Positions 1-64,000 of a stretch of 64,000 nt of DNA are shown one piece after another (the first letter of the stretch is position 1; the number at the start of each line of letters is the position of its first letter). Source of the stretch: Providencia sp. PROV188 (GTDB lineage Bacteria; Pseudomonadota; Gammaproteobacteria; Enterobacterales; Enterobacteriaceae); assembly GCF_027595165.1 (NCBI RefSeq), contig NZ_CP097291.1:1-64000 (forward strand), given 5' to 3'. The translations under genes were made by a program, and so were the position numbers. The notes beneath the pieces were generated by a model. That model saw only the letters and a list, made by a program, of their open reading frames with translations. It made no database searches and was not told the origin of the DNA.

Positions 1-402
1 GGATCCGAAAATATTTTTTGATCTTGGGAGATTATTTCTATATATAGGCTAAAGTTATCCCCAGACATGTGGAAAATTTGTCGTTGCCCGCGATCACCCA
101 GCAAAATTCTCCCCTATCAGAGCCGCCTTATCACATTTGCCTGTGGATAAAAAGCATAAAAACTGTGTAAAAGAATAGAGATCTTGAGTGAATTTTGCGG
201 TATGATCGCAGGTCTATTTCTGATCGGAGGATCAGGAATATGCTGTGGATAGATATGGTGAGTAAAAGTTAGTCAAACACCTTCTCTGGCCCCCTATTCT
301 CTTAGTGACCACGAAAAGTGACTAATGGAATAGTTGCCAGTAAAAAAATTCTTAACGAAATCCGTAATTCTTGTTTCATTGACCTTGTTAGGGGAGTCCA
401 AC
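1..402 (+). promoter_or_regulatory. dnaA upstream region with DnaA boxes
   Basis: Non-coding region ahead of dnaA. Three DnaA-box-like 9-mers are visible: TTATCCCCA (55-63, one mismatch to TTWTNCACA), TGTGGATAA (142-150, perfect, reverse orientation) and TGTGGATAG (244-252, near match). Such boxes mediate DnaA autoregulation in enterobacteria. TATGAT at 201-206 could be a -10 element, but I could not pair it with a well-spaced -35. In relatives the divergent rpmH gene lies just beyond the left edge. Confidence 0.7.
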
Positions 403-1794
403 GTGTCACTTTCGCTTTGGCAGCAATGTCTTGCCCGATTGCAGGATGAACTACCTGCCACAGAATTCAGTATGTGGATACGCCCTCTTCAAGCTGAATT
501 AAACGATAATACACTGGCACTGTATGCCCCGAATCGTTTCGTCCTTGATTGGGTGAGAGATAAGTACATCAATAATATCAATGAATTATTGAATGACTTT
601 TGCGGTTCTGATGCCCCTGCTCTACACTTTGAAGTAGGCAATAAACCGATGACCATCGCGCCGGTGAGCCCTCAAGTACGCACTAATAATGAAATGCCTG
701 CGTTCGCCGCACCATCTGCACCAGTAAAGCCAAGTTGGGACAACTCAGCTAAAGTTCAACCAGACGTGTCATACCGTTCAAATGTGAACCCAAAACACAC
801 GTTTGATAACTTCGTTGAAGGTAAATCAAACCAACTGGCTCGCGCGGCAGCGAGGCAAGTTGCTGAAAACCCTGGCGGCGCTTATAACCCACTGTTCCTT
901 TATGGTGGAACAGGTTTAGGTAAAACGCACTTATTACACGCCGTGGGTAATAGCATAATGCAGCACAAGGCCAACGCTCGCGTGGTCTATATGCATTCTG
1001 AACGATTTGTACAAGATATGGTCAAAGCATTGCAGAATAACGCCATTGAAGAATTCAAGCGCTATTACCGTTCTGTCGATGCCTTGCTGATTGATGATAT
1101 TCAATTTTTTGCTAACAAAGAGCGTTCACAAGAAGAGTTTTTCCATACATTCAACGCCCTGCTTGAAGGCAATCAACAAATTATTTTGACCTCCGACCGT
1201 TATCCTAAAGAGATTAACGGCGTAGAAGATAGATTAAAGTCCCGTTTCGGCTGGGGTTTAACCGTTGCGATTGAACCACCTGAGTTAGAAACCCGTGTGG
1301 CTATTTTGATGAAAAAAGCCGATGAAAACGAAATCCAACTGCCCGGTGAAGTGGCATTTTTCATCGCAAAACGCTTACGTTCTAATGTGCGTGAGTTAGA
1401 AGGTGCATTAAACCGCGTTATTGCTAACGCGAATTTTACCGGTCGCGCTATCACTATCGATTTTGTTCGAGAAGCATTACGTGACCTATTAGCACTGCAA
1501 GAAAAGCTGGTAACTATTGATAATATTCAGAAAACTGTTGCTGAGTACTATAAAATCAAAGTCGCTGATTTACTTTCTAAACGTCGTTCTCGTTCTGTCG
1601 CTCGTCCGCGTCAGATGGCAATGGCACTGGCGAAAGAGCTGACAAACCATAGTTTACCTGAAATCGGGGATGCTTTTGGCGGTCGTGACCACACTACAGT
1701 GTTACACGCTTGTCGTAAAATTGAACAATTACGAGAAGAAAGCCATGACATCAAAGAAGATTTTTCAAATCTAATCAGAACATTATCATCTTAA
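403..1794 (+). CDS. dnaA: Chromosomal replication initiator DnaA
   Basis: Initiator ATPase that binds DnaA boxes in oriC and melts the origin. The GTG at 403 is chosen because it gives the family N-terminus ([10 protein letters not shown]) and sits behind a strong ribosome site, AGGGGAG at 390-396. The frame stays open further upstream, but that extension is not family-like. The protein is 463 residues (467 in E. coli). It has the N-terminal DnaB/DiaA-interaction domain, a variable linker, Walker [10 protein letters not shown] near residues 168-176, Walker [10 protein letters not shown] near 228-236, and the C-terminal box-binding signature [12 protein letters not shown] near 426. It is followed 5 nt later by dnaN. 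It is transcribed toward oriC, the opposite of the E. coli arrangement. Confidence 0.98.
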
Positions 1795-1799
1795 TTGCT

Positions 1800-2900
1800 A
1801 TGAAATTTATTATAGAACGCGAGCAGTTATTAAAACCGTTACAACAGGTTAGTGGCCCTTTAGGTGGACGTCCAACGTTGCCTATTTTAGGAAACCTTTT
1901 ACTTCAGGTAAAAGAAGGTGCCCTGCAACTGACGGGAACCGACCTAGAAATGGAGATGATGGCCAATGTTCCGCTCACTCGTGAGCATGAAATTGGTGCC
2001 ACCACGGTGCCTGCGCGCAAGTTTTTTGATATTTGGCGTGGTTTACCGGAAGGTTCTGAAATCCAAGTCGAGCTTAATGATGACCGACTGCTTGTGCGTT
2101 CTGGACGCAGCCGTTTCTCATTATCCACTTTACCTGCTGCTGACTTCCCGAACTTAGATGACTGGCAAAGCGAAGTCGAATTCTCTCTGCCTCAATCCAT
2201 ACTGAAACGTTTAATTGAAGCGACCCAGTTTTCAATGGCGCACCAAGACGTTCGTTATTACCTGAACGGCATGCTGTTTGAAACAGAAGGGCAAATGCTG
2301 AGAACTGTCTCCACAGACGGTCACCGCCTTGCAGTTTGCTCAATGGATATTGGTCAAGAATTGCCATCCCATTCTGTGATAGTACCTCGCAAAGGTGTCA
2401 TGGAACTGATGCGCCTACTCGATGGTGGCGATGCGTTATTGCAGCTACAAATTGGTAGCAACAATATTCGTGCTCATGTTGGCGACTTTATCTTTACCTC
2501 TAAACTCGTTGACGGTCGCTTCCCTGACTACCGCCGCGTTCTGCCAAAAAATCCAGATAAAACCTTAGAAGCTCGCTGTGATTTGCTCAAACAAGCTTTC
2601 TCACGCGCAGCGATTTTATCTAACGAAAAATTCCGTGGCGTACGCTTATTCTTCAGTGAAAACCAATTACGCATCACGGCGAATAACCCTGAGCAGGAAG
2701 AAGCGGAAGAGATTGTTGATGTGAATTACCAAGGTGGTGAGATGGAAATTGGCTTTAACGTCAGTTACATCCTCGACGTCTTGAACGCGCTGAAAAGCGA
2801 AAATGTCACCCTGTTTTTAACGGATGCCGTTTCTAGCGTACAAATTGAAGACTCAGCAAGCCGCTCTGCGGTCTATGTTGTTATGCCAATGCGTTTATAA
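1800..2900 (+). CDS. dnaN: DNA polymerase III beta sliding clamp
   Basis: Ring-shaped processivity clamp that tethers Pol III and other replication and repair proteins to DNA. At 366 residues it matches the E. coli length exactly. It starts MKFIIEREQLLKPLQQVSG and ends YVVMPMRL, the conserved C-terminus that packs next to the partner-binding pocket. The gene lies between dnaA (5 nt gap) and recF (9 nt gap), the usual dnaA-dnaN-recF-gyrB operon. The ATG at 1800 aligns with the family start. I see nothing unusual. Confidence 0.98.
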   Translation: MKFIIEREQLLKPLQQVSGPLGGRPTLPILGNLLLQVKEGALQLTGTDLEMEMMANVPLTREHEIGATTVPARKFFDIWRGLPEGSEIQVELNDDRLLVRSGRSRFSLSTLPAADFPNLDDWQSEVEFSLPQSILKRLIEATQFSMAHQDVRYYLNGMLFETEGQMLRTVSTDGHRLAVCSMDIGQELPSHSVIVPRKGVMELMRLLDGGDALLQLQIGSNNIRAHVGDFIFTSKLVDGRFPDYRRVLPKNPDKTLEARCDLLKQAFSRAAILSNEKFRGVRLFFSENQLRITANNPEQEEAEEIVDVNYQGGEMEIGFNVSYILDVLNALKSENVTLFLTDAVSSVQIEDSASRSAVYVVMPMRL

Positions 2901-2909
2901 TCAGTCCGT

Positions 2910-4004
2910 ATGATCCTTTCGCGTTTATTGATCCGCGATTTTCGTAATATAGAAGACGCCGATCTCTCCCTTGCAACTGGGTTCAATTTTTTAATTGGAC
3001 CTAATGGGAGTGGCAAAACCAGTGTACTGGAAGCAATTTATACACTTGGTCATGGACGAGCCTTTCGCAGCATTCAGGCGAATAGAGTTATCCGTCATGA
3101 CCAAGAACAATTTATTTTACATGGTAAACTGGGACACTCAGACACCGAACGTAAAACATTGTCGCTGGGTTTGAGTAAAAACCGAGAAGGCGACAGCAAA
3201 GTCCGAATTGATGGCACCGACGGGCATAAAATTGCGGAACTCGCAAAGTTATTGCCAATGCAGCTCATTACCCCTGAAGGGTTTACCTTGCTGAATGGCG
3301 GTCCAAAATATCGACGTGCGTTTATCGATTGGGGATGCTTTCATAATGAAGCCCTCTTTTTTTCAACGTGGTCGGACTTAAAACGTTTGTTAAAGCAGCG
3401 GAATGCGGCTTTACGACAAGTGACTCGTTATGAGCAAATTCGCCATTGGGATCAGCAACTCGCCCCAATTTCCGAACAAATTAGCCAATGGCGCGGCGAG
3501 TATATTGCAGGTATCGCAGAAAATATTGAGCAAACCTGCAAACAATTTTTACCCGAATTTTCACTCTCAGTCTCTTTCCAGCGTGGTTGGGACAAAGAAA
3601 TTGATTATTCAGAACAGTTAGAGCGGCAGTTTGAGCGCGATAGAGCGTTAACCTACACCGCATCGGGGCCACATAAAGCTGACCTGCGAATTCGAGCCAA
3701 TGGCATTCCCGTTGAAGATATGCTCTCTCGCGGTCAACTGAAATTATTAATGTGTGCACTCAGGTTAGCGCAGGGTGAATATTTCACCCAACAGAGCGGG
3801 CAACAATGCCTGTATCTACTGGATGATTTTGCTTCAGAACTTGATTCTGGTCGCCGGCAATTATTAGCGGCTCGACTCAAAGCTACGCAAGCACAAGTGT
3901 TTGTAAGTGCTATTACACCGGCGCAAGTCAATGATATGATTGATGCCAACAGTAAGATGTTTAGTGTAGAGCAAGGCAAAATAGAAGTTCAACCTCAGGA
4001 ATAG
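2910..4004 (+). CDS. recF: DNA replication and repair protein RecF
   Basis: SMC-like ABC ATPase of the RecFOR pathway, which loads RecA at single-strand gaps next to duplex DNA. Walker A is GPNGSGKTS near residues 30-38, and the Walker B/D-loop [10 protein letters not shown] is near 303-312. The protein is 364 residues, slightly longer than the 357 of E. coli. It begins [14 protein letters not shown], the expected N-terminal beta strand. It lies in the dnaA operon, 9 nt after dnaN and 18 nt before gyrB. Confidence 0.97.
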
Positions 4005-6437
<2,433 letters not shown>

Positions 6438-6460
6438 TCGATTTTCCAGAGAAGTTATTA

Positions 6461-6495
6461 AATAACCCTATACTTCGGTATGGGGTTATTTTTTT
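6461..6495 (+). terminator. Rho-independent terminator after gyrB
   Basis: Stem ATAACCCTATAC / GTATGGGGTTAT (one G-U pair) closed by a TTCG tetraloop and followed by a run of T. This is a classic intrinsic terminator ending the dnaA operon. The following 200 bp up to 6695 is very AT-rich with no gene visible. Confidence 0.92.
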
Positions 6496-6695
6496 ATTTA
6501 ATTTTAATCTTAAGTATCTATCTATTATTAATTCCAATTCAAATTTAATTAAATAAAATGACTAATTGAATTTCATTAATAGAATGAAGAATAAAAATAA
6601 AGTTTGTCTCATTTGATTTTTAATTTATAGAAAATAAAAATTACCGCATTAAGATGAAATAGATTTTACCCTTTCTAAAAATCTATAGGTCTATA

Positions 6696-9683
6696 ATGAA
6701 CAAAATAACTCCTGCTGTATCGCTCAGTTTATTTGCTCTATTTAATACCCAGATTACCTTTGCAAACTCAGATTATATCGATGCCAGTAAATTCATCATT
6801 GATCAGCGAAATCAGCGATTTGACGAACTAAAAAACCAAATCATCCCGCCGTACCCAGCCCCGCAGTCTCAAGCGGCGCAATGGGATAAAGACGTTAGCC
6901 AGCAAGCAACGCAATTAACAGGAAAGCGCAAAAAGAACGCTGAAAAAGATAAACAAAGCACACCAGAATATCTTTTTAACATTTACCTAGAATACGTATT
7001 TAATAAAAAAGGGTTTAATTATAATGATTTTAAACAAATTAAAGCCTATAACCGTTTAAATAATTTATTCCATTTAGCCACCTTTGCAGATGACCCAATT
7101 CAAAACCGAGCTCGCTCAATGGATTTTATTCTCAAAGACTATTATTTACGTGGTCGCCCAAATCAAGTTCTCGATGATAAAGGCGAATATCTCCTAAACT
7201 ATGTCGATATTACAGGCTCTTCTTACCCAAGCGGACATACTTGGAATGGATTTAAACAAGCGGCTGTATTTGCCACAATTTTTCCAGAAAAAGGAGCTCA
7301 ATTTTTTGATAGAGCCATCGGCTACGGGGAAAGCCGTGTGATTGTCGGCGCACATTTCCCCACCGATACCATTGCCTCGCGCGCCGCCAATTATTATCTT
7401 CTCGCCCATTTACTGAAAGAGGATAAAACCGCCAATGCACTGATTAGCCAAGCCAAAGAAGTACGCCAAGAACTGAACACTCAATGCACCATCAATGAAA
7501 AAAAATGCAAACCACCGATAGGCTCACTTCCCTCTTTTAATGAAAACCTAGGTTATTACGCTAAGCAAAGTGAGCAGCCATCTCAGGCACTTCGCGTTGA
7601 TCAAGTCCCTGCTGACGCCGCGTATTTGCTACGCTCTCGCTTTGCCTATCTTAATAAATCTCAATGGCAGCAAATTATTGCAGGCACCGCCTATCCCACT
7701 AACTCTTTAGCGGGCTGGGAAGCTAAACAAAATCAACCCGAAAGCCACTGGGGGCTGATTAACTTACCGAAAGCCTATAAAGGGCCTACGCATTTCGCTG
7801 AAGATTGGGTCGTCAATCAACGGGTAACTCAAGACGACGTTGCAAACGTCGGCATTACCGATATTTGGAGTAATAACATCGATGGCAAAGGGCGGTTAAT
7901 CAAACAAGGGGAAGGCTCATTAACCTTAGCTGGAATTAACCATTTTGCAGGGCTTGAAATACAGCAAGGCCGTGTGGTTTTAGTACAAGAAAACCACTTA
8001 ACAGGCCCCGTCAATGTCAAGGGTGGAAAGCTTGAGGTCAAAGACATCCTACATGCGCCAGTCAACGTCACCAATGGCACATTACAGCTCACTCACAGCA
8101 TTAAAAATACAGTGACATTAAACCAAGGAGCCCAATTTATAGCTTCTGGCTCGGTTGATGACTTAGTGGTTAATAGCGGTGCTATCTTAACCCCTGGAGA
8201 TAATCTTAAAGACCCAACACGGCGTATGACGGTGAATAATACTGCTACCTTCCAACCCGGCAGTGCATTCCATGTGAGTCTTCAAACAACACACACACAG
8301 GAATTTGATGCCCTACATGCTGGCGGTACTGTGACTATTAACGGCGGTAAGGTCAAAGTGTTCTTCGCTGAAGAATCACCGCCATTCAATGAACGTATAC
8401 CAAATGAAGATGAAATTCAGGGGCGATTTCGAACCGAATACAACATTATTCGCGCCCCCAATATCCAAGGGAAATTTGATAGCATCGAACCTAACTACCT
8501 GTTTATTGGTACTACATTGAATTATGGTACTGATCCTCGCTCCCCCTCGATGAAACTGGTTACACTCAATGTCGGTCGTAGTGAGCTGGCTTTTGATTCA
8601 TTTGCAAAAACGCCAAACCAAACCGCCATCGCTCACGTCCTTGAAGATCTTCCATTGAATAACACCCTGTATAAACGCTTAATTCTCAGCAAAACCACAG
8701 CAGGGGTTTACGACCTTCTTCACACTCTATCCCCACAAATTCATATCGATACCCTAGCTAGCCAATTGAATAACCATCGCCAATATCACGGTACGCTGCT
8801 GCAACAAACTCGCGTATCGGAAAACATCGTCAAAGAGCGTGGAGATAACCGTGGCAATGTGTGGGTAAATATTCCCTACCATTGGGACAGAACCCAAAGC
8901 GATGGAAATGCTTCCGGCTTTACAAACAGCAATTATGGCGTGTTCTTAGGGGCTGATAAGCATTTCTTCAATGATGACGTTATCTTTGGAATGAGCACCG
9001 GTTTTACCAAAAATTCCGTCTCTGGCGGAGTTGGTCATAGCCATAGTAACAACTATTATTTAGCCGCTTACGGTTCCCTGCAATTGGCACCAATCACCTT
9101 ACGCGCAGGGCTTGGACACACATGGCACACCATCAAGACCGATAGAACAGTCACTTCATCCATTTATTCCGATCACAATACCGCCGACTACAAAGGCAAA
9201 ACCAACCACCTGTTTATAGAAGCGGCTTATCCGTGGAAATCGGCATTCATCAACGCCGAACCGTTTGCAAACTTTGCCTTTACCAATGCCGAAAGCCATG
9301 GATTTAAAGAAAAAGGGGAAAAAGCCTCGCTGGTGACAGGTCGCCAATCCCTCGATGCCACGACCACAACGCTGGGAATACGTTTAGATAACCAATGGAA
9401 AGTGGGTAATACATCCTCAATCGATGTACACGGGGAATTCGGCTGGCGGCATCAATATGACAAGCGGGAGCGTGAAATGGCTTTCCGATTCGCCCACCGA
9501 GACCTGCTTGCACCACCGCTTAACTATCGGGGGATTAATGCGCCGAAAAATGGCATGGCTATCAAACTGGGTTCCAGCCTTCAGCTGACAGACAATTTCA
9601 AACTATCCATGGATTACAGCCAATTTACTGCTAAGGGGTATTTAGAAAATAATCTTGATGCCAAATTGTTAGTGTCGTTTTAA
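6696..9683 (+). CDS. Class A acid phosphatase fused to an autotransporter
   Basis: Predicted outer-membrane autotransporter (995 residues) whose passenger is a PAP2-type, vanadium-haloperoxidase-fold acid phosphatase. Residues 1-23 look like a signal peptide ending TFA. The complete signature is present: K147-x6-R154-P155, P178-S-G-H181, and S213-R-x5-H220-x3-D224, so catalysis is plausible. After about residue 390 come glycine-rich beta-helix repeats (EGSLTLAG, GRVVLVQENHL). Roughly the last 270 residues look like a 12-stranded beta barrel ending in a terminal Phe (KLLVSF), as BAM substrates do. PhoN-type enzymes are normally free periplasmic proteins, so this form would be displayed on the cell surface. 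The gene stands alone between AT-rich spacers. Substrate is unknown. Confidence 0.88.
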   Translation: MNKITPAVSLSLFALFNTQITFANSDYIDASKFIIDQRNQRFDELKNQIIPPYPAPQSQAAQWDKDVSQQATQLTGKRKKNAEKDKQSTPEYLFNIYLEYVFNKKGFNYNDFKQIKAYNRLNNLFHLATFADDPIQNRARSMDFILKDYYLRGRPNQVLDDKGEYLLNYVDITGSSYPSGHTWNGFKQAAVFATIFPEKGAQFFDRAIGYGESRVIVGAHFPTDTIASRAANYYLLAHLLKEDKTANALISQAKEVRQELNTQCTINEKKCKPPIGSLPSFNENLGYYAKQSEQPSQALRVDQVPADAAYLLRSRFAYLNKSQWQQIIAGTAYPTNSLAGWEAKQNQPESHWGLINLPKAYKGPTHFAEDWVVNQRVTQDDVANVGITDIWSNNIDGKGRLIKQGEGSLTLAGINHFAGLEIQQGRVVLVQENHLTGPVNVKGGKLEVKDILHAPVNVTNGTLQLTHSIKNTVTLNQGAQFIASGSVDDLVVNSGAILTPGDNLKDPTRRMTVNNTATFQPGSAFHVSLQTTHTQEFDALHAGGTVTINGGKVKVFFAEESPPFNERIPNEDEIQGRFRTEYNIIRAPNIQGKFDSIEPNYLFIGTTLNYGTDPRSPSMKLVTLNVGRSELAFDSFAKTPNQTAIAHVLEDLPLNNTLYKRLILSKTTAGVYDLLHTLSPQIHIDTLASQLNNHRQYHGTLLQQTRVSENIVKERGDNRGNVWVNIPYHWDRTQSDGNASGFTNSNYGVFLGADKHFFNDDVIFGMSTGFTKNSVSGGVGHSHSNNYYLAAYGSLQLAPITLRAGLGHTWHTIKTDRTVTSSIYSDHNTADYKGKTNHLFIEAAYPWKSAFINAEPFANFAFTNAESHGFKEKGEKASLVTGRQSLDATTTTLGIRLDNQWKVGNTSSIDVHGEFGWRHQYDKREREMAFRFAHRDLLAPPLNYRGINAPKNGMAIKLGSSLQLTDNFKLSMDYSQFTAKGYLENNLDAKLLVSF

Positions 9684-9712
9684 TTCATCAATACCGCAAA
9701 CATTAGCATAAT

Positions 9713-9750
9713 AAAAAATGGCACCGGAGCGTTTAATCACTCTGGTGCCA
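9713..9750 (-). terminator. Terminator of asd
   Basis: Inverted repeat TGGCACCGGAG ... CTCTGGTGCCA (9719-9750, one G-U pair). On the minus strand it is followed by a run of T (9713-9718), so it ends asd. The stem may also stop transcripts from the autotransporter gene, but there is no T-run on that side. Confidence 0.85.
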
Positions 9751-9780
9751 TACCTATTTCTGCCTGTTAAGAGAAGCGAA

Positions 9781-10887
9781 CTACAGCAGAATTCTCAACA
9801 TACGGCGCAAAGGCTCCGCAGCCCCCCACAGTAACTGATCGCCCACGGTAAAGGCTGAGAGGTACTCAGGACCCATATTCAACTTACGCAGACGCCCTAC
9901 TGGCGTGCTCAGAGTACCCGTCACTGCCGCAGGAGTCAGTTCACGCATCGTGATTTCACGGTCATTCGGTACCACTTTCACCCACTCATTATGGGAAGCC
10001 AGTAATTGCTCCACTTCGTTCAGTGGCACATCTTTTTTCAGTTTCAGCGTGAACGCTTGGCTATGGCAGCGTAATGCACCCACACGAACACATAAGCCAT
10101 CAACCGGAATAATATTGCTGCCTGTTGCCAGAATTTTGTTGGTTTCCGCCTGCCCTTTCCACTCTTCACGGCTTTGACCATTTTCTAACGCTTTATCAAT
10201 CCACGGGATCAAACTGCCCGCTAGCGGAACACCGAACGCATCCGTAGGCATGGAACCACTGCGCGTAAAGTCTGTGACTTTTTTCTCGATTTCTAAGATA
10301 GCTGATGCCGGGTTTTGCAGCTCTTTCGCCACTTGTGCGTGTAAAGAACCCATTTGTGACAACAGCTCACGCATATTGCGTGCACCCGCACCGGATGCTG
10401 CTTGATACGTAGCCACGGAAGCCCACTCAACCAAGTCATTCGCAAACAGACCGCCCAACGACATCAGCATTAAACTCACCGTACAGTTACCGCCGACGAA
10501 GGTCTTAATGCCTTTATTTAAGCCGTCTTGGATATGCTGATGGTTCACTGGGTCTAAAATAATAATCGCATCGTCTTTCATACGCAGTGCAGACGCGGCA
10601 TCAATCCAGTAACCTTTCCAGCCCGCTTCACGTAATTTTGGATACACTTCATTGGTATAATCGCCGCCTTGGCAGCTAATAATAATATCCAGTGCGCTCA
10701 GTGCATCGATATCAAATGCATCTTGCAACGTGCTGCGATGACCACCAAAAACAGGCGCCTCAGCCCCATGCTGGGAGGTGGTAAAAAAGACCGGGTGAAT
10801 AACGTTAAAATCCCCTTCTTCTACCATTCTTTGCATCAATACGGAGCCGACCATTCCGCGCCAGCCAATAAACCCTACATTTTTCAT
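9781..10887 (-). CDS. asd: Aspartate-semialdehyde dehydrogenase
   Basis: NADPH-dependent reduction of aspartyl phosphate to aspartate semialdehyde, the branch point to lysine/diaminopimelate, threonine and methionine. The ATG at 10887 gives [17 protein letters not shown], the family N-terminus, and 368 residues (367 in E. coli). A GTG nine bases upstream is in frame but not family-like. The nucleotide-binding GWRGMVGS motif is at the N-terminus, and the catalytic Cys135 lies in [10 protein letters not shown]. It stands alone, convergent with the upstream autotransporter gene and divergent from mdtL. Confidence 0.97.
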
Positions 10888-11212
10888 TCTCTTCACCCTG
10901 TCTGTTTACATACATCACCCAAAAAATTTCTATCCTCGACTTTCACTTTGCCAATCGAAGCTGGAAATTTTTCGGAAAGATAAAATTCAGAAATCATCAA
11001 TCAACCGTATTAAACGTGACAAAATATGAACCAGTGTGCAAGTGAATTTCATCACTAATAGCAAGAAGATTAGTAATGACGCTAATAATTAGTAAAAACT
11101 TATTGGTTGATAATTTCCATTTTGGAAAATACTATTTTCCAATTAATCCATACATTCCATCATTCAACCCCATTAAGATTAGCGAGTTAATCCTCACAAA
11201 GTAGCGTATCTC
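10888..11212. promoter_or_regulatory. asd-mdtL divergent promoter region with a 21-bp palindrome
   Basis: AT-rich region without a gene. At 11122-11142 lies a perfect inverted repeat with 10-bp arms, TTGGAAAATA and TATTTTCCAA, around a single C. A further TTCCA half-site at 11116-11120 gives alternating TTCCA/TGGAA half-sites. It is 70 bp ahead of mdtL and looks like an operator. The co-transcribed LysR-type YidZ is one possible ligand (inference). Confidence 0.6.
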
Positions 11213-12397
11213 ATGACCAAATATGTCCTTTTCAGTTTCTGGATCGTCCTTATCTATCCTTTGGGCGTTGACCTCCATTTAACCGGTATTCCTTATATTG
11301 CCGCCGATTTAAATGCCAATGAAAGCCAGCTCCATGTGGCATTTTCTATCTATTTAGCGGGTATGGCATCCACCATGTTAATTGCCGGATGGTGTGCCGA
11401 TCATATTGGTCGAAAACCTGTCGTTTTAGTCGGTACGATGGTATTTGCCATCGCCTCTGTGATCGCCGGAAATGCCACCGCCATTGATACCTTCTTAGTA
11501 TCGCGATTCTTTCAAGGGATTGGCGCAGGTTTCTGTTATGTCGTGACCTTCGCTATTTTGCGTGATGTACTGACACCGCAGCGCCGCACCAAAGTGCTCG
11601 CCGCAATGAATGGTGTGACCTGCATCGCGCCCGTGTTAGCGCCTGTCATTGGATTTGCCATTTTGCTGATTCACCATTGGTCGGTGATGTTCTACTTTAT
11701 GGCGGGTTATGCGGTTATCAGTATGCTATTTTGCTTAATCTCAATTAAAGAAACTAAGCCTTCTTCAGCATCACCAGCTATACAATCGAATGCCCAACCA
11801 GTCACAGAAGAAAAGCTATTTAGCACCTTCTTTGTCACGCGCTTGATTATTTCCTGCTTCGGCATGGGCGTGATCCTGACTTACGTGAACGTCGCCCCAA
11901 TTATCTTGATGGAAAACCTCGGTTTCACAACCGGCCAATACTCTACCGCCATGACCTTACTGGCGATGGTGAGTATGGGAACCTCATTCTTGATGCCAAA
12001 ACTGATTTCGACATTTAATAGCCATACCTTGCTCAACACAGCCCTAAGCCTGTTTCTAGTTAATGGCATCCTGCTCTTCATCTATCTGCTGGCTCTCCCA
12101 CATTTGGCGCTGCTGTACATCGTCTTCGCCTTCTGCGGTATTGGTTTCTCAATGCAGTTTGGCATCATTATGAGCCAAGCACTGTCACCATTTGCCCAAA
12201 AAGCGGGTATTGCCAGTTCTGTATTGGCCATCTCACAATTAAGCTGCGCCTCAGCGTATATTTGGGTGATGGGTGTGATGGGCGTTCCATCAATCAGTAT
12301 GTTGTTAATTATCTTGCTTGCGGCGGGAATGATTGGCATGGTGTTGCTAAGAGTGCCCACCACGCAAGTCAACCAACAGGTCGCTACATGTGAATAA
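11213..12397 (+). CDS. mdtL: MFS multidrug efflux transporter, MdtL-like
   Basis: Inner-membrane drug:H+ antiporter of the Bcr/CflA-like DHA1 group. It has 394 residues (391 in E. coli MdtL) and about 12 hydrophobic segments. The pattern LYPAGxDxxLxGxPxIAADLNA...SxxQLHxAFSxYLAGMA of MdtL is clearly recognisable. The MFS motif ADHIGRKPVVLVG lies between TM2 and TM3, and motif C GVTCIAPVLAPVIG lies in TM5. The gene overlaps the following LysR gene by 8 nt. E. coli also has mdtL followed by yidZ near dnaA, so the assignment is supported by synteny. E. coli MdtL confers chloramphenicol resistance when overexpressed; the native substrate is not known. Confidence 0.87.
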   Translation: MTKYVLFSFWIVLIYPLGVDLHLTGIPYIAADLNANESQLHVAFSIYLAGMASTMLIAGWCADHIGRKPVVLVGTMVFAIASVIAGNATAIDTFLVSRFFQGIGAGFCYVVTFAILRDVLTPQRRTKVLAAMNGVTCIAPVLAPVIGFAILLIHHWSVMFYFMAGYAVISMLFCLISIKETKPSSASPAIQSNAQPVTEEKLFSTFFVTRLIISCFGMGVILTYVNVAPIILMENLGFTTGQYSTAMTLLAMVSMGTSFLMPKLISTFNSHTLLNTALSLFLVNGILLFIYLLALPHLALLYIVFAFCGIGFSMQFGIIMSQALSPFAQKAGIASSVLAISQLSCASAYIWVMGVMGVPSISMLLIILLAAGMIGMVLLRVPTTQVNQQVATCE

Positions 12398-13355
12398 GCA
12401 ACTGCATCGATTAGACTTAAATTTACTGGTTATTCTGCAATATCTGGTGGAAGAGCGCAGTGTTAGTCTCGCAGCTAAACGCCTTGCAATCACCCCATCA
12501 TCGGTCAGTAAGTCGTTGTCTAAACTGCGCCAATGGTTTGATGACCCTCTATTTATCCGCAGCCCACAAGGGCTGCTTCCTACCCCACTCATGCTACGCA
12601 TTGAAAAATCACTGCCTGAGTTTTTAAATCTCTCACACTATATTGCTGAAATTCGTGATACCGAGAAACCACGAGGCATGACTTTCCGCTTAATGATGGA
12701 AGCACCGTTAAACTTAATCATGCTCCATGATTTATCCCTGAATATCCTCAATCAATATCCAGAATCCGAGGTCATTGTACGAGATTGGGATTATAACTCG
12801 TTGGCAGCACTGATTGCGGGGGATGCCGATATTGGGTTAGTCGGTCGTGAAAGTTTTCATTTATCTAGAGAGTCGATAAGCCAACTACCCGATATTCTAA
12901 ATTTCGAAGTGTTATTCACCGATAAACCTCTGGCGTTTATCCGCAGTGACCACCCCATTTTGCAAGAAGAATGGACGTTGGCAAATTACTTGAAATATCC
13001 CCATATCAGCACTGAATTTGGCAACCGTATTCCGTGGGCGCTCGATGATTTACTGGAAACCATGGGGTTACATCGCCAAATCCATTTATCCTTTTCGACC
13101 TTTGAACAATCCCTCTTAATGGCTTCTCGCCCCGACCATAACCTTATTACAAGCTCCCCGGGCTATTGCCAACACTATGTTAATGATTTTAATCTTGATT
13201 TAGTCTGCCTTCCTCTTCCTGTTGATGACATTCTCTACCAGCAGCTCGAAATCCCTTTTTTGATGCTGTGGCACAAACGTAATTCCTATAACTCAAAAAC
13301 CTTATGGTTAAGAGAGCAGATCAAAAACAGTACGCTTGAGTTTGTAACAATATAA
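12390..13355 (+). CDS. yidZ: LysR-family regulator YidZ
   Basis: LysR-type transcriptional regulator, 321 residues. The N-terminal winged helix-turn-helix (LDLNLLVILQYL, SVSLAAKRLAITPSSVSKSLSKLR) covers residues 9-65, followed by a periplasmic-binding-like co-inducer domain. Many positions match E. coli YidZ (DWDYNSL, DIGLVGRESF, WALDDLLE, FEQSLLMA). The start is GTG at 12390, inside the end of mdtL (8-nt overlap), so the two genes are translationally coupled. This differs from the usual divergent LysR arrangement. In E. coli YidZ has been linked to nitric-oxide tolerance; I cannot tell the role here. The palindrome ahead of mdtL may be its operator. Confidence 0.88.
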   Translation: MNKQLHRLDLNLLVILQYLVEERSVSLAAKRLAITPSSVSKSLSKLRQWFDDPLFIRSPQGLLPTPLMLRIEKSLPEFLNLSHYIAEIRDTEKPRGMTFRLMMEAPLNLIMLHDLSLNILNQYPESEVIVRDWDYNSLAALIAGDADIGLVGRESFHLSRESISQLPDILNFEVLFTDKPLAFIRSDHPILQEEWTLANYLKYPHISTEFGNRIPWALDDLLETMGLHRQIHLSFSTFEQSLLMASRPDHNLITSSPGYCQHYVNDFNLDLVCLPLPVDDILYQQLEIPFLMLWHKRNSYNSKTLWLREQIKNSTLEFVTI

Positions 13356-13392
13356 AAAAACGCCATGGCAAGGAGTATGAATTGCCACGGCG
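13353..13392 (-). terminator. Terminator of rpmJ2
   Basis: Stem CGCCATGGCA (13361-13370) / TGCCACGGCG (13383-13392), with one mismatch. On the minus strand it is followed by seven T residues. It ends the small L36 gene and sits at the end of yidZ. Confidence 0.82.
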
Positions 13393-13429
13393 AAAGCAAG
13401 GATGCGAAGAAACAGAGAATAACGGAATA

Positions 13430-13555
13430 CTAACCTTGAACGGCTTTGAAACGAGGATTGGTTTTACAAATTACGTAGATACGACCACGACGACGCACAA
13501 CTTGGCAATCAGGATGGCGCTGCTTAGCGGTTTTTAATGAGCTGAGGACTTTCAC
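13430..13555 (-). CDS. ykgO: Zinc-independent 50S ribosomal protein L36, type B
   Basis: A 41-residue protein starting [18 protein letters not shown] and ending NPRFKAVQG. It is the paralogue of L36 that lacks the zinc ribbon: only two cysteines remain (residues 17 and 30). In enterobacteria this C-minus form replaces the zinc form when zinc is scarce, freeing zinc from ribosomes. The start is GTG at 13555, 8 nt behind GGGAG. It lacks the basic tail found in the 46-residue E. coli YkgO. A Zur box lies upstream and a terminator downstream, so it is a stand-alone gene. The L31 partner (ykgM/rpmE2) is not adjacent. Confidence 0.9.
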
Positions 13556-13599
13556 GGTAACTCCCAATAACTATTTAATGTAAATAAAATACAATGTAA

Positions 13600-13614
13600 T
13601 GTTATAATATAACA
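13600..13614. promoter_or_regulatory. Zur box ahead of the L36 paralogue
   Basis: TGTTATAATATAACA is palindromic around one base and matches the core of the enterobacterial Zur operator (GTTATAnTATAAC). It lies 45 bp upstream of the L36 start and overlaps likely -10 sequence on the minus strand. Zinc-bound Zur would therefore repress. Confidence 0.85.
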
Positions 13615-13766
13615 CTCATGGGATATGACAATAATCGAATTAAAATCATCCCGCAATCATTTTTTGGGAAACTTTTGTATACTTAAGCCATTACTGACTC
13701 TCTGTCATTATTTATCAAATAGATACATTTCTATTTAATGAAATAGACCAATTTGAGGAAGATGAA

Positions 13767-14678
13767 ATGTATTACGGCTTTGACATGGGCGGCACCAAAA
13801 TTGAATTAGCAGTGTTCGACCAAGCGCTCAATCAAGTGTGGCAAAAACGTGTTCCAACCCCCAAAGATGACTATCTCGCGTTGCTCAATGCTTTTCGTGA
13901 TTTAACGGCTGAAGCCGATGCGCAGTTTAACTGCCAAGGTAAAATTGGCATTGGTGTTCCGGGGATCGTCAATCACGCAGAAGGCGTGGTATTTACGACC
14001 AATGTCCCAAGCGCACAATATAAACCTTTCATTCATGACCTAACCAAGCTGTTAAATCGCCCCGTTAGAGTTGAAAATGATGCCAACTGCTTTGCCTTAT
14101 CAGAAGCGTGGGATCCTGAATTCAAGCGTTACCCTAGCGTGTTAGGTTTGATTCTGGGCACTGGTGTTGGTGGCGGTTTCGTCATCAACGGCAAGGTCTT
14201 ATCAGGGAAAAATGGCATTGCTGGGGAAATCGGACACATGAACATGAGTGTTCGTGCTGCAAAATATCTCGGGGACACCGTACCTGAAATTGTCTGTGGT
14301 TGCGGTCAAACAGCCTGTTTTGAAACCTACCTTTCAGGCCCCGGTTTCGAACGTATTTATGCCGCATTTACCGGTGAGAAACGCTCTGCTATCGAGATTA
14401 TTGAACGTTATCACAACGGTGACATCGCTGCGAAACAGCATGTTGAACGCTATATGATGGTGCTGGCGATGTTTATGGGGCAAGTTATTACTGTCTTTGA
14501 CCCTGACTTAGTGGTGATTGGCGGCGGCTTGTCACAATTTGATGAAATTTATCGCCTATTACCGGAAATGGTACCTCAATATCTTTATGGTATTGCGAAA
14601 ATGCCCGTTATCGAAAAAGCCCGTTATGGTGCCTCTGGTGGTGCCCGTGGTGCTGCATTTTTGAACCTGGTCGATTAA
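13767..14678 (+). CDS. nagK: N-acetyl-D-glucosamine kinase
   Basis: ROK-family sugar kinase that phosphorylates GlcNAc released in cell-wall recycling to GlcNAc-6-P. It has 303 residues, equal to E. coli NagK. The phosphate-binding motif FDMGGTKIEL is at residues 5-14. ENDANCFALSEAW, the catalytic-Asp region, follows. GTGVGGGFVINGKV and the zinc site GEIGHM / CGCGQTACFE come next. The C-terminal PDLVVIGGGLS motif is intact. The ribosome site is TTGAGGAAG, 7 nt before the ATG. It is monocistronic as far as seen. GlcNAc-6-P links to glmS/glmU and the amino-sugar pathway elsewhere in the window. Confidence 0.95.
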   Translation: MYYGFDMGGTKIELAVFDQALNQVWQKRVPTPKDDYLALLNAFRDLTAEADAQFNCQGKIGIGVPGIVNHAEGVVFTTNVPSAQYKPFIHDLTKLLNRPVRVENDANCFALSEAWDPEFKRYPSVLGLILGTGVGGGFVINGKVLSGKNGIAGEIGHMNMSVRAAKYLGDTVPEIVCGCGQTACFETYLSGPGFERIYAAFTGEKRSAIEIIERYHNGDIAAKQHVERYMMVLAMFMGQVITVFDPDLVVIGGGLSQFDEIYRLLPEMVPQYLYGIAKMPVIEKARYGASGGARGAAFLNLVD

Positions 14679-15107
14679 TTTTCCGCACTCATTAATACCC
14701 GTACTTAATGTCCGCAAACTGCTCTTTCCGCACATTATTCCGCAATCGCATCTCTACTCTTTCGACTTATCGAGAGTAGAGATGACCAATACCTCAAAAT
14801 CACCAAAATATAATTGAGAATAATTATCATCTTTGTTATTTTTAATTAAATTGGCTAATAATCAACAAGTTAAATCTTTTTTCTTTTTCAGATTAACAAC
14901 AGAAAATTAACCATAAAAATCAGCGAGATAATCTAGAAACTAGACTTAGACTAGTCCTATGTTGTTAACGCGAAAAGAGCTTATGATTAACGTGGTTTTG
15001 CTCATTTTTAGATAAATTCGCGATAAAAACACAGTTAAAGGCCATACACGTAACAGACAGATACCCGCTAAAGTCACATTCAGCCACTTAACTAAAGAGA
15101 AAAATAA
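14679..15107. promoter_or_regulatory. nagK-yqiJ intergenic region with several repeats
   Basis: 429 bp without a gene. It contains four CCGCA repeats (14683-14750), a perfect 12-bp inverted repeat CATCTCTACTCT / AGAGTAGAGATG (14749-14760 and 14773-14784) without a T-run, a Fur-like box (14815-14829), and a tandem TAGACT repeat within an ACTAG/CTAGT inverted repeat (14939-14955). Together they suggest a regulated promoter for the yqiJ operon, although no start site can be fixed. Confidence 0.55.
14815..14829. promoter_or_regulatory. Candidate Fur box
   Basis: TGAGAATAATTATCA matches the 7-1-7 Fur consensus TGATAATnATTATCA at 13 of 14 informative positions. It lies about 280 bp ahead of yqiJ and is the closest iron-type operator to the flotillin operon. 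No other gene starts between it and yqiJ. Confidence 0.5.
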
Positions 15108-15746
15108 ATGAATTTGTTTTTAGAAAATTGCTTGGCTTTCCCGACCATTATCTTTAGCGGTTTACTGATTATTGTCCTGTTTTACTGGCTTTGTGCCGCT
15201 TTTGGTCTGTTAGATATTGATTTATTTAATATCGATACCGAATTAGATGCTGACGGCCTCGATCTCACTGGCTTTGCCGGCTGGCTGACAAAACTTGGTT
15301 TAGCCGGAATTCCCGTCACCATTATCTTGACGCTATTCACCCTCTTCGGCTGGCTGATTAGTTACTTTGCTGCGCATTTATTCCTACGCTTTATTGATAT
15401 GACCTTGCTGCGTTACGCCGTTGGAGTCACGTCGCTAGTGATCACCGCCTTTATTTCCCTGCACTTAACCGCCATTTGCCTAAAACCCATCCGTAGCCGA
15501 CTGGTTAATATTAATAAACCCAAAACGGTTCATCAGCTAATGGGAAAATTGGCAACCGTGCGCTCAGGGACTGTCACAGAACAAAATGGGGAAGCCACCT
15601 TAGAAGATGGCGGTGCGGGGCTGATTTTGCAGGTTAGAGCACCTAGCGCCGAAAATATTAAACGCGGGGATCGCGTCGTTATCATCAGTTATGACCCTCA
15701 ATCCCACAGTTACCAAATTGTCACCGAGAACGAATTCAGGCAGTAA
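15108..15746 (+). CDS. yqiJ: YqiJ family membrane protein (flotillin partner)
   Basis: Predicted inner-membrane protein of 212 residues. A first hydrophobic helix covers about residues 9-35, two more lie near 63-85 and 95-125, and a soluble C-terminal beta-rich segment (about 140-212: GKLATVRSGTV, GEATLEDGG, GDRVVIISYD) looks like the OB fold of YqiJ/NfeD-like proteins. In E. coli yqiJ sits directly upstream of yqiK, and NfeD-type proteins are standing partners of flotillins and stomatins. The same order is seen here, with a 74-bp gap to yqiK. Ribosome site AAAGAGAAA precedes the ATG. Molecular function is unknown; a role in flotillin membrane domains is an inference. Confidence 0.82.
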   Translation: MNLFLENCLAFPTIIFSGLLIIVLFYWLCAAFGLLDIDLFNIDTELDADGLDLTGFAGWLTKLGLAGIPVTIILTLFTLFGWLISYFAAHLFLRFIDMTLLRYAVGVTSLVITAFISLHLTAICLKPIRSRLVNINKPKTVHQLMGKLATVRSGTVTEQNGEATLEDGGAGLILQVRAPSAENIKRGDRVVIISYDPQSHSYQIVTENEFRQ

Positions 15747-15820
15747 ACACAAAAAATAAACTACCTACTTTGCTAATTAATAAAGAATGACGACATCGTC
15801 AGAACCCATGGAGAAGAAAT

Positions 15821-18022
15821 ATGGATTTGGCTGAATACATGCCTTTTTTAACGGTTGTTGGGGGAGTGATCATCATCATTCTTGGGTTCTTTGGTTTATT
15901 TAAAGCCTTCTACATCAAAGTCCCTCAAGGTACCGCTCTGATTGTCAACGACATGTCGTCACAACCAAAAGTGCATTTCACGGGTGCGTTAGTGTATCCC
16001 GTTATCTACAAGAAAGAGTTTATGCGCATTTCGCTGCTGACGCTGGAAGTGGATCGCCGTGGTAAAGACGGCTTAATTTGCCAAGATAATTTACGTGCAG
16101 ATATCACTGTTGCCTTCTATCTGCGTGTTAATGAAACCACTGAAGACGTATTAAAAGTAGCAAAAGCCATCGGTGTTGAGCGCGCCTCTGACCATCAAGC
16201 CGTCAGCGCCCTATTCAGCGCTAAATTCTCTGAAGCCCTGAAAACGGTTGGTAAGCAATTAGAATTAGCCAAACTGTTTGAAGACCGTCAAAGCTTCCGT
16301 GACCGTATTGTTGATGTGATTGGTAAAGACCTTAATGGTTACGCGCTAGAAGACGTAGCAATCGACTATTTAGAACAAACGCCGAAATCTGCCCTCGATC
16401 CGAATAATATTTTCGACTCCGAAGGTATTCGCAAAATCACTGAAATTACCGCTATCCACAATATCGAAACTAACCAAAAAGAGCGCGACCAAGAGTTAGC
16501 TATCAAAAAGAAAAACGTGGAAACCCGCGAAGCGAGCTTAGCATTAGAGCGCCAACAAGCCGACGCTGAAGCCCGTCAAAAACGTGAAATTGATAATATC
16601 CGTGCACGAGAACAAGCTGAAACCCTACGCGTTCAAGAAGAAGAGCGCCTCAAGTCAGAGCAAGCGCGTATTCAAACTCAGCAAGAAATTGAAATTCGTG
16701 AAGAAAACCGCATGCGTGAAGTGGAAGTGGCTCAACAGAACCGCACCCGCGCCGTGGCTATCGAAGAAGAGCGTGTCAACCGTGCTCGCGAGCTAGAAAT
16801 TGTCGCCCGTGAACGTGAAGTTGAGCTGCAACGTATTGAAAAAGAAAAAGCGCTAGAAGAAGAACGTAAAAACATCTCTAACGTGATCCGCGAACGTGTT
16901 GCCGTCGAAAAAACCGTCGCGCAGGAAGAGGAACGTATCAAGGAAGTCCGCGAAATTTCAGAAGCTGAGCGTATGAAGCAAGTCACCGTGATCAACGCCC
17001 AAGCGGAAGCTGAAGAAGCCTTAGTCCGCCAGGTGAAAAAAGCCGAAGCCGATGAAGCAAGTGCCAAGCACCGTGCAGAAGAAATCAGCACTATGGCACA
17101 AGCAGAACTGGAAGCTTCCGCCAAACAAGCTGAAGCCAAAAAACGCTTAGCGGAAGGGATTGAAGCAGAACATGCAGCATTAGGCTTAGCAGAAGCCCGT
17201 GTTCGCCAAGCCACTGCCGAAGCTGAAGAGAAAGAAGGTCTGGTTCAAGCCAATATCACCGCGGAAAAACTGTTAGCCGAAGCTCGTGGTCTGAAAGAAA
17301 AAGGCTTAACCGAAGCGCAAGTGATGGAAGCTAAAGCGAACGCCGAACGCGAGCAAGGTTTTGCCGAAGCGAAAATTCTGGAAGAAAAATTGGCAGCGCA
17401 GGCTCGTGGTGAAGAACAACAAGCCAACGCGAAAGAAAAACTGGGCTTGGCAGATGCAAAAGTCTTGGAAGAAAAACTGGCAGCCCAAGCTCGCGGTGAA
17501 GGTCAATTAGGGGCAGCGCAAGCCGAAGTGATTCGCCAGCGTCTGAAAGCGGAAGCTGACGGTCTGACTGATAAATTCCAATCTATGGATCACCTCAGTG
17601 ATACGGCTCGTTCACATGAAGAGTTCCGTATGCGCCTTGAGAAAGAGTTCGAGCAATCCATGGCATCCATTGAAGCGAATAAAGAAATTGCTCGCGAGCA
17701 AGCGGATGTCCTGGCTGCGGCACTGAGCAAAACCAACATCGAAATTGTGGGCGGTGATGGCGACTTCTTTAACACCTTCTCCAAAGCGCTGAGCTTGGGT
17801 AAAGCCGTTGATGGGTTTATGGATAAAAGTAGCTTTGCCAAAGATAACCTTGAAAAGTTAGTCAATCGAGTCACAGAAGAGAAGAAAATTGATATCGCGT
17901 CCTTACTGCAACACCCTGAAGTCAAAGATTTAATCAATGGTTTTATGGCTGCAAAAAGCGCACCACAAACAGCGAAAAACATCGTGAACAAACCCGTGTC
18001 TTACGATGATAACCAAAGCTAA
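15821..18022 (+). CDS. yqiK: Flotillin-like protein YqiK, long form
   Basis: Flotillin (SPFH/Band 7 family), 733 residues. An N-terminal membrane anchor lies at about 8-30 (VVGGVIIIILGFFGLF), the SPFH domain at about 32-210, and a very long Glu/Ala/Arg/Lys-rich coiled coil at about 215-640. Tandem repeats around EEKLAAQARGE (residues 521 and 550, 29-residue period) fall within the coil. A C-terminal segment of about 90 residues ends at 733. E. coli YqiK is about 553 residues, so the coil is extended. Flotillins form large membrane scaffolds in lipid domains. The gene is followed by a perfect intercistronic hairpin and the giant ATPase gene. Confidence 0.88.
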   Translation: MDLAEYMPFLTVVGGVIIIILGFFGLFKAFYIKVPQGTALIVNDMSSQPKVHFTGALVYPVIYKKEFMRISLLTLEVDRRGKDGLICQDNLRADITVAFYLRVNETTEDVLKVAKAIGVERASDHQAVSALFSAKFSEALKTVGKQLELAKLFEDRQSFRDRIVDVIGKDLNGYALEDVAIDYLEQTPKSALDPNNIFDSEGIRKITEITAIHNIETNQKERDQELAIKKKNVETREASLALERQQADAEARQKREIDNIRAREQAETLRVQEEERLKSEQARIQTQQEIEIREENRMREVEVAQQNRTRAVAIEEERVNRARELEIVAREREVELQRIEKEKALEEERKNISNVIRERVAVEKTVAQEEERIKEVREISEAERMKQVTVINAQAEAEEALVRQVKKAEADEASAKHRAEEISTMAQAELEASAKQAEAKKRLAEGIEAEHAALGLAEARVRQATAEAEEKEGLVQANITAEKLLAEARGLKEKGLTEAQVMEAKANAEREQGFAEAKILEEKLAAQARGEEQQANAKEKLGLADAKVLEEKLAAQARGEGQLGAAQAEVIRQRLKAEADGLTDKFQSMDHLSDTARSHEEFRMRLEKEFEQSMASIEANKEIAREQADVLAAALSKTNIEIVGGDGDFFNTFSKALSLGKAVDGFMDKSSFAKDNLEKLVNRVTEEKKIDIASLLQHPEVKDLINGFMAAKSAPQTAKNIVNKPVSYDDNQS

Positions 18023-18065
18023 TTTATCAATATTCAGGCTTTTCAAGTAAGTTTTATACCTCATC

Positions 18066-18098
18066 CCGCCAAGTTGCAGCACATAGGCAACTTGGCGG
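18066..18098 (+). terminator. Intercistronic hairpin between yqiK and the ATPase gene
   Basis: Perfect 12-bp inverted repeat CCGCCAAGTTGC / GCAACTTGGCGG with a 9-nt loop, followed only by TTTATGAG. It is strong as a hairpin but weak as an intrinsic terminator. It may be a partial terminator or an mRNA-stabilising or processing element that sets the flotillin-to-ATPase ratio. Confidence 0.6.
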
Positions 18099-18142
18099 TT
18101 TATGAGCGTATCTTTTTTTAAGACCAAGGAAATTCGTTAAAC

Positions 18143-21100
18143 ATGTCAGAAACCCAAGATGTGAATCGCGAACAGGAAATTCTCGACAGTGCCGTCGCGG
18201 AAGGTGGTGCGTACGAAATATTACGCAAGCGCTTAACCGAACAAGGGCAGCAACTTCACCAAAAAGCAGCTCAACTCAACGACAGCCGGTTGACTGAATT
18301 TGGTCAAAGCCAGATGGACATTATCGGGCGTATCCGTATTCGTACCGAAAATAACTGCCAAGCAAGGGACATTGTCCGTGTCGGTGACTGGCTGCTATTT
18401 GGCTATAACGTTTTTCTGGGTCTGAAAAAAGAAACTCACATTGAAGATGTTTTTTCCTTATATCAACTCACTGAAAATGAAGGTGATTTTGATGTAATCT
18501 CTGTCCCTTACGAAGAGACATTCCTCAATGATACGCGCTTTGTTCAGGATTTTACTGAGCTATATACCTATTACAAAAACACGCAATTACTGCAATTGGT
18601 CGAGCGTGATGGCAAGCTGTTAGCCAGCTTCCAAATTGGTGATCGGTTAACCGACGTGCGTGTTTTCCGCTGGTCAATTTCCAGCGATAAATCCCGCATC
18701 GAATACATCGATAACCGGGGTGAACGTGATATCGCCCTACCCCCCACCAATGATTTCGAATGGGTACGTACTACGCGGGAAAATACCGTTAATGGACGCT
18801 ATCCTCACATTAATATTCTCGATACCGTCTTTGTGGAAACCATCGGCGGCGACCTAACCATCAAATGTGAAAATAATACCGAAGATGGGTTGGGCATATA
18901 CCGCGAAGCGGTACTCGATAAAAACCAATCCCTCGATGACGCCCAAATTGAATATGCTCAGACTGGCAGCCTAATTTTACTCAAAATCTTGCCATACCGC
19001 GAAGAGAGCTGGCGCTATCTGGTTTACAACATTCTGAATCAAACCGTTCACCGTATTGATGCCATCGGGCAAGCGTGCGTGCAGTTGCCGGAAGATCACG
19101 GAATTATCTTCCCAGGGGGTTACTACCTGCAAAACGGGGAGTACAAAACCTTCGAGCAACCAATGGATGGCATGCGTTTTCGTCGTCTGCGCCGCTCACC
19201 CAACGGGGAAGATGTGCTGTATGTGTTTTATTCCCCGAACCAAGGTCGTATCGCCCTTTTCAATTACAATTTAATTAAACGTAAACTTGCCGTACCATTA
19301 ATCGGTCATGGTTATGCCATGCTCGAAGATGGCAAAATGGTGCTGTTCGAAGGGGAAGGTGACGAAGCCACTCGCGTTCACCCTATGCAGGTGTGGCAAA
19401 CCCCATTCTATTCTGACGAATTTGCCGATAAGCAGCCGCCACGGGGTGGGTTTCTTGGGCGTATCGGTAATGCCGATTTAGTCCGTGGGATCTCCGAAAT
19501 TCTCCATGTCGCCAAAGAGATTGAAGGCAACCAAGTTTCCGTTTCCCGCTATGAACAGCTCAGCCAGCAACCTAAAAACTTGCTGGATATTTTCTATTGG
19601 TTTAATGACGAACAATGCTTAGGTATTGGCAAACTCTTAAAAGAGATCGCCCAAACCAGTGAGTTGGTACTCGACGAATACGAGAAAGTCGAAAGCATCC
19701 GCCAGCAATCCGTCAAATCAATGAATGAGGCGGTCACTCGCCAACGCTCCTTACTGTCCCTCACATTGCCTGAAGGATGGACGGATATTCAACAATTTGT
19801 AGATGGGCTAAACGCCTTAAATGCCCAACAAGGGCATCTGATTTCATTGCGAGAATTCCGCTATATGGATCTCACAAAACTCAGTGAGATGGAAAATGAA
19901 ATCACCGAAGCACAGCAACGCGTTTCCCAAGGCACTGCGCAATTTCTTGCCAGCGACAAAGCTCTGCAACCGTTTAAAACTCAGCTCGCGACCTTTGAAG
20001 AGTTAATTGAAAAAGCACAAACCAGCGCGCAGTTAGATGTCCCAATGAATGACATGGAAAAAATGTCAGCGGATTTGGACATGCTCTCTAATTTAATGGC
20101 TTCATTGAGTTTTGATGATGTCACCTTACAGACCCATATCATCGATGCCATTTCGCACATTTATGCCCAGTTAAACCAGTCCCGCGCCCGTTTGCAGCAA
20201 AAACGTAAATCTCAAACTAGCATTGAGAGCGTGGCGCAATTTGGGGCGCAGTTCCGCCTATTTAGCCAAGGTATCACCAACGCATTATCCCTCGCGACTG
20301 ACCCAGAACGTTGTGATGATCAGTTATCCCGATTACTGGTTCAGTTAGAAGAGCTAGAAAGTCAGTTTAGCCATCACGATGAATTTCTTGATGATATTCT
20401 GGCAAAACGCGAAGAATTACTGGAAACGTTTGAATCCCATAAACAAATCCTGATTGATGACCGCCAGCGCCGTTCGCAGAATTTATTAACGGCCGCCGAC
20501 CGCTTATTAGAAAGCCTTCAACGCCGTACTGTACGCTTGCAAAACCAAGATGAACTGAATGCGTTTTTTGCTACCGACCCGCTCGCACAAAAAACCCGTG
20601 AAATCATCGAGAAACTACGAGAAATCAACGATAACGTCAAAGCTGACGATATCGATGCCAGACTCAAAGCCTCTCGTGACCAAGCCATTCGCATTTTGCG
20701 GGATAAAACCGATATCTTTGAAGATGGCGGCAACATTATTAAGCTGGGTCGCCACCGTTTCAGTGTTAACACCCAAGAGCTTGACCTGACTATCTTGCCA
20801 AAAGATAACCAGCTGTGGGTATACCTCACCGGAACGGATTTCCAAGAACCCATTGAGAACGCCGAACTTGCACAGTTGCAGCCTTATTGGACAGCCAACC
20901 TCGAATCCGAATCTGATACCGTTTATCGCGCTGAATACCTCGCGTATTCCATCATTTATGCCGCAGCAAAACGCCAAGATGGTTTGAATTTCGATACCCT
21001 AAAAAGTACGCTGTCTGCCCCTGAAAAAATCGACAAACTGGTGCGTGATTTTGCGGCTCCACGCTACAAAGAAGGCTACGAAAAAGGGATCCACGACCAC

Positions 21101-23080
21101 GACGCTATCGCGATATTGAAAAAGCTGATCCCGATTGGTGAAAGCGCGGATTTACTGCGTTTCAACCCAACAGCTCGCGCCATTGCGGCGATTTTTTGGC
21201 ATCACATTCAAAGCAACGAATACCCTGCCCAATGGCCAGAACGAGCCAGAACCGCGATGAATATCCGCCAGCTATTCAATAACGATGATGCCCTTTTAGA
21301 TCTTCAAGCGGAGATCGAGGCAGATGTCAGCTTATTCCTACAAGATAATCCAATTAATTGCCAAGCTCATGAGCAAGCTCAAGCTGCGGAATACCTCAGT
21401 TTTGCGTTAGCCAGAACGCCGATTGAATTGGTGTACAGCAAATATGCGCGGGACTTAGTGGCAGCACTACAAACGCGCTTAGAAGAAGCCCATATGTGGC
21501 TGGATTTCAATCATTCACAGCAAAACCTTGGCACTCGCTATGCTCAGCGCTGGGCGCTGTTGCAAAATTGGCTGCAAGGGCTGTGTTCGATTGACGAATT
21601 TGCACATTTACGTCCATACATTCCAGGCGCCATCGCCATTATTATCTTAGATAAAATGGCATCGGCACGTTATAGCGAAGCCGATTTATACTTTAAAGTT
21701 ACTGGATTACTGGGGGATCACCCGACAATCCACAACCAAACTCTCTCGTTAAGTTTGGATGACTTTTTCAGTCGAATGCGCGAACAGCGCAAGCAATTTA
21801 TTCCAGCCTTCCGTCAATACCAAGCACTGCGTCAGCGCATTGTGAGTGAAGAGCGCAGCCGCCTAAAACTTCATGAGTTCAAAGCTAAGCCACTGAGCTC
21901 ATTTGTGCGTAACAAGCTGATCAATGACGTCTATTTACCGATTATCGGTGACAACATGGCGAAGCAAATTGGCGCTCTAGGCGAAAACAAGCGTACCGAT
22001 TTAATGGGCTTGTTACTGATGATCTCCCCGCCAGGTTACGGTAAAACGACCCTGATGGAGTACGCGGCTGACCGCCTTGGTTTGATCTTTATGAAGATTA
22101 ATGGTCCTGCGCTTGGGCATGATGTGCTGTCCCTCGACCCAGAGCAAGCCCCGAATGCTACCGCCAGACAAGAGCTGGAAAAACTAAACCTCGCCCTCGA
22201 AATGGGCAACAACGTGATGCTGTATGTGGATGATATTCAACATACTCACCCTGAGTTTTTACAAAAATTTATCTCCCTGTGTGATGGAACCCGTCGCATC
22301 GAAGGGGTATGGAAAAACAAAACCAAAACCTACGATATGCGCGGTAAAAAATTCTGTGTTGTCATGGCGGGTAACCCGTATACCGAATCTGGCGAAGTGT
22401 TCCGTATCCCTGATATGCTCGCCAACCGTGCGGATATTTATAACCTGGGTGAAGTGCTCGGTGGGATGGATGATGCCTTTGCATTGAGCTACATAGAAAA
22501 CAGCCTGACCTCAAACCCAGTATTAGCACCGTTGGCGCTGCGCGATTTAAATGATTTGTATTTGCTGGTGGATAAAGCCATGGGCAAATCAGTCTCCACT
22601 AATGCACTCAGCTACCCGTATTCCGATGCGGAAGTAAATGAAATTACTGCGGTTATTTCCCGATTACTCAGCCTGCGCGATGTGGTTCTGAAGGTAAACC
22701 AGCAATATATTGCCAGTGCCGCACAGTCCGATAAATATCGAACCGAGCCGGCATTCCGCCTGCAAGGCAGCTACCGAAATATGAACAAGCTCAGCGAGAA
22801 AGTCTCTTCCGTTATGAATGATGATGAATTAGAGAGATTGCTGGATGACCATTATCTTGGGGAAGCGCAATTATTAACGACAGGTGCTGAAGAGAACTTA
22901 TTGAAGCTGGCAGAATTACGCGGAAGGCTGAATGAGAAAGATGCAGCACGCTGGCAGCAAATCAAGAAAGATTTCTTGCGTAACAAAGCATTAGGTGGTG
23001 ATAATGCCGATGTGGGCGACCGCGTTGTGACTCAGCTCGCCCAACTGGTTGAAAGCGTACAATCTCTCGGACATCGATAA
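18143..23080 (+). CDS. Giant AAA-type ATPase of the DUF3686 family
   Basis: A 1645-residue protein, probably cytoplasmic, related as I recall it to the family labelled 'DNA repair ATPase' (DUF3686). The label is not experimental to my knowledge. About residues 1-480 are beta-rich and repetitive and may form a propeller (inference). About 500-860 is predicted coiled coil. A mixed helical region follows, then a C-terminal AAA module. Walker A is SPPGYGKTT with K1301 and T1302, and Walker B is LYVDDIQ with D1363 and D1364. A conserved VVMAGNPYTESG segment resembles sensor 1. No membrane segment is seen. It lies 120 bp after the flotillin gene, and its stop overlaps the rhomboid start by 1 nt (TAATG), which implies coupled translation with the protease. 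Confidence 0.8.
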   Translation: MSETQDVNREQEILDSAVAEGGAYEILRKRLTEQGQQLHQKAAQLNDSRLTEFGQSQMDIIGRIRIRTENNCQARDIVRVGDWLLFGYNVFLGLKKETHIEDVFSLYQLTENEGDFDVISVPYEETFLNDTRFVQDFTELYTYYKNTQLLQLVERDGKLLASFQIGDRLTDVRVFRWSISSDKSRIEYIDNRGERDIALPPTNDFEWVRTTRENTVNGRYPHINILDTVFVETIGGDLTIKCENNTEDGLGIYREAVLDKNQSLDDAQIEYAQTGSLILLKILPYREESWRYLVYNILNQTVHRIDAIGQACVQLPEDHGIIFPGGYYLQNGEYKTFEQPMDGMRFRRLRRSPNGEDVLYVFYSPNQGRIALFNYNLIKRKLAVPLIGHGYAMLEDGKMVLFEGEGDEATRVHPMQVWQTPFYSDEFADKQPPRGGFLGRIGNADLVRGISEILHVAKEIEGNQVSVSRYEQLSQQPKNLLDIFYWFNDEQCLGIGKLLKEIAQTSELVLDEYEKVESIRQQSVKSMNEAVTRQRSLLSLTLPEGWTDIQQFVDGLNALNAQQGHLISLREFRYMDLTKLSEMENEITEAQQRVSQGTAQFLASDKALQPFKTQLATFEELIEKAQTSAQLDVPMNDMEKMSADLDMLSNLMASLSFDDVTLQTHIIDAISHIYAQLNQSRARLQQKRKSQTSIESVAQFGAQFRLFSQGITNALSLATDPERCDDQLSRLLVQLEELESQFSHHDEFLDDILAKREELLETFESHKQILIDDRQRRSQNLLTAADRLLESLQRRTVRLQNQDELNAFFATDPLAQKTREIIEKLREINDNVKADDIDARLKASRDQAIRILRDKTDIFEDGGNIIKLGRHRFSVNTQELDLTILPKDNQLWVYLTGTDFQEPIENAELAQLQPYWTANLESESDTVYRAEYLAYSIIYAAAKRQDGLNFDTLKSTLSAPEKIDKLVRDFAAPRYKEGYEKGIHDHDAIAILKKLIPIGESADLLRFNPTARAIAAIFWHHIQSNEYPAQWPERARTAMNIRQLFNNDDALLDLQAEIEADVSLFLQDNPINCQAHEQAQAAEYLSFALARTPIELVYSKYARDLVAALQTRLEEAHMWLDFNHSQQNLGTRYAQRWALLQNWLQGLCSIDEFAHLRPYIPGAIAIIILDKMASARYSEADLYFKVTGLLGDHPTIHNQTLSLSLDDFFSRMREQRKQFIPAFRQYQALRQRIVSEERSRLKLHEFKAKPLSSFVRNKLINDVYLPIIGDNMAKQIGALGENKRTDLMGLLLMISPPGYGKTTLMEYAADRLGLIFMKINGPALGHDVLSLDPEQAPNATARQELEKLNLALEMGNNVMLYVDDIQHTHPEFLQKFISLCDGTRRIEGVWKNKTKTYDMRGKKFCVVMAGNPYTESGEVFRIPDMLANRADIYNLGEVLGGMDDAFALSYIENSLTSNPVLAPLALRDLNDLYLLVDKAMGKSVSTNALSYPYSDAEVNEITAVISRLLSLRDVVLKVNQQYIASAAQSDKYRTEPAFRLQGSYRNMNKLSEKVSSVMNDDELERLLDDHYLGEAQLLTTGAEENLLKLAELRGRLNEKDAARWQQIKKDFLRNKALGGDNADVGDRVVTQLAQLVESVQSLGHR

Positions 23081-23658
23081 TGCAAACTTGGCTAAGCCCG
23101 CGAATTAAATTACTGATTACCCTTGCGGGTTTGCTGATCACTATTCAAATCGCCAATAGTTTAAGTGGCTACGCGCTTGTTGGGTTCGGCATCCAACCAA
23201 GAACACTGCACGGGCTGGTGGGGATTATCTTCGCCCCTCTGATCCACGGTGATTGGGCACATCTTCTGAGTAATCTGCCGCCATTACTGGTTTTAAGCGC
23301 CCTGCTGCTGCATGATTCCATTCGAAAATATGCTTATGCCAGCGCGTTTATTATTGTGGTTGGCGGCTTGATTGTCTGGCTAGTGGGCAGAAATGCGCTA
23401 CACATTGGCGCTAGCGGCTGGATTTTTGGGCTTTGGGGCTTATTGATTGCCCAAGGTTTTTTCCGCCGAAAACTGTTAGATATCATTATTGCCCTGTTAG
23501 TACTGTTCTATTTTGGCGCGATGGCGAGCGGGTTATTGCCTGTTCATCAACAAATATCGACAGAATCCCATATTGCCGGCGCCATCGCCGGAATTACCTA
23601 TGCGTGGTTAGCCAATAAAAAATTAAAAGCGACGCCGCCGACTACCCTTTCAAAGTAA
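23080..23658 (+). CDS. Rhomboid-family intramembrane serine protease
   Basis: Small membrane protein of 192 residues with six hydrophobic segments. The catalytic dyad is visible: Ser112 in G110-A-S-G113 and His164 in ESHIAGAIAG. The HxxxN oxyanion motif is H61-LLS-N65. The domain is a minimal six-TM rhomboid without extra domains. It differs from GlpG, which has a cytosolic N-terminal domain. Its ATG overlaps the stop of the ATPase gene (TAATG), so it belongs to the same operon. A role in processing a membrane partner of the flotillin/ATPase system is an inference. Its 3' end overlaps the convergent regulator gene by 17 nt. Confidence 0.85.
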   Translation: MQTWLSPRIKLLITLAGLLITIQIANSLSGYALVGFGIQPRTLHGLVGIIFAPLIHGDWAHLLSNLPPLLVLSALLLHDSIRKYAYASAFIIVVGGLIVWLVGRNALHIGASGWIFGLWGLLIAQGFFRRKLLDIIIALLVLFYFGAMASGLLPVHQQISTESHIAGAIAGITYAWLANKKLKATPPTTLSK

Positions 23659-24304
23659 CCCGATATACACAGCGCCCTGCACCATCAAGCAGGTATTGCT
23701 CCCGTTCTACATTCACCTGTTCCCCTAATACTTCGCGAAATAGCGCCAATTCAGAACGGCAAAAGTTTTGGCACGCGGTTGCCGCCGCACAGATAGGGCA
23801 ATGGTTTTCGATAAATAACCAGCTATCGCCTTCCTGCTCAACCTTCGCCATATAGCCCTCTTCGCTACGAACCTCGGCGAGTGCAGCTAAACATTGTTCT
23901 AATGGCAGCCCTTGGCAGCGCCCTAAATATTTACTGCGACTTTCCGCTTCTCTCTGTTCAATCAGCTTTTCTAGCCCCTCATCACCAAAAATGGTTTTCA
24001 CTGAATCAATGAGCTGCAAAGCGAGTTGAGCATGGGTATCGGGAAAACGTTGATGTCCCAGTTCCGTTAATACCCAATTTTGCCGAGGACGCCCAGCGCC
24101 AGATTGTGCGGTGCATTGAACTCCTTCCACCAGACCCAGTGACGTTAATTTATGGATATGCTGGCGTGCTGCTTCCCCCGTTAAACCCAGGTCATGGGCA
24201 ATCACTGCTGTGGAAACGGGTCCTTTGGTTTTGATGCAAAACAGCACCTTATCCACTGCTTGAGTGAGATTTAGATTATCAAAGTATTTACTTGCTTTAT
24301 TCAT
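23642..24304 (-). CDS. Cysteine-rich winged-helix regulator, SufR-like
   Basis: 220-residue predicted transcriptional regulator. Residues 15-80 form a winged helix (GPVSTAVIAHDLGLTGEAARQHIHKL and a GAGRPRQNWVLTELG wing). The C-terminal half carries Cys169, Cys172, Cys178, Cys182 and Cys212. Cys169-x12-Cys182 resembles the cluster-binding pattern of SufR-type iron-sulfur repressors (COG2345-like). A metal or Fe-S sensing role is therefore plausible but unproven. It is divergently transcribed from an MFS transporter across a perfect 11-bp inverted repeat, a typical autorepressor/pump arrangement. Its 3' end overlaps the rhomboid gene tail to tail. No suf genes are nearby. Confidence 0.72.
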   Translation of the reverse strand: MNKASKYFDNLNLTQAVDKVLFCIKTKGPVSTAVIAHDLGLTGEAARQHIHKLTSLGLVEGVQCTAQSGAGRPRQNWVLTELGHQRFPDTHAQLALQLIDSVKTIFGDEGLEKLIEQREAESRSKYLGRCQGLPLEQCLAALAEVRSEEGYMAKVEQEGDSWLFIENHCPICAAATACQNFCRSELALFREVLGEQVNVEREQYLLDGAGRCVYRVTLKG

Positions 24305-24314
24305 AGTGTAATTT

Positions 24315-24342
24315 TATTATCCAAGACAATACTTGGATAATA
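24315..24342. promoter_or_regulatory. Operator-like perfect inverted repeat
   Basis: Arms TATTATCCAAG (24315-24325) and CTTGGATAATA (24332-24342) are perfectly complementary around ACAATA. The repeat is centred in the 74-bp space between the SufR-like regulator and the MFS gene. It is very likely the binding site of the neighbouring regulator, controlling both genes. Confidence 0.75.
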
Positions 24343-24378
24343 CCCTTTTCTTTACTCTTTCGTCCAGCAGGTCTGCGT

Positions 24379-25809
24379 ATGAGCAACAAAACTGTCACCG
24401 AATTCAATGAAACAGGCACCGAACCTCAAGGAAAATGGGCCGATTTACTCAGCGGCACTAATGCATTATTGACGATAGCCCTCACAGGTGGCGTCGCACT
24501 TCATGCTATCAATATTTATATTGTCACCACGATTTTACCGAGTGTCGTCAATGATATTGGCGGTCTTGAATATTATGCGTGGAACACCACGTTATTTGTG
24601 GCAACCTCCATTATTGGCTCTGCATTATCCAGTAAAGTACTGGACAGCCTAGGACCTAAACTTGCCTACCTTAGCGCTCTGTTACTGTTTTCCTTGGGCG
24701 CCATTTGGTGTGCATCCTCACCGTCCATGCTCACCTTATTAGGCGGGCGCGCCTTACAAGGGCTTGGCGGCGGAATGTTATTCGCGCTTAGCTACGCGCT
24801 GATCCGTATTGTCTTCACGCCAAACTTGTGGTCTCGCGCCATGGGAGTGATATCCGGTATGTGGGGGATAGCTACGTTGTGTGGTCCTGCCATTGGCGGT
24901 ATTTTTGCTCAAGGGGGTCATTGGCGCTGGGCTTTTTGGGCTTTATTGCCCGTGGCGGTTGTGCTGGCAATGATAGTTATCAACCAATTACCAGGGAAAA
25001 AATCTCAGCAAGCGCAAACAACAAAAATTCCCATTCTTGCGATTTCACTGTTAGTTATTTCCGTGCTGGCTATCTCAATTGGCAGTTTATCGGAAAGCTT
25101 GCTCAGCAATCTTATCGGGTTATTCATTGGCATTGCCTTGCTCGTCACCATTGCGCTTATTGATGGTAAAAATGGAAAGCGTTTACTCCCCACAGGGGCT
25201 TACTCCCTAAAAACTCAGCTTGGGGTTATTTTCCTGACAATGGGTTTACTGGTGGGGGGAATGACCACCGAAATTTATGTGCCTTACTTCCTGCAAACCA
25301 TTCACCAGTTTTCACCGTTGATGGCGGGTTATTTAACTGCCGTGATGGCAGCGGGGTGGACGGTGGGTGCTTTACTCAGCGCTAATAAAACGGGTGCCAT
25401 CGTTTTACGCATCCTTAAAGCGGGTCCCGTTATCATCTTGGTATCGCTGATAATTCTAGCTGTTCTAACCCCTAATCTGGATTTAGTTAACTCCATTCCA
25501 TTATTTATTCTTTACCTACTCGCCATGATGGGAGTTGGATTAGGAATTGGCATCTGCTGGCCTCATTTAGTTCTGCGAGTATTTAATGCGGCACCTAAAG
25601 GGGAAGAAAACTTAGCATCCTCTTCAGTGATTACGATCCAATTGTATGCAACCGCGTTATCTGCGGCATTAGTGGGCGTGGTGGTCAATAATAGCGGATT
25701 GATTAATCCTGGTGGGTTAGTTGGTGCTCAACAAGCCTCTGTCTGGTTATTTGCCCTGTTTGCTATTAGCCCATTCTTGGCTGCAGTTTTAATTCGCAAA
25801 GTTAAATAA
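24379..25809 (+). CDS. MFS transporter under the SufR-like regulator
   Basis: Major-facilitator protein of 476 residues with a 30-residue hydrophilic N-terminus and about 12-14 hydrophobic helices. Visible features are ALQGLGGGMLFALSYALIR in TM4 and a motif C-like GIATLCGPAIGGIFAQGGHWRWAFW in TM5, typical of drug:H+ antiporters of the DHA2/EmrB-like group. The conserved WRWAFW supports export rather than uptake. The substrate is not recognisable. The divergent cysteine-rich regulator suggests a compound that perturbs metal or Fe-S status, or a metal chelate (inference). A terminator follows directly. Confidence 0.75.
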   Translation: MSNKTVTEFNETGTEPQGKWADLLSGTNALLTIALTGGVALHAINIYIVTTILPSVVNDIGGLEYYAWNTTLFVATSIIGSALSSKVLDSLGPKLAYLSALLLFSLGAIWCASSPSMLTLLGGRALQGLGGGMLFALSYALIRIVFTPNLWSRAMGVISGMWGIATLCGPAIGGIFAQGGHWRWAFWALLPVAVVLAMIVINQLPGKKSQQAQTTKIPILAISLLVISVLAISIGSLSESLLSNLIGLFIGIALLVTIALIDGKNGKRLLPTGAYSLKTQLGVIFLTMGLLVGGMTTEIYVPYFLQTIHQFSPLMAGYLTAVMAAGWTVGALLSANKTGAIVLRILKAGPVIILVSLIILAVLTPNLDLVNSIPLFILYLLAMMGVGLGIGICWPHLVLRVFNAAPKGEENLASSSVITIQLYATALSAALVGVVVNNSGLINPGGLVGAQQASVWLFALFAISPFLAAVLIRKVK

Positions 25810-25817
25810 TCAGACCA

Positions 25818-25854
25818 TAGAAGGATGCTCAATCACGAGCATCTTTCTATTTTG
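25818..25854 (+). terminator. Terminator after the MFS gene
   Basis: Stem TAGAAGGATGCTC / GAGCATCTTTCTA (13 bp, one G-U pair) with a 6-nt loop, followed by TTTTG. It lies 8 nt past the MFS stop codon. Confidence 0.82.
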
Positions 25855-25971
25855 TTGATTATTTTTTAAATAAAAATAATGAGTTAGGAATTTCTCTCGA
25901 AAATTCCTTATTGGTTTTAAATTCCCGTAGAGATAGACACTCAGGCCCGTGAATCATTTTTTGTCTATTAA

Positions 25972-26002
25972 ATGAAAAGTGCGCCTTTATTCGGCGCACT
26001 TT
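25972..26002 (-). terminator. Terminator of the smvA-like gene
   Basis: Perfect stem AAAGTGCGCC (25976-25985) / GGCGCACTTT (25993-26002). Read on the minus strand it ends in TTTTCATT. It is placed 38 bp after the smvA-like stop codon. Confidence 0.85.
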
Positions 26003-26040
26003 GTTCTTAATTTTTAGACAAAGTTATTTGAACAATATTG

Positions 26041-27531
26041 TTAGGCGGTACGCTTTTGGCGAAAGAAAAAAGGTAGAACTACAATACTCACCACCAGCAC
26101 GATTACCGTAGCAATCATGACAGACATAAATGCGCTATCAAATGCTATACTCGCCTGACTCACTAAGAGACTTGCACTATCTTGCGATAACCCTTCAGCC
26201 ACAATTAACGCTTCATCAAGGCTATCATAGACTTTGTCTGCTACCGTTAAACCTGCCGGTAATACCAGCTTTGCGGTATAAACCGCACTCATCAAGCCAC
26301 CCATAAATGTCACACCGAGCACGCTACCTAGCTCGTAAGCCACTTCTTCAATGGATGCTGCCATTCCCGCTTTTTCATCTGGCGCATTTAACATGATGGT
26401 GGTTGATGCTGTGGTAAAAATGGCACCTAATCCGAACCCGACACAGAATAAGAATGACAGTAATACCAAGCCGGTTGAGGTTTTGAATACCCACGCAACC
26501 CCAATGACGCCAACTAATGTGCAAATAAATCCTAAAATCATCATTAGCTTAGCGCCGACTTTATGTAGATACATGCCCGCTAACGGAGACGCTAACACAG
26601 ACGCAATCGGGATCGGAATAATGTATAACGCCGCCTCGAATGGGGTATAACCTAATACCAACTGCAAGCGCTGACTTAGCAAAAGCTCGACACCAACGAT
26701 AATCACGATGGATAAAATCGCCATCATAATACCCGCAAAAAATCGAGGGTCGCCAAGCAATTTGAAATCAATCATGGGCGATTCTGATGCTAACTGTCGA
26801 CGGCTAAAAATAACCAGGAAGGCAATGCCGATCGCCCCTGCAATAAGTAACGTGAACCAATCAATATTGGCTTTTCCAAGTTCTTTCAAGGCGTAAATTG
26901 AACCAATCAACCCCACCAAGACAAACAAAGAGCCTAAATAATCAATCGGTTGCTGCGAATTTCTCGTACTTTTTGGTATTAAAGAAAGCGCAAATGGGAT
27001 CACCAACAGCACGACAGGTACGTTGATTAAAAAGACGGAGCCCCACCAGAAATGATTAAGTAATACACCGCCGACTAATGGTCCAATTGCCGCACCACCC
27101 GATGCCACTGCAGACCAAATACCAATCGCCAGTGCCCGCTCTTTCGGATCTAAAAATACTTGGCGAACAATGGCTAATGTCGCTGGCATACTAATCGCAG
27201 CACCCACCGCTAAGAAACCACGAGATAAAATTAAGCTCAATGCACTCGGTGAAAATGCCGCGCACAGAGAGGCCAATGCGAATAAGGGCAACCCTAGTAT
27301 AAACATCCGCTTATGACCTACTTTATCACTTAACATTCCCGCAGCAGGCAATAGCCCCGCAACCACTAGCGGGTAAGCATTCATGATCCATAATTTTTCA
27401 GACGCTGTTGCACCTAGATCATGGGTGAGCTTAGGCAGTGCGGTATATAGCACGGTGACATCAATGACGATGAGAAATAAAACACTCGATACTAAGAGTA
27501 AAATAATCCAACGTTTATAATCTGCTATCAT
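26041..27531 (-). CDS. smvA: SmvA-like MFS efflux pump
   Basis: 496-residue MFS protein of the DHA2 group with 14 predicted helices. It resembles Salmonella SmvA, an exporter of methyl viologen, acriflavine and cationic biocides. Shared features are IDVTVLYTALPKLTHDLGA in TM1, SDKVGHKRMFILG between TM2 and TM3, SGGAAIGPLVGGVLLNHFWWGSVFLINVP in TM5, and the late loop EEVAYELGSVLGVTFMGGL. The divergent TetR gene has the SmvR arrangement known in Enterobacterales. Overexpression through SmvR loss is linked to chlorhexidine and quaternary-ammonium tolerance. Both genes here look intact. The start at 27531 fits the family N-terminus. Confidence 0.83.
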   Translation of the reverse strand: MIADYKRWIILLLVSSVLFLIVIDVTVLYTALPKLTHDLGATASEKLWIMNAYPLVVAGLLPAAGMLSDKVGHKRMFILGLPLFALASLCAAFSPSALSLILSRGFLAVGAAISMPATLAIVRQVFLDPKERALAIGIWSAVASGGAAIGPLVGGVLLNHFWWGSVFLINVPVVLLVIPFALSLIPKSTRNSQQPIDYLGSLFVLVGLIGSIYALKELGKANIDWFTLLIAGAIGIAFLVIFSRRQLASESPMIDFKLLGDPRFFAGIMMAILSIVIIVGVELLLSQRLQLVLGYTPFEAALYIIPIPIASVLASPLAGMYLHKVGAKLMMILGFICTLVGVIGVAWVFKTSTGLVLLSFLFCVGFGLGAIFTTASTTIMLNAPDEKAGMAASIEEVAYELGSVLGVTFMGGLMSAVYTAKLVLPAGLTVADKVYDSLDEALIVAEGLSQDSASLLVSQASIAFDSAFMSVMIATVIVLVVSIVVLPFFFRQKRTA

Positions 27532-27593
27532 AAAATCTTCTCAACTTGTTTAATTGATCACCTTGATGGATGATCGTGCTACAATATAATTCC

Positions 27594-27605
27594 ATACGTA
27601 CGTAT
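27594..27605. promoter_or_regulatory. SmvR-type operator palindrome
   Basis: Perfect 12-bp palindrome ATACGTACGTAT, 19 bp before the TetR gene and 62 bp before the pump gene. Position and symmetry fit the operator of the TetR regulator for both genes. Confidence 0.7.
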
Positions 27606-27624
27606 TGAAAAGAGGTTTTTTTAA

Positions 27625-28164
27625 ATGGGACGTCAACGAACAATCGATCGCGAAAAAGTGCTAGAAGCCGCAGAAGAGATTGTCATTAATCAAGGTGCTA
27701 CCGCACTGACGATTGATGCAGTCGCCAAATCAATGGGGATTTCTAAAGGGGGAGTCCAATACTGCTTTGGTAACAAAGAAGCCTTAATTGATGCCATGTT
27801 TGAGCGCTGGAGCCACTCTTACGATGAGATTTTCAGTCAAGCGATAGCCCAAGATAACAGTCCTGAAGGTCGAGTGATTGCCCACATAAAAGCCACAGCG
27901 GATCACGATAAAACCAGTATCGCCAAAGGTGCCGCATTAATGGCTTCTCTGCTTCAAACACCTGAATATTTAGAAAGCACCCGTAAATGGTATCGAGAAC
28001 GCATTGCTAATTTAGATTTATCAACCGAAAGCGGCAAACGCGCTAGATTGCTATTTTTAGCCACTGAAGGCACTTTTATTTTGCGCCATTTTGGTTTGAT
28101 GGATATTGATGATGCAGAATGGCAATCAATATTCAGCGATATCGAAAACACGTTTAAATTTTAA
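27625..28164 (+). CDS. smvR: TetR-family repressor, SmvR-like
   Basis: 179-residue TetR-type regulator. The N-terminal helix-turn-helix is at residues 9-50 (REKVLEAAEEIVINQGA, TIDAVAKSMGISKGGVQYCFGNKEALIDAMF), and the all-helical C-terminal domain would bind the inducer. It is divergent from the smvA-like pump with a short shared promoter, the arrangement of smvR-smvA, where the repressor is released by cationic biocides. The ribosome site AGAGG precedes the ATG. No frameshift or early stop is seen, so repression should be intact. Confidence 0.82.
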   Translation: MGRQRTIDREKVLEAAEEIVINQGATALTIDAVAKSMGISKGGVQYCFGNKEALIDAMFERWSHSYDEIFSQAIAQDNSPEGRVIAHIKATADHDKTSIAKGAALMASLLQTPEYLESTRKWYRERIANLDLSTESGKRARLLFLATEGTFILRHFGLMDIDDAEWQSIFSDIENTFKF

Positions 28165-28189
28165 GTGAAAATCTATTTTTGATATCTCT

Positions 28190-28231
28190 AACACTCTCTG
28201 TTTTATATTTTTATCTAAAAAGGAGAGTGTT
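28190..28231 (+). promoter_or_regulatory. Hairpin enclosing the ribosome site of the kinase-like gene
   Basis: AACACTCTC (28190-28198) pairs perfectly with GAGAGTGTT (28223-28231), just before the ATG at 28234. A T-G pair and a short TTTT/AAAA helix extend the stem inward. The Shine-Dalgarno AAGGAGAG (28220-28227) lies in the 3' arm and would be masked. No T-run follows, so it is not a terminator. An RNA thermometer or other translational switch is possible. Confidence 0.55.
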
Positions 28232-28233
28232 CA

Positions 28234-29184
28234 ATGAATAGAATAAGTAATGGGTGTACAAATAAAATATCTCAGCCACATATTGAACAAAACCAATCCG
28301 CTTTGGCGAAACCTAAAAATAAAAAAAACGGGTTTATAGAGAGAGTAAACAGGTTATTTAATACCAACTTGTTTAATACATTGTTAAAACATCCCAAGAA
28401 AACAAAAAATACAGAAATCATCCCTTCCCATCAAAGTTTCGTAAAGCTGACAATACCAGAGAATCCTTCTCCGCAAAAAATAGAAAAAAATACGAATTTA
28501 GCGCCAAACAAAGTACACATTGAACCGATCGTACATATTGAGCCTATAATCGCAAAAATAGTACCAAGCGAAATAGACCAGTTCACAGAAAAGTTGCATC
28601 GTCTCAATATCATCTTTAAAAATGATGCGTTCGGCGCTGATCATCGACCTATCTTTTTAGTCAAAAATCACTCGACATGTCGCGCGCGCTCCCTCAGCAA
28701 ACACAATGAACTTGGTGAGGAGGAATATGGCACGCTCACCCTCAACATGCGTCATTATCTTGGTAAAGGGGAATATGGAACCGCCTATCGCGTGGGTAAC
28801 TTTGCGATTAAAATTCCTCATCGCGATTTAAACTTTAAATACAATAAATATGCGAAATACGATCGCTGCGCCAGAGTATTAAATGAGGTAAATCAAGATA
28901 TTAACTTTGCACGATCTACTACGCTCGCAAATGGCAATGCCATTTTAGTCACTAAGTTTATTGATGGGAGATCGATAACAGGCAAGGAGGCTTCTGGTTT
29001 TGTTGAATCCCGGGGACGCACTCTTTTTGATCATGGCTCCGAAGGCAACGTAAGAAAAGATAGGCAAAAAAATCTGTTTTTAATTGATGCTGATTTTGCT
29101 GCGCAACCTAACCAGCTAAATCGCACCCTGTCTATAGGTACCATTAAAATCTATAAGCGTTATGAAAATAACGATATCCGTTAG
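28234..29184 (+). CDS. Protein-kinase-like protein, possible secreted effector
   Basis: 316-residue protein. Residues 1-110 are polar, Lys/Asn/Pro-rich and probably disordered, with a VHIEPI tandem. From about 170 a minimal kinase fold is visible: glycine loop G177-K-G-E-Y-G182, Lys193 in AIKIP, a helix-C Glu candidate E218, a hinge near ILVTKFIDG, a catalytic-loop-like DHGSEGN (266-272), and LIDAD with Asp285 in the DFG position, 13 residues after Asn272. The canonical catalytic Asp position is His267, with Asp266 beside it. Only about 30 residues follow Asp285, so the usual C-lobe is missing, as in the type III effectors OspG and NleH. The gene is A-rich compared with its neighbours, suggesting transfer. 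Secretion is an inference. Confidence 0.65.
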   Translation: MNRISNGCTNKISQPHIEQNQSALAKPKNKKNGFIERVNRLFNTNLFNTLLKHPKKTKNTEIIPSHQSFVKLTIPENPSPQKIEKNTNLAPNKVHIEPIVHIEPIIAKIVPSEIDQFTEKLHRLNIIFKNDAFGADHRPIFLVKNHSTCRARSLSKHNELGEEEYGTLTLNMRHYLGKGEYGTAYRVGNFAIKIPHRDLNFKYNKYAKYDRCARVLNEVNQDINFARSTTLANGNAILVTKFIDGRSITGKEASGFVESRGRTLFDHGSEGNVRKDRQKNLFLIDADFAAQPNQLNRTLSIGTIKIYKRYENNDIR

Positions 29185-29190
29185 CTTAGA

Positions 29191-29232
29191 ATTAAAAAAA
29201 CCAACAACGTAATACACGCTGTTGGTTTTTGA
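29191..29232. terminator. Bidirectional terminator
   Basis: Stem AAAAACCAACAACG / CGCTGTTGGTTTTT with one mismatch, carrying A- and T-runs on both sides. It separates the convergent kinase-like and nitrilase-like genes and can serve both. Confidence 0.85.
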
Positions 29233-29248
29233 TTAATCGCGACCGTTA

Positions 29249-30322
29249 TTACTTATCATACACACTCGGTACAAACACATTTCGTTCGATCATTTTCTCG
29301 ATTTGCTTATTTAAAATGGTTTCTCGGTAGTGTTTATGATTGCCTTGAGGCTCATGTAAGTAGGTATTTTTCGGGTAAATTGGCGTTTCATAAATGAGTT
29401 GAGCACATTCAGTCCGAATATCTTTCAGCCAATTACTGACCGAAGCATTGGCGCGGTGATGGCGCATCGCTTCGATATCAATCACCCCATAAACATAGGT
29501 AGAACCATTAGTATCCTCTTGTTTACCCACGATTTTACCCTTGTAGTCCACAATCAGTGAACGACCGCCACCACAATCAATTGGCGCTTGTGTGGTTGGG
29601 AACATATACATTGAGCCAATATTAGGCGCCACAACATAGAAATTGTTTTCCAACGCACGGGCGCGGTTAGAAATTTCAAACAGGTCATTTTCAGTAAATG
29701 GCGTTGGTAATGAAGCGCGGTACACCACTTCTGCCCCATTTAATGCCAGACCACGACCGTTTTCAGGGAAGTTTCCTTCCATGGCCATCATTACCCCTAA
29801 TCGACCAATTTCAGTATCAACCACCGGCCAGAAAGATTGTAATGAACGCCCATATTTTTTTATCCACTCATCGTACAGATCATGAGGCGATGCCGAACGT
29901 TCACACGGCAACAAAGAGGACATTTTATGGTGTTTCAGGATAATGTTGCCTTTGGGATCAATAACAAACCCAACGTTAAACATAATTCCTGGCCAATCAG
30001 GATCACGAGTTTTCGCTTGCGCCATGATGTACACATTTTGAGATTTCGCTAATTCACCCAGTCTATCAGTCTCAGGGCCTGGAATATCAATAGCGCCATC
30101 TTTTAAGAATTCAGCAATCGGTAAATCCAATGCTTCATCGTTGAAACCTTGTAAAGCACCTTCAGGGAGAACAAGTAAACGAACAGGGAGATCCAATGAA
30201 GATAGCCACAGCGCACCGTGAGATAGCTCCTCAAGATGGTCGATATTTTTCATAATATCGCTACGCGTTTTTATTCCCCACGTTGTTGGCACTAAACCCA
30301 CTACACCATATGGCTTTATCAT
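29249..30322 (-). CDS. Nitrilase-fold protein lacking the catalytic cysteine
   Basis: 357-residue carbon-nitrogen hydrolase superfamily member, closest in layout to aliphatic amidases and formamidases. The catalytic Glu lies in LPEGALQG and the Lys in KHHKMSS, and the fold continues as GAEVVYRASLP and EISNRARALENNFYVVAPN. In the nucleophile loop, where families read G-x3-C-x2-GNxPE, this protein reads GVMMAMEGNFPE, so Ala replaces the Cys. The reverse strand reads ATG ATG GCC ATG GAA GGA AAC, so this is more than a one-base change from a Cys codon. It may be inactive, use another mechanism, or act as a binding or sensor protein. It is divergent from an aromatic-acid-type MFS gene across 558 bp. 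Confidence 0.78.
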   Translation of the reverse strand: MIKPYGVVGLVPTTWGIKTRSDIMKNIDHLEELSHGALWLSSLDLPVRLLVLPEGALQGFNDEALDLPIAEFLKDGAIDIPGPETDRLGELAKSQNVYIMAQAKTRDPDWPGIMFNVGFVIDPKGNIILKHHKMSSLLPCERSASPHDLYDEWIKKYGRSLQSFWPVVDTEIGRLGVMMAMEGNFPENGRGLALNGAEVVYRASLPTPFTENDLFEISNRARALENNFYVVAPNIGSMYMFPTTQAPIDCGGGRSLIVDYKGKIVGKQEDTNGSTYVYGVIDIEAMRHHRANASVSNWLKDIRTECAQLIYETPIYPKNTYLHEPQGNHKHYRETILNKQIEKMIERNVFVPSVYDK

Positions 30323-30880
30323 AATAATTCTCCGATTTTATTTTCGATTTACCTGCATTTGGCATTGTTCAAAAATCAAACTCATCGAATATTATTCACA
30401 TGTTAAATTTATGTCAAATAAATATTAAATTATACTTTTTGGATATTCACACTTAATCCGTTCAATACTTCACGCTAATATTTAAAATAAAAAATCAGGC
30501 TATAAACATATTAACAATCTAGTGATTATCTTATTAGTTATAAATATAACCTCGCGTTACTTTATTTTAAAATACATAAATATCAATTAGATGAAAAATT
30601 ATTGCTATTTTTAATTTCCTCATAAAATTAATATAGGAAAACATTTTCATTCTTAAAAACAGAAACAAAAACTGCGAGTAAACTTAAGTTTTATTAATAT
30701 TTAATCCAAAAACAAAAACTGCAATAAATATCCTATTTCTGCATTTATTGTACATTTAATTAACATTTCTATTGTGATTTAACTTAAAAAAGTAAAGTGT
30801 AATGTCGGCTTTTCAGATTTAAAAATATACGTACTTGCCATTAAAAAAATATCGGTCGAATAACGATTAGAGAGTGATTT
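30323..30880. promoter_or_regulatory. Long AT-rich divergent spacer
   Basis: 558 bp without a plausible gene, between the nitrilase-like and the AAHS-type MFS genes. It is extremely AT-rich and contains a 13-bp direct repeat AAACAAAAACTGC at 30663-30675 and 30710-30722 (47-bp period, about 4.5 helical turns). It probably holds both promoters and may bind H-NS-like proteins (inference). Confidence 0.5.
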
Positions 30881-32173
30881 ATGACAATACAAACATCTGA
30901 AATTACATCTGTCTCCTCAAAACGCACGACCTTTAAAGTCATGCTGGTTTGCTGGCTAAGCATTTTATTTGAAGGTTATGACGTGGGGGTGATGGGTGCA
31001 GTTTTACCCACACTCTCTGAATATAAAGAGTGGAATTTAACCCCTATTGAATTAGGCGCCTTGAGCAGTTATACCCTCGTGGGAATGTTCTTCGGTGCTT
31101 TTATTATCGGAACGTTAAGCGAGTTATATGGTCGACGACGCATGCTACTAATCTGCGTTACGCTATTTTCGTCCACCATGTTAGCCACCGCTTTAGCGCC
31201 AACACCTTGGTTTTTTGGATTAATGCGTTTTATCGGCGGAATTGGACTTGGGGGCGTGATCCCCGTAGCCGCGGCTCTCACTATTGAATATTCACCAACT
31301 GAAAAACGGTCGTTTAACTATGCCATTATGTACTCAGGCTACTCTCTGGGTATCTTATGTGCTGCGTTAGTGGCGATTGCGATTCTTAGCCAATTTGGTT
31401 GGCGTGGCGTCATGATGATCGGGTCATTGCCTTTGTTATTAATCTGGCCAATGTCCCGCCTATTGCCTGAGTCTATTGAATACCTTAATAACCGAGGGCA
31501 ACACGAAAAAGCGAGAAAACTGGCGGAGAAACTTGAAGTTACCTATCACGAACCCGTGAAACAAGAAAAGCAGGCTTCCCGTAGCTTAAAAGAAGTTGTC
31601 GCGATTATCTTTTCCAAAGATTACCTGCGAGCAACCTGCTGTTTTTGGGTCGCTCTGTTCTGTGGTGGCTTCATCGTTTACGGCTTAAATACGTGGCTGC
31701 CATCCATTATGCGTAAAGAAGGTTATGATCTCGGCTCCAGCTTAACTTTCTTAGTGGTGTTCAGTTTATCTTCTGCGCTAGGCGGGTTATTCCTCGGGAA
31801 AGTCGCCGATAAATGTGGCGCTCGCGGTACAGTTGCATTCTTCTTTATGCTAGGTGCAATGGGTATTGGATTGATGGTCTTCAAGCAAAATATCTATATG
31901 AATTATTTACTTGTGGGCCTCGCGGGGATTGGCTGTATTTCTGCGCCATTAATTTTGACAGGCTATGTCGCTCATTTCTATCCATCCAGTGTGCGGGCTT
32001 CTGCAACAGGTTGGACAATGAGTATTTCCCGTGTAGGTGCAATGTCTGGTCCCATGTTTGGCGCTTATATTGCCAGTCTTGGAGTCGCCAGTAGTTGGAA
32101 CTTTGCCGCGTTCTCTGCGGTGACGGTAATAGGCGGTATTGCCGTAATGCTACTACCAAGTAAACGCTTATAA
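30881..32173 (+). CDS. MFS permease of the aromatic acid:H+ symporter family
   Basis: 430-residue inner-membrane symporter with 12 predicted helices. AAHS/sugar-porter-like signatures are FEGYDVGVMGAVLP in TM1 (the Asp is needed for proton coupling in AAHS members), GTLSELYGRRRMLL between TM2 and TM3, RFIGGIGLGGVIPVAAALTIEYSP in TM4, and LPESIEYLNNRG in the central loop. The family imports benzoate-like or related carboxylates, but the substrate here is not identifiable. It is divergent from the nitrilase-like gene, which may bind or have once processed the same compound (inference). A terminator follows. Confidence 0.82.
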   Translation: MTIQTSEITSVSSKRTTFKVMLVCWLSILFEGYDVGVMGAVLPTLSEYKEWNLTPIELGALSSYTLVGMFFGAFIIGTLSELYGRRRMLLICVTLFSSTMLATALAPTPWFFGLMRFIGGIGLGGVIPVAAALTIEYSPTEKRSFNYAIMYSGYSLGILCAALVAIAILSQFGWRGVMMIGSLPLLLIWPMSRLLPESIEYLNNRGQHEKARKLAEKLEVTYHEPVKQEKQASRSLKEVVAIIFSKDYLRATCCFWVALFCGGFIVYGLNTWLPSIMRKEGYDLGSSLTFLVVFSLSSALGGLFLGKVADKCGARGTVAFFFMLGAMGIGLMVFKQNIYMNYLLVGLAGIGCISAPLILTGYVAHFYPSSVRASATGWTMSISRVGAMSGPMFGAYIASLGVASSWNFAAFSAVTVIGGIAVMLLPSKRL

Positions 32174-32183
32174 ACCTAAAAAC

Positions 32184-32216
32184 AAAATCCCCTCCGTAAT
32201 TTCGAGGGGATTTTTA
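32184..32216. terminator. Bidirectional terminator between the MFS gene and ulaD
   Basis: Perfect stem AAATCCCCTC (32185-32194) / GAGGGGATTT (32204-32213), followed by T residues on the plus strand and, less strongly, on the minus strand. It separates the two convergent transcription units. Confidence 0.88.
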
Positions 32217-32226
32217 TCAATACCAA

Positions 32227-32871
32227 TTACCAGAAACGAGCAATTTGTTCACGCAGTGCTTCTGCGGTGGCTTTTCCTTTTTCACCGACCAATGCGCGCC
32301 CAGCAATAAAGGCTTTGGCTTTGATACCTTCAAAAAGATGAATATCTTCCGGCACAATCCCCCCAGTTATCGACAATTCGAGGCCTAAATCAGAAAGTTG
32401 GCGCATTTTGGTGAGATCTTCAGGTCCCCAGCCCACGCCAGCGAGCTCAGCATCACGAGAACGATGGTAAATCGCCTGTTTGATTCCTAAATCTACCCAG
32501 CGCTGAGCATCGTCTAATGTCCAGTTACCATACAGCTCAATTTGGATTTCACGCCCAAATTCATCCGCCACTTTTTTACATGCCGTAATAGTGGCAATAT
32601 GCGCCGCTGCCGAAACCGTGATCCAATCCGCGCCGGCTTCGAACGCCATTTTCGATAAAATCGCACCGCCATCCGTGGTTTTCATATCGCAAACAATAAT
32701 GTGTGATGGATGATTTTTACGTAGTGTTGAAACTGCATTCATGCCTTCCGCAAAAGCCAAAATAGTACCAATTTCAATCACATCAACAAAAGACTCCACA
32801 TTATCAGCAACCGCCAGCGCATCTTTCAGATTGGTTTGGTCTAATGCAATTTGAATTAAAGGTTTAGTCAT
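32227..32871 (-). CDS. ulaD: 3-keto-L-gulonate-6-phosphate decarboxylase
   Basis: TIM-barrel (OMP decarboxylase suprafamily) enzyme converting 3-keto-L-gulonate-6-P to L-xylulose-5-P in L-ascorbate use. It has 214 residues (216 in E. coli UlaD). Catalytic and binding residues align in number with KGPDC: Asp11, Glu33, Asp62 and Lys64 in CDMKTTDGG, Glu112, His136 and Arg139. It is the last gene of the minus-strand ula operon, 50 nt after ulaC. The epimerases UlaE and UlaF, which normally follow, are absent here; a terminator comes next instead. Confidence 0.93.
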   Translation of the reverse strand: MTKPLIQIALDQTNLKDALAVADNVESFVDVIEIGTILAFAEGMNAVSTLRKNHPSHIIVCDMKTTDGGAILSKMAFEAGADWITVSAAAHIATITACKKVADEFGREIQIELYGNWTLDDAQRWVDLGIKQAIYHRSRDAELAGVGWGPEDLTKMRQLSDLGLELSITGGIVPEDIHLFEGIKAKAFIAGRALVGEKGKATAEALREQIARFW

Positions 32872-32921
32872 TTGATTATCCTAGTATTTTAGATTAAATC
32901 GGGTATCTGGTGAATAACGGC

Positions 32922-33389
32922 TTAAGCCAATGCGGCATCAATCACCTGATAGACCTCGTCTGCGCTGGTGCATCGGCGAATTTTATCGAGATCAATCCCC
33001 GTTTCGCTCTCTTCATCATCCAGTACTTGAGTCACTTCCATTAATCCTTCCATATGTTCATCAGAAGAACTTCCCGCGAGGGTAATAAGGACATCCACAG
33101 GCTCACTTTCCCCATCAAATACAATCGGTTCTTTTAATGTCACCAAGGCAAATGCGGTTTTTAAAACGCCATTTTCTGGGCGCGCATGAGGTAAGGCTAA
33201 ATGAGGTGCAATACAGATATAAGGGCCTAACTCTTTGACGCTGCTAATAATGGCGTCATGGTAATCCGGCAAAATCGCCCCAGATGCGATGAGCATATCG
33301 GTGCCAATCTTAATCGCGTCCTGCCAATTATCCGCTGAGGCATGTAATTTAATGGAGTTGTTATCCATTAGAGATTGTTTGAAACCCAT
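32922..33389 (-). CDS. ulaC: PTS ascorbate-type EIIA component
   Basis: EIIA of the L-ascorbate phosphotransferase system (155 residues). It accepts phosphate from HPr and passes it to EIIB. The phosphorylatable His68 lies in LALPHARPENG, the fructose/mannitol-type EIIA pattern, and the length and N-terminus match E. coli UlaC. It lies between ulaAB and ulaD on the minus strand. The ATG at 33389 follows an AGGAGAG ribosome site at about 8 nt. Confidence 0.92.
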   Translation of the reverse strand: MGFKQSLMDNNSIKLHASADNWQDAIKIGTDMLIASGAILPDYHDAIISSVKELGPYICIAPHLALPHARPENGVLKTAFALVTLKEPIVFDGESEPVDVLITLAGSSSDEHMEGLMEVTQVLDDEESETGIDLDKIRRCTSADEVYQVIDAALA

Positions 33390-33455
33390 GGCATTGCTCT
33401 CCTATTGTCATGGGCATACATCACTGAATCCCCATGACAAATTTAGTTATTGGAT

Positions 33456-35228
33456 TTATTTCGACTCACTAAAGTTATTATGAATAATCGCCAGTAATTC
33501 ATCGCCGAATGAGTTCGGATTCAACATATTCTGCACACCCAGTACGAATTTACCTTCCCCCGCATCCATTTCAGAAGAGAGATGCTTGGAAGAGACGATG
33601 ATATCTGTATTCGCCAGTTTTGATTTGTAATCAGAGACCGCGCAGGAATCCATCACATGAGGAATGCCTTTACCTTCAAGGTACTTGGCAATTTTCATTT
33701 TCATCATCATTGATGAACCTTGCCCATTACCACACACCGCAAGAATACTGACGGGTCTAGCGCCTGTTGAAATAGGCAGTTCTGTTGGTTCAATCGGCGC
33801 ATTTTCAACACTCAGCTCTGCTTGTGGCTCCGCTGCCGTAGCGGCTTGCGCATCTTCTTCCGCACGCAATCTTTTCGACGCAAAGTACATGTAAACAAAC
33901 GACAGTCCAATCAAGACAAAGAAGAAATATTTAGAGAAGGAAAGCCCCTGCATCACTGGTGGGAAAACTAACGCCCAGTCAGCCATGCCCATCCAACCGC
34001 TAAAATCCGTTCCTTGCTGGCTAAACAATGAAATCGCCCATGCAGACCCAAACACCTCAATGATCCCCATCACGAAACAGATTTTCATGACTGCTTTCCA
34101 GCCACCGAAATGGTTGGCAAATACCCCAATTGTCGCGTTGGAGAAGAACATTGGGATAAATCCAGGAATAATCATGATCGGGGAACTTAATCCCAACATA
34201 ATCAACACCGCAGTAAACTGCCCCAACGCCCCCCACATAAAGCCGAATACCATGGCATTAGGAGAGAAGGCGTAAATTGCCGCACAGTCAATGGCGAGTA
34301 CCGCATTAGGAATAACGCGCTCGGAAATCCCTTTAAACGCTTCAGAAAGCTCGGCAACAAACATCCGCACACCGGTAACAATAATCTGGATGGCGACCGC
34401 GAATTTCAAACCGGTTTCTAGAATATAGATGGTCCAATGGGTTTTCCCTGCCATTTCTTGCAAGTTAGTTAACCCAAAGGAAAGAAGAATGATGCCGAAG
34501 AAAACGGTCATCACAATCGCGGTGGCCGCGATGCTATCATGGAAAATATGCAACCATTTCGGTAGTTTAAGATTATCAACGCTATCGTTTTTATCACCGA
34601 GTTTATGGGCAATTTTAGTGGCGACCCATGATGCGACTTGCTGCTGGTGACCAATTGAAAACCCTGCCCCACCCGTGACTGATTCCGTTGGCTTGAACAT
34701 AATATTGGATGAAATGCCCCAATACAGCGCCATGAGAACGGCTGAGTAAATAATGGTTTCCCACATACTGGTGCCCAGCACAAAATAGAATACCGCGATC
34801 AATCCCGCTTGCTGGAACATGATATGCCCCGTCAGCATAATGGTTCGGATCCCCGTGATACGGCGGAAAAGCACCAAAAGAATATTAATCGCCAATGCAA
34901 TCAACACCGTATACCCAACCCATGAATAGTTATCCCCCATGGTTTCCATGGTGGCCATCATTGAGGTATAAGGGTCGATAACTGAACCGGTAAGATGATG
35001 ATATTCTGACATTTTTGCAATGACAGGTTTGAAGCTGGAGACTAATGTATCGGCTCCCACTTGCACTAACATAAAGCCGACAATCGTTTTTATGGTTCCC
35101 TTCAGGATGGTTGTGCCATCTCTCTTTAGAAGCCAGTAGCCAATCAATGTCACTAATCCCAGTAATAACGGGGCTTTGGTCATCACTTGGCTGTAAAAAA
35201 TATAGAATGAGTCATACAGAAAATCCAT
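33456..35228 (-). CDS. ulaA: Fused PTS ascorbate transporter EIIC-EIIB
   Basis: 590-residue fusion of the membrane permease UlaA (EIIC, about residues 1-460, with 10 or more hydrophobic segments) and the UlaB domain (EIIB, about 490-590), joined by an Ala/Glu/Pro-rich linker of about 30 residues. The EIIB nucleophile is Cys499 in [16 protein letters not shown]. In E. coli, UlaA (465) and UlaB (101) are separate. Fusion guarantees a 1:1 ratio. It imports L-ascorbate as ascorbate-6-P. The start ATG at 35228 lies behind AGGGG. It is divergent from ulaR, with operator-like repeats between them. Confidence 0.92.
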
Positions 35229-35655
35229 ATTTTTACCCCTAAATCAAATTTAGTGTGAATTATTATCTTATTTAAAATTACATTACCCTGATCACAGACA
35301 AGCATTCTCACGCTATAATCAAACAGTTCATCAATTTAATCACTCAAATACATTTTGCAATCATAAGCAATCACCATTTGTTCATTTATGATTATTTGAA
35401 GTGACACTTTTTGACCAGTAAAAAACCCTACATTTGTTGAGCTGATCACAACAAATATAGTAAAAATCAACATTTACATATAGTTAAAGAATTAAATTGG
35501 TATGGGTAATTTTTGAATTTAGTGAGTTGACAATTTTCATTATAATCATATAGAATCAAATTCAATCATTTTAAGTCAAAAGTTATCATGGAATCGTGAT
35601 TATAATAATCATCACTAAAGACGAAAAATGATTATACAGAAATAAGGCGCTACAC
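35229..35655. promoter_or_regulatory. ulaAB-ulaR divergent control region
   Basis: 427 AT-rich bp. TGATTATAATAATCA (35597-35611) is a 15-bp palindrome just ahead of ulaR. Related ATGATTAT or ATAATCAT words recur at 35387, 35541 and 35628. A second inverted repeat, ATTTGTTG (35432-35439) / CAACAAAT (35449-35456), contains a TGTGATCA half-site that resembles a weak CRP site on the minus strand. UlaR repression and CRP activation of ula are known in E. coli; assigning these sites is inference. Confidence 0.6.
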
Positions 35656-36411
35656 ATGAATGAGACACAAAGACATCATGAAATATTGTCTTTATTGAAA
35701 GAAAATCAAATCATTAACGTATCTTTTATCACAAAACATTTTGATATTTCGCCGGCAACTGCTCGCCGAGATATCGCCAAGCTGGATGAGCAAGGCAAAC
35801 TCAAAAAAATACGTAATGGTGCAGAGCGCATTGAAGAAAAAAGACTCAGATGGTCACCACTGAATATCAATAGCACCGACCATTATGAAGAAAAGTCACA
35901 AATCGCCATGAAAGCGGCAGAACTTTGCCAACCGGGAGATAGCGCTGTTATCAACTGTGGATCCACCGCATTTTTGCTAGGACAGCAACTGTGTGGAAAA
36001 GGGGTTCAGATAGTAACGAACTATTTCCCTCTCGCCAGTTATTTGATTGAAGAAGAACATGAAGATGTAGTTCTGATTGGCGGGCAATATAACCGAACAC
36101 AAGGTATTTTCCTCAATCCTGCATTAAGCACATTGATGGGATATGCCGGTAACTGGATGTTCACTTCAGGGAAAGGTTTAACCGAAACAGGGTTGTACAA
36201 AACAGATATGCTGACTGCGGTCGCGGAGCAACAGATGCTCGATCGTATTGATAAATTGGTTGTCGTTGTGGATAGCTCAAAAGTCGGAAGTCGAACGGGC
36301 ATGTTATTTTGCCCTACCGAAAAAATTGACTATCTCATCACCGGTAAGAATGCCGACCCGAAAATTATCAAAGCCATCGAAGCCCAAGGCACGCAAGTCA
36401 TCCTTGTATAA
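35656..36411 (+). CDS. ulaR: DeoR-family repressor UlaR
   Basis: 251-residue DeoR-type repressor, the same length as E. coli UlaR, which represses ula genes and responds to L-ascorbate-6-P. The N-terminal helix-turn-helix is at residues 5-57 (QRHHEILSLLKENQIINVSFI, ISPATARRDIAKLDEQGKL). The C-terminal sugar-phosphate sensor domain contains AVINCGSTAFLLGQQL and VVVVDSSKVG. It is divergent from ulaAB and upstream of ulaG, an arrangement specific to this locus that keeps regulator, transport and catabolism together. Confidence 0.9.
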   Translation: MNETQRHHEILSLLKENQIINVSFITKHFDISPATARRDIAKLDEQGKLKKIRNGAERIEEKRLRWSPLNINSTDHYEEKSQIAMKAAELCQPGDSAVINCGSTAFLLGQQLCGKGVQIVTNYFPLASYLIEEEHEDVVLIGGQYNRTQGIFLNPALSTLMGYAGNWMFTSGKGLTETGLYKTDMLTAVAEQQMLDRIDKLVVVVDSSKVGSRTGMLFCPTEKIDYLITGKNADPKIIKAIEAQGTQVILV

Positions 36412-36459
36412 TTAGATTAACTATCTAATTCAACGAATTAACAAATTTATTCTGTATTT

Positions 36460-36483
36460 CGCCTTATTTTCATTAATAAGGCG
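36460..36483. terminator. Hairpin between ulaR and ulaG
   Basis: Perfect 9-bp inverted repeat CGCCTTATT / AATAAGGCG with a 6-nt loop, 49 bp after ulaR and 44 bp before ulaG. There is no T-run, so it could be an mRNA stability element, a partial terminator or an operator. Confidence 0.45.
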
Positions 36484-36487
36484 CTAA

Positions 36488-37594
<1,107 letters not shown>

Positions 37595-37612
37595 GATTGT
37601 TATCGATTAAAA

Positions 37613-37653
37613 AAACAAAATCCGGTAAGGCATATACCCTACCGGATTTTTAT
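37613..37653. terminator. Bidirectional terminator between ulaG and the SLC13 gene
   Basis: Stem AAAATCCGGTA / TACCGGATTTTT with A- and T-runs on either side, in the gap between two convergent genes. Confidence 0.88.
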
Positions 37654-37699
37654 TATCTTTATAAAATAGCTAACTTTATGTTAATCACCAAAATCGTGA

Positions 37700-38995
37700 T
37701 TAAGGGATCACGCCCAGCAATTTAAACCAGAAATAATCCAGAGGCACCAAGAGGAAAAAGGTCAAAATAAACAAAATCAGACACAGCCTTACGCCATCCA
37801 TTAACGGCACTTTGCCCATTCCCATCGCGACAACAATCGGAGACGCTTGATAAGGCAATAAAGGTGTTGAGTAACCGATGACTTGTACCATGAGAACCGC
37901 AATTAGTGGTAAGCCCGTGGCATTAGAGAGAGATTCTGCTAACGGGGTATACAGTGCTGGAACGCCGTTTGCCGTCACCACAAAGTTTAAGCCGCTAGTC
38001 AGTCCCACTAAGCTACCAAAATCCATAAACGGGCTATTTGGATCCAGTGGCAGCATCTTTTGTAAGTAAGTACCAACCACCATTCCAACGTTGGAATAAC
38101 TCACCAATGTTGCTAGGCTCAAAATCCCTGCCACATAGATACAAGTACGGATATTCACCGCTTTAACAAACTCGTCATTGGTGACAAAACCGACTTTAGG
38201 CAGCAAGCAGAAACATGCCGCGACTAATCCCACCCATGCTGGTGAAATACCGTGTGTGGTATCCGTGATCCAGAAAAGCAATGTGACTGCCAGCACAACA
38301 CCGAGCTTTTTCTCATCGCGGCTCATTGGCGGCAAGGTTTTTTGTTCAGCCACCGGCTGCAATTTGGCAGGAAATAGAAAATAGATACACAGCACCACCA
38401 TTGCGCCTTTAATCAGCCCTAAGATTGGCATATGCAGGAACAGGTAATTCAAGTAGGAAAGTTTAAGGTGGTAAGTGGTTTCTATCGCTCCCGCCATAAC
38501 AAGGTTGGGAACGTTCGCAGGCAGCACAGTTGCAGAAAGTTGGAAGGTACCAAAACCCACCGCCAGCGCTAACCCGATACGCCCTCGGCTGCCACTTTCT
38601 AGCCCGACTTTATCTGCTATTGCCATCACAATCGGCATCAGTAATGCAATTCGCCCCATATTCGACGGCATAATAAACGCCAATCCATAGGCGAGGATCA
38701 CCACGCCAATGATCAATGAGAGCCAGGATTTTGTGAAACGCCCCGAGATATGCTGCGCAATCCGTTCCGCTAGCCCCACTTTATTGATGGCAAACCCAAG
38801 AATGAATCCGCTTAAAACGAGCCAAAATGCTTCCGAGGTGAACCCCGAGAAAATCACATTGGTTGGCGCTAGATGTAAGCATGCCGCTGCTGCTAAAAAC
38901 AGTAATGCTACTAAATATTCTGGTAGTTTTCCTGTCGCCCAAAACCCTATTGTGATTGCGATGACAACCGCACTCAACCATTCAATCTCTGCCAT
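37700..38995 (-). CDS. SLC13/DASS-family anion transporter
   Basis: 431-residue predicted inner-membrane transporter with 11-12 hydrophobic segments. It belongs to the divalent anion:sodium symporter (SLC13, CitT/DASS-like) family, with the two repeated halves. The first half has PSNMGRIALLMPIVMAIAD and the second has SGLNFVVTANGVPALYTPLAESL; these Ser/Asn-rich loops occupy the substrate- and sodium-binding positions. The substrate cannot be named, although members move di- and tricarboxylates or sulfate. It lies next to the ula locus but has its own terminators on both sides. Whether it exports a product of ascorbate breakdown is open. Confidence 0.75.
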   Translation of the reverse strand: MAEIEWLSAVVIAITIGFWATGKLPEYLVALLFLAAAACLHLAPTNVIFSGFTSEAFWLVLSGFILGFAINKVGLAERIAQHISGRFTKSWLSLIIGVVILAYGLAFIMPSNMGRIALLMPIVMAIADKVGLESGSRGRIGLALAVGFGTFQLSATVLPANVPNLVMAGAIETTYHLKLSYLNYLFLHMPILGLIKGAMVVLCIYFLFPAKLQPVAEQKTLPPMSRDEKKLGVVLAVTLLFWITDTTHGISPAWVGLVAACFCLLPKVGFVTNDEFVKAVNIRTCIYVAGILSLATLVSYSNVGMVVGTYLQKMLPLDPNSPFMDFGSLVGLTSGLNFVVTANGVPALYTPLAESLSNATGLPLIAVLMVQVIGYSTPLLPYQASPIVVAMGMGKVPLMDGVRLCLILFILTFFLLVPLDYFWFKLLGVIP

Positions 38996-39170
38996 CCACG
39001 TAACCTTCTGCTGATTTTTATTGTTGTTTATTATTGCTCAATACTGCATCAAGAAAATTAAGTATACGTGAAATTGATAGCGAATAGATGCATACCCAAT
39101 CAACTAATTAGCATCGGATTATTATAGTTCAGTAGGGAAATTTTAATGGTGTGTAAGAATAGAGAAGCAA

Positions 39171-39204
39171 TAAAAAGCCGGTGTTCTTTTACAGAACACC
39201 GGCT
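39171..39204 (-). terminator. Terminator of glmS
   Basis: Perfect 11-bp stem AGCCGGTGTTC (39176-39186) / GAACACCGGCT (39194-39204). On the minus strand it is followed by TTTTTA. It ends the glmUS operon. Confidence 0.93.
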
Positions 39205-39226
39205 GGATTTTTAAATCAGAACGAGA

Positions 39227-41059
39227 TTACTCAACAGTCACTGATTTTGCTAAGTTACGCGGCTGATCCACGTCAGTTCCTTTGATTAACGCAACATGGT
39301 AAGAGAGCAGTTGCAGAGGAACAGTGTAGAAAATTGGTGCGATTAACTCTTCCACATGCGGCAGGGGAACAATTTTCATGTTTTCACTTGCCACAAAACC
39401 AGCATCTTGGTCAGCGAACACATACAGCAGACCACCACGCGCGCGAACTTCTTCAATGTTAGATTTCAGTTTTTCTAACAGTTCGTTGTTCGGAGCAACG
39501 ATGATAACTGGCATATCTGCATCAATTAACGCTAATGGGCCATGTTTTAATTCGCCCGCTGCATACGCTTCGGCGTGGATATACGAAATCTCTTTCAGTT
39601 TCAGTGCGCCTTCAACGGCGATAGGGAACTGATCGCCACGACCTAAGAACAGTGCGTGGTTTTTGTCTGAGAAATCTTCAGCTAACGCTTCAATCACTTT
39701 GTCTTGAGACAGCATGCTTTCAATACGCGCAGGCAGTGCGTGAAGCGCATGAGCAATACGCTCTTCCAGTTCTGGGTTTGCCCCTTTCAGGCGTCCCATA
39801 TATGCCACCAGCATCAACAATACCGTTAACTGAGTTGTAAATGCTTTGGTGGAAGCAACGCCAATTTCCGCACCCGCTTTGGTCATCAGCGAAAATTCAG
39901 ATTCGCGGACTAATGAAGATGCGCCAACGTTACAAATTGCTAGGGACGTTAAGTAACCCAGTTCTTTAGACAAGCGCAGAGCGGCTAAAGTATCTGCCGT
40001 TTCCCCTGATTGGGAAATGGTGATCATCAAGCTGCCTTTACGATGTGCCGGTTTACGGTAGCGGTATTCAGACGCAATTTCCACGTCACAAGGAATACCC
40101 GCCAATGATTCAAACCAGTAACGCGCAACCATACCAGCGTTGTATGAGGTTCCGCAGGCAACGATTTGGATATGGTCAACTTTGGACAGAATTTCGCTGG
40201 CTTTTGGACCTAACTCGCTAAGGTCGATACCATTATCTTGGTTAAAACGCCCTTCGAGGGTGTTTTTAATCGCCATTGGCTGTTCATAGATCTCTTTTTG
40301 CATGTAATGGCGGTATGCGCCTTTATCACCTGCATCGTATTGAACATTCGATTCGATTTGCTCACGTTCAACTGGTGCGCCTTGCTTATCAAAAATACGC
40401 ACAGTGCGACGAGTAACTTCCGCAATATCCCCTTCTTCTAAGTAGATAAAACGGCGAGTCACAGGCAATAATGCCAGTTGGTCAGAAGCTAAGAAGTTTT
40501 CGCCAACACCCAGACCGATAACCAACGGGCTACCTGAACGTGCTGCGACTAATAATTCTGGGTTGCGGCTATCCATAATTACGGTGCCATAAGCGCCACG
40601 TAATTGTGGGATCACGCGCTGAACCACTTCCAGCAATGTGCCACCTTGCTGCTGTTCATGATGAACAAGGTGTGCAATCACTTCAGTGTCAGTGTCTGAA
40701 CTAAAGATATAGCCAAGTTTTTTCAGCTCTTCTTTCAGTTCTAAATAGTTCTCAATAATTCCGTTATGAACAACGGCAATGTAACCCGAGGTATGAGGGT
40801 GAGCGTTACGCTCGCTTGGAATACCATGAGTCGCCCAGCGGGTATGCGCGATACCAGTTCCACCAGAAACCGGGTTCTTTTCTGCTTCTTCCGCCAGCAT
40901 TTGCACTTTACCGACTTCACGTAAGCGTTGCAGATGACCTTCGTGATCAACCACCGCCATACCCGCTGAGTCATAACCACGGTATTCTAAACGGCGAAGA
41001 CCTTCTAACAGAATTTCCGCGATATCACGTTGTGCGACAGCACCAACAATTCCACACAT
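39227..41059 (-). CDS. glmS: Glucosamine-6-phosphate synthase
   Basis: L-glutamine:D-fructose-6-P amidotransferase, the first committed step to UDP-GlcNAc for peptidoglycan and LPS. It has 610 residues (609 in E. coli). The N-terminal class II glutaminase domain starts with the nucleophile Cys2 ([12 protein letters not shown]) and contains HTRWATHG. Two SIS domains follow ([35 protein letters not shown]), and the C-terminus [13 protein letters not shown] is conserved. It is downstream of glmU as in E. coli, where GlmZ sRNA controls translation; the 262-bp upstream spacer leaves room for that. Confidence 0.97.
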
Positions 41060-41321
41060 ATTAAGTTATTCCTAAATAAAGGGGTTATTCCCCCTCTTAT
41101 TGTCGCAACCTGATTATTGTTCAGCTTTCGCTGTTCCCCAGCCTTGTAGAAACGGGGAATTTTATTGTTTTATCTATTTGCTACTTTGTAGCGATTTTTA
41201 TATTAAAAAATACTGACCGACATTGCTTAGACTGCTAATTCTTAGATAACTAATTCGTTCATAACTAATCATAGGAGAGACTTGAATATCTCTCCTCTAT
41301 ATTTACTTATGTTTTATTTAC
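41060..41321 (-). promoter_or_regulatory. glmU-glmS intergenic leader
   Basis: 262-bp spacer on the minus-strand transcript. A perfect 8-bp inverted repeat AGGAGAGA / TCTCTCCT (41273-41296) lies 26 bp after the glmU stop and is a plausible processing or stabilising hairpin. Nearer glmS, GTTCCCC (41130-41136) and GGGGAA (41153-41158) can pair. In E. coli this leader is cut by RNase E and is the GlmZ sRNA target; equivalence here is inferred from position. Confidence 0.45.
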
Positions 41322-42692
41322 TTATTTTTTCTTTACTGGGCGCTGCCAGTTTTTAATGTGTGTCTGTTTCACTCGGCTCACCACCAGCTCACCTTCGTTA
41401 ATATCACGAGTGACCGTGGTACCAGCACCAATGGTTGCGCCATTAGCCACACACACTGGAGCAACTAACTGAGTGTCAGAGCCAACAAACACATCATCAC
41501 CAATAACCGTTTTAAATTTATTCACACCATCATAATTACATGTGATCGTGCCCGCACCAATATTCACATTACTACCAATCTGAGCATCACCCAGATAGCT
41601 TAAGTGACCCGCTTTAGAGCCTAAGCCCAGCGTGGCATTTTTCATTTCAACAAAGTTACCCACATGGGATTTTGCTGCTAATTTAGCACCAGGGCGTAAA
41701 CGAGCGAAAGGTCCAACAGTACATTCCGTGGATAATTCAGAATTTTCAATCACTGAGTATGGGCTGATAACTGAGTTATCGCCAATCACGCAGTTTTTCA
41801 GTACACAGCCTGTTTGGATCTGAACGTTATTACCCAGTGTCACGTTACCTTCGATGATCACGTTGGTGTCGATCACCACATCGCGACCGTGAGTTAAGGT
41901 TCCGCGAATATCAAAACGCGCAGGATCAATCAACATCACACCCGCTAACAGTAATTTTTCAGCTTGTTCTTTTTGGTAGATGCGCTCTAACGCAGCTAAT
42001 TGCAGACGGTTATTAACCCCTTCCATTTCACTGAGATGGCTTGGGTGAACGGTCGCAATTTTGTTACCTTCTTTATGAGCAAGAGCAATGATGTCGGTAA
42101 TGTAGTATTCACCTTGGGCATTGTTATTGTTCAGTTGGCTCAGCCAGCGGTTAAAGTCTTTTCCGCTTGCAACCATAATACCGGTGTTGATTTCTTGGAT
42201 TTTACGCTGTTCTTCACTGGCATCTTTCTGTTCGATGATACCAACGACTTCGCCGTTTTCGCGGATAATGCGACCATAACCGGCTGGGTTATCTAGGATA
42301 ACAGTGAGTAAGCCAATGCCGCCTTCTGGCTTAGCTTCTACCAGTCGTTGTAATGTGTCTTTAGCGATCAAAGGTACATCGCCATAAAGCATGACAATAT
42401 CTTCATCATCTTGGAAGTGGGGAGCGGCTTGCTGCATCGCGTGGCCAGTACCCAGTTGCTCTGCTTGCAGAACCCAATTGAGGTTTTGTTCACCCAGTTT
42501 TTCTTTCAGTAAATCACCGCCATGTCCGTATACCAGATGAATATCCGACGCACCGATTGATTTCGCTGTATCAATCACATGCTGAACCATTGGTTTACCT
42601 GCGAGTAAATGCAGAACTTTAGGTAAGTCTGAATACATCCGTGTGCCTTTACCGGCAGCTAAAATCACGACACTTTTTCTTTGCACAGTCAT
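41322..42692 (-). CDS. glmU: Bifunctional GlmU
   Basis: N-acetylglucosamine-1-phosphate uridyltransferase and glucosamine-1-phosphate acetyltransferase, which makes UDP-GlcNAc. The ATG at 42692 is chosen because it follows AGGA by 6 nt and gives 456 residues, exactly as in E. coli. A TTG 18 bases upstream is in frame but unlikely. The uridyltransferase domain has [21 protein letters not shown] (residues 7-27). The C-terminal left-handed beta helix has hexapeptide repeats ([13 protein letters not shown]) and the acetyltransferase site segment [14 protein letters not shown]. It is followed by glmS and preceded by the atp terminator. Confidence 0.96.
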
Positions 42693-42768
42693 ATTTTCCT
42701 GAAACTCCAACTTTGGGGTGAAAGTAAACCTATTTCCTGTATAAATTACTACATATTTCGCACAAATA

Positions 42769-42801
42769 AAAAAGCCAGTTAGTCAAACTAACTGGCTTTT
42801 T
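42769..42801 (-). terminator. Terminator of the atp operon
   Basis: Perfect stem GCCAGTTAGT (42774-42783) / ACTAACTGGC (42787-42796) with a CAA loop, flanked by A- and T-runs on both sides. It ends atpC transcription on the minus strand. Confidence 0.95.
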
Positions 42802-42815
42802 CTATATTGCTATCA

Positions 42816-43241
42816 TTACATAAGCTTTTTAGTTAACTCGATAACTCGAAGTTTCGCTATTGCTTTTGCAAGTTCTGCTGATGCCTGAGCATAATCAACA
42901 TCGCCGTGTGCTTTGCGGACATGTTCTTCCGCTTTGCGTTTAGCTTCCACTGCACGAGCTTCGTCTAAATCTTTACCACGGATCGCTGTATCAGCGAGTA
43001 CGATAACACCTGTTGGTTGAACTTCTAAAATACCGCCGGAGAGGTAAATTAGCTCTTCTTCACCAAACTGCTTCGTAATGCGTACCATGCCCGGTTTTAT
43101 GGCAGTCAGCAGCGGGGTATGCTGCGGATAAATCCCCAACTCACCTTCACTACCTGTCACCTGAATTTTTTGTACTAAGCCTTCAAACATCTGTTTTTCC
43201 GCGCTTACTACTTTCAGGTAGTATGTCATTGCAGCTACCAT
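42816..43241 (-). CDS. atpC: ATP synthase F1 epsilon subunit
   Basis: Part of the central stalk of F1 and an intrinsic inhibitor of ATP hydrolysis through its C-terminal helices. It has 141 residues (139 in E. coli). The N-terminal beta sandwich has [24 protein letters not shown] and [10 protein letters not shown]. The C-terminal helix pair has [18 protein letters not shown] and [17 protein letters not shown]. The ATG at 43241 follows AGAGG. A second ATG at 43229 (MTYYLKV) is also possible. It is the last gene of atpIBEFHAGDC. Confidence 0.95.
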
Positions 43242-43262
43242 ATCAACCTCTCGTCAGATGGA

Positions 43263-44672
<1,410 letters not shown>

Positions 44673-44679
44673 CTAGCTG

Positions 44680-45543
44680 TTAAACCGCGGCAGCACCAGA
44701 AACGATCTCGGTCAGTTCCTGAGTAATGCTGGCCTGACGAGCTTTGTTGTAAACCAACTGCAACTCTTTGATCAGGTTTCCACCGTTATCTGTAGCGGCT
44801 TTCATCGCTACCATTCGAGCGGCCTGCTCACTAGCTAGGTTTTCAACGACGCCCTGATAAACCTGCGACTCGATATAACGACGCAGCAGGGTATCCAGCA
44901 ACGCCTTAGGATCGGGTTCATATAAATAATCCCAAGATTTCTTCTTCAGTGTTTCGTCATCGCTTGCAGGCAATGGCAGTAACTGAAGAATAGTTGGTTC
45001 TTGAGACATTGTATTGACGAACTTGTTGTTCACCACATACAGTTTATCTAAACGCCCTTCATCATAGGCTTGTAGCATAGAGTTAACCGGGCCAATCAGG
45101 TCAGAAAGGGTCGGGTTATCCCCCATTCCGGTTACTTGTGAAACGACATTGCCGCCTACAGAACCGAAGAATGCTACCGCTTTAGAACCGATTAAAGCCA
45201 AATCAACCTGAACGTTTTTCTCAGACCACGTTTTCATGTCTGCTAGCAGTTTTTTGAACAGGTTAACGTTCAAACCACCACACAGACCACGGTCTGTTGA
45301 AACAACCAAATACCCGACGCGCTTAACTTCGCGCTCTTCGAGATATGGGTGTTTATATTCCAGATTACCTAATGCAAGGTGACCAATCACACTGCGCATG
45401 GTTTCTGCATAAGGACGGCTGGCCGCCATGCGTTCCTGCGTTTTACGCATTTTGGACGCCGCGACCATTTCCATCGCTTTAGTGATCTTCTGTGTGTTTT
45501 GCACACTTCCAATCTTGGAACGTATCTCTTTTGCGCCGGCCAT
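44680..45543 (-). CDS. atpG: ATP synthase F1 gamma subunit
   Basis: Rotating central shaft linking the c-ring to the catalytic hexamer. It has 287 residues, as in E. coli. The N-terminal helix has [28 protein letters not shown], the central Rossmann-like part has [11 protein letters not shown], and the C-terminal helix has [39 protein letters not shown] segments. All are conserved. It is placed between atpA and atpD. Confidence 0.97.
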
Positions 45544-45598
45544 TTCTGCTTCTCCTTATTAACCAGACGGCCCATAAAAATTCACGGGCCGAATAGTA

Positions 45599-47140
45599 TT
45601 ACCAGGACTGGGTGGCTTTGAATGATTCGAGCAGTTTATTCAACTTAGCTTCGATATCATCGTTATATTTGCCCGCCAGACCAATTTCGTTCATAAGGTC
45701 AGCATGCTCGCGCTGTGCAAATGAAACTAATGCAGCTTCGAATGCACCAATTTTTGCTAACTCAACATCGTCCAGATATCCACGTTCTGCAGCGAACAGA
45801 GACAGTGCCTGCTCTGCTACTGACATTGGTGCATACTGTTTCTGTTTCAGCAGTTCAGTTACTTTCTGACCATGGCTCAACTGTTTACGAGTTGCGTCAT
45901 CGAGGTCGGAAGCAAACTGAGCAAACGCTGCCAGTTCACGGTATTGAGCCAGTGCTGTACGGATACCACCAGACAGTTTCTTAATGATTTTAGTCTGAGC
46001 AGCACCACCAACACGAGATACTGAAATACCTGGGTTAACCGCTGGACGAATACCAGAGTTAAACAGGTTAGATTCCAGGAAGATCTGACCATCAGTAATC
46101 GAAATTACGTTTGTTGGTACGAATGCAGAAACGTCACCCGCTTGAGTTTCAATGATTGGCAGAGCAGTCAATGAACCAGTTTTACCTTTCACTTCACCTT
46201 TAGTGAATGCTTCTACGTAATCAGCGTTAACACGAGCAGCACGCTCAAGTAAACGGGAGTGCAGATAGAAAACATCACCTGGGTATGCTTCACGTCCTGG
46301 TGGACGACGCAGCAACAGTGAAATTTGACGATATGCGACAGCCTGTTTAGACAGGTCATCATAAACGATCAGAGCATCTTCACCGCGGTCACGGAAATAT
46401 TCACCCATCGCGCAACCAGAGTATGGTGCTAAGTATTGCAGTGCAGCTGATTCAGATGCAGTTGCAACAACAACGATAGTGTTTTCCAGAGCGCCGTGTT
46501 CTTCCAGTTTACGTACTACGTTAGAGATAGTTGATGCTTTCTGTCCGATAGCAACGTAAACACATTTGATGCCAGAATCACGCTGGTTGATGATTGCATC
46601 GATCGCCAGAGCTGTTTTACCAGTTTGACGGTCACCGATGACAAGCTCACGCTGGCCACGGCCGATTGGAATCATCGCATCGACTGATTTATAACCAGTC
46701 TGTACAGGTTGATCAACTGATTGACGGTCGATAACACCCGGAGCAATAACTTCTACAGGAGAGAAGCCATCGTGCTCAACAGGACCTTTACCATCAATTG
46801 GTTGACCCAGTGTATTCACTACACGTCCTAACAGGCCACGGCCTACTGGAACTTCAAGAATACGACCAGTACATTTAACTTTCATGCCTTCTGCTAAGTC
46901 AGCATAAGGACCCATAACAACCGCACCAACAGAGTCACGCTCTAAGTTCAGTGCAATTGCGTAACGGTTGCCAGGCAGTGCGATCATTTCACCCTGCATG
47001 ACTTCGGCTAAACCGTGAATACGAATGATACCGTCGTTAACGGAAACAATCGTACCTTCATTGTGAGCTTCACTCACAACATCGAACTGAGCAATACGCT
47101 GTTTGATCAGTTCGCTGATTTCGGTGGAATTCAGTTGCAT
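45599..47140 (-). CDS. atpA: ATP synthase F1 alpha subunit
   Basis: Non-catalytic nucleotide-binding subunit of F1 that contributes the arginine finger. It has 513 residues, as in E. coli. P-loop [34 protein letters not shown], the [21 protein letters not shown] signature and the arginine-finger region [10 protein letters not shown] are intact. It lies 14 nt after atpH and 55 nt before atpG. Confidence 0.98.
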
Positions 47141-47154
47141 ATGCTCCAGTCCCC

Positions 47155-47688
47155 TTAAGACTGCAAGACGTCAGTTAAACGCTCTAAGCGACCGCGGACA
47201 CTACCGTCAATGACGAGGTCTCCCGCACGAATGATCACTCCAGCAATAACAGACTTGTCAATTTTGCAATTCAGCTTAACTTTGCGTGACAGACGTTTTT
47301 CCATCGCGGCAGAAATTTTAGCTGACTGCTGTTCACTCAGTTCGTTCGCAGAAAGAACATCAACTTCAACAGTTGATTCCAGCGTATCGCGCAATTGGAT
47401 AAATTGAGCTAATACTTCTGGCATCGTTGTTAAACGACCGTTTTCCGCCATAACACGAATCAGATTTTGAACATGCTCGTCAATTTCATCTCCACAAACA
47501 GAGATAAACGTTTTAGCTAATGTTTCTGGTGCAATAGAACCAGAAAGCAGCTCACCAACCTGTTCATTGCGCGTCACCTCAGAGGTGAAGGCCAGCATTT
47601 CCTGCCATTTAGCAACAGCTTGGTTTTCCACAGCAAAGTCAAAAGCTGCTTTGGCGTAGGGGCGAGCTACAGTAGCGATTTCAGACAT
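47155..47688 (-). CDS. atpH: ATP synthase F1 delta subunit
   Basis: Peripheral-stalk subunit joining F1 to the b dimer. It has 177 residues, as in E. coli. The helical N-terminal domain has [14 protein letters not shown]. The C-terminal segment [29 protein letters not shown] covers the OSCP/delta signature. It lies 12 nt after atpF and 14 nt before atpA. Confidence 0.97.
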
Positions 47689-47700
47689 GCCCCTCCCTCC

Positions 47701-48171
47701 TTACAGTTCAGCGACTAGTTTATCAACGATGTCGCTGTTAGCAGCTTCATCCACGGAACGTTCGATGATCTTCTCGGCACCTGCGATAGCAAGCATCGCA
47801 ACCTGTTTACGTAACTCTTCACGTGCACGTTTACGCTCAGCATCAATTTCAGCTTGCGCTTGTGCTACGATTTTTGCACGTTCTGCTTCTGCTTCCGCTT
47901 TAGCTTCATCAATCATTTGAGTGCGTTGTTTATTCGCTTGTTCAATGATGATTTGAGCTTCAGCTTTCGCTTTTTTCAGTCGGTCGGTTGCGTCGGTTTG
48001 CGCCAGTTCCAGGTTCTTTTTAGCACGTTCTGCGGAAGATAAACCGTCAGCAATTTCTTTTTGACGTTTTTCTATGGCCGCCATAATCGGTGGCCATACA
48101 TACTTCATACAGAACAAAACAAACAGGACAAACGCGATAGCCTGGCCGAGGATTGTTGCATTTAGATTCAC
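47701..48171 (-). CDS. atpF: ATP synthase F0 subunit b
   Basis: Membrane-anchored dimeric stator. The GTG at 48171 is chosen because it gives the family N-terminus [20 protein letters not shown] and 156 residues, exactly as in E. coli. A TTG two codons upstream is also in frame. One N-terminal transmembrane helix (about 5-24) is followed by a long, charged, right-handed coiled coil ([42 protein letters not shown] segments) and the delta-binding end IVDKLVAEL. Confidence 0.96.
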
Positions 48172-48228
48172 AGACAATACCTCTTATTTATTAGTTAGTT
48201 AATGTTCTTAATGTGTGCCGAACGTTAA

Positions 48229-48486
<258 letters not shown>

Positions 48487-48515
48487 TCAGTTAATACAAT
48501 TATTGATTAATAAAA

Positions 48516-49367
<852 letters not shown>

Positions 49368-49742
49368 TTACCGTTTTACAACGGCTGGTGCAACAATCTG
49401 AACAATCAGCACCGCTAAATAGGTCAAACCCAGTGGTGTTATTGACGCTTTAAACACACCAAAAGCAACAACTAAGACAGTAATAGTTGTCACAACCTTT
49501 AACCCTGCTCCTAATGCAAAGAACCAGGCAATGCGGACAGGTTCATCCTCTTCTTTTGCTTTTTCAAAGCGTGATAGCAGCATAAATACGATATTAGGTA
49601 ACCAGCATGCTAACCCACCAGCAAGAGCAGAGGCCCCCCATTCTATACTATTTGCACAGAAAGCCCCACTGAGGATTACAAAAGTTATTAACTGAATAGA
49701 CAGTTGCTTAGAAGCATTACTGCCATAAAGGGAAACAGACAT
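49368..49742 (-). CDS. atpI: ATP synthase assembly protein AtpI
   Basis: Small membrane protein of 124 residues with four hydrophobic helices, the first gene of the atp operon. AtpI proteins help assemble the c-ring and may act in magnesium uptake; they are not needed for catalysis. Conserved EWGASALAGGLACWLPN and ALGAGLKVVTTI segments support the call. It lies 33 nt before atpB and downstream of a 590-bp spacer holding the operon promoter. Confidence 0.93.
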   Translation of the reverse strand: MSVSLYGSNASKQLSIQLITFVILSGAFCANSIEWGASALAGGLACWLPNIVFMLLSRFEKAKEEDEPVRIAWFFALGAGLKVVTTITVLVVAFGVFKASITPLGLTYLAVLIVQIVAPAVVKR

Positions 49743-49977
49743 AACTTTGTGTACTCCCAGCTCTCTCAGCCTAAGAAACGCTAAGGGTTGTAATAAAACT
49801 GCCTTTGCTTAAATGTGTCAAGAGACAAAAACGTGCAAATTATACGGGCAGGCGAAATGAATTCAATCAGTAAGTAGCGAAAAGGTGAATAAATATTTAA
49901 TTTTTTCGAGATAGCGCAGAATTAAGACAGGTGGGATTAATAATTTATTAACGATTCGTCGCCTAAAAATAACTTTA

Positions 49978-49993
49978 TGTGATTAAGATCACA
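49978..49993. promoter_or_regulatory. Consensus CRP site upstream of the atp operon
   Basis: TGTGATTAAGATCACA is a perfect match to TGTGA-N6-TCACA. The inner GTGAT-N4-ATCAC also resembles the FNR consensus TTGAT-N4-ATCAA. It lies about 236-251 bp ahead of atpI. Confidence 0.7.
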
Positions 49994-50261
49994 ACAAATC
50001 TTAATCTCTTGATTAATAACCACACTCTTTATCCGGTTAGAACCCTATTTTTAAGCCATAAATCAAATAATTAAATTTGTTATTTTTTAGGCAAAAAAAT
50101 GAAAAAATAATTTGGATATTTCATTATTAATGCTAAAACGATTTAGTAATAATATTAGATTAGGAATATTATTACGATTAATGTGATTATTTTTGATATA
50201 TATTCGTTAATATTCTGTAAATAACAAGTGAATTTAAATTATCTTTATTTTAATTATATAT

Positions 50262-50294
50262 AAAAATAGCCGTAACATTGTAAATGTACGGCTA
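50262..50294 (-). terminator. Terminator of rsmG
   Basis: Stem TAGCCGTA (50267-50274) / TACGGCTA (50287-50294), extended by ACAT/ATGT around a bulge. On the minus strand it is followed by TTTTTATA. It separates mnmG-rsmG from atp. Confidence 0.82.
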
Positions 50295-50332
50295 CCGCTC
50301 TAAAAGATAAAATAATTTTACTAGAAACTACG

Positions 50333-50956
50333 TTATTTTTTGAATAATTTAACCAAGTGACGCTGTTCGTCTAATTCTGGAATTTTTAGCTCTGTAATGG
50401 ACTCAACTTCAAATCCTTCAGGTAGCTGTGTGAGTTCTTCGTTACGAACCACACCTTTTAACGCATAAAAGCGCCCTTCCCTTGCAGGAAGATGGTGGCA
50501 CCAACTCAGCATATCGTTGAGTGATGCAAAGGCTCTGCTAATTACGCCATCAAATCCATCTTCAACAGGGTACTCTTCCACTCGAGATTGAACTGGCTCA
50601 ATGTTAGTTAGCCCTAACTCATGCTGAACCTGTTTTAGGAAGCGTATACGCTTCCCTAAGCTATCCAATAAAACAAAGTGAGCATCAGGTTGTACAATCG
50701 CTAAAGGTACGCCAGGAAGCCCTGGGCCCGTTCCTACATCGATAAACTTGTCACCCTTAAGGTGATCGTTCACCACGATGCTGTCCATGATGTGGCGAAC
50801 TAACATTTGTTCCGGCTCACGTACCGACGTTAAATTGTACGCTTTATTCCATTTGTGCAATAAACCAACATAATCAACTAACTGCTGTTTTTGCTTGCCA
50901 GTCAGTTGAATGTCGGCCTTTGCCAATAGCTTTGTCAGTTTGCTAAGTAAATCCAT
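50333..50956 (-). CDS. rsmG: 16S rRNA (guanine527-N7)-methyltransferase
   Basis: SAM-dependent methyltransferase (GidB) modifying G527 of 16S rRNA. Its loss gives low-level streptomycin resistance in many bacteria. The ATG at 50956 follows CGGAG and gives 207 residues, as in E. coli; an upstream in-frame GTG overlaps mnmG and is less likely. The SAM-binding motif [17 protein letters not shown] is intact, as are [15 protein letters not shown] and [11 protein letters not shown]. It lies one base after the mnmG stop. Confidence 0.96.
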
Positions 50957-50957
50957 A

Positions 50958-52847
50958 TTATGCACTCCGACGTAGCATGCCTTGTTTTTTGAGCCACACT
51001 AACAAAATTGAAATTGCTGCTGGTGTGATCCCTGAAATACGAGAAGCTTGACCAATTGACGTTGGTTTGTGGTCATTCAGTTTTGCCATGACTTCGTTGG
51101 ATAAGCCTTTCACCTGCTTATAATCTAAATCAACAGGGAGTAAGGTATTTTCATTACGCAGTTGACGCTCGATCTCTTCTTGCTGACGAGCAATGTAACC
51201 TTCGTATTTCACTTGAATTTCAACTTGATCTGCAGCTTGAGGATCTTCAACTCCTGGAGCAAACAAATTCAAAGAAGTCAGCATTTGATAAGTCATTTCA
51301 GGACGGCGTAGTAAATCTTCACCATTGGCTTCTTTCGATAATGGAACGGTTAAAATTTGGTCGATTTCTTCATGATTATCAGATTTAGGGTGAACCCAGA
51401 TATCTTTTAAGCGTTGACGCTCTTTTTCGATCATTTCGACTTTGCGGTTGAAGTGCTCCCAACGAATATCATCCACAAGACCTAATTCACGTCCTTTTTC
51501 GGTTAAACGTAAATCTGCATTATCTTCGCGTAGCATCAAACGGTATTCCGCACGGGAAGTAAACATACGGTACGGTTCTTTAGTTCCTAATGTGCACAAG
51601 TCGTCAACTAATACGCCGACATAGGCTTGGTCACGACGAGGGAACCAACCTTCTAGGTCAAATGCATGTTGTGCAGCGTTAAGACCTGCTAATAAACCTT
51701 GAGCTGCGGCTTCTTCGTAACCTGTTGTGCCGTTGATTTGACCCGCAAAGAACAAACCTTCGATAAATTTGCTTTCGAGAGTTTGTTTTAGATCGCGTGG
51801 GTCAAAGAAATCGTACTCAATGGCATAACCAGGGCGGACGATCCTTGCATTTTCCATTCCCTTCATGGAATGAACTATTTTCATTTGAACATCAAATGGC
51901 AAGCTGGTGGAGATCCCGTTTGGATAAATTTCGTTGCTAGTTAAACCTTCTGGCTCTAAGAAGATCTGATGTGCATTTTTATCCGCAAAACGCATGACTT
52001 TATCTTCAATTGAAGGACAGTAACGAGGACCGATCCCTTCAATGATCCCTGCATACATAGGGCTGCGATCTAAATTATTACGGATCACATCATGAGTTTG
52101 CTCATTGGTATAGGTGATGTAGCAAGGCACTTGTTGTGGATGCTGCTCTTGCGAACCTAAAAATGAGAATACCGGCATTGGGTCGTCACCTAGCTGTTGA
52201 GCTAACTGACTGAAATCAATAGTTCTTGCATCAATACGTGGTGGTGTACCCGTTTTTAAGCGGTTTACACGTAATGGCAATTCTCTTAAACGTTGAGATA
52301 ACGTAATTGCGGGTGGATCACCAGCACGACCACCACTGTAATTTTCTAAACCGATATGAATTTTTCCATCAAGGAAAGTACCTACGGTTAATACCACCGC
52401 TTTGGCTTTAAATTTTAAGCCCATGCGGGTAACAGCGCCAGTTACTCGGTTATTTTCAACAATCAGATCTTCAACAGGTTGTTGGAAGATCATTAAGTTT
52501 GGTTGGTTCTCTAATGCAGTTCTAACGGCTTGGCGATATAGCACGCGGTCTGCTTGTGCGCGAGTTGCACGAACCGCTGGGCCTTTACTTGCATTAAGTG
52601 TTCTAAATTGAATACCCGCTTTGTCAGTTGCGGTAGCCATTAAGCCACCGAGGGCATCAATTTCTCTTACCAGATGTCCCTTACCGATCCCACCGATGGC
52701 TGGGTTGCAAGACATCTGGCCCAATGTATCAATATTGTGAGTCAGTAATAGGGTTTGACGCCCCATACGTGCAGCTGCCATTGCTGCTTCAGTACCGGCA
52801 TGACCACCACCAATTACGATGACGTCAAATTGCTCTGGATAAAACAT
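50958..52847 (-). CDS. mnmG: tRNA uridine-34 carboxymethylaminomethyl enzyme MnmG
   Basis: FAD-dependent partner of MnmE that installs the cmnm5 group at wobble uridine 34. It has 629 residues, as in E. coli. The N-terminal FAD-binding motif is [43 protein letters not shown], the CYITYTN catalytic-Cys region and the ALSI-like C-terminal helical domain ([18 protein letters not shown]) are present. It flanks oriC and is transcribed away from it, with the leftward fork, as in E. coli. Confidence 0.98.
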
Positions 52848-52949
52848 GTGTGAACCTTAACGTTAGAAAATGCGGATTCTGCATTCGAGGAGTGAATTCT
52901 ACTCAAGTTTGATGGAGAGACCAAGCCCTGGCCTCTCGCCTATATAATA

Positions 52950-53200
52950 TAAAGATCTTTTTTATTTAAAGATCTCTTTATTAGATCTTTTATTAGGATC
53001 GACGGTTTCTGTGGATAAGTGAATTTTCACTTTAAAGATCATCAAAGTGTAAAGGATCATATACTGTGAATGATCCGTGATCCTTTTGCGTATAAGCTGG
53101 GATCAAAACAGGGACTTATGCACAGGTCTTGGACGACCTAAAACTTATAATCTGGATAACTACCGGTTAATACCATGATCTTACCTGAGTTATCCACAGT
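52950..53200. other. oriC: Chromosomal replication origin oriC
   Basis: Enterobacterial oriC between mnmG and mioC. The unwinding element has three GATC-led 13-mers at 52954-52966, 52971-52983 and 52984-52996. DnaA boxes are R1 TGTGGATAA (53010-53018), an R2-like TTATGCACA (53116-53124), an R3-like TCTGGATAA (53151-53159) and R4 TTATCCACA (53190-53198). Ten GATC sites lie between 52954 and 53180, as needed for SeqA/Dam control. The GGATCATATACTGTGAATGATC section matches the Fis/IHF part of E. coli oriC. The rest of the mnmG-mioC spacer holds nothing else. Confidence 0.97.
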
Positions 53201-53223
53201 TGTTTGCTGTTAATTTGAACATA

Positions 53224-53670
53224 TTAGAGTTCGTTTGCCCAAATTTTAACCCAAACACCTGCGGGATCTTCAGGAATTTCGTGTTGCTGAACATCAATTT
53301 CGAAGCAATCACCGATCCTTTTTGCACCATGATCCTGTAATAAGGTATCAAGGGTATGGATCGCACCACAAAAAGTGTCATATTCCGAACTACCAATCCC
53401 CACTGCACCGTACTTGATCTTACTCAGGTCTGGTGACTGAGATTGAATTGCTTCCGCTAACGGTTGGATATTTTCGGGAAGATCCCCTGCGCCATGTGTG
53501 GAGCTCACCACCAGCCATAACCCTTCAAGTGGTAAGTCATCTAGTTCAGGACCGTGCTGTATATCCGTTTCATAGCCGAGTTCTTCTAAAATCTCTGCCA
53601 TATGCTCCGCTACATATTCGGCACTGCCCATGGTACTGCCACTAATTAAGGTTACTTTTGTTACGCTCAT
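53224..53670 (-). CDS. mioC: Flavodoxin-like protein MioC
   Basis: Short-chain flavodoxin of 148 residues (147 in E. coli) that binds FMN; in E. coli it has been linked to biotin synthase activity in vitro. FMN phosphate-loop LISGSTMGSAEYVAEHMAE is at the N-terminus; SSTHGAGDLPEN and GIGSSEYDTFCGAI line the flavin site. The ATG at 53670 is preferred over a GTG two codons earlier because it sits about 7 nt after AGAGAG. Its transcript runs into oriC, which in E. coli can influence initiation. Confidence 0.93.
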   Translation of the reverse strand: MSVTKVTLISGSTMGSAEYVAEHMAEILEELGYETDIQHGPELDDLPLEGLWLVVSSTHGAGDLPENIQPLAEAIQSQSPDLSKIKYGAVGIGSSEYDTFCGAIHTLDTLLQDHGAKRIGDCFEIDVQQHEIPEDPAGVWVKIWANEL

Positions 53671-53761
53671 GGTCACTCTCTTTCACATTAACAGGCCGCT
53701 ATTGTACGCTGTGAATGAGCTGGGATCTACCTGTGGATAATGTGGTTATATCATTTTTTTT

Positions 53762-54223
53762 CTACGGGGTGATCGTTCGCATGATCGGGTTCTGTAAGGA
53801 GATCAGCGTTTCGGTTGATTGTATTTCATCGATAGTCTGAATTTTGTTGATAAGTACATCTTGAAGGGAATCTATCGAGCGGCACATTACCTTAATAAAG
53901 ATACTGTATTGACCCGTCGTATAGTAAACCTCCACGACTTCCTCTAAAGCATCTAACTTTTTGAGGGCAGTATGATAATCCTTGGCACTTTTTAAAATGA
54001 TCCCTATAAAGCAGCAGACATCAAAACCCAATTGTTTTGCGCTGATATCGATACGGGTTCCTTTTATGATCCCAGCTTGCTTCATTTTTTCCACTCGCAC
54101 ATGAATAGTTCCGGGACTTACCGAGAATTTTTTGGCGAGTTCAGCATAAGGTGTACGTGCATTGACCATTAATTCGTGAAGTATGTCACGATCGAGATTA
54201 TCGATTTGATAATTTTCTGGCAT
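53762..54223 (-). CDS. asnC: Lrp-family regulator AsnC
   Basis: Regulator of asparagine synthesis. It has 153 residues (152 in E. coli). The N-terminal helix-turn-helix is at residues 8-58 (DNLDRDILHELMVNARTPYAELAKKF, SPGTIHVRVEKMKQAGII). The C-terminal RAM domain would bind asparagine. It is divergent from asnA, which AsnC activates in E. coli when asparagine is low. It is located between mioC and asnA as in E. coli. Confidence 0.95.
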   Translation of the reverse strand: MPENYQIDNLDRDILHELMVNARTPYAELAKKFSVSPGTIHVRVEKMKQAGIIKGTRIDISAKQLGFDVCCFIGIILKSAKDYHTALKKLDALEEVVEVYYTTGQYSIFIKVMCRSIDSLQDVLINKIQTIDEIQSTETLISLQNPIMRTITP

Positions 54224-54384
54224 TATTTAGCCCTCATTTTGATGATTATTCATTTTTATACCCATTTTTTTAATCAAAATAAACAGTAAAGGCTTTTTTT
54301 AATGATGGATATTGAATTTATACCTCATTTTGTTGCTTAATCTACACATCGGCTAATTACAGCTAACAAATTATGGGTAAAATT

Positions 54385-55377
54385 ATGGACAAGTCATTCA
54401 TCGAACATCAGCAACAAATCAGCTTTGTTAAATCCTATTTCTCACGTTTACTTGAAAAAGAGCTTGGCTTAATCGAAGTTCAAGGTCCTATCCTGAGCCG
54501 TTTAGGTGATGGTACACAAGACAACTTATCAGGCTGCGAAAAAGCCGTTCAAGTAAAAGTGAAATCAATTCCTGGTGCAACGTTTGAAGTGGTTCACTCT
54601 TTGGCTAAATGGAAACGCAAAACCTTAGGTCGTTTTGGTTTCAGCGAAGGTCAAGGTCTGTACACACACATGAAAGCGTTACGTCCGGACGAGGATCGCT
54701 TAACCCCAATCCACTCCGTCTATGTTGACCAGTGGGATTGGGAAAAAGTGATGGCAGATGAGGATCGTACGCTTCCTTATCTGAAGCAGACAGTGGGTAA
54801 AATCTATAAGGCAATAAAAGAAACAGAAGCTGCCGTAAGTAAAGAATTTGGGCTGGCACCGTTCCTGCCAGACCAAATTCACTTTATCCACAGCGAAGAG
54901 CTGCTAAAACGTTATCCAGATTTAGACGCGAAAGGTCGTGAGCGTGCGATTGCGAAAGAATTGGGTGCGGTATTCTTAATCGGTATTGGTGGAAAACTGT
55001 CAAGCGGTGAATCCCACGATGTACGTGCACCAGACTACGATGACTGGACAACCGAAAACGAAGATGGCTTCAAAGGATTAAACGGTGACATTATTGTTTG
55101 GAACCCAGTATTACAAGACGCATTTGAAATCTCTTCAATGGGGATCCGTGTCAGTCCTGAATGTTTAACTCGCCAACTCGCATTAACAGGTGATGAAAAA
55201 CGTATGGAACTGGAATGGCATCAAGCGTTAGTCAAAGGTGAAATGCCGCAATCTATCGGTGGTGGTATTGGCCAATCTCGCTTAGTGATGTTACTGCTGC
55301 AACGTCAACATATCGGTCAAGTTCAGTGTGGTGTTTGGTCACCAGAAATGGCTGAAACAGTTGAAGATATGCTGTAA
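54385..55377 (+). CDS. asnA: Aspartate-ammonia ligase (asparagine synthetase A)
   Basis: Ammonia-dependent ATP-to-AMP asparagine synthetase, a class II aaRS-like fold. The ATG at 54385 gives 330 residues, the E. coli length; an ATG four codons upstream (54373) has no ribosome site. Signature segments are [85 protein letters not shown] and [15 protein letters not shown]. Its stop codon directly abuts the stop of convergent viaA, with no room for a terminator. Confidence 0.95.
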
Positions 55378-56835
55378 TTAGCGATTAAAACGGCGTAGTA
55401 GTCGGCTTTTTAGCCCTGTATCAAAGCGCCAGATATGATCAAATATCTTCATGATACCGGGCTTCCCATAATTTGAGACAGATACCGCATGGAAGCGGTA
55501 TTTACCAACCTTCTGAAGGGACTTAATCTTCTGAATTAACTCATCCGGTAAGCGTTGAGCCACAAAGTCCGAAATGACAACCGCATCGGCATCACTCCAC
55601 TGTTTTGACTCTAATTTTACCGTTGTTTCTCGTAAACATGCTGCCAAGTCTGTTCCACCACGGAATGTTTGATGCAAGAAGCGCATGCATTGTTCTAAGC
55701 CATCCGCAGAGAGAAGGTCATAATGAACAATTTCAGTGGAAAACAGCATCACGTGACAAGCTCGGTTATCCGCCAGCGCGATTTTCATTAAAGCCAGACA
55801 GAACGCCTTTGCACAGCGTTCATTGATTCCACCCATAGAACCTGAAGTATCGATACATACCACAAATGGTCCTCTGGGCTGATCTTCATGTTGATGATGG
55901 GTCACAGGGCGTAAAACTTTGCGTTCTTGCCAGCTTTCCCCTTGTAAGCGATAGGTAATAAGCTGTTTCTCTAATAACTTGCGGTAGAACTCGAATTCAA
56001 TATCTTCAAGCCCTAACATCGCAAGCTCAGCTGGTAATAGCCGCAGAATATCGTCACTCTGGTTTAAGCCATTCACTTGTTCAGGTACGGTTTCCGGGAC
56101 TTTTTCCATCACCGTCATCGGCTCAAGGATCACATTATCATCCAGAATAGATTTGGCTGATTGGCTACGCCCCAGTAGCTGAGCAATTTTTTCGAGCTCG
56201 GGTTGCTGGCGCAAAAAATCACTGTAGCGCGCGATTAATTGATCATTATAAGCCGCTGGGTTACTAAACCCTTTGCTCAGATCCCATAATCGCCCAGAAG
56301 AGCGCTCATTTTCCCCTAGAATATCCTCAAGATTTCCGCTCAGTGCTAAACGGCGCTGTAATTCCGCCAGCAGTTGCTCTTTTTCCTGTTCTAAGAGTTC
56401 TTTATGTAATGTAGTCACCTGCAAAATCAAACTAATACGCCAACGCTGAACAATCAAAGATTGTCGCGCACTGCGATTTTCAATTTTTCCCTTTTGCAGT
56501 TGCTGGGCTTCACGGTAAAACGGGGAATCTAACTGCTCGAGCCGTGCTATCACATCGGGTAATTGCGTGAAAAACTTATCAGTGGGAATGCCCAATGACT
56601 TCTGATATAGCCCAAATTCTTCAGAAAGTTGCTGAGGAACTAACGCATCTTGCAGCTTCTGTTTAAGGTCTTTTTTCCAACTGGAGAGATCTTTTAATAG
56701 CGCCTTTTTCAATCGAGGATGCTTTTCAAAGAAAACCGCCAGCTGTGGGGTGGCGAGAAGAGAAATAATAATCTCTTCAATCAGCTGGCTTTCATTCACC
56801 GAAAGCAATAATTCGAGGGACGCTAGGCTCATCAT
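55378..56835 (-). CDS. viaA: VWA-domain protein ViaA
   Basis: Partner of the MoxR ATPase RavA. It has 485 residues (483 in E. coli). A helical N-terminal half is followed by a C-terminal von Willebrand factor A domain with a full MIDAS: DTSGSMGG (about 332-339), the Thr in FRGGTDLAACL, and Asp in VISDFVAQRLP. In E. coli RavA-ViaA interacts with respiratory complexes and fumarate reductase and sensitises cells to aminoglycosides. The start overlaps the ravA stop by 4 nt (ATGA), so translation is coupled. Confidence 0.94.
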   Translation of the reverse strand: MMSLASLELLLSVNESQLIEEIIISLLATPQLAVFFEKHPRLKKALLKDLSSWKKDLKQKLQDALVPQQLSEEFGLYQKSLGIPTDKFFTQLPDVIARLEQLDSPFYREAQQLQKGKIENRSARQSLIVQRWRISLILQVTTLHKELLEQEKEQLLAELQRRLALSGNLEDILGENERSSGRLWDLSKGFSNPAAYNDQLIARYSDFLRQQPELEKIAQLLGRSQSAKSILDDNVILEPMTVMEKVPETVPEQVNGLNQSDDILRLLPAELAMLGLEDIEFEFYRKLLEKQLITYRLQGESWQERKVLRPVTHHQHEDQPRGPFVVCIDTSGSMGGINERCAKAFCLALMKIALADNRACHVMLFSTEIVHYDLLSADGLEQCMRFLHQTFRGGTDLAACLRETTVKLESKQWSDADAVVISDFVAQRLPDELIQKIKSLQKVGKYRFHAVSVSNYGKPGIMKIFDHIWRFDTGLKSRLLRRFNR

Positions 56836-58355
56836 AATGAGTTAGTCACCTTTCCCATAATTTGCTGGCGGAGTTGGGTCAATTTATCGCTAAGCTTAAT
56901 AAAGCTCTCTTCAACATCCGCGAGCCAGTGCGCCTCGATAAACAGGTTAGGTTGCTGCTTCTCAAACTGATATTTAGCCCCTTGGATCTCATTTTGGATG
57001 GCATCAAGCTTATCCAACCACTCTTTATTATTGGTTGTCGGTGCCGCTGTAGGGTTTTTATCTTGTAAATATAAGGTTGATGCTTGATGGCTAACATCTA
57101 ATAGTTGGATCTGGTTTAAATTATTCACTTCAGCGGCTAGCTCTTGCGCGAAACCAATCCCATTAAGATGAGCGGATAAGGTGGTGCCTTTATTAAGGAA
57201 ATTTGCCAGTGATTTTTTCTCGGTGGTAATAAAGGTCACTTTCATATTATGTAGCTGTAATGGGCGATGCAAAAATAGGGTTACACGCCCTTCGCTAATA
57301 TTCTCAGGCAACATATAAGAGGCTTTTCGTGCAAACATCGCGTTATTTTTTAAAACTTTAAAAGCATCTTGGTTATTTTGATCTTGGGTGGATGACATCC
57401 ACTGTTGGTAAACTTGCTCAATTTCTCGTGTAAATTTACGTTGTTGCCAACCATCTTCTTGTACTAATGACTTGAGCAATTGGGGCAGTAAGTTCATTGA
57501 CTGCATATCGTGCCATAAGCAATCTTTGAGTAGCACAATATCCAACGGTGAAACAGAGTTTCGACCATTAAAGAATGCGCTAGCCTGCAATAAATAAACT
57601 GCTTTTTTCCAACGTCTATCAGAGACATACAGATTCTTCTCTGTGGCATCAATTTGTTGGCGTAATTGGTAAATCAATTCAAAACAGTGATCGGGCAGCG
57701 AAACCTTGGGAATTTCTTTTTGCCATTCTCGGTACTCTTCTTCACTGATTTTTAGGTGATCAGGAACCAAATTTTCTTCTTGCTGAGATTTGCCAGTCAG
57801 CAGCGCACGGAAATTTTGTTTCTCTTGTACTTTATCCAGCCAAATTCGCAGCAACATCCTATCAAACAGCGCTTCAAGACTATTATCCGCATCCGGTAGC
57901 TCGTTGGATGCGGTGACTAGCAAGCGCATTGGGATATTTTTCTCTTCATCCCCATTACGGAATTTGCGTTCATTTATGGCAGTTAGTAAGGTATTTAAGA
58001 TGGCAGGGCCTGCTTTCCAAATTTCATCCAAAAACACCACTTCCGCATCGGGCAGGTATCCTTTGGTTAAACGCTCATAACGCCCTTCATCTTTTAAGGC
58101 TTGAATGGAAAGCGGTCCAAAAATTTCTTCGGGGGTAGAAAAGCGCGTCATTAAATATTCAAACGCATTCGCTTGGCGGAAGGCATATTTCATGCGGCGG
58201 GCAATTAAGCTTTTCGCTATCCCAGGAGGACCCAGCAAGAACACGCTTTCCCCACTCAGCGTGGCGAGCAAACACAAACGAATAGCTTGCTGACGTTCAT
58301 ACAAACCACCTTCAAGGTAGTTGCTTAATTGGGCTATCCGTTCTGCTAATTGCAT
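56832..58355 (-). CDS. ravA: MoxR-family AAA+ ATPase RavA
   Basis: Hexameric AAA+ ATPase. It has 507 residues (498 in E. coli). Walker A is GPPGIAKS at residues 42-49, Walker B is VVFLDEIWKA near 108-117, and sensor 1 lies in LLVTASNELP. The C-terminal discontinuous LARA region is where E. coli RavA contacts the lysine decarboxylase LdcI. It is first in a ravA-viaA operon. In E. coli kup lies upstream; here ravA is followed by the rbs control region. Confidence 0.94.
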   Translation of the reverse strand: MQLAERIAQLSNYLEGGLYERQQAIRLCLLATLSGESVFLLGPPGIAKSLIARRMKYAFRQANAFEYLMTRFSTPEEIFGPLSIQALKDEGRYERLTKGYLPDAEVVFLDEIWKAGPAILNTLLTAINERKFRNGDEEKNIPMRLLVTASNELPDADNSLEALFDRMLLRIWLDKVQEKQNFRALLTGKSQQEENLVPDHLKISEEEYREWQKEIPKVSLPDHCFELIYQLRQQIDATEKNLYVSDRRWKKAVYLLQASAFFNGRNSVSPLDIVLLKDCLWHDMQSMNLLPQLLKSLVQEDGWQQRKFTREIEQVYQQWMSSTQDQNNQDAFKVLKNNAMFARKASYMLPENISEGRVTLFLHRPLQLHNMKVTFITTEKKSLANFLNKGTTLSAHLNGIGFAQELAAEVNNLNQIQLLDVSHQASTLYLQDKNPTAAPTTNNKEWLDKLDAIQNEIQGAKYQFEKQQPNLFIEAHWLADVEESFIKLSDKLTQLRQQIMGKVTNSL

Positions 58356-58747
58356 AAGGTGTTCCTTTTCTCTAAATAACTCTTCTAAGGGTTAGAGGGA
58401 GATGGTTATTGACCAAGCTATTGCTAGGTTAGCTGTCCTTTTATTCATTGTGCAATCAGTTTTGTGATTTTTCTTTGATGTTATTTCGGATAAAGAGCAA
58501 CAAATTTAGGTTGTAGCGAACAGCTGAGTATTAATTAAGCAGGAACGATTCAGCGACAACTTATTCAATAAGTTAGCTTTTTATTTGTAAAAATAGGCTA
58601 ACGAAACGTTTCGATAGTGATCACAAAACCAAGATAAGAACATTGAGTTGTGACTATTCTTTACTATTATTGTATAAGCGAAACGTTTCGCTCATGCAGA
58701 GCCAAAACTCGAAAGTAGAAAAAACAGACTAAAAACGGTGGTAAAGA
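58356..58747 (+). promoter_or_regulatory. ravA-rbsD control region with two RbsR operators
   Basis: 392 bp without a gene. Two RbsR-type palindromes are present: CGAAACGTTTCG at 58602-58613 and the longer AGCGAAACGTTTCGCT at 58677-58692, with centres 77 bp apart. A CRP-like site (TTCGATAGTGATCACA, 58610-58625; one good half) overlaps the first. This suggests RbsR repression, possibly by looping, plus cAMP control of rbs. The ravA promoter must lie on the left side. Confidence 0.8.
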
Positions 58748-59167
58748 ATGAAGAAAGGTATGTTGCTTAACTCAAATGTTGCTTCCGTGATTGCAAAACT
58801 CGGTCATACCGACCATATCACGTTGGGAGATGCAGGTTTACCCATTCCTGCCAGCGCTGAACGTATCGATCTGGCTGTGACGCAAGGACTACCGGATTTT
58901 ATGTCTGTTTTGCGAGTGATTACCCAAGAGATGCAGGTAGAAAAAGCGATACTTGCTCAAGAAATCAGCAAAATAAATCCTCAAATGGAAAAAGCCATTT
59001 TAGCCCATCTTCATGAATTGGAAGCGGCACAGGGAAACCATATTGAAGTCATCTATTGCAGCCATGAACATTTCAAGCAACGCACTCATGAAAGCAAAGC
59101 CGTGATCCGAACAGGGGAATGTTCACCATACGCTAATATCATTCTTTGTTCTGGTGTGACTTTCTGA
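58748..59167 (+). CDS. rbsD: D-ribose pyranase
   Basis: Interconverts beta-pyranose and furanose forms of D-ribose so that RbsK gets its substrate. It has 139 residues, as in E. coli. [22 protein letters not shown] with the catalytic His20 region, GDAGLPIP and the C-terminal [19 protein letters not shown] are typical. It is the first gene of rbsDACBK, and the ribosome site GGTGGTAAAG is upstream. The rbsA start follows after 7 nt. Confidence 0.97.
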
Positions 59168-59174
59168 GGTGACT

Positions 59175-60689
59175 ATGCAACCTTTATTAGAACTTATTGG
59201 CATTGATAAAGCCTTTCCCGGAGTAAAAGCTCTCTCGGGAGCCGCCTTAAAAGTCTACCCTGGTCGAGTGATGGCGCTGGTGGGGGAAAATGGTGCGGGT
59301 AAATCCACCATGATGAAAGTGCTCACGGGGATCTACAACAAAGATGCGGGCGCGATCCGTTACCTTGGTAAAGAAGTCGTGTTTAATGGTCCGAAAAGTT
59401 CCCAAGAAGCGGGGATCGGGATCATTCACCAAGAACTGAATTTAATTCCTGAACTTACCATCGCTGAAAACATTTTTTTAGGTCGCGAATTTGTGAACAA
59501 ATTCGGCAAAATCGACTGGAAAAAAATGTTCAGCGAATCAGACAAACTGCTCCAGCGATTAAACCTTGATTACGATAGCCACCAAACTATCGCCGAATTA
59601 TCTATCGGTGAACAACAAATGGTGGAAATTGCCAAAGTTCTCAGCTTTCAGTCTCAAGTCATCATTATGGATGAGCCGACGGACGCACTGACCGATACCG
59701 AAACTGCCTCACTCTTTCGCGTGATTGAAGATTTAAAATCCCAAGGCTGCGGCATTGTGTATATCTCTCACCGTTTAAAAGAGATCTTCGAAATTTGCGA
59801 CGACGTGACTGTTTTTCGTGATGGCCAGTTTATTGGTGAAAAGCCAGTCAGTGAATTAGAAGAAGAAAAACTGATTGAGATGATGGTAGGACGCAAACTG
59901 GAAGACCAATATCCGCGAGTCGATGTACCTGTTGGCGATATTCGCCTGCAAGTTGAAAATGTTTCTGGCCCCGGTGTCACCAATGCCAGTTTCACGCTAA
60001 GAAGCGGTGAAATTTTAGGTGTTTCAGGTTTGATGGGCGCAGGACGTACGGAGCTGATGAAAATCATCTACGGTGCAGCTTCGAAAAAATCCGGCAATAT
60101 CCAGTTAGAAGGTAAAAACGTCACCTTAAAAACCCCGCAAGATGGTTTGAATAACGGCATCGTTTATATTTCGGAAGACCGTAAGCGCGATGGGTTAGTG
60201 CTGGGGATGTCAGTAAAAGAAAATATGTCCTTAACGGCATTAGGTTACTTCAGCCACTTTGGCGGCACATTAAAACATGGCGAAGAGCAAATGACCGTGG
60301 GGGATTTTATCCGCTTATTTAATATTAAAACCCCATCCATGGACCAAATTATTGGCAACTTATCTGGTGGTAACCAGCAAAAAGTGGCTATTGCCCGTGG
60401 ACTAATGACACGACCGAAAGTGCTTATCCTCGATGAGCCAACCCGTGGTGTCGACGTCGGGGCAAAAAAAGAGATCTACCAACTAATCAACCAATTTAAA
60501 AAAGAAGGGCTGAGTATCATCCTCGTATCTTCAGAAATGCCTGAAGTGATTGGGATGAGCGATCGCATTTTGGTTATGCATGAAGGGCATATCAGCGGCG
60601 AATTCTCTGCCAAAGAAGCAACGCAGGAAGCCTTAATGGCGGCCGCAGTCGGTAAAAATTACGGCTCAGTTCAGGAGTTAACAGCATGA
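59175..60689 (+). CDS. rbsA: Ribose ABC importer ATPase RbsA
   Basis: Double-domain ABC ATPase energising ribose import. The ATG at 59175 is chosen behind GAGG; a GTG two codons upstream is also in frame. It has 504 residues (501 in E. coli). The first domain has Walker [12 protein letters not shown], signature [13 protein letters not shown] and Walker [12 protein letters not shown]. The second has a degenerate Walker A ([11 protein letters not shown]), signature [14 protein letters not shown] and [14 protein letters not shown]. The degenerate site is normal in this family. It overlaps rbsC by 4 nt. Confidence 0.97.
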
Positions 60690-61648
60690 GTTCAACAACC
60701 GCACCATCAAAACGCTACTTCAGCAAAGCATGGCTAATGGAGCAAAAATCCTTAATAGCCCTATTAGTCTTAATTGCGATTGTTTCAACCCTAAGCCCTA
60801 ACTTTTTTACGGTCAACAACCTGTTTAACATCCTGCAACAGACTTCTGTGAATGCGATTATGGCGGTGGGAATGACATTAGTGATTCTTACGTCGGGCAT
60901 TGATTTGTCTGTGGGATCACTATTGGCATTAACAGGCGCAGTAGCTGCATCGATGGTCGGAGCTGAAGTGAATGCCTTTGTTGCTGTCGCAGGAGCATTA
61001 GCGCTCGGTGCTGCAATTGGTGCATGTACAGGGGTGATTGTTGCAAAAGGTAAAGTCCAAGCTTTTATCGCCACATTGGTCATGATGCTATTACTACGTG
61101 GTGTAACCCGGGTTTATACCGATGGCAGCCCAATCAATACGGGTTTTAGTGATAACGCCGATTTATTTGGTTGGTTTGGTATTGGTCGCCCATTAGGTAT
61201 TCCTACCCCAGTATGGTTAATGGTTATCGTCTTTGCGGCGGCTTGGTACATGCTACACCACACTCGCTTAGGTCGTTATATCTATGCGTTAGGCGGAAAT
61301 GAATCAGCGACCCGCTTATCCGGTATTAATGTCGATAAAATTAAAATTATCGTTTACTCCTTGTGTGGTTTATTAGCAGCGCTGGCGAGTGTGATTGAAG
61401 TTGCACGTTTATCTTCAGCTCAGCCAATGGCGGGTAACGGTTATGAACTGGATGCGATTGCTGCGGTTGTACTGGGTGGCACAAGCCTTGCTGGTGGTAA
61501 AGGGCGCATTGTAGGTACGCTGATTGGTGCGCTGATCCTTGGTTTCTTAAACAATGGTTTGAACTTACTCGGTATTTCCTCGAACTACCAAATGATCGTA
61601 AAAGCCGTTGTGATTTTATTAGCTGTACTTGTTGATAACAAAAAATAG
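60686..61648 (+). CDS. rbsC: Ribose ABC importer permease RbsC
   Basis: Membrane permease of the ribose importer, 320 residues (321 in E. coli), about 8-10 hydrophobic helices. The family segments [45 protein letters not shown] and [27 protein letters not shown] (the ATPase-coupling loop) are present. It overlaps rbsA by 4 nt (ATGA) and is followed by rbsB after 39 nt. Confidence 0.97.
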
Positions 61649-61687
61649 TGATTCTGACCCCTACCCGATAATGACAGGAATTTTCTT

Positions 61688-62578
61688 ATGAAACTGAACA
61701 AATTAGCGACTTTATTTACCGCTTTTGCACTAACAGCAACCGTCAGTGTGAACGCGATGGCCAAAGAGAGCATTGCGCTGGTTATTTCAACCCTGAACAA
61801 CCCATTCTTTGTGACTATGAAAGATGCGGCACAAAAAGAAGCGGACAAACTGGGTTATGAACTGATTGTTTTGGATTCTCAAGATAACCCGGCGAAAGAG
61901 TTAGCGAACGTCCAAGATTTAACGGTACGTGGTACCAAATTAATGCTGATCAACCCAACTGACTCTGACGCAGTGGGTAACTCTATCCTGATGGCTAACA
62001 AAGCGAAAATCCCCGTGATCACCTTAGACCGCGCCGCTAACAAAGGTGAAGTGGTGAGCCATGTTGCTTCTGATAACCGCATGGGTGGAAAAATGGCGGC
62101 AGACTTTATTGCCAAGAAAACGGGCAATGACGCCAAAGTTATTCAATTAGAAGGGATTTCTGGAACGTCGGCAGCTCGTGAACGTGGTGAAGGTTTCAAT
62201 ACGGGTGCGAAAGAGCATAAATTCAACGTATTAGCGAGCCAACCTGCGGATTTCGACAGAACTAAAGGCTTGAACGTTATGCAAAACTTATTGACAGCGC
62301 ACCCTGCAGTTCAGGCTGTTTTTGCACAAAACGATGAAATGGCATTAGGTGCGTTAAGAGCATTACAAACTGCTGGTCGTGATGACGTTTTAGTGGTTGG
62401 TTTTGATGGCACAAATGACGGTATCAAAGCAGTTCAAGGCGGAAAATTAGGCGCGACGATTGCTCAGCGCCCAGATCAAATTGGTATTGTTGGGGTGCAG
62501 ATCGCAGATAAAGTATTAAAAGGCGAGAAAGTTGAAGCAACAGTTCCCGTTGAATTAGAACTCGTGGTAAAACAATAA
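61688..62578 (+). CDS. rbsB: Ribose periplasmic binding protein RbsB
   Basis: Periplasmic ribose receptor for import, and for chemotaxis where Trg is present. It has 296 residues, as in E. coli. The signal peptide covers residues 1-25, with likely cleavage after AMA. The mature type I periplasmic-binding fold has [82 protein letters not shown] and GFDGTNDG. These line the sugar site. Confidence 0.97.
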
Positions 62579-62620
62579 ATCTATATAAAGTAATTATCCT
62601 TGATAAAACAATAAGATTGG

Positions 62621-62650
62621 TAAATCGCCGTGAAACTTTGCGGCGGTTTA
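62621..62650 (+). terminator. Intercistronic hairpin between rbsB and rbsK
   Basis: Stem AAATCGCCG / CGGCGGTTT (one G-U pair) with a 10-nt loop, followed by ATTTAATT, a weak T-run. It is likely a partial terminator or 3' stabiliser that keeps binding-protein mRNA in excess over kinase mRNA. Confidence 0.6.
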
Positions 62651-62678
62651 TTTAATTGCGTAGCGAAAGGACATAAAT

Positions 62679-63605
62679 GTGATGGCAGCAGCTAAACTGG
62701 TTGTTTTAGGTAGTATCAACGTTGACCACATTCTTAATGTGCAACAGTTTCCCCAGCCAGGCGAAACAGTAAGAGGTGATAGTTACCAAGTTGCTTTCGG
62801 CGGTAAAGGCGCGAACCAGGCAGTCGCCGCAGGTCGTAGTGGTGCTGATATCACATTTATTGCTTGTGTCGGTGATGACGATATCGGCGTCAGCATCAAA
62901 AAACAACTGCAAAAAGATACGATTAAGATTGATTGCATCGACTCAGTTGCTGGCGAAACCACGGGTGTTGCACTTATTTACGTAAACGGGCAAGGCGAAA
63001 ATATTATTGGGATTAATGCTGGGGCTAATGGTCATCTCTCCACAGAGCGACTGGCAGGGTATCAGCAAAAAATTGTCGATGCGGATGCGCTATTGATGCA
63101 GCTTGAGTCCCCAATTGAAACTGTCCAAATGGCCGCTGAGATTGCGCGCCAACATCAAACCCAAGTGATCTTAAATCCTGCGCCTGCACAAGCGTTACCT
63201 GATTCGCTACTGTCGCTGGTGGATGTGATCACGCCAAACGAAACGGAAGCGGAGCATTTAACGGGCATCGCTGTTAATGATGAAGAAGGCGCACAAAAAG
63301 CAGCACAAGCACTGCATCAAAAAGGCATTAATAAAGTGATGATTACATTGGGTGCCAGAGGGGTTTGGTTCAGTGAATCTGGCAAGCAAGGCAAAATAAT
63401 TCCGGGCTTTAAAGTGAAAGCGGTGGACACCATTGCAGCAGGTGATACATTCAATGGGGCGTATGTAACCGCGCTACTTGAAGGTCAGTCCGATGAAGAT
63501 GCGATTGTCTTTGCCCATGCGGCTGCTGCAATTGCAGTGACGCGTCCCGGCGCACAACCTTCTGTTCCATGGCGTAATGAAATAGACCAGTTTCTTCTTC
63601 AATAG
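62679..63605 (+). CDS. rbsK: Ribokinase
   Basis: PfkB-family kinase that phosphorylates D-ribose to ribose-5-P. It has 308 residues from GTG at 62679, which lies 7 nt after AAGGA; the ATG at 62682 is the alternative (307 residues). GSINVDHILNVQQFPQPGET, the GGKGANQAVAAGRSG signature, the ATP site ITLGARGV and the anion-hole/catalytic-Asp motif VDTIAAGDTFNGAYV are intact. It is followed by rbsR after 9 nt. Confidence 0.96.
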   Translation: MMAAAKLVVLGSINVDHILNVQQFPQPGETVRGDSYQVAFGGKGANQAVAAGRSGADITFIACVGDDDIGVSIKKQLQKDTIKIDCIDSVAGETTGVALIYVNGQGENIIGINAGANGHLSTERLAGYQQKIVDADALLMQLESPIETVQMAAEIARQHQTQVILNPAPAQALPDSLLSLVDVITPNETEAEHLTGIAVNDEEGAQKAAQALHQKGINKVMITLGARGVWFSESGKQGKIIPGFKVKAVDTIAAGDTFNGAYVTALLEGQSDEDAIVFAHAAAAIAVTRPGAQPSVPWRNEIDQFLLQ

Positions 63606-63614
63606 GATAAATTT

Positions 63615-64000
63615 GTGGCAACAATGAAAGATGTTGCTCGCCTTGCTGGCGTGTCAACATCCACCGTCTCCCATGTTATCAATCAAAATCGCTATGTTAG
63701 CGAAAGCGTTACTTCACGGGTAAAAAGTGCCATCGAACAACTCAACTATGCGCCATCGGCCTTAGCGAGAAGTTTGAAGATGAACCGCACCAATACCATT
63801 GGAATGTTACTGACAGCCAGTAATAACCCGTTTTATGCGGAAGTCGTGCGTGGTGTAGAACGTAGTTGCTACGAATTGGGTTACAGTTTGATCCTGTGTA
63901 ACACCGAAGGGGATTTTAAGCGGATGGATCATAGCTTAGAAACTCTTCTGCAAAAACGCGTCGATGGGCTTCTTATTATGTGCACCGAAGCGCAAGGTCC
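63615..64000 (+). CDS. rbsR: Ribose operon repressor RbsR (partial)
   Basis: The first 128 codons of a LacI-family repressor; the window end cuts the gene. The start is GTG at 63615, giving [20 protein letters not shown], nearly identical to E. coli RbsR ([20 protein letters not shown]). The N-terminal helix-turn-helix and hinge helix ([12 protein letters not shown]) are complete, and the ribose-sensing domain has just begun ([13 protein letters not shown]). The CGAAACGTTTCG palindromes ahead of rbsD are its expected operators. Confidence 0.95.

Follow-up and report, generated by a model that had tools for sequence, protein, structure and literature searches.

Gene content of the locus

The window, a 64,000-nucleotide stretch of a Providencia chromosome, carries four consecutive + strand genes in its ORF list, encoding a YqiJ-like protein, a flotillin, a giant DUF3686 AAA+ ATPase and a rhomboid (Table 1). 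The first two intergenic gaps measure 74 and 120 nt, and the last two genes overlap by 1 nt. No terminator-like site was found on the + strand in either gap, a scan of this kind being weak evidence. The sequence-only reading that drew attention to this locus had reported four such genes in a row, with their positions, their catalytic residues and the TAATG coupling, and all of these were recovered from the ORFs and the sequence. The operon is bounded upstream by nagK, which lies outside the system, and is followed at its 3' side by one regulator-like gene and one MFS gene.

Table 1. Features of the operon and its upstream boundary, in window coordinates
Feature	Position	Strand	Basis
nagK (N-acetylglucosamine kinase)	13767..14678	+	NF009835 446.7 bits, cut-off 380
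YqiJ-like membrane protein, 212 aa	15108..15746	+	operon position, weak YqiJ similarity
Flotillin/SPFH protein, 733 aa	15821..18022	+	Band_7, YqiK homology
DUF3686 / DUF7902 AAA+ ATPase, 1645 aa	18143..23080	+	PF12458, PF25472, AAA_5, AAA
DUF3686 region, aa 38-485	18254..19597	+	predicted beta-propeller core ~aa 57-421
AAA+ core, aa 1260-1435	21920..22447	+	motif alignment, predicted fold
Walker A, aa 1296-1302	22028-22048	+	PPGYGKT
Walker B, aa 1358-1364	22214-22234	+	D1363-D1364
TAATG stop/start overlap, ATPase/rhomboid	23078..23082	+	GATAATGC: TAA stop, ATG start
Small rhomboid protease, 192 aa	23080..23658	+	PF01694 68.9 bits
Rhomboid catalytic Ser112	23413-23415	+	conserved, GASG
Rhomboid catalytic His164	23569-23571	+	conserved

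The assignment of the first protein to YqiJ is weak by sequence and depends mainly on operon position. The YqiJ_N profile reached 16.6 bits, below its cut-off of 23, and identity with Escherichia coli YqiJ was 22% (BLASTP E 0.062); the gene occupies the same place in 79 of 82 ATPase loci.

The flotillin assignment was confirmed, with Band_7 barely over its cut-off on residues 1-260 (24.4 vs 23.6 bits; no match when the whole protein was scanned) and 28% identity with E. coli YqiK over 454 positions (E 2e-44). By eye, the protein has an N-terminal hydrophobic segment and a long coiled-coil-like middle. The C-terminal flotillin domain PF15975 scored 14.5 bits (E 0.04, cut-off 27), in contrast to the strong Flot domain of the 553-aa YqiK. 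An alignment of 29 diverse flotillin loci revealed an IVGG-type C-terminal tail common to most of them. The strict form of this motif matches 61 of 81 flotillins and undercounts, many of the 20 misses carrying a Y or a shifted F. E. coli also pairs a YqiJ with an SPFH protein, but in MG1655 neither an ATPase nor a rhomboid gene adjoins yqiJ-yqiK, and megablast found no match to the ATPase gene in E. coli genomes, a search that distant relatives may escape.

The ATPase matches PF12458 with 666.5 bits and PF25472 with 87.1 bits, and AAA_5 and AAA are also above cut-off. As claimed from the sequence, its Walker motifs are intact: K1301 lies in Walker A, and all 26 aligned sequences, that of the window included, share PPGYGKT and DDIQ without change. 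Structure prediction, which the same reading had proposed, yielded models with a propeller, long helices and an AAA+ fold. No peptidase domain was present among eight Pfam matches up to E 0.1, and no DNA-binding or nuclease domain scored above cut-off. RuvB models match weakly, around the P-loop. No support was found for a DNA repair ATPase, in line with the earlier doubt about that database label. A sequence search of the PDB likewise gave weak P-loop matches for the ATPase and, at E 0.1, nothing for the other three proteins.

The rhomboid appears, from its motifs, to be an active protease with a GxSG serine and a distal histidine. Ser112 and His164, named in the sequence-only reading, are invariant in a 16-row alignment, and the catalytic pair is kept in 40 of 40 rhomboids (36 operonic ones, some near-identical, and four relatives). 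Rhombosortase (TIGR03902), of similar size and rhomboid fold, was considered and rejected, with 29 bits for the window protein against a cut-off of 84; two relatives scored 37 and 36 bits.

Conservation of the YqiJ-flotillin-ATPase core

We surveyed the neighbourhoods of 82 distinct DUF3686 genes from five phyla, 3 of 85 loci having been dropped as duplicates. The loci were centred on the ATPase, and the flotillin and YqiJ models were built from the surveyed loci themselves. Flotillin was present in 81 stretches and the order YqiJ-flotillin-ATPase in 79, including loci from Actinomycetota, Deinococcota, Bacteroidota and an Akkermansiaceae MAG. Independently annotated records also name the neighbour of the ATPase as SPFH or flotillin. 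Because gene order is conserved across loci, the arrangement goes beyond chance. The expectation that the ATPase lies beside yqiJK in other genomes was therefore borne out, and for the rhomboid it held in part only, since this gene was found in 34 stretches (immediately adjoining in 26) and was absent from 48, some of which ended early at contig ends. The conserved membrane-associated set proposed earlier is thus a near-constant ATPase-flotillin pair to which the rhomboid is added.

This core is not new. A genomic-context prediction in the parts of Ravi et al. 2024 used here (PMC11237479) groups YqiJ/YuaF, a band-7/coiled-coil/flotillin protein and an AAA+ protein with a coiled coil and a beta-propeller, and links this trio to PspA and a CesT/Tir (YjfI) protein in a predicted envelope-stress operon, of which the core is a shortened version. 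The paper also notes operons that lack PspA and, among some Proteobacteria, operons with a phospholipase D gene. The window appears to share these three core proteins and their domain make-up, with the YqiJ-type protein and the C-terminal flotillin domain scoring below their cut-offs; the AAA+ architecture is matched by PF12458, AAA_5 and the predicted folds, and the CesT/Tir-PspA dyad of the full form is absent from its stretch. The term 'rhomboid' appears nowhere in the text of that paper (supplements apart; PMC11237479). In the open-licence literature nothing was found for DUF3686, nor for 'DNA repair ATPase' with flotillin, and no link of a rhomboid with flotillin, PspA or phage-shock appeared among the matches listed, by title and start of abstract. 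We thus found no earlier report, in the open-licence literature searched, of a rhomboid as partner of this module.

The only PspA gene of the window's genome lies elsewhere (C1:1601580), together with pspF/B/C-like ORFs. Outside a hand-listed set of 33 Morganellaceae/Budviciaceae-type loci, PspA was found in 19 of the remaining 49 loci and YjfI/CesT in 23. A Vps4-like ATPase might disassemble PspA filaments recruited to flotillin domains, with the rhomboid as an unrelated passenger sharing the promoter; however, 63 of the 82 stretches lack PspA, and the recurrence of the rhomboid in several orders and lineages, together with the co-divergence described below, is unlike a passenger. We consider this reading rather unlikely.

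A MoxR-like chaperone, which would insert or activate a specific membrane enzyme complex at a flotillin platform instead of repairing the membrane, is less likely still. NorQ and CbbQ were among the top Foldseek matches to the AAA+ model, weakly (E 4e-4 to 7e-4), and VIA-align matched them over 221-237 residues, but with an rmsd of 7-9 A; in the comparison of AAA+ clades p97, FtsH, Vps4 and NorQ/CbbQ tied, the Z score being level with those of p97 and FtsH. No constant enzyme partner was seen: apart from YqiJ, flotillin and the rhomboid, each neighbour family occurs in at most 16 of 58 loci, a count that leaves VWA genes aside.

The distribution of the ATPase bears on the defence role that had also been suggested. 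The gene is patchy in Pseudomonadota (8 of 398 genomes) and some copies are on plasmids (12 records, two of them chromosome-sized), as might be expected of an anti-phage or conflict system. On the other hand, it is present in 23 of 24 genomes examined from the window's genus, one copy being broken, it sits between nagK and the regulator-like and MFS genes, and PADLOC returned no family at E 0.1 for any of the four proteins. Phage defence was accordingly rejected as highly improbable.

The rhomboid as an optional, co-diverging partner

Linkage of the rhomboid to the ATPase module recurs but is optional. It occurs in three gene orders, and among the 49 loci outside the Morganellaceae/Budviciaceae set the rhomboid adjoins the ATPase in eight and lies elsewhere in the stretch in three. 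Genomes of the order panel carried the rhomboid subfamily in 10 of 18 cases with the ATPase and in 12 of 127 without it (Fisher p 1.7e-5), a contrast in which detection is partly by construction, because the panel supplied 7 of the 16 rows in search model A3, and the p-value overstates independence, because the genomes are related. In other families of the window's order the difference (3/6 vs 7/33) was not significant (p 0.16, read with the same caution). The genome sets were compiled by hand, and the subfamily was defined by >100 bits, a threshold picked after seeing a gap in scores from 76 to 105 bits. In a Mantel test on 17 of the 34 distinct rhomboid-bearing loci, the distances of ATPase and rhomboid were correlated (r 0.774, permutation p 2e-4, independence being overstated here too), and the rhomboid co-diverges with the ATPase.

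The same subfamily also exists without the ATPase, in the 12 order-panel genomes mentioned, in seven other-family genomes of the window's order and in two of its own family. We found 26 rhomboids outside the operon in ten genomes and the window's own genome; the comparison of scores covered 13 of them, four others having no locus. Unlinked members reach 283-297 bits with the operon rhomboid model, and the L168 rhomboid (G076:C113) reaches 153 bits. YjfI-PspA was present in 5 of 24 stretches around rhomboids that lack an intact adjoining ATPase gene; these come from 27 such members, with G840, G853 and G076:C113 left out. Operonic rhomboids do not form one clade, with seven label changes on a tree from which 12 near-relatives among the 36 operonic rows were left out, as was the broken P. 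amygdali rhomboid. Flotillin was tried as a candidate substrate and set aside: its N-terminal hydrophobic segments look alike, by eye, with and without a rhomboid, and therefore do not indicate cleavage.

In one genome of the same genus, G004, nagK is followed directly by an intact rhomboid, the YqiJ-flotillin-ATPase cassette being absent. The 12 bases that precede this rhomboid's start match the end of the window's ATPase gene at 11 positions and look like a scar of it, and the rhomboid is nested as sister to that of the window (support 100/98). The nagK-rhomboid pairs of G004 and Proteus mirabilis would also suit a chance neighbourhood, in which the cassette dropped into a pre-existing pair. 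This insertion is disfavoured by the G004 junction and the nested rhomboid, as well as by the recurrence of the adjacency in the eight loci outside the family, and we regard it as very unlikely. Because of the ATPase-end match and the nested rhomboid, the G004 pair is most simply the product of a deletion. The junction match is short, hence not proof of deletion. Junctions with ATPase remnants were seen in G004 and G035, and one plasmid pair differs by the presence of the three-gene cassette. The rhomboid is no obligate part of the module, since it outlasts the cassette in G004 and is missing from 48 of the 82 stretches.

A putative envelope-maintenance module

The four-gene set, intact active-site motifs in both the AAA+ protein and the rhomboid, the near-constant linkage of the core and the separable, co-diverging rhomboid are established here. 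Beyond these, we interpret the locus, with slightly better than even confidence, as an abbreviated, PspA-less YqiJ-flotillin-AAA+ module with an accessory rhomboid, which would serve envelope maintenance. Flotillin and the YqiJ-like protein would form an oligomeric platform on the inner membrane, facing the cytoplasm. The ATPase would assemble into a ring and be recruited to this platform by way of its propeller/coiled-coil half, with the conserved flotillin tail perhaps as the recruiting element. Where the membrane is damaged, the ATPase may spend ATP on remodelling a client or taking it apart; this client would be either a membrane protein complex or an ESCRT-III-like polymer of PspA provided in trans from pspABC. 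Clients exposed at the platform would have their transmembrane helices cut or trimmed by the rhomboid, which could retain a reduced role once the platform is lost.

SLP2, a mitochondrial protein, belongs to the SPFH family. The mitochondrial SLP2-PARL-YME1L complex combines a scaffold, a rhomboid protease and an AAA+ protein, according to the parts of its description drawn on here (PMC5795276). The putative envelope-maintenance locus is possibly analogous to this hub, with an SPFH-type scaffold, a rhomboid and an AAA+ protein in both; YME1L is an AAA protease, whereas the window's ATPase shows no peptidase domain. Bacillus subtilis YqgP-FtsH offers a bacterial case of a rhomboid and an AAA machine in membrane-protein quality control (PMC7231995). 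It resembles the window's locus, by description, in this pairing, but FtsH is a protease, and the start of the abstract names no flotillin (PMC7231995). A stronger version is doubtful: single operons would encode a membrane quality-control hub of an SPFH scaffold, a giant propeller-AAA+ protein and an intramembrane rhomboid as the functional counterpart of SLP2-PARL-YME1L, with AAA+ extraction and rhomboid cutting split between two proteins and PspA/ESCRT-III filaments as co-workers.

The giant ATPase is labelled 'DNA repair ATPase' in databases, yet its constant neighbours are membrane proteins. Linking it with flotillin, PspA and a rhomboid provides a concrete, testable role for three bacterial families about which little is understood, and natural deletions of the cassette provide ready-made comparisons. 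If the hub reading is true, SPFH, rhomboid and AAA+ proteins would cooperate in bacteria as well as in mitochondria.

The four-gene locus and the conserved cassette

The sequence-only reading had placed a four-gene operon, proposed as a candidate membrane system, in the window, which covers the opening 64 kb of a Providencia contig 3.88 Mb long, and an ORF check recovered all four reading frames at the positions claimed. The row is preceded by nagK (446.7 bits with NF009835, cut-off 380), and a convergent regulator-like gene downstream overlaps the end of the rhomboid gene by 17 nt. Given the spacing within the row (74 nt, 120 nt and then a TAATG overlap), co-transcription of the four genes is likely. 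A terminator scan of the two intergenic gaps returned no plus-strand site, and promoter-like sites were below the shuffled-sequence level (8 versus 15.1). The closest named ATPases are found in Providencia alcalifaciens records (98–99%) and in a record titled P. rettgeri PROV023 (99%).

Genomic coordinates of the genes and stretches discussed
Feature	Location	Strand	Description
YqiJ-like gene	window 15108–15746	+	cassette
Flotillin gene	window 15821–18022	+	cassette
DUF3686 AAA+ ATPase gene	window 18143–23080	+	cassette
Rhomboid gene	window 23080–23658	+	counted separately from the cassette
Additional ORF	window 28234–29181		316 aa; no Pfam match; protein-kinase-like stretches by eye
L192, rhomboid stretch of a congeneric genome	G004:C30:39001–58000		nagK, then intact rhomboid; cassette missing between
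Broken ATPase of a congeneric genome	G012:C1:19450–24382		matched in two parts, with two in-frame TAA codons in the larger; gene decay or an assembly fault
Second subfamily rhomboid	G076:C113:9–539		unlinked (153 bits); the genome also has an operonic one

The neighbourhood comparison covered 85 loci, made up of the window, 57 loci from the initial scans, 10 from plasmid records and 17 drawn from the order and class panels, all scored with identical models; 82 were distinct, in a sample centred on the ATPase. Flotillin was present in 81 of these 82, lying within −200 to 500 nt upstream of the ATPase in 80, and the order YqiJ-flotillin-ATPase was found in 79. The sole DUF3686 ATPase without an adjoining flotillin or YqiJ was in L059, and two Streptomyces plasmids (L108 and L111) had no recognised YqiJ. 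Other neighbours included PspA (19 loci), YjfI/CesT (23), a phospholipase-D-like gene (12) and a zinc-ribbon gene (11). The zinc-ribbon protein recurring near the cassette (in L083, L101, L105 and L116, among others) is of the TFIIB type, and the L083 copy matches PF13453.

The ATPase is sparsely distributed, occurring, centres included, in 8 of 398 genomes of the phylum panel, 10 of 369 of the class panel and 18 of 145 of the order of G278, taken for Pseudomonadales. Within the genus, 23 of 24 genomes, the window's among them, carry it, and one of these copies (in G012) is broken. By size, NZ_OL790811 and NZ_OL790812, two Proteus mirabilis records deposited as plasmids (4.1 Mb each), resemble chromosomes.

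The window flotillin is a divergent SPFH protein, with 28% identity to E. coli YqiK and 733 residues versus 553; Band_7 scores barely above its cut-off and Flot below. In the C-terminal tail lies an IDIVGG...(F/Y)F...GK.(V/I)(D/N)-like stretch, which recurs in the majority of the 29 ATPase-linked flotillins in the alignment, including members from Actinomycetota, Bacteroidota and an Akkermansiaceae MAG, whereas E. coli YqiK retains VGG alone. We propose this stretch as a putative docking site.

A rhomboid subfamily associated with the ATPase

The rhomboid linked to the ATPase locus (operonic) is a member of a subfamily recognisable by sequence. With a model derived from 27 operonic sequences, the 36 operonic rhomboids scored 138–314 bits, while 13 non-operonic rhomboids from these genomes, those properly cut out among 26, gave at most 34 bits or no match. 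The window's genome has three rhomboids and ten other genomes have two to five each. The subfamily also extends outside the operon, with relatives elsewhere reaching 103–297 bits.

The rhomboid was found in 34 of the 82 stretches and was the immediately next gene in 26, with 18 of these among the 33 Morganellaceae/Budviciaceae-type loci and 8 among the 49 others. It occupies three gene orders, namely after the ATPase, between PspA and YqiJ (L054) and between PspA and DUF2491 (L102, a ten-gene run on plasmid pQBR103). In the order panel, the subfamily occurred in 10 of the 18 ATPase-bearing genomes versus 12 of the 127 lacking the ATPase (p 1.7e-5); in the other families of the window's order, the counts were 3 of 6 versus 7 of 33 (p 0.16), and in the window's own family, where one genus dominates, 24 of 24 versus 2 of 36. 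ATPase and rhomboid pairwise distances were correlated over 17 loci (r 0.774) and over 11 loci outside the Morganellaceae/Budviciaceae set (r 0.651, p 0.005), near the ATPase-flotillin values (0.797 and 0.703, respectively).

On the rhomboid tree, 20 operonic sequences fall in a clade of 25 (92/87). Across the whole tree, operonic status requires 7 label changes, of which well-supported branches impose at least 4; the association was thus gained or lost several times. YjfI-PspA occurred in 5 of 24 stretches around rhomboids without an intact ATPase gene adjoining.

Probable natural deletions of the cassette

In the congeneric genome G004, no ATPase match was found in the genome, and neither YqiJ, flotillin nor ATPase within 19 kb around the rhomboid, which is intact and starts 15 nt past the nagK stop. 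Leading up to that start, the sequence reads CGGACATCAATAATG, one mismatch away from CGGACATCGATAATG, with which the window's ATPase gene ends, and the two rhomboids are sisters (100/98). Because of these ATPase-3'-end-like bases at the junction and the sister relationship, G004 is most simply read as having lost YqiJ-flotillin-ATPase as a block while retaining the rhomboid. In a Proteus mirabilis record, the cassette ATPase lies about 0.5 Mb away, and a 56%-identical rhomboid is still behind nagK; in G035, 58 residues of the ATPase persist as a remnant upstream of the rhomboid. In pQBR103, the cassette is located between a glutathionylspermidine synthase (GspS-like) gene and an mvaT-like gene, which adjoin in the related P. 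amygdali plasmid pPlaYM7902A (L137), a plasmid not among the 12 plasmid records with an ATPase match. The rhomboid match in pPlaYM7902A is unannotated and in two pieces. The three-gene cassette is thus the unit, and the rhomboid a partner with a partly independent life.

Proposed activity and relation to published systems

In the available text of Ravi et al. (2024; PMC11237479), a CesT/Tir-PspA dyad is described with a band-7/flotillin protein, an AAA+ ATPase with an N-terminal coiled coil and propeller repeats, and YqiJ/YuaF, joined in some Proteobacteria by a phospholipase D gene; abbreviated operons are widespread, and PspA supplied in trans was suggested for them. The word rhomboid has 0 occurrences in that text. 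Hinderhofer et al. (2009; PMC2636767) class yqiJ-yqiK among operons of the SPFH-NfeD type; neither rhomboid nor ATPase occurs as a word in the available text, and the same holds for the available main text of a P. aeruginosa SPFH protein study from 2026 (PMC13086221). For Shewanella SO1377, a yqiK relative, an effect on iron metabolism and peroxide sensitivity is reported (PMC1468410). No earlier account of a rhomboid linked to the flotillin-ATPase module was present among the literature matches listed.

Given the constant flotillin pairing and frequent PspA company, the ATPase may perform ATP-driven work at the inner membrane, to which the rhomboid would contribute cutting. A single PspA gene is present in the window's genome, located elsewhere beside what by eye are pspF, pspB and pspC, and its product could serve the module in trans. 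The closest functional parallels, as far as the available texts describe them, are the SLP2-PARL-YME1L complex (PMC5795276) and YqgP-FtsH (PMC7231995); both are analogies, and the window's ATPase, unlike YME1L and FtsH, has no recognised protease domain.

The module is real and conserved, and its core is already published as a prediction; what is added here is the rhomboid as a recurrent, separable partner, together with the deletion junction.
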